The notes under the pieces: model-generated
Database searches by the model: none
Seen by the model: only the letters and a program-made list of their open reading frames with translations
Told to the model about the DNA's origin: nothing
Assembly: GCA_020721585.1 (NCBI GenBank)
Contig: DYMK01000016.1
Span: 1 to 37,753 of the forward strand
Length of the DNA stretch: 37,753 nucleotides
Source: Sulfuricurvum sp.
GTDB taxonomy: Bacteria > Campylobacterota > Campylobacteria > Campylobacterales > Sulfurimonadaceae
Reading direction: 5' to 3'
Shown here: positions 1-37,753 of the stretch, piece by piece
Layout: every line of letters begins with the position of its first letter
How positions within the stretch are numbered: position 1 is the stretch's first letter
Position numbers and translations under genes: made by a program

Positions 1-1126
1 CATTTCCTGCACTGATCAGGGCGGGTTGATTGTTCAGGGTCATAATTTTGGGATTGGAGATCGAATAAACATCCCCTTGGGTTTTAAGAAACTTTACAAG
101 GTCATTAATGCTAATTTTCCCCGCTGCTTGAAACATATTAGCATTAATATTGCTATTTTTGTCAAGGATTCCCTCAGTAATAATAAGACCATTTTTAAGA
201 GGAGTGGAGGTGTAAGTAGCAATTTTTTTTGCCATCACCGAATCAAACGCCAAGTCAAAATTTTGCAACGCATAAATCTGTGACCAATCCACCCCCATCG
301 TTGATCCATCGGTAAAGACGACACTGTACATCTTCACATCAATCATCACTTGAGACTGCATCTTTTTCTCAAGCTGTGTCATATACGCATCCAAACGTTT
401 GATCTGTCGTCCTGTCCCTGTGACCGTTACTAAACCCGCATCTTTGTTAATAAAGATATTGTGCTGGGAATCATTGCCAGATGCATTAGCATCCTCAGGG
501 TTCGCTGTTGCTATACTGGGAGAGGATTTATAGTGATCCTCAGGACGACTTAAAACACTACGTACTTCTTGTTCCAATCGATCCCAAAACAACACTTCAT
601 CGGTTGTGGTGATATTGGTTCCCGAATCCGATCCCGTTTGGGCAGCACCCGCAGCTGGCGTGACACCGGGAGTAGTTACAACAGGGGCAGCGGTAGTCGT
701 TGCGCCACTACTGCTACTTAAACGGATATTGGTATTCCCTTTACCTGAACGTTTGGTCGTGATATAATCGATGCTATAGGTCTTGGTCGTGATGTAGGAC
801 ATCTTTAAGACATTGTTTTGCAAGGTGTATTGCAAATCATTCTCTTTAAGAATCAAATCCAATACCTCATGAATCGTTAATTGATTTAGATGGGTTTTAT
901 TGAGTGGTTTTTTCAAGATTTTTTCCGCTTCAGAGTCGGCTACGATGATACTCATCGCACACTCTTCACTGATTTCATCGATAAAATCACCAATACTGAC
1001 CCCTTTAGGGGTGGATAACTTAAACAACTGATAGGTACAATCCGCCGCGTTAAGAGGTGCGGCAATCACCATAGCCGCAGTAAGAGAGAGAAATAAAGCC
1101 CGTTTGGTAAGTGTTACTAGTTTCAT
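1..1126 (-). CDS. mshL: MshL-like secretin of an MSHA-type pilus/secretion system (3' end outside window)
   Basis: Start ATG at 1124-1126 (minus); 375 codons lie in the window and the frame stays open to the edge, so the C-terminal secretin barrel is missing. The first ~28 residues are a signal peptide (MKLVTLTKRALFLSLTAAMV...). Residues ~45-110 resemble an STN (secretin/TonB short N-terminal) domain, followed by a Ser/Thr/Ala/Pro-rich linker (~135-175). The last visible residues (NPKIMTLNNQPALISAGN) match the start of the conserved secretin core. By family, it would form the outer-membrane channel through which a pilus or pseudopilus passes. It is the last visible gene of an operon with MshK-, PilO- and PilM/N-like genes, 11 bp after the preceding stop. 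It could equally be called PilQ or GspD-like; the neighbours favour the MSHA type. Confidence 0.8.
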   Translation of the reverse strand, partial: MKLVTLTKRALFLSLTAAMVIAAPLNAADCTYQLFKLSTPKGVSIGDFIDEISEECAMSIIVADSEAEKILKKPLNKTHLNQLTIHEVLDLILKENDLQYTLQNNVLKMSYITTKTYSIDYITTKRSGKGNTNIRLSSSSGATTTAAPVVTTPGVTPAAGAAQTGSDSGTNITTTDEVLFWDRLEQEVRSVLSRPEDHYKSSPSIATANPEDANASGNDSQHNIFINKDAGLVTVTGTGRQIKRLDAYMTQLEKKMQSQVMIDVKMYSVVFTDGSTMGVDWSQIYALQNFDLAFDSVMAKKIATYTSTPLKNGLIITEGILDKNSNINANMFQAAGKISINDLVKFLKTQGDVYSISNPKIMTLNNQPALISAGN

Positions 1127-1137
1127 CTGATGCTATC

Positions 1138-1659
1138 CTAATTGGTGTTGACGATATTGGAATTAACCGTTTTGGTAAAAAACAAGATTAATGGTTGCCC
1201 TTTTTTACTCGTTAAAAGAACCGAATTTTGTCTCACTTCCGCTAACGTATAGGTTCGTACCGTATCGTTGATTCGATACCATTTTCCATTGATCAACGCC
1301 GAAGTGTTCATCAGTGCTTGCAACCGTAAGGGTTCTTCCACGATCTTAGGAAGCGCAGGAAGAGTTGGTTTAACCTTCTTAGAGAGATTCACATCAACCT
1401 TAATATCAAATACAGGTTTGACCGGTTTGGGGGGAACTTTGTATTTGATGGGATCACTCAGGGCATTGACAAACCCCTCAGGAACACCACTTCTTGGGGG
1501 GATAATGGCATCCACTTGTTCATCGACCCACAGCACCTCTTTATCGTTTTGGATTTGAGTGATATTCAAGGTTCCCGTACTGGTCACAGGGATCGAACTA
1601 TTGATTTCACCAGCACCCCAAAGGGAGAGCGTCAACCATAAAAGGGAAAATGTTTTCAT
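1138..1659 (-). CDS. MshK/PilP-like pilus biogenesis periplasmic protein
   Basis: 173 residues. I start at the ATG at 1659, whose A is shared with the upstream stop (TAATG); this gives a clean signal peptide (MKTFSLLWLTLSLWGAG). A start six codons earlier would spoil it. The middle is Pro/Lys/Val-rich and probably extended (~70-110). The C-terminal ~55 residues contain a segment 'ALINGKWYRINDTV' then 'SVLLTSKKGQPLILFF', which resembles the C-terminal beta domain of MshK/PilP/GspC proteins that links the inner-membrane platform to the secretin. It lies between PilO-like and secretin genes, as expected for that role. Sequence identity to characterised proteins is probably low, so the assignment rests on that motif and on position. 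Confidence 0.65.
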   Translation of the reverse strand: MKTFSLLWLTLSLWGAGEINSSIPVTSTGTLNITQIQNDKEVLWVDEQVDAIIPPRSGVPEGFVNALSDPIKYKVPPKPVKPVFDIKVDVNLSKKVKPTLPALPKIVEEPLRLQALMNTSALINGKWYRINDTVRTYTLAEVRQNSVLLTSKKGQPLILFFTKTVNSNIVNTN

Positions 1660-2294
1660 TAGCGGACAATCCCCCATACCGAAATATTCAATTCACTTTG
1701 CAGTTTGGTATCTGCGGTCATATTTATATCGTGAAGATCCACTACTAAGCTACTTTGTTCTAACGCATTAATAAACTTAATGGTGTTTTTAAATCCCCCC
1801 TCAGAGGAAACTGCAATATCCATAACGTGTCCGAATGAGCTATTATTATCCGTTGTTAACATATTAGCAAATTGATTTAATTTAACATCATACATTTTAG
1901 CGTATTTGGATACGGAGTCCAAATACGATCCCCACACCACTTTGTCATAATAAAGCGAAGAGACTTGCTCTAAACGCTCTTTGATGTACGTATTGTATTG
2001 AATATAACGTTGATGTTCTACCCCAATGGCTTTAATCTTCTCTTCGATTTGACCAATCCGTTCAGGGGGATTGGCTGCTAAATACGCTTCGTCCATTTCC
2101 AAATCTTTTTTCATTTTCTCGGCTACCTCATGCGAGGCTTTAAAACTTGCTTCGGAACTTTCCCAAAAAAGCAAGTATGAGACCGCAAAAAGCCCCATAA
2201 AAATCATCACGAAATAGAGATTTTTATCCCGTTCACTCTTGGAAGATAACGTTTGATCAAGATCATACAAATAATTTTCAATGTTGAGACTCAT
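1659..2294 (-). CDS. PilO/MshJ-like inner-membrane pilus assembly protein
   Basis: 211 residues. A short cytoplasmic N-terminus is followed by one transmembrane segment (~residues 27-44, YFVMIFMGLFAVSYLLFW). Then come a charged coiled-coil region (~50-105) and a C-terminal alpha/beta domain (~115-211) ending in a strand that fits the PilO ferredoxin-like fold. Family role: PilO/GspM-type proteins pair with PilN/GspL proteins in the inner membrane and align the assembly platform. The start overlaps the stop of the upstream PilM/N-like gene by 4 bp (ATGA) and its stop overlaps the next start by 1 bp, so the three proteins are probably made in fixed ratio. Confidence 0.7.
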   Translation of the reverse strand: MSLNIENYLYDLDQTLSSKSERDKNLYFVMIFMGLFAVSYLLFWESSEASFKASHEVAEKMKKDLEMDEAYLAANPPERIGQIEEKIKAIGVEHQRYIQYNTYIKERLEQVSSLYYDKVVWGSYLDSVSKYAKMYDVKLNQFANMLTTDNNSSFGHVMDIAVSSEGGFKNTIKFINALEQSSLVVDLHDINMTADTKLQSELNISVWGIVR

Positions 2295-3838
2295 TTATCT
2301 TCCCCCTTTCTAATCTCTGCTTTAAGTTCGCTCAGATAACTAGAGCTATTGATATCATACGCAATCAATTGTAACGAAAAGTTATATTTATCACTTTTTG
2401 TTGCCGTCAATTGTTTTAAAAGAGCGGTAATATCCTGTGTTTTCGTCGCATTCAGTTTAAAACTAAACGTTTGAACCGACATATTGTCTTCATGATACTT
2501 AACCTCTTCCAATCTAACACGATATTGATTGAAATTTTGGGTAAAGTCGGCAATAATCTTGGCTTTCATAGGATAATTGACTTTTTTATCATGGATTTGA
2601 ATCATTGTGTCTTTTTTCTGGTTGTAGTCTACTTGCTGTTCATCTAACAATGCTTGCGCCTGTTTTTGATTGGCTAAACGCTCATTCACTTTGGTTTCCC
2701 GATCCATCTTTTGAGGATGCACCTCTTGATAATTTCGACTCATCATCGCATAATGAAAATCTTCACCATACGCCATTGCCCAATAGGCTCCCGGATACAA
2801 AAAGGCGATGACCAGCGAAGCCAAGGTGGCTAAAATCAATCGTCCACTGTCCCGCTTGACAAAAGGGGGAGGTCGATGAAACTCCGTAAAATTACAATCG
2901 TACCCCTCTTGTGGTTCCAATCGTGCATACACGTGCATCAATTGGTTCATCTGATCAATGGTATTTCCACCCGTTATAAATCCAAGATCAAAATTAAAAG
3001 GGTGTACTTTAAGGGTTAAAAAGGTTTGCGCATACTCATCCAAACCATCGATCACCCCGACAGAAGCACCTATATAAAGGGCATCCAATTGTTTAATTTC
3101 AAAAACCCGCTTAGCATACAAAAGAACATCATTTACATGGAGAAAAATTTCTCCGAACAGCTTGAGTAAAACTTCTTGATGCTCTTCGTTGTCCGTATTT
3201 CTCCCCTGTGTTACCAAAAGAATTTCAAAATTAGCAAGGGTAACCACTTCACCCAAAAGCTCACAGTACCGCTCGTGCATCTGCGTTAAAGAATATTTTA
3301 ACGATTTAGAATAAATATATTCTTGTTCATTGTAAAGGGCAAAAAAAGCATCATTCTCTTGAAAATAGACAAATCCGTGTGCACCCTCACTGTCAATGAA
3401 ATTTTTGGCATATAACGCTTTGAGCAATAAAGGGATAGGGGTAATTTGATCCACATATTTAATGGTATCTACCACCGGCACAAACGCTTGAATAACGACT
3501 TCAGGCTCCACCACAAAAACGTGAAAAAAGCGATCACTATCGTTCGCATGATGAATCGCTTCAGTATACCGAATCTGATACTCTATGGCAGTATCTAAAG
3601 CAAGTTCTTCATACGATTTGTTCTCTAGCGCATCGGCAATATCATCATCGGGGACATTTTTACTAACACTAATAAGAGCAGAAATAAAATTTTTGGTATC
3701 CAAAAAAGAGATAGCATACTGGTCTTTTTTAAACGAGGGAGACGTTGCCAGAGAAAGGGTATTAAGAGAACTAACATAATAATCGTGTCGATGCGGGTTA
3801 ACCGATAAAATGGTAGAAAATGGTACTGCTTGACTCAT
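2291..3838 (-). CDS. PilM/PilN-like (GspL-like) pilus assembly protein
   Basis: 515 residues. Residues 1-~330 are soluble and look like a degenerate actin-like (PilM/GspL cytoplasmic) domain; I see no intact nucleotide-binding motifs. A single transmembrane segment lies at ~333-357 (RLILATLASLVIAFLYPG...), followed by a coiled coil (~365-415) and a C-terminal PilN-like periplasmic domain (~430-515). The single chain therefore seems to combine what are separate PilM and PilN proteins in type IV pilus systems, as GspL does in type II secretion. Start ATG at 3838 has an AGGA box 7 bp upstream and a plausible promoter at 3872-3901. First gene of the pilus operon in this window. Assignment is by topology and neighbours more than by motif. 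Confidence 0.6.
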   Translation of the reverse strand: MSQAVPFSTILSVNPHRHDYYVSSLNTLSLATSPSFKKDQYAISFLDTKNFISALISVSKNVPDDDIADALENKSYEELALDTAIEYQIRYTEAIHHANDSDRFFHVFVVEPEVVIQAFVPVVDTIKYVDQITPIPLLLKALYAKNFIDSEGAHGFVYFQENDAFFALYNEQEYIYSKSLKYSLTQMHERYCELLGEVVTLANFEILLVTQGRNTDNEEHQEVLLKLFGEIFLHVNDVLLYAKRVFEIKQLDALYIGASVGVIDGLDEYAQTFLTLKVHPFNFDLGFITGGNTIDQMNQLMHVYARLEPQEGYDCNFTEFHRPPPFVKRDSGRLILATLASLVIAFLYPGAYWAMAYGEDFHYAMMSRNYQEVHPQKMDRETKVNERLANQKQAQALLDEQQVDYNQKKDTMIQIHDKKVNYPMKAKIIADFTQNFNQYRVRLEEVKYHEDNMSVQTFSFKLNATKTQDITALLKQLTATKSDKYNFSLQLIAYDINSSSYLSELKAEIRKGEDK

Positions 3839-3871
3839 AAGACTGTCCTATTTATTGATGGATAATGATCT

Positions 3872-3901
3872 TGTATACAACTGTTTTGGCACGTATGTAA
3901 A
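3872..3901 (-). promoter_or_regulatory. Putative promoter of the pilus operon
   Basis: On the minus strand TTTACA (3896-3901) and TATACA (3872-3877) are separated by 18 bp, about 34 bp before the start codon at 3838. The -10 lies inside a 10-bp palindrome TTGTATACAA (3871-3880). Confidence 0.45.
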
Positions 3902-3909
3902 AGGAATTG

Positions 3910-3936
3910 TAACGCTTCTTTGTTAAAGAAACGTTA
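3910..3936 (-). terminator. Hairpin starting in the era stop codon, possible weak terminator
   Basis: A 12-bp stem (TAACGTTTCTTT pairing with AAAGAAGCGTTA, one G-U pair) with a 3-nt loop begins with the TAA stop of era. It is followed on the minus strand by a T-rich stretch (CAATTCCTTTT). The stem is not GC-rich, so termination would be partial. It separates era from the pilus operon. Confidence 0.4.
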
Positions 3937-4812
3937 CCATTCGTATCCTAAATCACTTAAGAATTTTTTATCCGTACTCCACCCTTTTTTGACGGAAACA
4001 AAAAGTTCTAGGTAGACAGGTTTGGAAGAGAGACGCTCAATCTTTTCGCGGGCGCTTTTGCCAATGCGTTTGATGGCACTCCCCCCTTTGCCAATAATAA
4101 TCCCTTTTTGGGAATCTTTTTCGACAATGATCGTCGCACGAATATGCTCGGTAGGAGAATCTTCTTCAATCTTATCGATGAGTACATCGGATTCATACGG
4201 AATTTCGTCACTAATATTATCAAAAATGGCTTCGCGAATAAACTCTTTGTAAATCGTTCGGATCATCTCTGTGGTTATATCTTCAGGATTGTACAAATAA
4301 GGTGATTCATCCAAATGCTTGACAAGGGTATCCAATAAATCATTTTTTCCCACGTTTTTGGTCACTGACATCGGAATAAGCGCCAAAAAATGGTCACTAA
4401 ATTGGTTATATTCCCCAATTTTTTTGAGCAAATCCCCTTGAGAAATTTGATCAATTTTACTCAATACAATGATATGTTTCCGTTTTTGGTGATTGAGTTC
4501 CAAAAATTTCTCATAATGGACGGTTTTATCAGCAGCGGGTGCTAAATAGACGACGATGTCACAATCCCCAATCGCTTTAAGTGCCTCTTCAAGCATATAT
4601 TGATTCAGCAGTTTTTCCGCATGATGCAATCCAGGGGTATCCACAAAAACGATTTGATCTTCTTTGTGCATCACAATGGCATTGGAACGCTTACGCGTCG
4701 CATTGGCTTTTTGGCTGACCAATGCAATTTTTTCCCCCAAGATCCAGTTCATGAGGGTGCTTTTACCTGCATTGGGTCGCCCAACGAGAGCGACAAATCC
4801 CGCTTTCGTCAC
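3934..4812 (-). CDS. era: GTPase Era
   Basis: 292 residues, the usual Era length. Essential GTPase that binds 16S rRNA and assists 30S ribosome maturation (family knowledge). Visible motifs: G1 GRPNAGKS at 11-18, G3 DTPG at ~58-61, G4 SKID at 118-121 (S in place of the usual N), and a C-terminal KH RNA-binding domain with GIIIGKGGSAIKRIG near residues 238-252. The start is GTG at 4812, overlapping the rplI stop by 4 bp (GTGA), so translation is probably coupled to rplI. In Campylobacter and Helicobacter hslV and hslU lie between rplI and era; they are absent here. Confidence 0.95.
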   Translation of the reverse strand: MTKAGFVALVGRPNAGKSTLMNWILGEKIALVSQKANATRKRSNAIVMHKEDQIVFVDTPGLHHAEKLLNQYMLEEALKAIGDCDIVVYLAPAADKTVHYEKFLELNHQKRKHIIVLSKIDQISQGDLLKKIGEYNQFSDHFLALIPMSVTKNVGKNDLLDTLVKHLDESPYLYNPEDITTEMIRTIYKEFIREAIFDNISDEIPYESDVLIDKIEEDSPTEHIRATIIVEKDSQKGIIIGKGGSAIKRIGKSAREKIERLSSKPVYLELFVSVKKGWSTDKKFLSDLGYEW

Positions 4813-5258
4813 GAAAGACCCTGAATATCAAGATGAAGCGTAGCATGAATTCCATGCCCTAATTTAAGATCCAAATCGTGCATCCCTACGGTCTTAATAC
4901 CATGTTTGGCATCAAGATCTTTTTTATCGATGGTGATACCGTGTTGTTCCAATAAGGCGTGTGCAATCTCCTCTTTGGTCACAGAACCAAAAAGATGCCC
5001 CGTATCCCCTAATTTTTTCTTGATCACCACTTTAATATCCGCCAAAGTCGCTTTTACCGCAGTTAAGCGTTCGATCTCTTGTGCGGCATGGGCTGCTTTT
5101 TTGCGTTGCTCTGCCTCATGCTTTTTAATTACCTCATGGGTTGCAAGCAAAGCAAGACCTTTTCCAATGAGAAAATTCTTACCGTATCCATCGGAGACCT
5201 CTTTGATCTCTCCCGCTTTTCCCACATCTTTGACATCTTTTGTTAATAAAACTTTCAT
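4809..5258 (-). CDS. rplI: 50S ribosomal protein L9
   Basis: 149 residues, normal for L9. The N-terminal domain has the conserved pattern KVLLTKDVKDVGKAGEI and SDGYGKNFLIGKGLA (residues 2-36), followed by the long connecting helix and the C-terminal RNA-binding domain (~75-149). ATG start with AAGGA five bases upstream. It lies 12 bp after the FTR/rhodanese gene and overlaps era by 4 bp. Confidence 0.96.
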   Translation of the reverse strand: MKVLLTKDVKDVGKAGEIKEVSDGYGKNFLIGKGLALLATHEVIKKHEAEQRKKAAHAAQEIERLTAVKATLADIKVVIKKKLGDTGHLFGSVTKEEIAHALLEQHGITIDKKDLDAKHGIKTVGMHDLDLKLGHGIHATLHLDIQGLS

Positions 5259-5270
5259 ACGTTTCCTTGA

Positions 5271-6011
5271 TTATCCGCGCGCAATTGTGCCACCGTAGGA
5301 GACAATTCCGCCTTGTAAATTAGCCACTTTTAAATACCCCATGTCACTCAAAATACGTTGACAATGGGCACTTCGGCTCCCCACATGACAATAGACAATA
5401 ATATGGTCATCCATTGATAATTTTGCTTCCGTAAGCGTTTGGAAAAAGCTGCTAGTAGGGATTAGGGCATCAACTCCTTCAATACGTCCCGATTTCCACT
5501 CCATCCACTCACGCACATCGACCACTTTAAAGTTAACCATCCCCAATTCACGCGCTTCAAACAAAGAGGTTAATTCGTCCGAATCAACACTGTTTTTTTG
5601 CAATAAAAATTCACACTCTTGAGCAGAAAGACCACGTGAATGTTGGTGAACAACGGCTTCAATTTCTTCTGATTTTATAAGTGATGCCGCGTATTTGGGT
5701 GTACAGAAAATTTGACAGTGACATACACCCTCTTCCGGAATCTCTTTTTCAATTGCTGGAGTACAAGGACACATTCGGTTATCAGAGCTTTTGTAAACGC
5801 CATCAACTTCTTCAACCATATAACAAGGACAAAATCGCTTATTGTACATCATTTTATTACGAGTAAGTCCCATTTGAACCCCCTCGTTAATTTCTACATG
5901 AGGATTGTAAACCCAGTTAAATTGTTTAATTACCTTATCGGTAAACTTAACGGTTTTTTCCAATTCTACTTGAAACTCAGGTGAATTCATGTCAATTTTA
6001 ATGATACTCAT
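5271..6011 (-). CDS. Ferredoxin-thioredoxin reductase catalytic domain fused to rhodanese domain
   Basis: 246 residues from the ATG at 6011, which has AAGGA six bases upstream; a TTG five codons earlier lacks a ribosome site. Residues ~1-115 carry the cysteine pattern of the FTR catalytic (beta) chain: FCPCY, then MCPC.P, then CHCQIFC, i.e. CPC/CPC/CHC, which in that family holds a 4Fe-4S cluster and a redox-active disulfide. Residues ~145-246 form a rhodanese domain with DVREW and the active-site loop CHVGSRS, so its catalytic cysteine is present. Inferred role: thiol/disulfide or sulfane-sulfur transfer in the cytoplasm, possibly fed by ferredoxin. The spacing between CPC and CHC (13) is longer than in plant-type FTR as I recall it (about 8). 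Operon position between argG and rplI. Confidence 0.75.
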   Translation of the reverse strand: MSIIKIDMNSPEFQVELEKTVKFTDKVIKQFNWVYNPHVEINEGVQMGLTRNKMMYNKRFCPCYMVEEVDGVYKSSDNRMCPCTPAIEKEIPEEGVCHCQIFCTPKYAASLIKSEEIEAVVHQHSRGLSAQECEFLLQKNSVDSDELTSLFEARELGMVNFKVVDVREWMEWKSGRIEGVDALIPTSSFFQTLTEAKLSMDDHIIVYCHVGSRSAHCQRILSDMGYLKVANLQGGIVSYGGTIARG

Positions 6012-6026
6012 AGTACTTTCCTTCAA

Positions 6027-7244
6027 TTATTTATTTTTTCGTGCTTTACCGGCAATGATAAAGCGTAAAGCGTTGAGTTTAATAAACCCACCAGCATCTT
6101 TTTGATCGTATACGGAATCTTCTTCAAACGTACAATATTCAGGGTTGAATAACGACAGTTCCGAACTGCGCCCCACAACCATCACATTCCCTTTATAAAG
6201 CTTCAAGCGAACCGTACCACGAACATTTTCTTGGGTTTTATCAATCGCTGCTTGAAGCATCTCTCGCTCAGGGGCAAACCAAAAACCATTATAGACCAAT
6301 TTTGCATAACGGGGCATCAACTCATCTTTAAGATGCGCCTCTTCACGATCCAGTGTCAACGACTCAATCGCACGGTGGGCTTTGAGCATAATCGTCCCTC
6401 CCGGTGTTTCATAACATCCACGGCTTTTCATTCCGACAAAACGGTTTTCGACAATATCGGCTCGCCCAATACCGTGACGACCGGCGATGAGATTGAGTTT
6501 TTCCAACATGGTCGCAGGAGAAAGTGTTTTTCCATTGAGGCTAATAGGATCCCCTTTTTCATAACCAATTTCAATGTATTCGGCTTCATTGGGGGCATCT
6601 TGAGGCGATACGGTCCAACGCCACATACTCTCTTCCGGCTCGGCTGAAGGATCCTCAAGAATTCCCCCCTCATACGAGATGTGCAAAAGATTGGCATCCA
6701 TCGAATAGGGGGATTTTTTTCCGCTCATTTCAATCTTAATCCCATGTTCAGCCGCATACGCAAGGAGTTTTTCTCTCGAATTAAGATCCCATTCGCGCCA
6801 TGGAGCGATAATGGTCAAGGCACTGTTTTGCCCCAAATACCCCATCTCGAAGCGAACTTGATCGTTCCCTTTACCTGTTGCTCCATGACTCACCGCATCG
6901 GCACCCGTAATACGGGCAATTTCGGCTTGACGTTTGGCGATCAGTGGACGGGCAATTGATGTCCCCAAAAGATATTCCCCCTCATAAATCGCGTTGGCAC
7001 GAAACATTGGGAAAACATAGTCACGGACAAACTCTTCACGTAAATCTTCAATGTAAATATTTTCCGGTTTAATCCCTAAACTAATCGCTTTGGCACGAGC
7101 AGGTTCCACCTCTTCCCCCTGACCAATATCCGCTGTGAAAGTGACCACCTCACAGTTGTACTCATCTTGAAGCCATTTGAGGATAACGCTCGTATCCAAA
7201 CCACCTGAATAGGCAAGTACGACTTTTTTGACCTCTTTTTTCAT
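6027..7244 (-). CDS. argG: Argininosuccinate synthase
   Basis: 405 residues from the ATG at 7244, which follows an AAGGA box; a longer open frame to 7313 has no ribosome site and would add 23 unconserved residues. Joins citrulline and aspartate using ATP in arginine synthesis. The ATP-binding P-loop of the N-type pyrophosphatase family is at residues 11-19 (AYSGGLDTS). Further conserved blocks visible are [10 protein letters not shown] and [17 protein letters not shown], and the length is typical. Probable promoter -10 at 7289-7294. Located upstream of the FTR/rhodanese gene, rplI and era on the same strand. Confidence 0.97.
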
Positions 7245-7288
7245 AACCATCCTTACGTTAAAAGTATCTTTTTCAGTATTAATGCCCG

Positions 7289-7304
7289 ATTCTACCAAAA
7301 AAAT
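7289..7304 (-). promoter_or_regulatory. Putative argG promoter
   Basis: Minus-strand TAGAAT (7289-7294) directly preceded by GG and a run of seven T (to about 7303), the epsilonproteobacterial sigma-70 style with no clear -35. About 45 bp upstream of the argG ATG. Confidence 0.5.
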
Positions 7305-7364
7305 CATGAGCATGAGGTTAAAAATAATAATTGCTCACCCTTTGTTTATGGTACTATCACACCC

Positions 7365-8576
7365 ATGAAACGTTACTGGACCCTTTTACGCACCACCCCA
7401 CTCCTCGCACGCCTCTCTTTGATCCAATTAATTGCCTATTTTGGTGCGTGGTTTAGCAATATTGCTATTTATACGTTGCTCATCCAATTGCACGCTTCCC
7501 CATCCATTATTGCCCTCGTTGCTGCGTTGCATTTTTTTGCAGGGGTGTTGCAAGCCCCCTTAAGTGGAGTCATTATTGATCGTATCGCGCCCAAAAAGCT
7601 GATGATCATTTTGACCCTGATCGAACTAAGTGCGACCCTTTCCTTGATCCGTATTGATAGCATGGACAAGATTATCTGGTTGTATCTTCTTATTGCCCTT
7701 AGAATGGGGGCTTCGAGCTTTCAATTTACCGTCGAAATGTCACTTTTACCCAAAATTGTTCAGGGAAAAGCGTTGCAATACGCTAACGAAATTCACTCCA
7801 TCATTTGGTCATTGTCCTACACTGCAGGGATGGCATTGGGGGGATTTTTGGTCTACACTGCGGGGACAACGGCTGCTTTTGTAATCGATGCGTCACTCTT
7901 TAGCATTGTGTTTGTCTTGCTTCTGGGGTTAAAAGTTGAGATTCAACCCTCTCCAAAAAAGGAGCGTTTTATCACCATGATGGGGGATACCTTTGACTAC
8001 ATACGAAAAAATCCTAAAGTGATGCATCTCATGATACTGCACGCGGTCGTAGGATTTACCGCGTTTGATGCGTTGGTGGTATTGAGTGTCGAACGCTATT
8101 ACACTTCTATCCTTGCCGTATCGTTAGGGATTGGGTTGATCCACTCAGCTCGTGCAATGGGGCTTATGATTGGACCGCTTTTTTTGGGTGAGTGGGTCAA
8201 TCTGCATCGCTTGAGCTTTTTATTAATCGCTGAGGCATTGGCTATTGTCCTATGGGGCGTAGTCATTGAGTATTTTTATCTTGCTTTAATCGCATCGGTT
8301 TTGGTGGGATTGGTCACCACTACCTTGTGGTCGTATACCTACACCTTGTTACAAGCCCATACCCACTATGACTACTATGGAAGGGTCATTGCCTACAACG
8401 ACATGATTTTTTTAAGCACCGCAGGAGCCGTTTCATTAGTCATCGGAATTTTAGTGGATTACCATTGTCCCCTTGGGATTATCGCAGCTTTGTTAGGGGG
8501 AGCGTTTGCCCTTTCATCGCTGTATTACCGCTGGATTCGACACCATTATACCCTCAAGGAGATTGAAAACGCATGA
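7365..8576 (+). CDS. Major facilitator superfamily transporter
   Basis: 403 residues, almost entirely hydrophobic with roughly 10-12 membrane segments. It has the MFS loop 2-3 type signature near residues 70-85 (GVIIDRIAPKKLMII), as in drug- or siderophore-exporter-like MFS proteins (the EntS/MFS_3 type). Substrate cannot be told from sequence. There is no ribosome-binding site before the ATG. A TACTAT box at 7353-7358 ends only 6 bp before it, so the mRNA may be leaderless. The stop overlaps the next start by 4 bp (ATGA). Divergent from argG. Confidence 0.8.
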   Translation: MKRYWTLLRTTPLLARLSLIQLIAYFGAWFSNIAIYTLLIQLHASPSIIALVAALHFFAGVLQAPLSGVIIDRIAPKKLMIILTLIELSATLSLIRIDSMDKIIWLYLLIALRMGASSFQFTVEMSLLPKIVQGKALQYANEIHSIIWSLSYTAGMALGGFLVYTAGTTAAFVIDASLFSIVFVLLLGLKVEIQPSPKKERFITMMGDTFDYIRKNPKVMHLMILHAVVGFTAFDALVVLSVERYYTSILAVSLGIGLIHSARAMGLMIGPLFLGEWVNLHRLSFLLIAEALAIVLWGVVIEYFYLALIASVLVGLVTTTLWSYTYTLLQAHTHYDYYGRVIAYNDMIFLSTAGAVSLVIGILVDYHCPLGIIAALLGGAFALSSLYYRWIRHHYTLKEIENA

Positions 8577-8851
8577 TCTATCACCACCAAGACCACACCA
8601 TTGATTTAAGTAAGATAACCCGTCTTTACCCTGCTGCCCTTGTCCGTTTGGGGGAAGAAACCGCCTCCGTATCACTGGAATGGGCGGCGATGAAAGAAGG
8701 AAAAATTACCCTTGAATCCTACGTCCTCATTTGTGATTTTGATCCCATTGGGGAGATCCCCAAAAATCGGATTGAATTGCCCTTTGAAACCAAAGAAGCA
8801 CTTTTTGATGCGATGCGTACCATCTCCCACTTAGTGAACCAAGCTACTTAA
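8573..8851 (+). CDS. Small conserved hypothetical protein
   Basis: 92 residues, acidic, soluble, no membrane segment and no motif I recognise. Translationally coupled to the MFS transporter (ATGA overlap), so it probably belongs to the same function or is simply co-expressed. The stop TAA (8849-8851) overlaps the stop of the convergent PAS gene, the two genes sharing TTAA. The composition (WAAMKEG, DFDPIGEIP) and coupling support a real gene. Confidence 0.65.
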   Translation: MIYHHQDHTIDLSKITRLYPAALVRLGEETASVSLEWAAMKEGKITLESYVLICDFDPIGEIPKNRIELPFETKEALFDAMRTISHLVNQAT

Positions 8852-9273
8852 CCTCTCCCGTTTTGCTCTGCAGCTATCATTTGCTTGTATTGGACAATAA
8901 TATTTTGGAGATAGTCACGATCGGGCATTTTACGAGACGCAATGTACCCGACAATCGTCCCTTTTTCATCCAGTTTTGAGATGATATTGACCACTACCCA
9001 ATAGTATCGACCATCCTTGCGAAGATTTTTTACGTACCCTTCCCACGCTTTTCCCGTCTGAATCACATCCCACATCTCTTTAAATGCTGCCTTAGGCATA
9101 TCAGGATGACGCAAAAGACTATGGGGTTGACCTACGGCTTCTTCTTTGGTATACAACGTCATTTCAGTGAATTTTCGATTCACAAAAGTGATCATACCCC
9201 TCGCATCGGTCTCGGAAATGAGACTTCGTCCATCAAAAAGAACTTCTTCATCTATGGGGGTAGGACGATTCAT
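8848..9273 (-). CDS. PAS-domain sensor protein (Aer-like, PAS only)
   Basis: 141 residues from the ATG at 9273, which has AAAGGAG seven bases upstream; the frame is open to 9333 but without another ribosome site. A single PAS domain spans ~20-125, with ISETDARGMITFVNRKF, LRHPDMPKAAF and a C-terminal core ending IVGYIASRKMPD, followed by a short helix. The block HPDMP...FKEMW...GK.W.G.VKN..KDGRYYWV is typical of Aer-type redox/energy-taxis PAS domains that bind FAD. There is no output domain, so it presumably acts by contacting another protein such as a chemotaxis or signalling partner. Cytoplasmic; no signal peptide. Confidence 0.8.
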   Translation of the reverse strand: MNRPTPIDEEVLFDGRSLISETDARGMITFVNRKFTEMTLYTKEEAVGQPHSLLRHPDMPKAAFKEMWDVIQTGKAWEGYVKNLRKDGRYYWVVVNIISKLDEKGTIVGYIASRKMPDRDYLQNIIVQYKQMIAAEQNGRG

Positions 9274-9322
9274 AGCTAAACTCCTTTGAGTAAAATGAAC
9301 GCATAAATTTTTTCTATAATTA

Positions 9323-9328
9323 AGTATA
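9323..9328 (-). promoter_or_regulatory. Putative -10 box of the PAS gene
   Basis: Minus-strand TATACT preceded by a T/G-rich stretch (CTTTTTTGGTTTGG), about 50 bp before the ATG at 9273. No convincing -35. Confidence 0.4.
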
Positions 9329-9403
9329 ACCAAACCAAAAAAGCATTCTCTTTAAAAAAAAAGTTTTTATTTTTTTCTCAGGAACAACCCCCAAATCAAC
9401 GAG

Positions 9404-9409
9404 TATAAT
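9404..9409 (+). promoter_or_regulatory. Putative -10 box of dapE
   Basis: TATAAT at 9404-9409, 32 bp before the dapE ATG, with an A/T-rich block (9350-9378) further upstream. No clear -35. Divergent from the PAS promoter. Confidence 0.5.
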
Positions 9410-9441
9410 GCCATTTTATTACGACTGGAGAACCCTATTGC

Positions 9442-10539
9442 ATGGATGTTATTGCCTTGTTTAAACACCTCATCCTGTCAAAAAGTCCTACCCCTGAGGA
9501 TGGGGGAATTTTGGATTTTATTGAGACCTATTTGGACTCCTTTACCACGATCCGTATTGATACACATGGCGTCAAAAATCTTTTCGCCTATCGCCGTTTT
9601 GGTGAGGGGAAACATCTGTGTTTCGCCGGTCATGTCGATGTGGTTCCCTCCGGTGAGGGCTGGAACACCGATCCCTTTATCCCCGTAGAAAAAGAGGGAT
9701 ATATCTATGGGCGAGGGACGCAAGACATGAAAAGTGGGGTCAGCGCGTTTGTTCAAGCCCTCAAAGAGACCCAAGCGTATCAAGGGACGCTCTCAGTGTT
9801 ATTAACCTCGGATGAAGAGGGACCTGCCCAATTTGGCACCATCGAAGTACTCAAATATCTACACGCGTACGATTTATTGCCCGATGCGGTGGTGGTTGCT
9901 GAACCTACGTGCGAAAGGGTCTTTGGTGATGCGATCAAAGTGGGACGCAGAGGCTCTATCAATGGGGTACTTACCCTTCAGGGAAAACAAGGTCATGCCG
10001 CTTATCCCGAAAAAGCGATTAATCCCATCCACCAAATCGCAATGATTCTTCCCACCCTTGCGGGGGCTTTTTTGGATAATGGTGATGCCTATTTTGCCCC
10101 ATCGCAACTGGTTGTGACCGATATTCGTTCAGGCATTGAAACCACCAATGTCACCCCCAATACCCTTAAGATGATGTTTAATGTCCGCAATTCCACCCAA
10201 ACCAACCAAAAGTGTATAGAGGAGTTTGTCAGCAACGCCTGCCAAGGGGTTAATCACACCCTAACCCTTCACCAATCCGCCCACCCCTTTATCACCAAGG
10301 GAGACACGACCATCGTCACAGCCTTAACCAAAAGCATTGAGGAGGTATGCGCCATTACCCCCAAACACTCCACCGCAGGGGGAACTTCCGATGCCCGATT
10401 TATCGCCCAGTATGGGATTGATGTCGTCGAGTTTGGAGTGATCAATGACACCATTCATGCCCCTAATGAACGCACCTCCATCGCTGAAGTGGAAAATTTA
10501 TACCGCGTGTTTACCCTACTTATACAACGATTTGGTTAA
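9442..10539 (+). CDS. dapE: Succinyl-diaminopimelate desuccinylase
   Basis: 365 residues, close to the usual ~375. Removes succinate from N-succinyl-LL-diaminopimelate in lysine and peptidoglycan precursor synthesis. M20 metallopeptidase features visible: H64 and D66 in GHVDVVPSG, D95 in GRGTQDMKSG, the E125/E126 pair in TSDEEG, and a C-terminal HAPNER with the last metal-binding histidine. ATG start with GGAGA about 11 bases upstream. Followed 28 bp later by the thioredoxin-like gene on the same strand. Confidence 0.93.
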   Translation: MDVIALFKHLILSKSPTPEDGGILDFIETYLDSFTTIRIDTHGVKNLFAYRRFGEGKHLCFAGHVDVVPSGEGWNTDPFIPVEKEGYIYGRGTQDMKSGVSAFVQALKETQAYQGTLSVLLTSDEEGPAQFGTIEVLKYLHAYDLLPDAVVVAEPTCERVFGDAIKVGRRGSINGVLTLQGKQGHAAYPEKAINPIHQIAMILPTLAGAFLDNGDAYFAPSQLVVTDIRSGIETTNVTPNTLKMMFNVRNSTQTNQKCIEEFVSNACQGVNHTLTLHQSAHPFITKGDTTIVTALTKSIEEVCAITPKHSTAGGTSDARFIAQYGIDVVEFGVINDTIHAPNERTSIAEVENLYRVFTLLIQRFG

Positions 10540-10567
10540 AATACCCACGTCAACTAAAGGATACTGG

Positions 10568-10966
10568 ATGAAATATTTACTAGGATTGTGTTTTTTGAGC
10601 TTCATGGCATGGGGTGGAGAGATTCAATGGAATGATTCGTACGATCAAGCACTCCTCAAAGCTAAAAAAGAGAATAAACCCCTTATGGTACTGATCACAA
10701 CCGAAAACTGTCGGTATTGTCGTAAACTTGAAGCAACCACACTTCAAGATGAGGGAGTTATTGCCAAAATGAATACCCATTTTCAAACCGTCCACGTTAC
10801 GAAGGATAAGAGTATTTATCCCAAAACGCTTAAGACCAAAATGGTTCCTACCACCTATTTTATTGATCCTCGGGATAATAAAGTAGTTTATTCTATCCCT
10901 GGATTTTGGGATGCAGAGGATTACACTTCCATCCTTGATGATGCAACACGAAAATATACTAAATAA
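10568..10966 (+). CDS. Exported thioredoxin-fold protein (DUF255/thioredoxin_7-like)
   Basis: 132 residues starting at the ATG at 10568 (AAAGGA upstream); the longer frame from 10445 overlaps dapE and would bury the signal peptide. A short signal peptide ([16 protein letters not shown]) precedes a thioredoxin fold with a CxxC site, C48-R-Y-C51, in [12 protein letters not shown], and a KMVPTTYF block carrying the cis-proline. Likely periplasmic thiol:disulfide protein of the SoxW/DsbD-C-terminal-like group; substrate unknown. It lies in a plus-strand run with dapE and ridA. Confidence 0.75.
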
Positions 10967-10976
10967 GGAAACCCTC

Positions 10977-11348
10977 ATGACAATCGTACACACGCCCAAT
11001 GCCCCCGCGGCTATTGGTCCCTATTCCCAAGCTATGATCGCCAATGGTATGGTCTTTACTTCAGGACAAATTGCCCTTACCCCCAGCGGTGAAATGATTA
11101 CCGGTGATGTCAGCGCGCAGTGCGTTCAAGTTTTAGCCAATCTTAAAGCGGTTTTGGATGCGTCTGGAAGTAGTTTGGAAAAAGTGATTAAAACCACTAT
11201 TTTCCTTAGTGATATGGAAGATTTTGGAGCGGTCAACACCCTCTATGCTCAAGCCTTTGGGGATCATAAACCTGCCCGTTCTACCGTTGCGGTTAAAACA
11301 CTCCCTAAAAATGCCCTTGTTGAGATTGATGCCATTGCGTTAATCTAA
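10977..11348 (+). CDS. ridA: Enamine/imine deaminase RidA
   Basis: 123 residues, typical RidA (YjgF/YER057c/UK114) length. Hydrolyses reactive enamines and imines such as 2-aminoacrylate made by PLP enzymes. Conserved blocks: [12 protein letters not shown] near the start, FTSGQIAL, and [24 protein letters not shown] at the C-terminus with the substrate-binding arginine. Start ATG at 10977 after AAGGAA, ten bases downstream of the thioredoxin-like gene's stop. Convergent with amiA, 3 bp between stops. Confidence 0.93.
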
Positions 11349-11351
11349 AAC

Positions 11352-12662
11352 CTAAGGGTTATTGGCAAAATAATGCACAACTCCCTCTACCATCCCCTCT
11401 ACGATCACTCGTTGATAGGCAGGATCCATAAGATGAGATGATTCTTCAGGGTGACTGATATACCCCGTTTCAAGTAAAATCGCGGGCATTTGCGCCCCCA
11501 CCAATACCCAAAAGGGGGCTTCTCTCGCCCCATTATTTTTGATATTGGTATAATGTTTTTGAAGACTAGTCACCACACCTCGCTGAATATCAATTGCCAA
11601 TTTATGGGAAGCCAAAATTTTTTCGCTGTTAAGGACGTTTAAAAAACTCATTTTTCCAAACTCCCCCATCTCACTTATCGCAGCGGCATTTTCAAAGGCA
11701 GCTACCCCTTTAGCCCGTTCACTACGACCGGGGGAGAGGTAGTAGGTTTCAATCCCATGCACTGCTAGAGAATCGGAAGTTTTGGGGATCGAATTGGCAT
11801 GAATGGACACAAAAAGATCGGCTAATTTATCATTGGCAAGCTGTGTCCGTGATTTAAGTTCAATAAACGTATCATCCGATCGAGTCATATACACGGTATA
11901 CCCAAGAGCCTGTAACTGTTGCGAAAGTTGCAGTCCCAGTTGCAATACAATCTCTTTTTCGATAACTCCATTGCCTATTGCTCCGTTGTCTTTTCCCCCA
12001 TGCCCTGGATCGATCACAATAATTTTTGCCTTTTTTTCCTCGACTACACCCTCTCCATTCGCGGGAAGGGGAACGGAAGAAGGATCTATGGCTAATGAAG
12101 TCACAATAGAATCGGTTTGCGCTACGACGGGAATTGGGGCAGGAATAGCACTTGGTGGGGTTGGGTCAACCAAGGGTTGAGGGGTGATGGGTGAAAAGGG
12201 TACCCCCTGAGAGGGAAGGGCTAAATCAATATAGACGTTTCCCCCCTCAATACGTGGTTGGATCACCATCGCCTCGTGGTATTCAATCACCATCCGCACC
12301 ATTTTTTGTTTGTACGGGGAGAGTCGTATCTTGTGATTGGCACTACTCACTAACGCTTGTGATGTACTGCTGCTATTGGCAATATCAAGGATATAGCGAA
12401 AACGGTTTTTGTCAGGTTCAACAATTTTAGAGAGATGCATTTCTTTGGGATCAACAGCGGTGTCAAATTGCACTTCAACACCACCCTCTTTCCAGTGAAG
12501 CTGTAGTAAACGATGCCCTTTAGTCGGTAAAGTAGGATGAGTTTTTTCACCCTGATGGGAAAAAATTTCGCCCATCTCCTTCGGATGAGTTCGATGATCC
12601 TCTGAAGCACCCAGTACCATCGAGCTTACCAAAAATAAGAAAAAAACAATTTTTCTTAACAT
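11352..12662 (-). CDS. amiA: N-acetylmuramoyl-L-alanine amidase with AMIN domain
   Basis: 436 residues. Signal peptide 1-18 (MLRKIVFFLFLVSSMVLG), an AMIN-type beta domain at ~50-150, a Pro/Ala-rich linker (~155-205), and a zinc amidase_3 domain at ~212-432. Metal and catalytic positions visible: H221 in IDPGHGGKDNG, a glutamate in EKEIV (~235), H288 in SIHAN, and a C-terminal glutamate in ILLETGYIS. Cleaves the amide bond between muramic acid and the stem peptide in the periplasm and is needed for daughter-cell separation. Lies 6 bp after the nitronate-monooxygenase-like gene; Campylobacter has amiA in this same neighbourhood. Confidence 0.92.
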   Translation of the reverse strand: MLRKIVFFLFLVSSMVLGASEDHRTHPKEMGEIFSHQGEKTHPTLPTKGHRLLQLHWKEGGVEVQFDTAVDPKEMHLSKIVEPDKNRFRYILDIANSSSTSQALVSSANHKIRLSPYKQKMVRMVIEYHEAMVIQPRIEGGNVYIDLALPSQGVPFSPITPQPLVDPTPPSAIPAPIPVVAQTDSIVTSLAIDPSSVPLPANGEGVVEEKKAKIIVIDPGHGGKDNGAIGNGVIEKEIVLQLGLQLSQQLQALGYTVYMTRSDDTFIELKSRTQLANDKLADLFVSIHANSIPKTSDSLAVHGIETYYLSPGRSERAKGVAAFENAAAISEMGEFGKMSFLNVLNSEKILASHKLAIDIQRGVVTSLQKHYTNIKNNGAREAPFWVLVGAQMPAILLETGYISHPEESSHLMDPAYQRVIVEGMVEGVVHYFANNP

Positions 12663-12668
12663 ACCGCG

Positions 12669-13760
12669 TTATTCACCCTGAACTAACTTCTCCATCAGCT
12701 CTTTCACCGACACAAGATGGGTAATACGGTAACCATTGGTTCCTGAGAAGAAGAGACCAAATTCCAAATTCCCCATATACGCATCACTTAAACGATCCGC
12801 GATACAAAAACCAACCTCTTTAGCTTCTACTCCCCGATGACAGGGAGCAACACAGTTAGAGATACATTTAATCGCGGGACCTGTTTTGGTTTCGATAAGT
12901 GCGTGAAGATTGGTTCTTACCCCTCGTGCAGGATAGCCCACAGGAGATTTCATAAGGGTAATGTCCTCTTCTTTGGCACCGATTAAAACATTTTTAAAAT
13001 CCGCATGCGCATCGCACTCAAACGTACCGATAAAACGGGTTCCCATTTGCACCCCAGAAGCCCCCAATGCCATCATGGCATCAATGTCGTTTTTATCCCA
13101 CACACCACCGGCTGCAATCACAGGGATATTACCCCACAAAGCCGCTTCAGCTACCACAGGCGCGACCAAATTTTCCAATTGGTACTCGTCCATAATGCAC
13201 TGCTCGTAGGTAAATCCTTGATGCCCTCCACTTTTAGGTCCCTCTAAAATAACCGCATCGGGCAATCGGTTGTACCGTTTTTGCCACCGTTTGCAAATAA
13301 TAGAGAGTGCTTTAGGTGATGAGATAATGGGAACCAAAGCGACATCGGGATAATCGACCGTAAATTCAGGCATATTGGTGGGAAGCCCTGCCCCTGTAAT
13401 GATAATATTGGCACCCGCTTCACACGCATCGGTCACTACACGACCATAATCGTTCATTGCATACAAAATATTACACGCCAAAGGGGCATCGCCACAAATT
13501 TTACGAGCGTTCTCAAAAATTGCCATCAACCCTTTTTTGGAGTAAAAATTCTCCGCATCCAAAGGACGACCTGCTACAAGCTTATTGGAATACTGTTTGT
13601 CCTGATAGTTTCCTGTCCCGACGGAACTAATGACCCCAAGCCCCCCCTCAAGCGAAACATTACCGGCAAGTCTATCCCAACTAATACCCACACCCATGCC
13701 ACCTTGAACAACAGGAACAGGAATGGTGTATTGACCAATTTGAAGTGCTTTAAAACTCAT
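12669..13760 (-). CDS. Nitronate monooxygenase family flavoprotein (FabK-like TIM barrel)
   Basis: 363 residues. FMN-binding TIM barrel of the 2-nitropropane dioxygenase family. Visible features: VVQGGMGVGIS near the N-terminus, a glycine-rich phosphate-binding part (VIAAGGVWDKNDIDAMMALGASGVQMGTRF), and GPKSGGHQGF, holding the histidine that in characterised members acts as catalytic base. Members either oxidise nitronates or, like FabK, reduce enoyl-ACP; sequence alone does not decide. A cysteine cluster (CISNCVAPCHRG) near residue 300 is a distinctive feature. The start overlaps the tyrS stop by 1 bp (TAATG), so it is operonic with tyrS and amiA. Confidence 0.85.
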   Translation of the reverse strand: MSFKALQIGQYTIPVPVVQGGMGVGISWDRLAGNVSLEGGLGVISSVGTGNYQDKQYSNKLVAGRPLDAENFYSKKGLMAIFENARKICGDAPLACNILYAMNDYGRVVTDACEAGANIIITGAGLPTNMPEFTVDYPDVALVPIISSPKALSIICKRWQKRYNRLPDAVILEGPKSGGHQGFTYEQCIMDEYQLENLVAPVVAEAALWGNIPVIAAGGVWDKNDIDAMMALGASGVQMGTRFIGTFECDAHADFKNVLIGAKEEDITLMKSPVGYPARGVRTNLHALIETKTGPAIKCISNCVAPCHRGVEAKEVGFCIADRLSDAYMGNLEFGLFFSGTNGYRITHLVSVKELMEKLVQGE

Positions 13761-14971
13761 TACGAAACCTTTATTCTGGCAAATTTTCGCTTACCTACTT
13801 GCACCACATACTCACCTGCGGACAATTGAAGCTGTTCATCACTGATTTTTTCTTGATTTATTTTAACAGAGCCTTGCTTAATCTCCCGACGCGCTTGCGA
13901 AGTAGAGGAGGTAAGTAAAGCATCTACCAATACTTTAGCAATCCAAAGGGGAGATTCAAAAGCATACTCTTCCATTTCAAGGGGGATTTCACTGTGGGCA
14001 TGAACCCTCTGAAACTCCTCGGCTGCTGCGTGTGCTTCCCCTGCACTGTGAAAACGGCTAGTAATCTCTATTGCCAAAGCTTCTTTCACTTTTTTAGGGT
14101 GAAGCGTTCCGTTCTCTACCCCTGCTTTCAATGCGTCAATCTCATCCAATGTTTGTGAACTTAAAAGCTCATAATAACGCCACATTAAGCTATCACTAAT
14201 GCTAAGAATCTTTCCATACATATCATTGGGAGCATCCGCAACCGCGATATAATTGCCTAACGACTTAGACATTTTTTGAACCCCATCCAGCCCCTCAAGG
14301 ATTGGCATCATCAACACCGCTTGTTCTTTACCCACGTGATAGGCTCGCTGAAGGTGTCGCCCCATCAAAAGATTAAACTTTTGATCGGTTCCCCCAATTT
14401 CAATATCACTTTTGAGATGAACGCTGTCATAGCCTTGGAGTAAGGGATATAAAAATTCACTGATGGAGATCGAAATACCCGCTTTATGCCGTTTATCAAA
14501 ATCATCCCGTTCCAACATACGGGCAACATTAAAGGTTGTGGTCAATTCCAACATCCCCGCTGCACCCAAGTCATTAATCCAATCAGCGTTGAATACAACG
14601 GTCGTTTTATCAGGATCAAGAATTTTAAACACTTGATCTTTATAACTTTGGGCATTGACCAAAATTTGTTCGGGGGAGAGTTTTTTACGCGTTTCACTTT
14701 TACCCGTTGGATCCCCAATTTGGGCAGTGAAATCCCCAATCAAAAACTGAACATGACCTCCGTATTGCTGAAACGTCGCTAACTTATGGAGCAACACCGT
14801 ATGCCCTAAGTGCAAATCAGGGGCAGTAGGATCAAATCCTGCTTTGACCGTATAGTTTGTCCCTTTCTCAAAATACTCACGCAAAAGGGTAGTAATACGC
14901 GCTTCATCAATAATCTCCGCACACCCTCGCTGTATCTCTTTGCGTCCTTGTACTATTTTTTGTTCTATCAT
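13760..14971 (-). CDS. tyrS: Tyrosyl-tRNA synthetase
   Basis: 403 residues from the ATG at 14971, with AAGGA seven bases upstream; an in-frame start at 15001 would overlap spoT. Class I synthetase charging tRNA-Tyr. The HIGH motif appears as HLGH ([11 protein letters not shown]) and KMSKS is intact ([12 protein letters not shown]); [10 protein letters not shown] forms part of the tyrosine pocket. A C-terminal S4 RNA-binding domain covers ~340-403. It follows spoT by 4 bp and overlaps the next gene by 1 bp. The order pyrH-rpoZ-spoT-tyrS is that of Campylobacter. Confidence 0.96.
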
Positions 14972-14975
14972 CGTC

Positions 14976-17141
14976 TCATCCTTGGCTTCGGTAGGCATCA
15001 TCCGTCCGAAAAAATTGTATTATTTGCCCTTTTTTCTCCAGTTTGGCACGTAATCGATTCAAATCACGTTCCAACGCTTCAAACTCCATCTCACAATATT
15101 TGGTATGTTCTGAGTGGGTTTTACCCAATTCAATGCTGTTAATATCGGCTCCCATTTTTGCCATATAGGTGAGTAAGTCTGCCAAAGACCCTTTGGCATT
15201 GGGCATACTAATGATCAGATGGTAGCGACTTAAATGCTCCTCTTTCCATCGGACAAACACCATCGGTTGATGTGCATCAATCATCCCTATCGCATGACGG
15301 CACATCTTATGATGGACGTACGCTTTTCCCTCTTGCAAGAAGGCGACTACTTCATCTCCTGATTTCGGATGACAGCAATAATCAAAGACCGCATCCCCAA
15401 TGGTATGATTGGAGATAATCTCAACCGATTGAAAAAGGAACGATTTAAGTTTAAAGCGATCCCGTATCCAAAAACCACCAAAACGGCTGTTCTCTTGCAT
15501 CGCAACCTTAATACGGTTTAAGACCTCTTTGAAAAAGTCAAGCTCACGGGGGATACGGTACCATTGATCGGATATTTCAGCATTTTCTAACAGTTTATAG
15601 ACATTTTCAGTGGGTAATCGTAAAACGGCCGTAAGAATATTGACCCCACTGTCATGGTCGATTAATCGGATTCGTCCATTGCAATTGGCACGCATACTTG
15701 ATTTTGCCCGCGACGTTTTGACCGTATCAATCCACGTGCATCGGGTAATTTTTTTCTTATCCGATGCGGTCACAATGCGGACAATATCCCCATTGTGCAA
15801 TTCGGAGAGGAGACTTGCTTTTTCTTTGTTAATCAAACACCCCTCAGCGCAATCCCCAATTTTTGAATGTACCGCATAGGCAAAATCAAGCCCAACCGCC
15901 CCACGAGGGAGCGTAAAGGGTTTTCCTTTGGGAGAAAAAACCGTTATGTCTTCACTGTAAAGGTCATTTTTAATAAGTTCGTAAAAATCTTCTACCGATT
16001 CATTTTGATACTGGAGGTTATGGAGCCAATCCAAGCTAATGGTATTGTTTCCCCCACTTTTGTATTTCCAATGGGCGGCAACCCCAATCTCTGCCGTTTC
16101 GTGCATCTCATAGGTACGAATTTGCACCTCAAAAATAGCATTTTCATCAAATACCGTCGTATGAAGCGTCTGATAGCCATTTTCTTTGGGGATAGCAATG
16201 TAATCTTTGAAGCGAGCGCTCAAGGGCTGGAAATTTAGATGTACCATCCCAAAAATTTTATAGCAGTCGAGTGGCTTTTTGACCAAAATACGCACCGCCA
16301 AAAGATCCAATATCTCATTGATACTAATCCCTTTACGTTGCATCTTGAGGTAAATGGAGTAATCGTGCTTGACTCGACTTAAGATTTTAAAATCGTCTTG
16401 ACATAAGCCATTGGAAAGAAAAATTTGGGTCAATTTTTCGCAAAAATCATCTAAATGACCATGAATGGAGTGAAAATTTTCTTTGAGATACCGTTCAATA
16501 TCCCCTTTTTCGTCTTTAAAAAGATACGTAAAACTCAAATCTTCCAAAAGATTTTTCAGAAAAGAGATCCCTAAACGATGCGCTATGGGGGCATAAACGA
16601 CCAACGTTTCTTCAGCAATACGGTGTTGTTTTTGGGACGAAAGGGGCGAGAGGGTGAGCATATTATGAAGTCTATCACACAGTTTAATCACCAGAACACG
16701 GACATCTTCAATCGATGCAAGGAGCATTTTACGGAAGGTTAATGCTGAGACGACCAATTTTTGATCTGAATGAGAAGGGATTAATTCTGCATCCCGAATC
16801 GTATCAATTTTGGTGAGTCCCTCCACCAAATGGGCGACATCCGGTCCATAATCGCGCTTGATTTCCTCAATGGTCACCAAGGTATCTTCGACCACATCGT
16901 GCAATAACGCAGCAATGACCATCGCTTCATCACCGGTCAACTCTGCTACGATACTGGCGACTAAAATAGGATGGATAATGTAAGGTTCACCACTTTTACG
17001 ACACTGTCCCGCATGGGCAGTAAAGGCTAAAGCGTAAGCACGTTCGAGAAGAGGAGAAGAGGAAATGCGAGAATGAAGATACTCAACTGCCCCCTCTACA
17101 TCGTCGATTTTTTGGATGCTTTGAATATCGATTTGGCTCAA
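14976..17141 (-). CDS. spoT: Bifunctional (p)ppGpp synthetase/hydrolase (long RSH protein)
   Basis: 721 residues, full RSH length. N-terminal HD hydrolase domain with H57 and HD at 81-82 ([10 protein letters not shown]). The (p)ppGpp synthetase domain is at ~240-370 ([13 protein letters not shown]). A TGS domain is near 395-450 ([18 protein letters not shown]) and an ACT domain at ~650-715. It makes and degrades the stringent-response alarmone; as in other members of this phylum it is the only long RSH seen here. The start seems to be TTG at 17141, 21 bp after the rpoZ stop, with only a weak ribosome site; I see no better ATG. Co-transcribed with rpoZ, which is known to pair functionally with ppGpp. 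Confidence 0.94.
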
Positions 17142-17162
17142 CGATGCAACTTTTGAGGTAAA

Positions 17163-17378
17163 TTAAGCTTTATCAATGAAACCTTTGATGGTAATAAACC
17201 CTTGGGCTATTTCCATCAAAGCAACATCAGCAGCTTTTACTTTTTTTAAATCAACATTTAATTTTGTTGATGCACCATTTTGAAGCTGATCCGATCGTTT
17301 TGCAACCGCAAGCGCCAATTGGTAACGGTCAATGTTAGCCGTTTCAAGTGCCTTAGCGGTTAATTGTTCTGATCTCAT
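17163..17378 (-). CDS. rpoZ: RNA polymerase omega subunit
   Basis: 71 residues, matching the very short omega of this phylum. It contains the conserved stretch RYQLALAVAKRSDQL followed by KAADVALMEIAQGFI. It stabilises the RNA polymerase beta' subunit. ATG start with AAAGGA seven bases upstream. It lies between pyrH (30 bp gap) and spoT (21 bp gap). Confidence 0.92.
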   Translation of the reverse strand: MRSEQLTAKALETANIDRYQLALAVAKRSDQLQNGASTKLNVDLKKVKAADVALMEIAQGFITIKGFIDKA

Positions 17379-17408
17379 CTTTTTTCCTTTGTAGTCAAAA
17401 TTATCACT

Positions 17409-18131
<723 letters not shown>

Positions 18132-18145
18132 CTAGAATTGGGCGA

Positions 18146-18151
18146 ATTGTA
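18146..18151 (-). promoter_or_regulatory. Putative -10 box of the pyrH operon
   Basis: Minus-strand TACAAT 27 bp before the pyrH ATG in the divergent pyrH/bioD gap. No clear -35; the upstream stretch is A-rich. Confidence 0.4.
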
Positions 18152-18248
18152 CTTTATTATCGCTTTAAGGTTGCTTTGACTCTTAGTGGGAGAAAATCCC
18201 CTTTTCTTTCATTAAATTACCTTTTTTCAAAGCGATTCATCATCCAAT

Positions 18249-18276
18249 TTGTATTAAAATAGCACTTCATTATAAT
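18249..18276 (+). promoter_or_regulatory. Putative bioD-pyrB-pabB promoter
   Basis: TTGTAT (18249-18254) and a perfect TATAAT (18271-18276) with 16 bp between them. The predicted start of transcription is about 10 bp before the bioD start codon. Confidence 0.6.
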
Positions 18277-18292
18277 CAAAAAAAGAGACCCC

Positions 18293-18973
18293 TTGTCAAA
18301 ACGGATTTTTATCACCGCTACCAACACCAATGTAGGCAAAACCTACACAACCTTACAGCTTTTGGCTGCTTATACCCAAATGGGGTATCGAGTAGGAGTC
18401 TATAAACCCATTGAAACCGGGGTTAATGGTCTCCCCGCCGATGGCAGTCTCTTATTAAAACACGCACAATATTCCAATCCTGAGTTAAAAGGGTTCAAAG
18501 CAAGTGACATTGTTACCCTCTCGCTTCCCCTCCCCGCTGCCCCTTACATCGCCAATAAGGGGAAAAAAATTGATCTTTCTCGTTTCGACACTGCGCTCAA
18601 TAAAATTGAAAAACATTGCGATATTATCCTCATAGAAGGGGCAGGTGGGATGATGGTCCCCTTGGATAATGAGCTAATGATGATTGATCTCGCGCGTCAT
18701 TTTAATGCCACGACATTGCTAGTCACCCATTGTTCTTTAGGGTGTATCAACGATACCCTTTTAAGTATTGAACGGCTAAAACAATTGAATATTCCCTATC
18801 TATGGACGTTTAATTGCCATAAAAACCGTGACAATTTCACCCATATTTCACTCCCCTATTTTAAGCAAAAATTTGACCCACTCTATTTTGTAGGGCATAA
18901 TACCCCCCTGTTAGCTCAAGCATTACTTGATACGTTACCCATAAAAACTAAGGAAAATGAATGCGCCATTTAA
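18293..18973 (+). CDS. bioD: Dethiobiotin synthase
   Basis: 226 residues. Closes the ureido ring of dethiobiotin from diaminopelargonate, CO2 and ATP, the penultimate biotin step. P-loop variant [12 protein letters not shown] at residues 8-19, IETGVN, and the [10 protein letters not shown] block that in the family binds magnesium and substrate. The start is TTG (18293) with AAGAG upstream; the next ATG would remove the P-loop. Its last 13 bp overlap the start of pyrB. Confidence 0.9.
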
Positions 18974-19830
18974 TCCAGACCAGTGACTTTACAACCCAAC
19001 ACATTCAAGCGGTCTTGCGCGATGCTTCGCACTTTAGTGATGGACATTCAGAGTCGCTTCTCCAAGAAAAAATCATTATTACCCTCTTTTTTGAAAACTC
19101 CACCCGAACCAAAAGCTCTTTTGAAATTGCTGCCAAACGACTGGGTGCCCAAGTTGTTCATCTCGATGTCCAAAAAAGCTCCACCCAAAAAGGGGAAAGC
19201 CTTGTCGATACCGCAGCAAACCTCGATGCCATGGGACCTCACGCCATGATCGTTCGGCATGCCCATGCAGGTGTCCCTGATATCCTCGCCCAACATACCC
19301 ACGCCTCTATCATCAATGCAGGCGATGGCGCACACGCCCATCCAACGCAGGCTCTTTTGGATCTTTTTACCCTTCAAAACCATTTTGGTGACGTTAAAGG
19401 GAAAAAAATCGCTATCGTTGGCGACATCAAAAATTCCCGCGTTGCCAATAGCAATATGGAACTTTTACACCGTTTTGGGATGAAAATTACCCTTGTTGCC
19501 CCTCCCCATTTTTTACCCAAAACCAATTTTCCAACAACCCATACCCTCCACGATGTGATTGATAACGTCGATGCCATCATGTCCTTACGAACCCAAACCG
19601 AACGTCACTCGCACCAGACCTACGGCTCCCTTAAAGATTACGCCAGTGATTTTTGTATTACCAAAGAACTCATAGGTCAACGTGATATTATTCTCTTACA
19701 CCCAGGGCCGGTTCACCGTAATATTGATATTGATGATGCGATGCTTAAAGACCCCCGTTGTAAAGTTCTTGAGCAAGTTCAAAATGGGGTCTCCATCCGT
19801 ATGGCTGTCCTTAAATCGCTTATTGCGTAA
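18961..19830 (+). CDS. pyrB: Aspartate carbamoyltransferase catalytic subunit
   Basis: 289 residues. Forms carbamoyl-aspartate in pyrimidine synthesis. The carbamoyl-phosphate site [16 protein letters not shown] is at ~42-57, with [20 protein letters not shown], and HPGPVHR near the C-terminus. The start at 18961 lies 13 bp inside bioD. The stop overlaps the next start (TAATG). No regulatory pyrI is visible nearby. Confidence 0.95.
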
Positions 19831-20765
19831 TGTTTGATAGCCTCAGCGAATTCGTCTCAAAGGGCGTTCCTTGTTTTTTTTATACCGACTTCAAAGGGGA
19901 ACACCTATTTTGTTCCCCTTTGGATACGTTAAAAAATCATGACATTGAATTCGCCTTTCATCACCCAAAGTCTCCCCTCAATACTCCCCATAAACCCGCT
20001 TATTCTCCTATATCCCTACAAAATTACCAAAAAAAATTTGATACCATACAAAAGCAGATTCGAGATGGAAATACCTATCTTATTAATCTCACCCAACCTA
20101 CCCCCATCCATACCCCCTACTCATTAAAAGAAATTTATCAACACGCCTATGCACCCTATAAATTTCGGGTAAAAGAAGAATTTGTCTGTTTTTCTCCTGA
20201 ACCTTTTATTACCATTGAGGGAAATACCCTTCACACTTATCCTATGAAAGGGACGATTGATGCGACCCTTCCCAATGCCATAGAGACCATTTTAAATGAT
20301 CCCAAAGAGATTGCAGAACACACGATGATCGTCGATTTACTCCGAAATGATTTGGGAATGGTCGCCACTAGCATTGAAGTCGAAAAATTTCGCTATGTAA
20401 CAACCATTCATGCAGGAAACAAACAACTGCATCAAATAAGTTCCCATATTAGGGGACAATTACCCTTAAATTGGCGCGACAATCTAGGTGCCATCCTCAA
20501 AACATTACTGCCCGCAGGGAGCATCAGTGGTACCCCTAAGAAAAAAACGACTGAAATTTTAGAAAGGATAGAGGGGTATGAGCGAGGTTATTTTACGGGT
20601 GTATTTGGTTATTATGATGGACAAAACCTTTACAGTGCCGTAGCAATACGTTTTATTGAGAATATCAATGGGCAGTTAGTCTACAAAAGCGGTGGAGGTA
20701 TTACTTCAGAAAGTGTTTGTCAAAAAGAGTATGAAGAGATGCTAGACAAGATTTATATTCCCTAA
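19830..20765 (+). CDS. pabB: Aminodeoxychorismate synthase component I
   Basis: 311 residues, the short form lacking much of the N-terminal subdomain of TrpE/PabB. Uses chorismate to make 4-amino-4-deoxychorismate for folate. Chorismate-binding signatures visible: PMKGTIDA, DLLRNDLGMV, PAGSISGTPKKKT, and YFTGVFGYYDG...SAVAIRFI. The PMKGT (PIKGT-type) lysine is the residue that distinguishes PabB from TrpE. Overlaps pyrB by 1 bp. No lyase (pabC) fusion is present. Confidence 0.9.
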   Translation: MFDSLSEFVSKGVPCFFYTDFKGEHLFCSPLDTLKNHDIEFAFHHPKSPLNTPHKPAYSPISLQNYQKKFDTIQKQIRDGNTYLINLTQPTPIHTPYSLKEIYQHAYAPYKFRVKEEFVCFSPEPFITIEGNTLHTYPMKGTIDATLPNAIETILNDPKEIAEHTMIVDLLRNDLGMVATSIEVEKFRYVTTIHAGNKQLHQISSHIRGQLPLNWRDNLGAILKTLLPAGSISGTPKKKTTEILERIEGYERGYFTGVFGYYDGQNLYSAVAIRFIENINGQLVYKSGGGITSESVCQKEYEEMLDKIYIP

Positions 20766-20833
20766 AAAAGAAAGAAATGAATTTTTTTAGTTTTCATGAT
20801 TCAAGGGGAAGAAATTTTCTGTATTTTTTTGAT

Positions 20834-20910
<77 letters not shown>

Positions 20911-20919
20911 GTAAGAAAG

Positions 20920-20994
20920 TGGATGGGGTGGAAGGACTCGAACCTTCAATCTACAGTACCAAAAACTGTTGGCATACCATTTGCCTACACCCCA
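20920..20994 (-). tRNA. tRNA-Gln (TTG)
   Basis: 75 nt with encoded CCA. Acceptor stem TGGGGTG/CACCCCA, anticodon stem ACAGT/ACTGT with loop TTTTGGT giving anticodon TTG, T loop TTCGAGT. It lies 9 bp before tRNA-fMet, downstream of a consensus promoter. Confidence 0.95.
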
Positions 20995-21015
20995 ACATTT
21001 TGTTGTGAGACCGAA

Positions 21016-21044
21016 ATTATAGCGATGTTTTTGATGATTGTCAA
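21016..21044 (-). promoter_or_regulatory. Consensus sigma-70 promoter of the tRNA-Gln/tRNA-fMet unit
   Basis: Minus strand TTGACA (21039-21044), 17-bp spacer, TATAAT (21016-21021): a perfect match at both boxes, unlike other promoters in the window. Predicted start is about 15 bp before tRNA-Gln. Confidence 0.85.
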
Positions 21045-21104
21045 GTGCTTTACAAAAGAATATCAAATTTTCCATTTTTCCCCCTTTTTTTAACCCTTTT
21101 TGAT

Positions 21105-21110
21105 TATAAT
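21105..21110 (+). promoter_or_regulatory. Putative ribBA -10 box
   Basis: TATAAT after a T-rich run (21072-21102) with no -35. It lies 34 bp before the ATG at 21145. I see no FMN riboswitch in the short leader. Confidence 0.5.
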
Positions 21111-21144
21111 CCCCCCCCTATACTACATACTAAAAGAGAGACAG

Positions 21145-22185
21145 ATGTCAGCACTGTTACGGGTTCAAGAAGCCATCGAAGCGTTTAAAAAAGGGCAAAT
21201 GGTTATTATGGTCGATGACGAAGATCGTGAAAATGAGGGGGATTTAGTCTATCCTTCGGTTTTCTCGACCCCCGATCATGTTAATTTTATGGCAACCCAC
21301 GCCAAAGGGCTTATATGCGTTGCTATCAATCCCACCATTGCCAAACGGCTACACTTAGAGCCTATGGTCAAGAACAACCTCTCAATGCACGAAACGGCGT
21401 TTACGGTTTCGGTCGATGCAGCAGCAGCTACGACGGGAATATCGACGCATGAGCGGGATATGACCATTAAAATTTTGGCCAATCCCATTAGTCAGCCCCA
21501 TGAGTTGGTAATGCCAGGGCATATTTTTCCCTTAATCGCCAAAGAGGGGGGGACACTTGTGCGCATCGGTCACACTGAAGGATCCGTTGATTTATGTCGT
21601 TTAGCAGGATTGGCTGAATCGGCGGTTATCTGTGAGATTATGAAAGAAGATGGTTCTATGGCTCGACGGGATGATTTGGATCTCTTTGCCCAAAAACATT
21701 CCCTTAAAACCGTCTATATCTCCGACATTGTGGAGTATCGTCTTGCCAATGAGCGGTTGGTGCATCTCACTTCGACCGAAACCATTGATTTTTTCGGAGT
21801 TCATGTTCAAAAGCATACCTTTGAAGATCATCATGGGGATCACCATGGTGCCATTGTTTTTTACAATGTGGGAGAGACTGCTAATGTCAAAGTCCATAAT
21901 GTCATCAGTGATCGGGATTTGTTACTCAATCAAAGCCACTATACCCATCTAATGAATGCCATCCACTATATGAAACTCAACGGTGGGGTATTATTGTTTA
22001 TGGATAAACCCAAACATCCCCAAGGGAATATCAAAGAGTATGGGATTGGGGCTCAAATTTTGAAACTTTTGGGGATTCGACATATGCGACTTATCCGTGA
22101 AACCAAAATACCCGATTTCGCGGGACTGAGTGGTTTTGGATTGGATGTTATCGAGACCATTGATCTTTTAGAAGAGAATCGTTAA
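21145..22185 (+). CDS. ribBA: 3,4-dihydroxy-2-butanone 4-phosphate synthase with degenerate GTP cyclohydrolase II domain
   Basis: 347 residues from the ATG at 21145 (AGAGAG upstream); the open frame to 21100 is leader. Residues 1-~198 are an intact RibB domain: DDEDRENEGD at 24-33 (Mg-binding acidic loop) and RIGHTEGSVDL at ~140-150 (family RxGHTEA-type loop). It makes the four-carbon riboflavin precursor from ribulose 5-phosphate. Residues ~200-347 align in layout with GTP cyclohydrolase II, but I see none of the three zinc-binding cysteines or the catalytic arginine segment, so that half is probably not a cyclohydrolase and a separate ribA is expected elsewhere. Other Campylobacterota have this form. 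Confidence 0.88.
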   Translation: MSALLRVQEAIEAFKKGQMVIMVDDEDRENEGDLVYPSVFSTPDHVNFMATHAKGLICVAINPTIAKRLHLEPMVKNNLSMHETAFTVSVDAAAATTGISTHERDMTIKILANPISQPHELVMPGHIFPLIAKEGGTLVRIGHTEGSVDLCRLAGLAESAVICEIMKEDGSMARRDDLDLFAQKHSLKTVYISDIVEYRLANERLVHLTSTETIDFFGVHVQKHTFEDHHGDHHGAIVFYNVGETANVKVHNVISDRDLLLNQSHYTHLMNAIHYMKLNGGVLLFMDKPKHPQGNIKEYGIGAQILKLLGIRHMRLIRETKIPDFAGLSGFGLDVIETIDLLEENR

Positions 22186-22186
22186 A

Positions 22187-24328
22187 TTACCCTTGCAAAT
22201 CCACTCCCTTTTGGGAGAGGGAGTTTGCCACTTTTTGTAACGCTTCAAGGCGGGTTAAAATTTCTGTTTTTACCATCAATAACTCTCCGCATAACGCTTG
22301 TGCTTTGACTTTATCCCCTTGTTTGGTATGGTGCAAAATACGGGTACCAATCTCATGCACCCGATTGTGAATGGTTTCGAGATTTGAAAATTCGACTAAA
22401 TGACCGTAGCGTTGTACGCCATAGCCATAATACCAATGCCCAAACCGACATTGATGGGCATCAATCACCTCCGCTTGACTTAATTCCAAACGAGCGGGGT
22501 TTTCGACCGAGGCAATGACGTGCTTGACCCACTTGATATGGTCGTGTTGTGCCAATAAAAGGGGGAAATCATCCAAATTCCATTTGGTATCCGACCACAT
22601 TTTCCATGCAGGAGAGGGGGTATACCCCGCTTCCCACGGAATAATTTGGGATGCGGGGATGGGTCTGCTAATCCCATATCCTTGGGCTAAATCGCACCCT
22701 AATCGTAACAACAAGGTTCCATGTTCTGCACTTTCAACCCCTTCAGCAATGATTTTACGATCAAAAACCCGTCCCATATCAATTACTGCTTCGGTTAATG
22801 CCAAATCATCTTTATCATCCAACAAATCACGGACAAATGACTGGTCAATTTTAATCGTCTCAACCGGAAGATATTTGAGATAACTAAGGGATGAGTAGCC
22901 TGTCCCAAAATCATCCAAAGAAAAACTCACCCCCAATGCTTGACAATCCCGTATCAATTGGTTGACTTGGTGAATATCCCCTAATGCCACCGATTCGACA
23001 ATCTCAATCTCCAACAATTGGGGTGAAACATTCGGATAACGGTGCAACGCTTCTTGCAAATGGGTTAAAAAGAGTCCACTTTGAAAATGCAATGCAGCGA
23101 TGTTAACACTCACTACCCACGCCTTATCGAAGGAAACCCATTGGGATAATTGCTGTAATGCTTGATCCATAACCCATACGCCAATGTCAATAATCAACTC
23201 ATTTTTTTCAATTTGAGGCAAAAACTCCATAGGAGACAAGAGACCACGTAGGGGATGATTCCACCGTAATAATGCCTCCATCCCTACCACTTTGCCCAAG
23301 CGCATATTCACTTTGGGTTGATAATACAACACTAATTCATTATGATCCAGTGCTTTTTTTACCCCTTGAATGGTCTGACGGGCAAGATTCATTTGAATCT
23401 CAGAAGAGACATCAAACATCTTATGTTGGTTACGCCCCATTTGTTTGGCCTGATACATCGCATGATCGGCATGACGCAATAAAATATCGGCATCCACATT
23501 ATCAATGGGATACAGCGCACTTCCAATACTGGCAGAAAGGTGTAAATATTTTTCATCCATTACATAGACCGTCGATAGTTTGATCAACACCCGTCCGATA
23601 ATACTTTTCAATGCCGCTTCATCGGCGATGTCGTTGATCAGCAAGACAAACTCATCTCCCCCCAAACGGGCGACGGTATCGTAACCTCGTATAATTTCTT
23701 TGAGTCGTTTGGCTACTTCGACCAAAACCCGATCTCCCATAGCATGACCGTATTTATCATTGACCGGCTTGAATCCATCCAAATCAATCATACACACCGC
23801 AAACAATTTCTTCTGCCGTTGCGCTCGTGATATTGCTAATTTAAAACGGTCGGCCAAAAGGGTACGATTGGCCAATTGGGTCAAAGGATCATAGAAGGCT
23901 AATTTGTAAATTTTCTCTTCCGCTTGTTTGAGTTTGGTAATATTAATCCGAATCGATAAATAATGTTCAATCTCACCTTGATCATCAAAAATAGGCTTAA
24001 TGACTGCATGCACCCAATAACGCTGTCCATTTTTATGTTGATTGCAAATATCTCCCATCCATGTGTTACCGTGGGAAATCGTATCCCAAATGGTTTGATA
24101 AAAGGATTCGGGATGAAAATCGGAGCGTACAATGCGGTGATTCGAACCTATTAATTCGCTAGGCGTGTATCCTGAAATATCGATAAAATTTTGGTTCACA
24201 TAGAGAATGTTACCCACACGATCACTCATACTCACGATGGCAAAATGGTCTAGTGTCTCTTCCACAAGAACCGAATTAATTTTCGTTTTTAATAGATCAT
24301 CGACCATTGTAAACTCTAAACCTTTCAT
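22187..24328 (-). CDS. PAS-GGDEF-EAL-CZB cyclic-di-GMP signalling protein
   Basis: 713 residues, no membrane segment. PAS domain ~20-135 (Aer-like: YVNQNFIDISGYTPSELIG, YWVHAVI). GGDEF domain ~140-305 with intact GGDEF at 223-227 and an inhibitory RxxD site (RGYD, 214-217). EAL domain ~315-565 with EALLRW at 351-356, DDFGTGYSS and AEGVES, so both synthesis and hydrolysis of c-di-GMP look possible. The C-terminal ~125 residues match a CZB (chemoreceptor zinc-binding) domain: HIKWVKH, CRFGHWYYGYG and HNRVHEIG supply the histidine/cysteine zinc ligands. Start ATG at 24328 with AAAGGA six bases upstream. Inferred: a redox or zinc-sensing switch of motility or pilus use. It lies 27 bp after mlaF and convergent with ribBA. 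Confidence 0.9.
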   Translation of the reverse strand: MKGLEFTMVDDLLKTKINSVLVEETLDHFAIVSMSDRVGNILYVNQNFIDISGYTPSELIGSNHRIVRSDFHPESFYQTIWDTISHGNTWMGDICNQHKNGQRYWVHAVIKPIFDDQGEIEHYLSIRINITKLKQAEEKIYKLAFYDPLTQLANRTLLADRFKLAISRAQRQKKLFAVCMIDLDGFKPVNDKYGHAMGDRVLVEVAKRLKEIIRGYDTVARLGGDEFVLLINDIADEAALKSIIGRVLIKLSTVYVMDEKYLHLSASIGSALYPIDNVDADILLRHADHAMYQAKQMGRNQHKMFDVSSEIQMNLARQTIQGVKKALDHNELVLYYQPKVNMRLGKVVGMEALLRWNHPLRGLLSPMEFLPQIEKNELIIDIGVWVMDQALQQLSQWVSFDKAWVVSVNIAALHFQSGLFLTHLQEALHRYPNVSPQLLEIEIVESVALGDIHQVNQLIRDCQALGVSFSLDDFGTGYSSLSYLKYLPVETIKIDQSFVRDLLDDKDDLALTEAVIDMGRVFDRKIIAEGVESAEHGTLLLRLGCDLAQGYGISRPIPASQIIPWEAGYTPSPAWKMWSDTKWNLDDFPLLLAQHDHIKWVKHVIASVENPARLELSQAEVIDAHQCRFGHWYYGYGVQRYGHLVEFSNLETIHNRVHEIGTRILHHTKQGDKVKAQALCGELLMVKTEILTRLEALQKVANSLSQKGVDLQG

Positions 24329-24355
24329 CTTCTATCCTTTAGTACCAATAATCTT

Positions 24356-25108
24356 TTAATGAAATGCAATAGGCCCCACCGAACGGGCATGGATAAACTG
24401 TTGCACAACCTCATTGGGGGAGGCTTGAAATGCAGCCTTATCCCCCGTTGCTACAATCACCCCCTCAAACAACATCGCGTAATGGTCTCCCGCTTTGAAA
24501 CTTTCGGCAATATCGTGACTAATCAACACCGAGGTCATCCCCATCTCATCCCGTAAGCGACAAATCATTTGGGTAATAAAATCACTGGTCACAGGATCCA
24601 GTCCTGAGGTAGGCTCGTCGTATAAAATCACTTCAGGTTCCAATGCCAAGGTGCGTGCCAAGCCTACTCGCTTACGCATCCCGCCACTGAGTTCTTCGGG
24701 ATAGAGTGATCTCACCACAGAAGGCTCTAATCCCACCATGGTGAGTTTTTCATCGATTTTGCGATTGAGTTCTTTGGGGGTTAGTTTTTGGTGTTCGCGC
24801 ATGGGAAAAGCGACATTTTCCCCAATGTTCATGCTATCAAACAACGCACCACTTTGAAACAAAAAGCCGATTTTTTTCCGAATTTCGCGCAATTCTTGTT
24901 CATTGATATTGTCGATACGACGACCTTGATAACGGATAATCCCTCGATCGGGTTTGAGCAATCCCACCATGTGTTTAATAATGGTCGATTTTCCCCCCCC
25001 TGATACTCCGAAGATAACGGTGGTTTTCCCTTTTTCGATGGTCAAATTCACTCCACGAAGAATTGGACGATTGCCAAAACTCTTGGTCACATTTTCAAAC
25101 TGAATCAT
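24356..25108 (-). CDS. mlaF: ABC transporter ATP-binding protein, MlaF-like
   Basis: 250 residues. Walker A GVSGGGKST at 34-42, Q-loop FLFQSGALFDSM, signature LSGGMRKRVGLAR near 138-150, Walker B ILYDEPTSGLDP, and switch histidine in LISHD. The FLFQSGALFDSMNIGENVAFP stretch is typical of the MlaF/Ttg2A phospholipid-transport ATPases that energise lipid transfer between the membranes. Neither an MlaE permease nor an MlaD substrate-binding gene lies beside it. It overlaps the upstream DUF4149-like gene by 4 bp (ATGA). Confidence 0.85.
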   Translation of the reverse strand: MIQFENVTKSFGNRPILRGVNLTIEKGKTTVIFGVSGGGKSTIIKHMVGLLKPDRGIIRYQGRRIDNINEQELREIRKKIGFLFQSGALFDSMNIGENVAFPMREHQKLTPKELNRKIDEKLTMVGLEPSVVRSLYPEELSGGMRKRVGLARTLALEPEVILYDEPTSGLDPVTSDFITQMICRLRDEMGMTSVLISHDIAESFKAGDHYAMLFEGVIVATGDKAAFQASPNEVVQQFIHARSVGPIAFH

Positions 25109-25587
25109 GATTTTTTACTCGCAATAAGATAAACGCGTCGACCAAACAAAACTACTAACGCCACCAAAAGGATCTTAAAATCAATCTCACTGGCTTTATG
25201 CAACGCTTCAAATGACCCATCAATGGCATCTTCTCCCGCAGCTTGATACGCCAAAATTTTGGGGACATAGACCCCACAAAAAAGTAACAGCGTCCCCAAG
25301 GATCCCATGGCTGAGAGCATTGCTATTTTATCAATCTGCATCACTTTATAACGGGAAATTTCATAAATGGATATGACAATCGCCATAGCATACGCCCAGT
25401 AACTAAATCGCCGAAAGATCTCCCCCATAATTTTCCCCTCTTCATACCGAGACAAAAGGGGTAGGGTAAGGTACGCTTCGGAGTGAAACACCACCGCTGC
25501 TACTACCGCACCCAAAACCAATACCGCACCTGCAGTCATCGCAACAAGTAATACATAGATCGTATCGATCAAGGCGTTTTTATTCAT
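25105..25587 (-). CDS. DUF4149-like four-helix membrane protein
   Basis: 160 residues, about four membrane segments (~10-33, 60-80, 88-110, 135-152). Features: GAVLVLGAVVAAVVF near the N-terminus and a SEIDFKILLVAL block near the C-terminus. Looks like the DUF4149/TMEM205-like family; function unknown. Translationally coupled on both sides: its ATG overlaps the TOPRIM gene's stop and its stop overlaps the mlaF start (ATGA in both cases). Coupling to mlaF suggests a role linked to envelope lipids, but that is inference. Confidence 0.65.
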   Translation of the reverse strand: MNKNALIDTIYVLLVAMTAGAVLVLGAVVAAVVFHSEAYLTLPLLSRYEEGKIMGEIFRRFSYWAYAMAIVISIYEISRYKVMQIDKIAMLSAMGSLGTLLLFCGVYVPKILAYQAAGEDAIDGSFEALHKASEIDFKILLVALVVLFGRRVYLIASKKS

Positions 25588-26396
25588 GGAATAACCTTTT
25601 TCATAAATTGGATAATCTCCTGCGCATGCGAATTTTTTTGTATTTTTTCTAATGTTAGATAATCACTGTGTTCTATGGTCACGACATGCGATGCACCACT
25701 ATTTTGCAACTGACCTGCAATCGTAATAATGGATTTATCCGGATATATTTTGTTCTTTTTGTTGAGACGTTGGGGATCATAATGATCGTTATAATAGGCT
25801 TGAGCATCGTCAAAAATTGATTCATTCCCTTCACGCATAAGCTCTATCAACAAATTTTCTAAATTCCCTTGTTGACCATTTTTTGAAAAAAGATACACTC
25901 CATATCCAATATCATTGCGCTTCGTGTATTCATTGTGTTTGACACAAAAATCTAACGAAGCTAAATTTTTTTGCAACATTTGATTTATTGTTGTGGCTTC
26001 TTTTCCCGCATCGTTATCTGCGTCATTAAAAAAAACAAACGAAAGATTATGCGATTTAATGCCACCAAATCCAGCACTGCTATGCGCATCCCTGAAAATT
26101 TCCATCAAAGCGTGAATTTTTCCCTTTTCTCTATTCCCACCCACAGCATACAAAAGAACAATCGTATCCTCTTTTTTAAGAATTTTTTTAGGGATAGACT
26201 GTGAAGAGAGTTGATCAATTTTAAGTGAACGAAAGTCTACCTTTTTTAAACTCCCCTCAAAAATACGATTCAATGGGTCAGGGTATTGCCCAATAGGACT
26301 ATTGTGATACGTCGTATAATCATCGGTTTTCAAAAGACGTGAAAGAAATGCCACATCATGTACCCCTTCACAAAAAATGACCACGATATGATTCAT
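25584..26396 (-). CDS. TOPRIM-domain protein (DUF3226/OLD-nuclease-like), partner of the ParB-AAA ATPase
   Basis: 270 residues, soluble. The N-terminus VVIFCEGVHDVAFLSRLL gives the TOPRIM acidic signature: E10 and D14 in EGxxD. A glycine turn (YAVGGN, 84-89) follows, then FVFFNDADND (120-129) supplies the DxD metal-binding pair. The following GNLENLLIELM (178-188) is a block seen in DUF3226/OLD-type TOPRIM proteins. In OLD family nucleases this domain is the Mg-dependent nuclease; in PARIS (AriB) a comparable TOPRIM protein is the effector released by the ATPase. It overlaps the ParB-AAA gene by 4 bp upstream and the DUF4149 gene by 4 bp downstream, so all are made together. Inferred: nuclease effector of a two-gene defence or DNA-repair module. 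Base composition is AT-richer than the neighbours. Confidence 0.75.
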   Translation of the reverse strand: MNHIVVIFCEGVHDVAFLSRLLKTDDYTTYHNSPIGQYPDPLNRIFEGSLKKVDFRSLKIDQLSSQSIPKKILKKEDTIVLLYAVGGNREKGKIHALMEIFRDAHSSAGFGGIKSHNLSFVFFNDADNDAGKEATTINQMLQKNLASLDFCVKHNEYTKRNDIGYGVYLFSKNGQQGNLENLLIELMREGNESIFDDAQAYYNDHYDPQRLNKKNKIYPDKSIITIAGQLQNSGASHVVTIEHSDYLTLEKIQKNSHAQEIIQFMKKVIP

Positions 26397-28546
26397 TTTT
26401 CGCCTCGCATATCAATATCCATTGCGTCTACGAGTCTGGAAAATTTTGCACCCTCACTGTAGTGATAGGTTACTTTTTCCCCTTTATTCTGCAAAATATA
26501 CGCCGAAATAGATTCATTATCGCTACCATTTTGGACAAATGCGTTCAAACACTCTTTGGAATGAGAGGTAATAAACACTTGTACGTTAAACCGTTCTGCA
26601 AGTTCTTGAATAAATCGAGTAAAATCAATGAGCAAGGAATGGTGAATCCCTGTTTCGAGTTCATCAATCACAATAACGCCATTTTTAGCGTAGGCAAATG
26701 CCAACGAAATTTCAAAAATACGCTGTAACCCTTCACCATACGAGGTAATATCCACTTTATGATCCGTGTATCGCGACGAATCCACTAAAAATCGTTTGAT
26801 TCCTTCTACTTCAACCAATCCAATATCATTAATTTGACTATCTACTTTTGTCAAAAAGTCAATAATGAGTGGCATTAATTTTTTTTCGTAATTCTTACTG
26901 TACGAGAGTAAAATATCCGATTCCTTATGGAAAAAGGGACTTTTAAACATCGAATGCGACAAAATTTTGATAGTGTCATAATAGAGTTGAATCGGGGCAT
27001 AACGGTAAAGGTGTGCTTTCGTCATGCTATGCGCTTCATCATCAATAAACGCATCAATCACGATCGAGGTTATATAATCGGCTTTATCAATATTTTTTGC
27101 CTCCTCTTTGCGAATAGAAAGACCCGTTTCAACTCCGTTATACCTTCCTTGAATCACAATGGGTGATGTCTCTAAAAATTGACTCAACCAAAGAGGACTT
27201 AACACCTCTAATTTATTTTTAAGTCGTACGATTTCAAAAAAAGCGTTTATATCATTTTGTTTCGTTAAAAGATAAATGGCTTCTAATAACGACGTTTTTC
27301 CCGTATTATTCAGCCCCCCAAAAAGATTAATTTTATTGAGATTTGTAATCTGGAAATCATGGAAAATTTTATACGATTGAATCGTAATGTGAGAAAAGTG
27401 ACCTACAGTAGCCATTTCAAAACACACACTGCTTTTGTATTCTCCCTCAAGATTAATGGATGATTTTTGAGAAACAACCTTTGAAAAAGTGCTAAACATC
27501 TCTTCTAGTTCTTTTTTTACGTCAACATCAAAAGCATTACGGTACGTGTAGAGAAGATCAATGTTTCGTTTCGTCGTATTAACCGTTTCGTGAATATTAA
27601 TTTTTTCTCGACTACTGCTATTGAAAAGACCCTTCGTAAAACTTCGACTTTTTTCCATTACGTCTAATGCATTTTCTTCATTGATAAAGATTTTTAGTTC
27701 CCGAATTTCGGCTGATTTGGTAATAATAGGTTCTGCTTTATGGGGTGCTTTTTCTTCGTCATCATCCGTTTCTACGGTCGAAATCCAATTAAAAAGTCGT
27801 TCAAGATGAATGTTGTTTTTTGCTTGATAGTCATCATCATTCCACCCAATCCATTCGCGCATGATAGGTGTTCTAACAATTTCTTCAAAAATAGCATACT
27901 GTTCATTTTCAAACTGATCACCATAATCACTGTGTTTATACTGCTCAATGAGTTCTAAAGCTCGTAAAGATAGTCGTAATTTTTGCTTACTAATACCGAG
28001 GGTCTCACACGCAGAGTTTTCAGCTTCCCAATATTCCCCTTCAAATTTTTCAATATAGTCTTTAATGAATTTCGCTTGATTAACCGCAGGCCATTTTTTA
28101 TTCCCTCCGATATGCTTAAGACCCATGACTAAAAGGTGTATGTGTTCATTCTCTTCATCGTGAACTTCCACATCCACTCTTCTAAAAAGCGCTGGATCAA
28201 GTTGCCCAATATCCCGACCTAACTCATAATCTTCTTGCAATGCTTTAAGAGCAGCGGTTCGTCGATTGCCCTCTAAAACAAGATAACGATTCTCTCCTAA
28301 ATCTTTAACTTGAATTTTTTCAACGGGAATATACCCATTGGCTTTAAAACTGTGGATCAAATCAATAATATTAGAACGCTTTTCTCCCTCAATAAAATAC
28401 CTTGTTTTTTTTTGGATGCGTTCGTTCAAAATTTTTTCACGGTCTACTTGTGAATACTCTTTTTCATCAATAAAACGGTAATTGTTTGGATCTAAAAAAA
28501 GATTTTTAATATTAAAACTACGTTTACTAACAGGAGTTTTTTCCAT
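26393..28546 (-). CDS. ParB-like N-terminal domain fused to an OLD/AAA15-type ATPase
   Basis: 717 residues. Residues ~10-130 look like a ParB/sulfiredoxin-like domain: VEKIQVKDL...YLVLEGNRRTAALKAL (75-103) carries the EGNRR equivalent of the ParB GERR nucleotide-binding motif. Residues ~140-230 are helical and may include an HTH (ETLGISKQKLRLSLRAL). A charged linker covers ~255-380. The ABC/SMC-like ATPase spans ~385-717: Walker A GGLNNTGKTSLLEAI at 410-424, signature-like SYGEGLQRI at 602-610, Walker B VIVIDELETGIHHS at 624-637, and a sensor histidine in FITSHS at 658-663. That ATPase is of the OLD/AAA_15/AAA_21 type found in Gabija, PARIS and retron effectors. It has no TOPRIM itself; the next gene supplies one. 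Its ATG shares a base with the prmC stop (TAATG). AT-richer than prmC. I know no named system with this architecture. Confidence 0.8.
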   Translation of the reverse strand: MEKTPVSKRSFNIKNLFLDPNNYRFIDEKEYSQVDREKILNERIQKKTRYFIEGEKRSNIIDLIHSFKANGYIPVEKIQVKDLGENRYLVLEGNRRTAALKALQEDYELGRDIGQLDPALFRRVDVEVHDEENEHIHLLVMGLKHIGGNKKWPAVNQAKFIKDYIEKFEGEYWEAENSACETLGISKQKLRLSLRALELIEQYKHSDYGDQFENEQYAIFEEIVRTPIMREWIGWNDDDYQAKNNIHLERLFNWISTVETDDDEEKAPHKAEPIITKSAEIRELKIFINEENALDVMEKSRSFTKGLFNSSSREKINIHETVNTTKRNIDLLYTYRNAFDVDVKKELEEMFSTFSKVVSQKSSINLEGEYKSSVCFEMATVGHFSHITIQSYKIFHDFQITNLNKINLFGGLNNTGKTSLLEAIYLLTKQNDINAFFEIVRLKNKLEVLSPLWLSQFLETSPIVIQGRYNGVETGLSIRKEEAKNIDKADYITSIVIDAFIDDEAHSMTKAHLYRYAPIQLYYDTIKILSHSMFKSPFFHKESDILLSYSKNYEKKLMPLIIDFLTKVDSQINDIGLVEVEGIKRFLVDSSRYTDHKVDITSYGEGLQRIFEISLAFAYAKNGVIVIDELETGIHHSLLIDFTRFIQELAERFNVQVFITSHSKECLNAFVQNGSDNESISAYILQNKGEKVTYHYSEGAKFSRLVDAMDIDMRGEK

Positions 28547-29376
28547 TACCGCGCTATCCTTAATGTAAATCCCCGATCAAACGAGGCTAAATCTTGATAA
28601 AATTCCAAAGATTGTACCGCAAAAGGTTTGAGATATTCCTGCACTTTGGTGCGTTGATCGTATCCCATCTCACACACAAAAAGAGCAATAGCACGACGCA
28701 GTGCCTCATCCAATAAACGACGGATAATTTCATCCCCAACATCCCCCCCAAAAAGGGCATTTTGGGGTTCATACGCAAGGTTGGAGTCTAAGGGGAAATC
28801 ATTGGCAATATAGGGGGGATTGGAGACCAAAAGGTCGATGGATTCACTCACACACGAGAGCAAATCCCCCTCTCGAAGTTCGATACGGTCACTCAACCCA
28901 AACGCGTGAATATTACGGCGTGCCACAGCAAGGGCGGGAGGTGAAATATCCACGGCGATAAAACGGGCATGGGGAAGGTGTAAGGCAAGGATAATCGAGA
29001 TGATACCACTACCAGTGCCTACCTCCACAACGGTCATTGTTTGGGTATGATCCACTCGTGAGAGCACTTCATCGATAAGATGTTCGGTTTCGGGACGGGG
29101 GATTAATGCCCCCTCGTCGATGTAAAACGTGTGGGAATAAAAGCTTACCTGCTGCGTAAGGTATTCAAGTGGGACATTGCGACTACGCTTTTCAATCCAT
29201 GCAATAAGGGTAGGATCGGTATCGTCGATGAGGGTCTCTTGGTGGGTAATCACGTAGAGTTGGTCTTTATTAAGGTACGCCATAAGGAGGAGCTGCGCCT
29301 CACGACGGGGAGAATCGACTACCCCCTCTAATCGTTTGGCAATGGCGGTATGAACGGACGCTAATCGTTGGGGCAT
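28546..29376 (-). CDS. prmC: Peptide chain release factor N5-glutamine methyltransferase
   Basis: 276 residues, normal length. Methylates the GGQ glutamine of RF1 and RF2. A helical N-terminal domain (~1-75) is followed by a Rossmann methyltransferase: VVEVGTGSGIISIILA (SAM-binding motif I, ~116-131) and the NPPYIAND catalytic motif near 184-191. It starts 16 bp inside the M48 protease gene. Its stop shares a base with the ParB-AAA start, so the defence-like module is translated directly after it. Confidence 0.94.
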   Translation of the reverse strand: MPQRLASVHTAIAKRLEGVVDSPRREAQLLLMAYLNKDQLYVITHQETLIDDTDPTLIAWIEKRSRNVPLEYLTQQVSFYSHTFYIDEGALIPRPETEHLIDEVLSRVDHTQTMTVVEVGTGSGIISIILALHLPHARFIAVDISPPALAVARRNIHAFGLSDRIELREGDLLSCVSESIDLLVSNPPYIANDFPLDSNLAYEPQNALFGGDVGDEIIRRLLDEALRRAIALFVCEMGYDQRTKVQEYLKPFAVQSLEFYQDLASFDRGFTLRIAR

Positions 29377-30605
29377 GGATCCTCATAACCCGTAGTCGTT
29401 TGCACTGCAATGACCGCACCCAAGGCTTGAAGCCGCTCCACGACAGGAGGATGCGTCGTATACAAAAATCGGTATAACGGATGGGAAAGGGGGAAACTTT
29501 TGTTCTCGCTCACCAGTTTTTTGAGGGCATTAACCAAATGTTCTGCACCCCCTAGGGAAGCTCCTGTTTTATCGGCCTCATATTCATTGTGACGACTCAT
29601 CATCCCCATGAGAGGCATCACCACAAAACTCACCAAGGGAAGGGTCAAGATAAACAGCATCATCAACACATGAGGAGAGGGGGCAACCCCCAATTCTAAA
29701 AATAAACCTTGCGGAAGATTCCCAAAAAAGGCAAACATCCCCAACAACATTCCCCCCACCATCGCGATGTTTTTGTACAAATCCCCATGGGCGAAGTGTC
29801 CTAACTCATGTCCCAATACCGCTACGAGTTCTTGGGGGGATAATTTTGCAATCAACGTATCAAACAAAATAACCCGTTTGGTTTTCCCCAATCCCCCGAA
29901 ATAGGCATTGAGCCGTGCATCCCGTTTACTGGCATCACTCACAAAAATACCGCTACTGACAAACCCTGTTTTGGTCATCAGTTCTTCGATTTTTTCCCGA
30001 AGTTCCCCTTGCTCTAGGGGGGTTACGGTGTCAAAAAACAGCGCACGAATCGTCGGAAAAAACATATTAAGTCCCACAACAATCGCAAAAATAAAGGAAA
30101 AACTCCACAACCACCACAACGTACTGGAGGTGATGATCCACGACACTCCCGCGATAATGAGACCGCCTACGACGATCATCAAAAGGGTACTAATGAGGGT
30201 ATCTTTGATAAATTGCCCCAGTGAAGAGCGATTAAAGCCATACTGCGCATCAATTTTGAATTTAGCGATCCACCCAAAAGGGAGCATCACCACCGAATGA
30301 AACAGTAATAATCCCAACACAGCGACAATGGATTGGGTCATCATTGAGTATCCCATAAGGGTTTGATCGACCCAATAGACCAAGCCCATCATCCACACCA
30401 AAAAGAGACCGTACTCCACACACACTTCCAGCATCGAGAGTTTCTCTTTGGCAACGGCATACGAAGCGGCATCCCGATACGCCGAATCACTCATTAAAAC
30501 GGCACCTTGGGTCTTAACGCGATTGATAAACCCAATTTGCATCACACTGGCATACAATCGGATGAGGAGATAGAGGGTGTAGACCCCAATAAGTAGTGCC
30601 ACCAT
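29361..30605 (-). CDS. M48-family membrane zinc metalloprotease (Ste24/CAAX protease-like)
   Basis: 414 residues, about seven membrane segments. HELGH zinc motif at 266-270 (VAVLGHELGHFAHGDL); a third ligand glutamate lies in NEYEADKTGA (~345). The block SKRDARLNAYFGGLGKTKRVILFDTLI (227-252) resembles the corresponding part of Ste24-type proteases more than HtpX. Bacterial members are thought to degrade membrane proteins; no isoprenylated substrate is expected. It overlaps prmC by 16 bp and follows the small membrane protein by a TAATG overlap. Confidence 0.88.
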   Translation of the reverse strand: MVALLIGVYTLYLLIRLYASVMQIGFINRVKTQGAVLMSDSAYRDAASYAVAKEKLSMLEVCVEYGLFLVWMMGLVYWVDQTLMGYSMMTQSIVAVLGLLLFHSVVMLPFGWIAKFKIDAQYGFNRSSLGQFIKDTLISTLLMIVVGGLIIAGVSWIITSSTLWWLWSFSFIFAIVVGLNMFFPTIRALFFDTVTPLEQGELREKIEELMTKTGFVSSGIFVSDASKRDARLNAYFGGLGKTKRVILFDTLIAKLSPQELVAVLGHELGHFAHGDLYKNIAMVGGMLLGMFAFFGNLPQGLFLELGVAPSPHVLMMLFILTLPLVSFVVMPLMGMMSRHNEYEADKTGASLGGAEHLVNALKKLVSENKSFPLSHPLYRFLYTTHPPVVERLQALGAVIAVQTTTGYEDPCPND

Positions 30606-30805
30606 TATTTCAAAGGAACTTTGGCAATGGAATCACCAGTGGGAAGAGAATCTGAAACATTCCCATAATAGATCTTAGCCCCTGCTAACACCGCACCAAG
30701 CAATAATCCCACAAGGATAACGATCCAAACAACCTTTTTTTTGTCCCCTTTTAGGGTATCGTAATCCTCAATGGAATGTAACGTGGGTTCAGTCTCTTTT
30801 TTCAT
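30605..30805 (-). CDS. Small single-pass membrane protein
   Basis: 66 residues: an acidic N-terminus, a basic patch (KGDKKK, 19-24), one transmembrane helix (~25-46, VVWIVILVGLLLGAVLAG), and a short polar tail outside. ATG with an excellent AAGGAG seven bases upstream, and coupled to the M48 protease (TAATG). Unrecognised; possibly an accessory subunit of the protease, by position only. Confidence 0.65.
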   Translation of the reverse strand: MKKETEPTLHSIEDYDTLKGDKKKVVWIVILVGLLLGAVLAGAKIYYGNVSDSLPTGDSIAKVPLK

Positions 30806-30866
30806 GGTCTCTCCTTGTACTGTTATAGGGTAAGAATGGTAGCCATATTACCCCATAAACGGTTAA

Positions 30867-30884
30867 CACATTACCCCTAATGTG
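30867..30884. promoter_or_regulatory. Perfect inverted repeat in the mscL/small-membrane-gene gap
   Basis: CACATTA-CCCC-TAATGTG: 7-bp arms around a 4-bp centre, 62 bp before the start of the small membrane protein gene. No T-run follows on the minus strand, so it looks more like an operator or RNA hairpin than a terminator. Confidence 0.4.
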
Positions 30885-30922
30885 ACGCTTTAAGGTTATT
30901 TATTTGCTTTTTTAACCGTCAG

Positions 30923-31360
30923 TTAGTCTTGGTGTTGCGCACCTTGGCAATAAGGGCAGACTTTGGCACTTAAGGGGATCGCCATTCCACATTCAGGACA
31001 CACTTTGGTCGTAACGGGTGCAACAGGTTGGGCATGACGTATTTTGTTATACCCTTTGACCATCAAAAAGACGACAAACCCTAAAATAACAAATGAGACC
31101 GTATCATTTAAAAATGCCCCGTATTTAATCGCGGGTGCGCTGGCGGCTTCAAGCTCTTTTAATGATGCGTATTCTTTCCCATCCAAGGCGATAAACAACG
31201 ACGCAAAATCAACTTTGCCCATCAACAATCCAATGGGAGGCATAATGACATTTGCCACCAACGATTTGACCAACGTCGCAAACGCTGCCCCAAAAATAAA
31301 CCCGACTGCCATATCAATGACATTGCCACCGATCAAAAATTTCTTGAATTCCGCGAACAT
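30923..31360 (-). CDS. mscL: Large-conductance mechanosensitive channel with C-terminal zinc ribbon
   Basis: 145 residues from the ATG at 31360 (AAAGGAG upstream); the longer frame to 31441 lacks a ribosome site. The N-terminus FAEFKKFLIGGNVIDMAVGFIFGAAF is classical MscL with TM1. TM2 is NDTVSFVILGFVVFLMVKGYNKI (~83-105). Channel opens on hypo-osmotic shock. Unusually, the C-terminal helix region ends in CPECGMAIPLSAKVCPYC, a double CxxC zinc ribbon (~122-139), where E. coli MscL has a charged helix. Promoter not evident. Confidence 0.94.
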   Translation of the reverse strand: MFAEFKKFLIGGNVIDMAVGFIFGAAFATLVKSLVANVIMPPIGLLMGKVDFASLFIALDGKEYASLKELEAASAPAIKYGAFLNDTVSFVILGFVVFLMVKGYNKIRHAQPVAPVTTKVCPECGMAIPLSAKVCPYCQGAQHQD

Positions 31361-31455
31361 ATAAACTCCTTTGGGCATTAATGTGTGTAACACTGTTTGC
31401 GTCATTTTACCCAAAAAAATCCTCAAGCGGCGTAATTCCATGCTACACTATCGCC

Positions 31456-31890
31456 ATGAAAAAAGAACTTACCCCCTTTTGGGAAACAAAAAAACTCAGT
31501 GAACTTAGCCATGAAGAGTGGGAAGCGTTGTGTGATGGATGCGGTTTGTGCTGTTTGCACCGTCTCCAAGATGAAGAGGATGACGATGCCCCCATTTTGA
31601 CCACGCGGGTCGTGTGTCGTAATTATGATCTCCAAAATTGCCAATGCGCCAATTACGCACAGCGTCATACCATCGTCCCCGAATGCACCCCCCTTACCCC
31701 CAAAAGGACGGGGGAATTTCACTGGCTCCCCCAAACGTGCGCCTATCGATTGATCCATGCAAGGCTTCCGCTCCCCTCATGGCATCCACTCATCAGTGGT
31801 ACCCAAGCAAGTGTTGTTCCGCATGGGATTATCCCCCTTGATCCTGTACTGGAAACAGAGGATATTGATTTGGAAGAGTATCTTCTCTAA
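31456..31890 (+). CDS. YcgN/UPF0260-like CxxCxxCC metal-binding protein
   Basis: 144 residues from the ATG at 31456. Near the N-terminus CDGCGLCC (residues ~28-35) is the CxxCxxCC cluster-binding motif; further cysteines lie in the NCQCANY and PECTPL segments. Full-length match to the UPF0260/YcgN family, thought to bind iron-sulfur or zinc; function unknown. There is no ribosome site; an extended -10 (TGCTACACT, -10 at 31443-31448) ends 7 bp before the ATG, so the transcript may be leaderless. Confidence 0.85.
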   Translation: MKKELTPFWETKKLSELSHEEWEALCDGCGLCCLHRLQDEEDDDAPILTTRVVCRNYDLQNCQCANYAQRHTIVPECTPLTPKRTGEFHWLPQTCAYRLIHARLPLPSWHPLISGTQASVVPHGIIPLDPVLETEDIDLEEYLL

Positions 31891-31928
31891 AATCACTTTA
31901 CACATAATACCTTTAAAGGAGTAGTACC

Positions 31929-32483
31929 ATGCCACACGTTGTTTTAATCCCCATTGCTCAAGGCTTTGAAGAGATTGAGGCGATCACCCTTATCGATGTT
32001 TTGCGTCGCGGAGCCATTGAAGTGATTGTTGCCTCGTTAAACGAAACCCTTTTGGTGGAAGGGGCGCATGGTGTGGTGATTGGCTGTGACCGTTGCATAG
32101 AGGGTCTCACCACCGATGAGCTGGATATGATCCTCCTTCCCGGTGGATGGGGCGGGACGATGGCACTCATCGATCATCCCACCGTCCAATCCCTTCTCAC
32201 AAAAATGGACGCTGAGGGTAAAAACATCGGTGCTATTTGTGCCGCCCCCTTGGCACTTTATCGCGCGGGGGTACTCAAAGAGGGGTATACGTGTTATCCT
32301 GGCATTCAGAACGATATTAGTATAGAAGGGTTTAGGGGAGAGAGTCAATCCGTGGTCGAAAGTGGCAACATTATGACTTCTCGTGGCCCTTCTACCGCGA
32401 TGGAATTTGCCCTAGCCATTGTCAAAAAACTTGCAGGAGAGGCGATGTATACCTCACTGTGTAGCGACTTGCTAGTCGTTTAA
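31929..32483 (+). CDS. DJ-1/PfpI superfamily protein (YajL/ThiJ-like)
   Basis: 184 residues, usual DJ-1 size. Nucleophile elbow GAICAAP with the conserved cysteine at ~103, and the partner glutamate in QGFEEIEA near residue 16. YajL-like proteins protect against oxidative or electrophile stress; deglycase activity is disputed. ATG start with AAAGGAG eight bases upstream, 38 bp after the YcgN-like gene. Confidence 0.9.
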   Translation: MPHVVLIPIAQGFEEIEAITLIDVLRRGAIEVIVASLNETLLVEGAHGVVIGCDRCIEGLTTDELDMILLPGGWGGTMALIDHPTVQSLLTKMDAEGKNIGAICAAPLALYRAGVLKEGYTCYPGIQNDISIEGFRGESQSVVESGNIMTSRGPSTAMEFALAIVKKLAGEAMYTSLCSDLLVV

Positions 32484-32546
32484 TCGGTTTATTTTTGATT
32501 CCAAAGGGTGCTTTTTTAATGGGTAAGGATTTTGCGGGTTTTTTAA

Positions 32547-32628
32547 CATAGGTTTGAACCTATGGGTAAATTTATTGTTTTTTTACTCATAGGTTGTATG
32601 CTATGTGTAAATTTTGCTATTTTTTACC
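32547..32628. repeat. Two abutting 41-bp imperfect tandem repeats with palindromic core
   Basis: Units at 32547-32587 and 32588-32628 match at 30 of 41 positions. Each begins CATAGGTT, has CTATG at positions 14-18 and GTAAATTT, and ends in a T-run followed by AC. In unit 1 the first 18 bp are a palindrome (CATAGGTTTGAACCTATG); in unit 2 the centre has drifted. They fill the gap between the convergent DJ-1 gene and fic, ending at the fic stop codon. Confidence 0.7.
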
Positions 32629-32648
32629 TATATCCCTTTGCGTAATAT
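32627..32648. repeat. 22-bp direct repeat, copy 1 (end of fic)
   Basis: Identical to 34433-34454; begins CCTATATCC and ends GCGTAATAT. This copy encodes the last residues (ILRKGI) and stop of fic. A T-run precedes both copies. Confidence 0.8.
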
Positions 32649-33695
32649 CTCAAATAACTCAATATTAATAAAAAACTTACTGTTCTTGATTTGAATATTT
32701 TTTAAAATTCCCATAGTTTCGAGTTCATTGAGATATTTTGAAGCCGTTTTTCTCGTAATACCTAATCTATCCACCAAAAACTCTATCTTCGTATACGGAT
32801 ACATAAATAGCACCTCAACCAAATCTTTGCTGTAAATCTTCGGCAGTTGCACAGATATTTTATCTTGCGTAGCAATCATCAAATCATTGATGCCATTTAT
32901 AAGGTCAATCGTCTCAATCGATGTTTGCTCCACACCATCGAGCATATACAAAATCCACTCTTCCCAATTATCTTTGGTTCTAACCTCTTGAAGAAGTCTA
33001 TAATAATCCGCCTTATGAGTGATAATATAGCGGCTCAGATAGAGGATAGGGATATCAAGTAAATCTTTTAAGATCAGATACAAGATGTTGATAATCCGCC
33101 CCGTTCGCCCGTTTCCATCATAAAACGGATGGATAGACTCAAACTGATAGTGGATAATCGCCATATTGATAAGATCGTCTATCTCGTTGGGTTCATTGAT
33201 ATACGTTTCGAGATTATCCAAAAGTGCCTGTATAACCTCATACTCTTGCGGTGGCGTAAAAACGACCTCTCCCGTTTGTACATTTTTCAAAATCGTACCG
33301 CTTTGACGGCGCACACCTGCATTGTTTTGTTCTAAAACCTGCTGAATCTCTATGATGTATTTTTTGAGCAACAGACGATTATCTTGTACGAGAGAAAAAC
33401 CTCTTAGCAGTGCTTCTCGATAGTTTTGTACCTCTTTAGCTTCATTGGTGACACTGGAAATATCCAATCCCGCTCTGTAGAGTTCATCATGCGTCGTAAT
33501 GATGTTTTCGATCTCGGAGCTGTCTTTTGCCTCTTGAAGTACCAAAGAGTTGATGAGGATTGCACTGTTTGGGATAATCTTCGCCACACCGTTCAGACGT
33601 GCCAAAGCACGGTTGGCACTGATCGATTTTTTGAGGATTTTTGTGGTTTCTATCTCTCTTTGGAGGGGTAGGGTTTTGAGAGCAGTTGAGGTCAT
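32628..33695 (-). CDS. fic: Class II Fic-domain AMP-transferase with C-terminal winged helix
   Basis: 355 residues. Active-site motif HPFYDGNGRTGR at 189-200, fully intact (HPFx[D/E]GNGRxxR). An N-terminal inhibitory helix with SSEIEN at 59-64 fits the (S/T)xxxE(G/N) class II motif, so activity is probably held off by its own glutamate. Residues ~300-330 (IEFLVDRLGITRKTASKYLNEL) form a winged-helix DNA-binding domain. By family it transfers AMP from ATP to a protein hydroxyl; the target is unknown. It overlaps hepT by 4 bp (ATGA), making it the third gene of a mntA-hepT-fic operon. Confidence 0.9.
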   Translation of the reverse strand: MTSTALKTLPLQREIETTKILKKSISANRALARLNGVAKIIPNSAILINSLVLQEAKDSSEIENIITTHDELYRAGLDISSVTNEAKEVQNYREALLRGFSLVQDNRLLLKKYIIEIQQVLEQNNAGVRRQSGTILKNVQTGEVVFTPPQEYEVIQALLDNLETYINEPNEIDDLINMAIIHYQFESIHPFYDGNGRTGRIINILYLILKDLLDIPILYLSRYIITHKADYYRLLQEVRTKDNWEEWILYMLDGVEQTSIETIDLINGINDLMIATQDKISVQLPKIYSKDLVEVLFMYPYTKIEFLVDRLGITRKTASKYLNELETMGILKNIQIKNSKFFINIELFEILRKGI

Positions 33696-34126
33696 TGTAT
33701 TTCTAAAGCTAACTGATTTAAAAAAGTGAGTACATTTTTATTGCTAAAATTTTCTTTTTTTGATGCATTAATCGCTTCTAAAACACCTATATTTTGTAGT
33801 TTTGAGAGTTCTAAAAGATCATCATAATAGAGTGGAAGTTTATTCTTTATCACATCAAAAACGATATTTTCATCGATCCCAAAATACCCATGGATAATTT
33901 GATTTCTAAAATCTACAATTCGTCTGTATGTCGGATCAATCTGATTGGCTTTCAGGAGATAATTTGTCGCTTCACCGATTATCTCCAACTCTCGGATAGC
34001 ACCATCCCATTCCAATTCACTATCGAGAAAATCTTGCGCATTTTCAAACGTATGGGTATATCTCTCAATTTTATTCATAGCGATAAAAATATCGACAACA
34101 TAGAACGAATGATCTCTATCGGACAT
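33692..34126 (-). CDS. hepT: HepT-like HEPN ribonuclease toxin
   Basis: 144 residues from the ATG at 34126, with GAGG six bases upstream; a GTG four codons earlier lacks this spacing. The HEPN motif RNQIIHGY at 74-81 gives R74, H79 and Y81, the Rx4HxY motif whose tyrosine is the known AMPylation site in HepT-MntA pairs. Family: RNase toxin. The last ~40 residues extend past the usual HEPN end. It starts 11 bp inside mntA and overlaps fic by 4 bp. Confidence 0.88.
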   Translation of the reverse strand: MSDRDHSFYVVDIFIAMNKIERYTHTFENAQDFLDSELEWDGAIRELEIIGEATNYLLKANQIDPTYRRIVDFRNQIIHGYFGIDENIVFDVIKNKLPLYYDDLLELSKLQNIGVLEAINASKKENFSNKNVLTFLNQLALEIQ

Positions 34127-34403
34127 ATTCCACCTCACTAAAAATCTTCTCTTTTAGATGCTCTCTTACTGTCCCGATCAACCCCAAATCTACCTTTTTT
34201 TGTAAACTGCTCTCTAAAAACTCTTTGAGATCATAGTAGTTATCAAAACTTGAGGGCATATCGACCAAAATATCAATATCGCTCTCATCCGTTTCCAATC
34301 CCTTGACATAACTGCCAAAAAGCCCGATTTGTTTGACCTGATATTTGGTTTCTATCATCTCTTTATTTTGTTTCAAAAAATTGATTATCAAAGTTTTATT
34401 CAT
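34116..34403 (-). CDS. mntA: MntA-like minimal nucleotidyltransferase antitoxin
   Basis: 95 residues from the ATG at 34403 (AAAAGGG upstream); a TTG five codons earlier is unlikely. The MNT motif GLFGSYVKGLETDESDIDIL (27-46) has GS at 30-31 and the catalytic D42 and D44, so it looks active. In studied pairs MntA blocks HepT by adding AMP to its HxY tyrosine. First gene of the operon; a copy of the 22-bp repeat lies 30 bp upstream. Confidence 0.88.
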   Translation of the reverse strand: MNKTLIINFLKQNKEMIETKYQVKQIGLFGSYVKGLETDESDIDILVDMPSSFDNYYDLKEFLESSLQKKVDLGLIGTVREHLKEKIFSEVEYVR

Positions 34404-34432
34404 TGGTGCCCTTTTCAAGCGATTTCATTTTT

Positions 34433-34454
34433 CCTATATCCCTTTGCGTAATAT
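34433..34454. repeat. 22-bp direct repeat, copy 2 (upstream of mntA)
   Basis: Identical to 32627-32648, in the same orientation 1.8 kb away. The pair brackets mntA-hepT-fic. Here the sequence is non-coding and lies close to where the mntA promoter should be. Confidence 0.8.
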
Positions 34455-34514
34455 ACCGGTTTTTTTGAAAGGGTAGAGGTTTTGGGATAAATGGGATCAT
34501 ATTTTATTCTTTAT

Positions 34515-35042
34515 TTATATTCGCTTCAATATTTCATCAGCCAGCAATGAAGCTCTTTTTTCTAAAAACAGATCATAATCATTTTCAAATATACCAAAAT
34601 CACTTAAATGGATGAAATGTGATTTTAAAGTTTCTTCTAAATCCAAGTTTTCTTTTTGAAAATCGCTAATATATTTTTTAGGTTCTTTGTCTTGAATAAC
34701 CCTTTTATTCAAATAATCATCAACCAACGTCATATTAGCTAAAGCATTGGCATACTCATCATTTTTACTTCTTTTTAAATAAGCTTTAGGGAAAAAGTGG
34801 TGATAGTTTTTTGAAGTTGACACACTTAAATAAGAGTTATCTAATCTTACTTTAGAATTATCATTAAATTTCTTAGGATCTGCATAAGCCATAATGCACA
34901 GTACAGCCTTATCAAAAGCATTTGAAGCTGAAAAATTTTGTTTTAGTGTATCAATAAAATATTCTTTTGCTTTATATAGTACCCCAAGAAAACAGACAGT
35001 AAAAAATAATGTGTTATTCCTAAATGGGCTAGAATTAGCCAA
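34515..35042 (-). pseudogene. C-terminal remnant of a GmrSD-like DUF262/DUF1524 protein
   Basis: About 175 residues corresponding to the C-terminal HNH-like (DUF1524) half: NYHHFFPKAYL (79-89) with the HxxP metal/catalytic motif, then ALANMTLVDDYLNKRVIQDKEPKKYI. Whole proteins of this type carry an N-terminal DUF262 (ParB-like) NTPase/nuclease and restrict modified phage DNA (type IV restriction, GmrSD). Here the N-terminal ~400 residues are missing and the gene runs into the first IS3 element. The first start codon in frame is TTG at 35042 with no ribosome site. The frame stays open into the IS left end, so the exact break (35043-35099) is uncertain. Confidence 0.7.
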
Positions 35043-35045
35043 TAA

Positions 35046-36285
35046 TGTTCCTAAGATGGGATTTTTTGATTCCCATAAAGAGCTAAAAAAGGGGTAAAGA
35101 TGAGTAAAAAACGAACCGTATATACGACTGAATTTAAAACCAAGCTGGTGCTAGAAGTGCTCAAAGGTGATCAAACCATCAATGAGATTGCAAGCGTTTA
35201 CAATGTTATACCCAAAAACCTTATCAACTGGAAGACTACTTTTTTAGCGAATGCCCAAATGGCAATGGAACCCTCAAAGGCAGTTAAAGAATATAAAGAT
35301 GAAATAGCCAAAAAAGAGCAGGAGATTGAAGTACTTCAAAAAACAGTGGGCAAAATTACGGTAGAGCGAGACTGGCTTGAGGGAAAGCTCGTAAGCTTGG
35401 GCTCATCTGATCGTGCAAATTTGATTGAGCCCAAGCGTGCAACATTATCCCTTTCACGTCAATGTGAACTCCTAAAAGTTAACCGAAGTCGTTGGTATTA
35501 TGCACCAAAACCAAATGAGAAAAAAGAGCTGATTATGAAACACTTACAGGTGATCCATTCTCTACCGTATCTCTCTATGTACGGCTCCTTGAAAGTCCAC
35601 CAACAGCTACGGGAGGATGGTTTTACTATCAGTGTTAACAGTGTTGCAAAGTATCGCAAGGAACTGGGTTTAAAGGCTGTTTTGGCAGTTAAAACTATCA
35701 ATACAAGTAACCCAATCCAAGAACATCCCAAGCATAGCTACAAACTCAGAGGGCTTGCGATCACCCACGCGAATCATGTGTGGAGTACCGACATCACCTA
35801 CGTCAAAATCAAAGGAGGATTTGTCTATTTGGCTGCGGTTATTGATTGGTATTCCAAAGCCATTTTATCCTTTAGAGTTTCCAATACGATGGATCAAACA
35901 CTGACCATGGATGTCTTAAATGATGCCCTAAGGCTCTATGGAAAACCTCAAATAGTTAACACCGATCAAGGTTCTCAATACACTAGCCACGCGCATACTG
36001 GAAGATTACTAGAGTGTGGGATTGAAATATCAATGGACGGAAAAGGGAGAGCTACGGATAATATTTGTATTGAAAGATTTTGGAGAAGTGCTAAATGTGA
36101 GCGAATTTACCTCAATGAATACAACACCATCAAGGAGCTGAAAGAAGATGTAAAAGACTATATCCATTTTTACAATCATAAACGATTTCACCAAAGCTTA
36201 GGGTATAAAAAACCAATAGCAGTTTACTCTGATAGTGTGAAAACAAACAATGAGTACTACGGTAACTTGACTCTATGTGTATCGT
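35046..36285 (+). mobile_element. IS3-family element 1 (ends approximate)
   Basis: One transposase gene. The left end is guessed at TGTTCCTAAGATGGG (35046), which resembles the TG-NYCC start of the second element's terminal repeat. The right end is not separable: the terminal repeat of the second element begins inside this transposase's stop codon. It cuts the GmrSD-like gene. Confidence 0.5.
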
Positions 36286-36287
36286 AA
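35100..36287 (+). CDS. IS3-family transposase (OrfAB in one frame)
   Basis: 395 residues. N-terminal HTH (MSKKRTVYTTEFKTKLVLEV...IPKNLINWK, ~1-45), a coiled-coil leucine-zipper region (~65-95), an HTH_21 region, and an rve integrase core with the DDE triad: D in STDITYV (~224), D in NTDQGSQYTS (~287), E in ICIERFW (~323). Most IS3 members need a -1 frameshift to join OrfA and OrfB; here they are continuous. About half-identical by eye to the second transposase. Intact, so possibly active. Confidence 0.92.
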   Translation: MSKKRTVYTTEFKTKLVLEVLKGDQTINEIASVYNVIPKNLINWKTTFLANAQMAMEPSKAVKEYKDEIAKKEQEIEVLQKTVGKITVERDWLEGKLVSLGSSDRANLIEPKRATLSLSRQCELLKVNRSRWYYAPKPNEKKELIMKHLQVIHSLPYLSMYGSLKVHQQLREDGFTISVNSVAKYRKELGLKAVLAVKTINTSNPIQEHPKHSYKLRGLAITHANHVWSTDITYVKIKGGFVYLAAVIDWYSKAILSFRVSNTMDQTLTMDVLNDALRLYGKPQIVNTDQGSQYTSHAHTGRLLECGIEISMDGKGRATDNICIERFWRSAKCERIYLNEYNTIKELKEDVKDYIHFYNHKRFHQSLGYKKPIAVYSDSVKTNNEYYGNLTLCVS

Positions 36288-36321
36288 AGTATAATGACCC
36301 CCTAAAATCAGACCAGTAAAA
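36286..36321 (+). repeat. Left terminal inverted repeat of IS3 element 2
   Basis: 36 bp, matching the reverse complement of 37610-37645 at 27 positions. The outer AAAGTATAATG and the inner GACCAGTAAAA are identical in both. It begins within the stop codon (36285-36287) of the first transposase. Confidence 0.8.
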
Positions 36322-36378
36322 TTTATGTTTTAATTCCAAAACGCTAAAATAAAATACGAAGATATAGGGAATAAAAAA

Positions 36379-37587
36379 ATGAGTACCAAAAGAAAAGTAT
36401 ACAGTGCAGAGTTCAAGGCTAAATTAGTTTTGGAAGTGTTAGAGGGTGAAAAAACAATCAATGAGATTGCAAGCACATATGGGATTATTCCAAAGAATCT
36501 AATGAATTGGAAGAAGCAATTTTTGGAAAATATGTCGCTTGCGTTTGATAAAAGTAGCGTTGTCAAAGAGTACAAGGACGAGATAGAGACTCTTCAAAAA
36601 TCAAATGACGACCTAGCTAAAAAAGTCGGTAATTTAACGATTGAAAAGGATTTTTTAGAGGGAAAGCTCGTAAGCTTGGCCTCATCTAAAGAGCGAAAAG
36701 CTCTTCTTGATGTCAAGCTTGCATTATCACTTAACAAGCAGTGTCAACTCTTGCACGTAAGTAAGTCGTCTTGGTATTATCAACCTAGCAAGCCATTTGG
36801 TGCGGCTTCTGAGATAAAACTTTTGGATGCCATCAATAATATCTATTCAGATTTTCCAACGTATGGAAGCAGAAGAATTCATGCCCAACTCCTCAGGGAT
36901 GGCGTTAGTATAGGTAAAAAGTTTGTCAAAAAAGCGATGAAGCATATGGGCATAGTTGCCTTATATCCCAAGCCTAAGACCACTGTAGCCAATAAGGAAC
37001 ACACCAAATATCCCTATCTTCTAAAAGATTTTAGAGATGACGCTAGACGCGTTGTAATCGAAAAAACTAATCTAGCGTGGAGTACTGATATTACCTATAT
37101 CAAACTCAAGGAAGGCTTTGTGTATTTGGCTGCGGTGATTGATTGGCACAGTAAAAAGATACTCGCATGGAAACTCTCCAACACAATGGATGTTTCATTG
37201 ACGACAGGTGTACTAAAAGAGGCTTTAGCCCTCTATCCCAAACCAGAAATAGTTAATACCGATCAGGGGAGCCAATATACCGCTAAAGCCCATATTGATA
37301 TTCTCAAAAAACACAATGTTAAAATATCTATGGATGGGAAAGGACGTGCAACCGATAATATTTGTATCGAGAGGTTCTGGCGAAGCATCAAATATGAAGA
37401 AGTTTATCTCAATGAATACTCAAGCATCAAAGAGCTTCAAAAAGCCATTGCAAACTATATGGACTCGTACAACAAAAAAAGATTACACTCGACCATTGGC
37501 TACAAAACTCCCAATGAAGTTTACTATCAAGCTGACAATAATCTAGTAGTCTCTGAAGGAGTAAAACTGTTACCACTGGTATCGTAA
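36379..37587 (+). CDS. IS3-family transposase (OrfAB in one frame)
   Basis: 402 residues. Same architecture as the first: HTH ~1-45 (STKRKVYSAEFKAKLVLEV), zipper ~65-95, HTH_21 region (KLLDAINNIYSDFPTYGSRRI), rve core with DDE residues in STDITYI, NTDQGSQYTA and ICIERFW. Both genes end in the same bases GTATCGTAAAG, showing recent common origin of their 3' ends. Intact. Confidence 0.92.
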   Translation: MSTKRKVYSAEFKAKLVLEVLEGEKTINEIASTYGIIPKNLMNWKKQFLENMSLAFDKSSVVKEYKDEIETLQKSNDDLAKKVGNLTIEKDFLEGKLVSLASSKERKALLDVKLALSLNKQCQLLHVSKSSWYYQPSKPFGAASEIKLLDAINNIYSDFPTYGSRRIHAQLLRDGVSIGKKFVKKAMKHMGIVALYPKPKTTVANKEHTKYPYLLKDFRDDARRVVIEKTNLAWSTDITYIKLKEGFVYLAAVIDWHSKKILAWKLSNTMDVSLTTGVLKEALALYPKPEIVNTDQGSQYTAKAHIDILKKHNVKISMDGKGRATDNICIERFWRSIKYEEVYLNEYSSIKELQKAIANYMDSYNKKRLHSTIGYKTPNEVYYQADNNLVVSEGVKLLPLVS

Positions 37588-37609
37588 AGAGGTGGAATTA
37601 AAAATCTTG

Positions 37610-37645
37610 TTTTACTGGTCTTGAAAAAAGGGAGCATTATACTTT
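37610..37645 (-). repeat. Right terminal inverted repeat of IS3 element 2
   Basis: Inverted partner of 36286-36321; reads inward from 37645 as AAAGTATAATG, then GACCAGTAAAA. Confidence 0.8.
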
Positions 37646-37649
37646 GAGG

Positions 37650-37753
37650 TGTTAGCGGAAAACTAATGTGTCTATAAAACGGGAATCATTCCAATATCAG
37701 GGACTGTTCAGAATTTTGTGTCAGCATCTAGTAGTTCCTAAAATTGTATCATA
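37650..37753 (+). other. Non-coding sequence with two possible insertion-sequence ends
   Basis: No coding frame. 37650-37672 (TGTTAGCGGAAAACTAATG...) resembles an IS21-family type terminus, and 37700-37725 (GGGACTGTTCAGAATTTTGT...) resembles an IS256/mutator-type terminus. Both are from memory of family ends; the elements themselves would lie outside the window. Confidence 0.3.

Follow-up and report, generated by a model that had tools for sequence, protein, structure and literature searches.

What might a protein do that joins the catalytic domain of a ferredoxin-thioredoxin reductase (FTR) to a rhodanese, and does the position of its gene between argG and rplI say anything about its role? 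This question is raised by positions 5271-6011 of the window, i.e. the whole 37,753-nucleotide stretch of Sulfuricurvum sp. DNA analysed here, for which the original prediction had suggested a direct hand-over between a [4Fe-4S] disulfide reductase and a persulfide carrier. Fusions of FTR-type modules with further redox carriers are already known, as are those of flavin reductases with a rhodanese; a rhodanese joined to the [4Fe-4S] FTR would, if the function proposed below is correct, represent a further, ferredoxin-driven way of persulfide reduction in bacteria that are common in sulfidic habitats. Such a protein would probably strip bound sulfur off its carriers as sulfide, a task which unrelated flavin enzymes perform in other microbes, and would offer, in one small, soluble and conserved protein with an obvious assay, access to how Campylobacterota turn sulfane sulfur back into sulfide.

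Domains, predicted folds and conservation of the fusion protein

The gene (5271..6011, minus strand) encodes 246 aa and extends from an ATG at 6011, preceded by an AAGGA-type ribosome-binding-like site, to a stop codon ending at 5271. Pfam analysis located both domains in this single frame, each well above its cut-off and as originally named: FeThRed_B (PF02943) at aa 16-117 (5661..5966, minus strand; 104.2 bits against a cut-off of 22, E 4.6e-30) and Rhodanese (PF00581) at aa 159-239 (52.7 bits against a cut-off of 22.2, E 6.2e-14), the latter within a rhodanese domain spanning aa 144-246 (5274..5582, minus strand). Between them lies a linker (aa 118-143; 5583..5660, minus strand) that is modelled in part at low confidence (pLDDT below 50 at aa 116-125). 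The FTR domain carries a CPC-x17-CPC-x13-CHC active-site and cluster motif (aa 61-99; 5715..5831, minus strand), which aligns with the cyanobacterial FTR catalytic chain and whose three elements (CPC 61-63, CPC 81-83 and CHC 97-99) are spaced by 17 and 13 residues. These cysteines do precede an intact rhodanese loop, CHVGSRS (aa 208-214; 5370..5390, minus strand), in which the active-site cysteine is part of a six-residue CxxGxR loop (CHVGSR). A search of the window's genome with the FTR family found the fusion gene as its sole member.

The full-length AlphaFold2 model, built with 36 sequences (mean pLDDT 80.5, pTM 0.53), presented a confident rhodanese, a weak region around the cysteines and an arrangement of the two domains that is not fixed. 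Since rhodanese matches filled the list of the whole-model fold search, which therefore carried no information on the FTR half, the FTR part was modelled separately, and alone it reached a pLDDT of 91.1 and a pTM of 0.83. For this FTR-only model the 13 best Foldseek chains were all FTR or ferredoxin disulfide reductase (FDR), while VIA-align returned ten FTR/FDR entries at Z 9.7-11.2 and the next entry at Z 3.3. The model thus fits only FTR-family structures well and does not show an unrelated zinc fold, which the original prediction had named as the finding that would speak against it. A zinc fold or a chance motif is ruled out by this predicted fold together with the combined FTR and rhodanese motif, which never arose when the residues of the protein were shuffled 200,000 times. 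For the rhodanese half, solved rhodaneses were matched with Z values reaching 15.9; this set includes GlpE, Npsr, CoA-disulfide reductase (CoADR)-rhodanese and a persulfide dioxygenase-rhodanese fusion.

Conservation was assessed on 99 distinct fusion sequences; they derive from 101 members of the cluster, taken from the window and the fetched loci, and many belong to close relatives and are not independent observations. Across all 99, Cys61, 63, 81, 83, 97 and 99, His98, Cys208, Gly211, Ser212, Arg213 and Ser214 are invariant, and Cys103 is kept in 96. Mean pairwise identity amounts to 0.667 and 0.673 for the two halves and is lower in the linker (0.602). Because the catalytic positions are invariant and both halves are equally conserved, neither half looks like a passenger.

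With the FTR catalytic chain (PF02943; PDB 1dj7, 2pu9, 7bzk) the protein shares all six cysteines, the histidine of CHC and the fold (Z 10.7-11.0), but it differs in possessing a rhodanese, in having no FeThRed_A partner and in the greater length of the loop that links the second CPC to CHC. The variable subunit FeThRed_A was found in none of 21 genomes (the window's own and 20 relatives), the Synechococcus control being positive, from which we conclude that the protein is not the FTR heterodimer of plants and cyanobacteria. The FDRs of Methanosarcina acetivorans (4tpu, a molecule named rubredoxin, whose extra part is, judging by that name, a rubredoxin domain) and Desulfotalea (glutaredoxin-FDR, 7pwe) also fuse the FTR fold to another redox carrier, whereas here the partner is a C-terminal rhodanese and the third motif is CHC instead of CYC, a trait whose status as FDR-defining is read from those two sequences. 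A sub-threshold NCBIfam match (NF041072, 51.5 bits against a cut-off of 160) leads to the FtrB double selenoprotein, which belongs to the same catalytic family but is a selenocysteine-containing, 121-position model without rhodanese, while the present protein has cysteines throughout.

Occurrence, split genes and genomic neighbourhood

The taxonomic spread of the fusion, proposed at the outset as a check, proved to be wide. At E 1e-12 or better the protein was matched in 171 of 397 sampled Campylobacterota genomes, and at least 142 of the 397, with eight family codes, hold both domains in one uninterrupted frame, hits with internal stops being excluded from this count. The fusion is a conserved gene of Campylobacterota. 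Among the matches listed, fusion genomes are distributed over the family codes f1 (51), f9 (39), f6 (22), f20 (15), f16 (7), f18 (4), f4 (3) and f7 (1); in the window's own family the fusion is present in all 51 listed genomes, and for families f11 and f14, which we would guess to be Campylobacter- and Helicobacter-like, no fusion was among the matches listed for the 397 genomes. The other 29 matching genomes have an FTR alone, a rhodanese match alone or split genes, or fall outside the matches listed. In a scan of named genomes (best 80 of 148 relatives) the nearest were mostly Sulfuricurvum assemblies, with up to 84% protein identity. Sampling outside Campylobacterota consisted of an FTR family search of 14 control genomes, two of which, Synechococcus elongatus and Methanosarcina acetivorans, gave matches. 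The fusion protein had no match in phages, viral contigs matched neither it nor the FTR alignment, and one of eight matching plasmid records carried an FTR, there in split form.

The fetched loci contained 184 open FTR frames, a number that is redundant between overlapping loci, 165 of them fused and 19 unfused. Five of the unfused frames are followed just downstream by a separate rhodanese gene, with gaps of 57-72 nt in L152, L153, L154 and L176; the last is Sulfurovum mangrovi, where FTR and rhodanese are annotated as two adjacent genes, and the fifth pair (L151) was recognised by reading its frames. Sulfurovum-type genomes carry the two domains in this adjacent, separate form. Two full-length hits with internal stops (G412 and G405, corresponding to L153 and L154) are likewise adjacent split genes, which rules them out as pseudogenes. 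In another five cases (L141, L142, L145, L155 and L160) the unfused frame is immediately followed by a fusion, and nine frames stand alone, with no adjacent rhodanese. Joint function is classically indicated when two domains adjoin as separate genes in some genomes and are fused in others, and a functional link of FTR and rhodanese is supported here by their adjacency in the split-gene genomes. A tree of the FTR domain was built from 63 rows and 110 columns, with 17 of its 58 inner branches left open. The split pairs fall together in it (98/97), and the 'fused' group needs three changes, at least two of which are forced by starred branches. The split pair of L151 has, downstream of position 7636, a rhodanese loop reading CRTDNRS, with the conserved glycine replaced by aspartate.

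As regards its surroundings, the gene lies, as had been claimed, between argG (6027..7313, minus strand; the upstream neighbour, probably functionally unrelated) and rplI (4809..5258, minus strand; downstream), both being ORFs named from their sequence, and all three genes occupy the same strand with short gaps. The position stood, but its supposed oddity for a sulfur gene did not, since these flanks are a feature of the lineage: in the window and the named loci, 81 of 82 fusions have argG as their direct upstream neighbour, and rplI follows 78 of the 81 in which the downstream flank is visible, the misses being the inner sides of a tandem duplication in L068 and two loci (L094 and L099) without rplI. 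Outside this set of loci, argG occurs within 700 nt upstream in 3 of 28 fusions and rplI downstream in 7 of 28, and neither gene is beside any of the 19 unfused FTR genes. The argG-rplI position is an inherited synteny of Sulfurimonadaceae and near kin which says little on function, and it is no sulfur locus. Neighbours were named by ORF clustering and reading, with ten proteins of other loci run through Pfam; among the loci compared, neighbours change between families and no constant sulfur-metabolism neighbour or operon partner was found.

A possible route from persulfide to sulfide

By analogy with Npsr, the fusion may be a cytoplasmic ferredoxin-dependent persulfide (sulfane-sulfur) reductase and the [4Fe-4S] counterpart of that enzyme, a reading to which we give about an even chance. 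We infer a sequence in which Cys208 of the rhodanese would accept sulfane sulfur from thiosulfate, polysulfide or a thiol persulfide, whereupon an exposed active-site cysteine of the FTR (Cys63 or Cys99) would attack the Cys208 persulfide, yielding sulfide and a Cys63-Cys99 disulfide that the adjacent [4Fe-4S] cluster would reduce with two successive electrons from reduced ferredoxin. In this scheme Cys61, 81, 83 and 97 are presumed to be cluster ligands and Cys63-Cys99 the redox disulfide, as in the solved FTR. The direct hand-over between the two domains is plausible and is backed by the split-gene genomes, and the enzyme would draw down surplus sulfane sulfur and provide sulfide to biosynthesis, with no use of NAD(P)H.

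According to passages of PMC7969121, the flavin disulfide reductase Npsr bears at its C-terminus a rhodanese of about 100 aa; a surface cysteine of this rhodanese accepts the sulfur first, and the enzyme frees H2S from persulfides. As far as these passages describe them, Npsr and CoADR-rhodanese (3nta, 3ict, 6pfz) resemble the present protein in coupling a disulfide reductase to a C-terminal rhodanese of such length (here aa 144-246) and in the rhodanese fold, but their reductase half is an FAD/NAD(P)H enzyme with CoA, to which the [4Fe-4S]-type FTR is unrelated. Given this N-terminal half, the protein may work like Npsr, yet it is no member of the Npsr/CoADR-rhodanese group. The persulfide dioxygenase-rhodanese fusion 5ve3 also joins a rhodanese to a persulfide-handling enzyme, which is, however, a dioxygenase that uses oxygen and no reductase.

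The persulfide reductase reading is favoured because both domains are complete and the catalytic sites of both halves are invariant, because the FTR domain modelled alone takes the FTR fold and the two domains also occur as adjacent separate genes, because Npsr, a known persulfide reductase, has the same layout, because none of the 397 genomes has a CoA-disulfide reductase that exceeds the curated cut-off, and because a flavin thioredoxin reductase is already present in 394 of them at E 1e-60 or better (316 if the curated cut-off is applied), so that the general thioredoxin reductase role is filled. A role of the fusion as the sole thioredoxin reductase of the cell is ruled out by the same count. 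Distant CoADR relatives that score below the cut-off occur in 31 of the 397, among them the genome of the window, and a flavin persulfide reductase may therefore exist too. Against the reading stand the lack of a constant sulfur-metabolism neighbour, the domain arrangement that the full-length model does not fix (pTM 0.53) and the nine unfused FTR frames without adjacent rhodanese, which indicate that the FTR domain also works alone, perhaps on thioredoxin or another disulfide.

Those nine frames (of 19) speak at the same time for a ferredoxin-dependent protein-disulfide (thioredoxin-like) reductase, whose FTR half would reduce thioredoxin or a dedicated partner and whose rhodanese would be a separate sulfurtransferase or docking module that feeds no sulfur to the FTR; the motif CHC, shared with thioredoxin-reducing FTR where the solved FDRs align with CYC, points the same way. 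We nevertheless hold this to be rather unlikely, given the near-universal flavin thioredoxin reductase, a rhodanese cysteine and loop that are never degenerate in the 99 distinct fusions, and the adjacency of FTR and rhodanese genes in 5 of the 19 unfused frames. Delivery of sulfur for biosynthesis, in which the rhodanese persulfide would give its sulfur to an acceptor, for the thiolation of tRNA or cofactors or for Fe-S assembly, and the FTR would reduce the leftover disulfide, could draw on MoeZ- and MoeB-type thiolation enzymes, whose rhodanese parts are among the sub-threshold NCBIfam matches, and on the housekeeping genes around the gene in Sulfurimonadaceae, but appears improbable: neighbours differ between families with no constant thiolation partner, and families f11 and f14 need the same housekeeping pathways, yet have no fusion among the matches listed.

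The remaining alternative, that in sulfur oxidation the direction of the FTR domain is the oxidising one, electrons passing from persulfide to ferredoxin, depends on the relation of the fusion to Sox metabolism. SoxB was found over cut-off in 91 of 397 Campylobacterota genomes, including that of the window, likely a thiosulfate oxidiser, and to this extent the suggested fit with a sulfur-oxidising organism held. The fusion is also enriched with SoxB, which is present in 79 of 142 listed fusion genomes against 12 of 255 others (Fisher p 6e-31, a value inflated by shared ancestry), but 63 of the 142 are without SoxB over cut-off, so that neither that fit as a general statement nor a role as a regular component of the Sox pathway is supported. 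With these 63 genomes and the phylogenetic confounding of the enrichment against it, and with potentials that are unfavourable for ferredoxin reduction from persulfide, the oxidising direction is highly improbable. The fusion fits a sulfur-rich life; it is no part of the Sox pathway as such and is not bound to thiosulfate oxidation.

A bolder form of the persulfide reductase reading, and in our estimation a long shot, is that free-living Campylobacterota could rely on the fusion as their main ferredoxin-linked reductase of sulfane sulfur in the cytoplasm. It would then form a class of iron-sulfur persulfide reductases apart from the flavin ones, serving as a reactive-sulfur valve while sulfur is oxidised and also as the reductive arm of sulfur disproportionation in Sulfurimonas and Sulfurovum, a process that is incompletely explained. 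Passages of a 2026 paper (PMC12998232) state that no complete picture of microbial sulfur disproportionation exists and that SorAB-based pathways are likely in these two genera; the FTR-rhodanese protein is unmentioned in them. Elsewhere, in the passages seen, FTR and FDR are listed as [4Fe-4S] ferredoxin-linked reductases (PMC7278568), FTR and rhodanese are named only as separate families (PMC2398784 and the selenoprotein reviews PMC13188914 and PMC9312934), the Ftr of PMC9012536 is another enzyme and no FTR, and those of PMC4607533 and PMC9948710 hold nothing bearing on the fusion. No published description of an FTR-rhodanese fusion was found in titles, abstract openings and passages, a weak negative as subscription literature is mostly outside this body of text; domain databases very likely list the architecture already. 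The fusion protein is real and widespread, and it appears to be uncharacterised.

Local rearrangements and related arrays

Several minor features of these loci may be recorded. Most Sulfurimonas-type loci have hslV and hslU in the interval from rplI to era; at the rplI-era junction of the window (3934-5258) both are missing, as in many Sulfuricurvum loci. No HslV match and no HslU over cut-off were obtained in the window genome, from which the HslV/HslU protease seems to have been lost.

In the FTR tree, some Sulfurimonadaceae fusions (L056, L095 and L146, as against L136, L162 and L171) group with genomes of family f18 (99/99). All sit near argG or rplI nonetheless, and a same-locus replacement or an old paralogue is possible.

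In two loci of family f16 (L155:7723-11677 and L145:6838-10874), and partly in one of f13 (L160:7178-13148), an FTR gene is directly followed by an FTR-rhodanese fusion and then by small proteins and a DUF7897 protein. The two small neighbours tested, from L155 (classes c45 and c71), gave no Pfam match, and the array of L145 also has a separate rhodanese. Two complete FTR-rhodanese fusions stand in tandem between argG and rplI in L068 (6004-7475) and in L147, each case being a local duplication.
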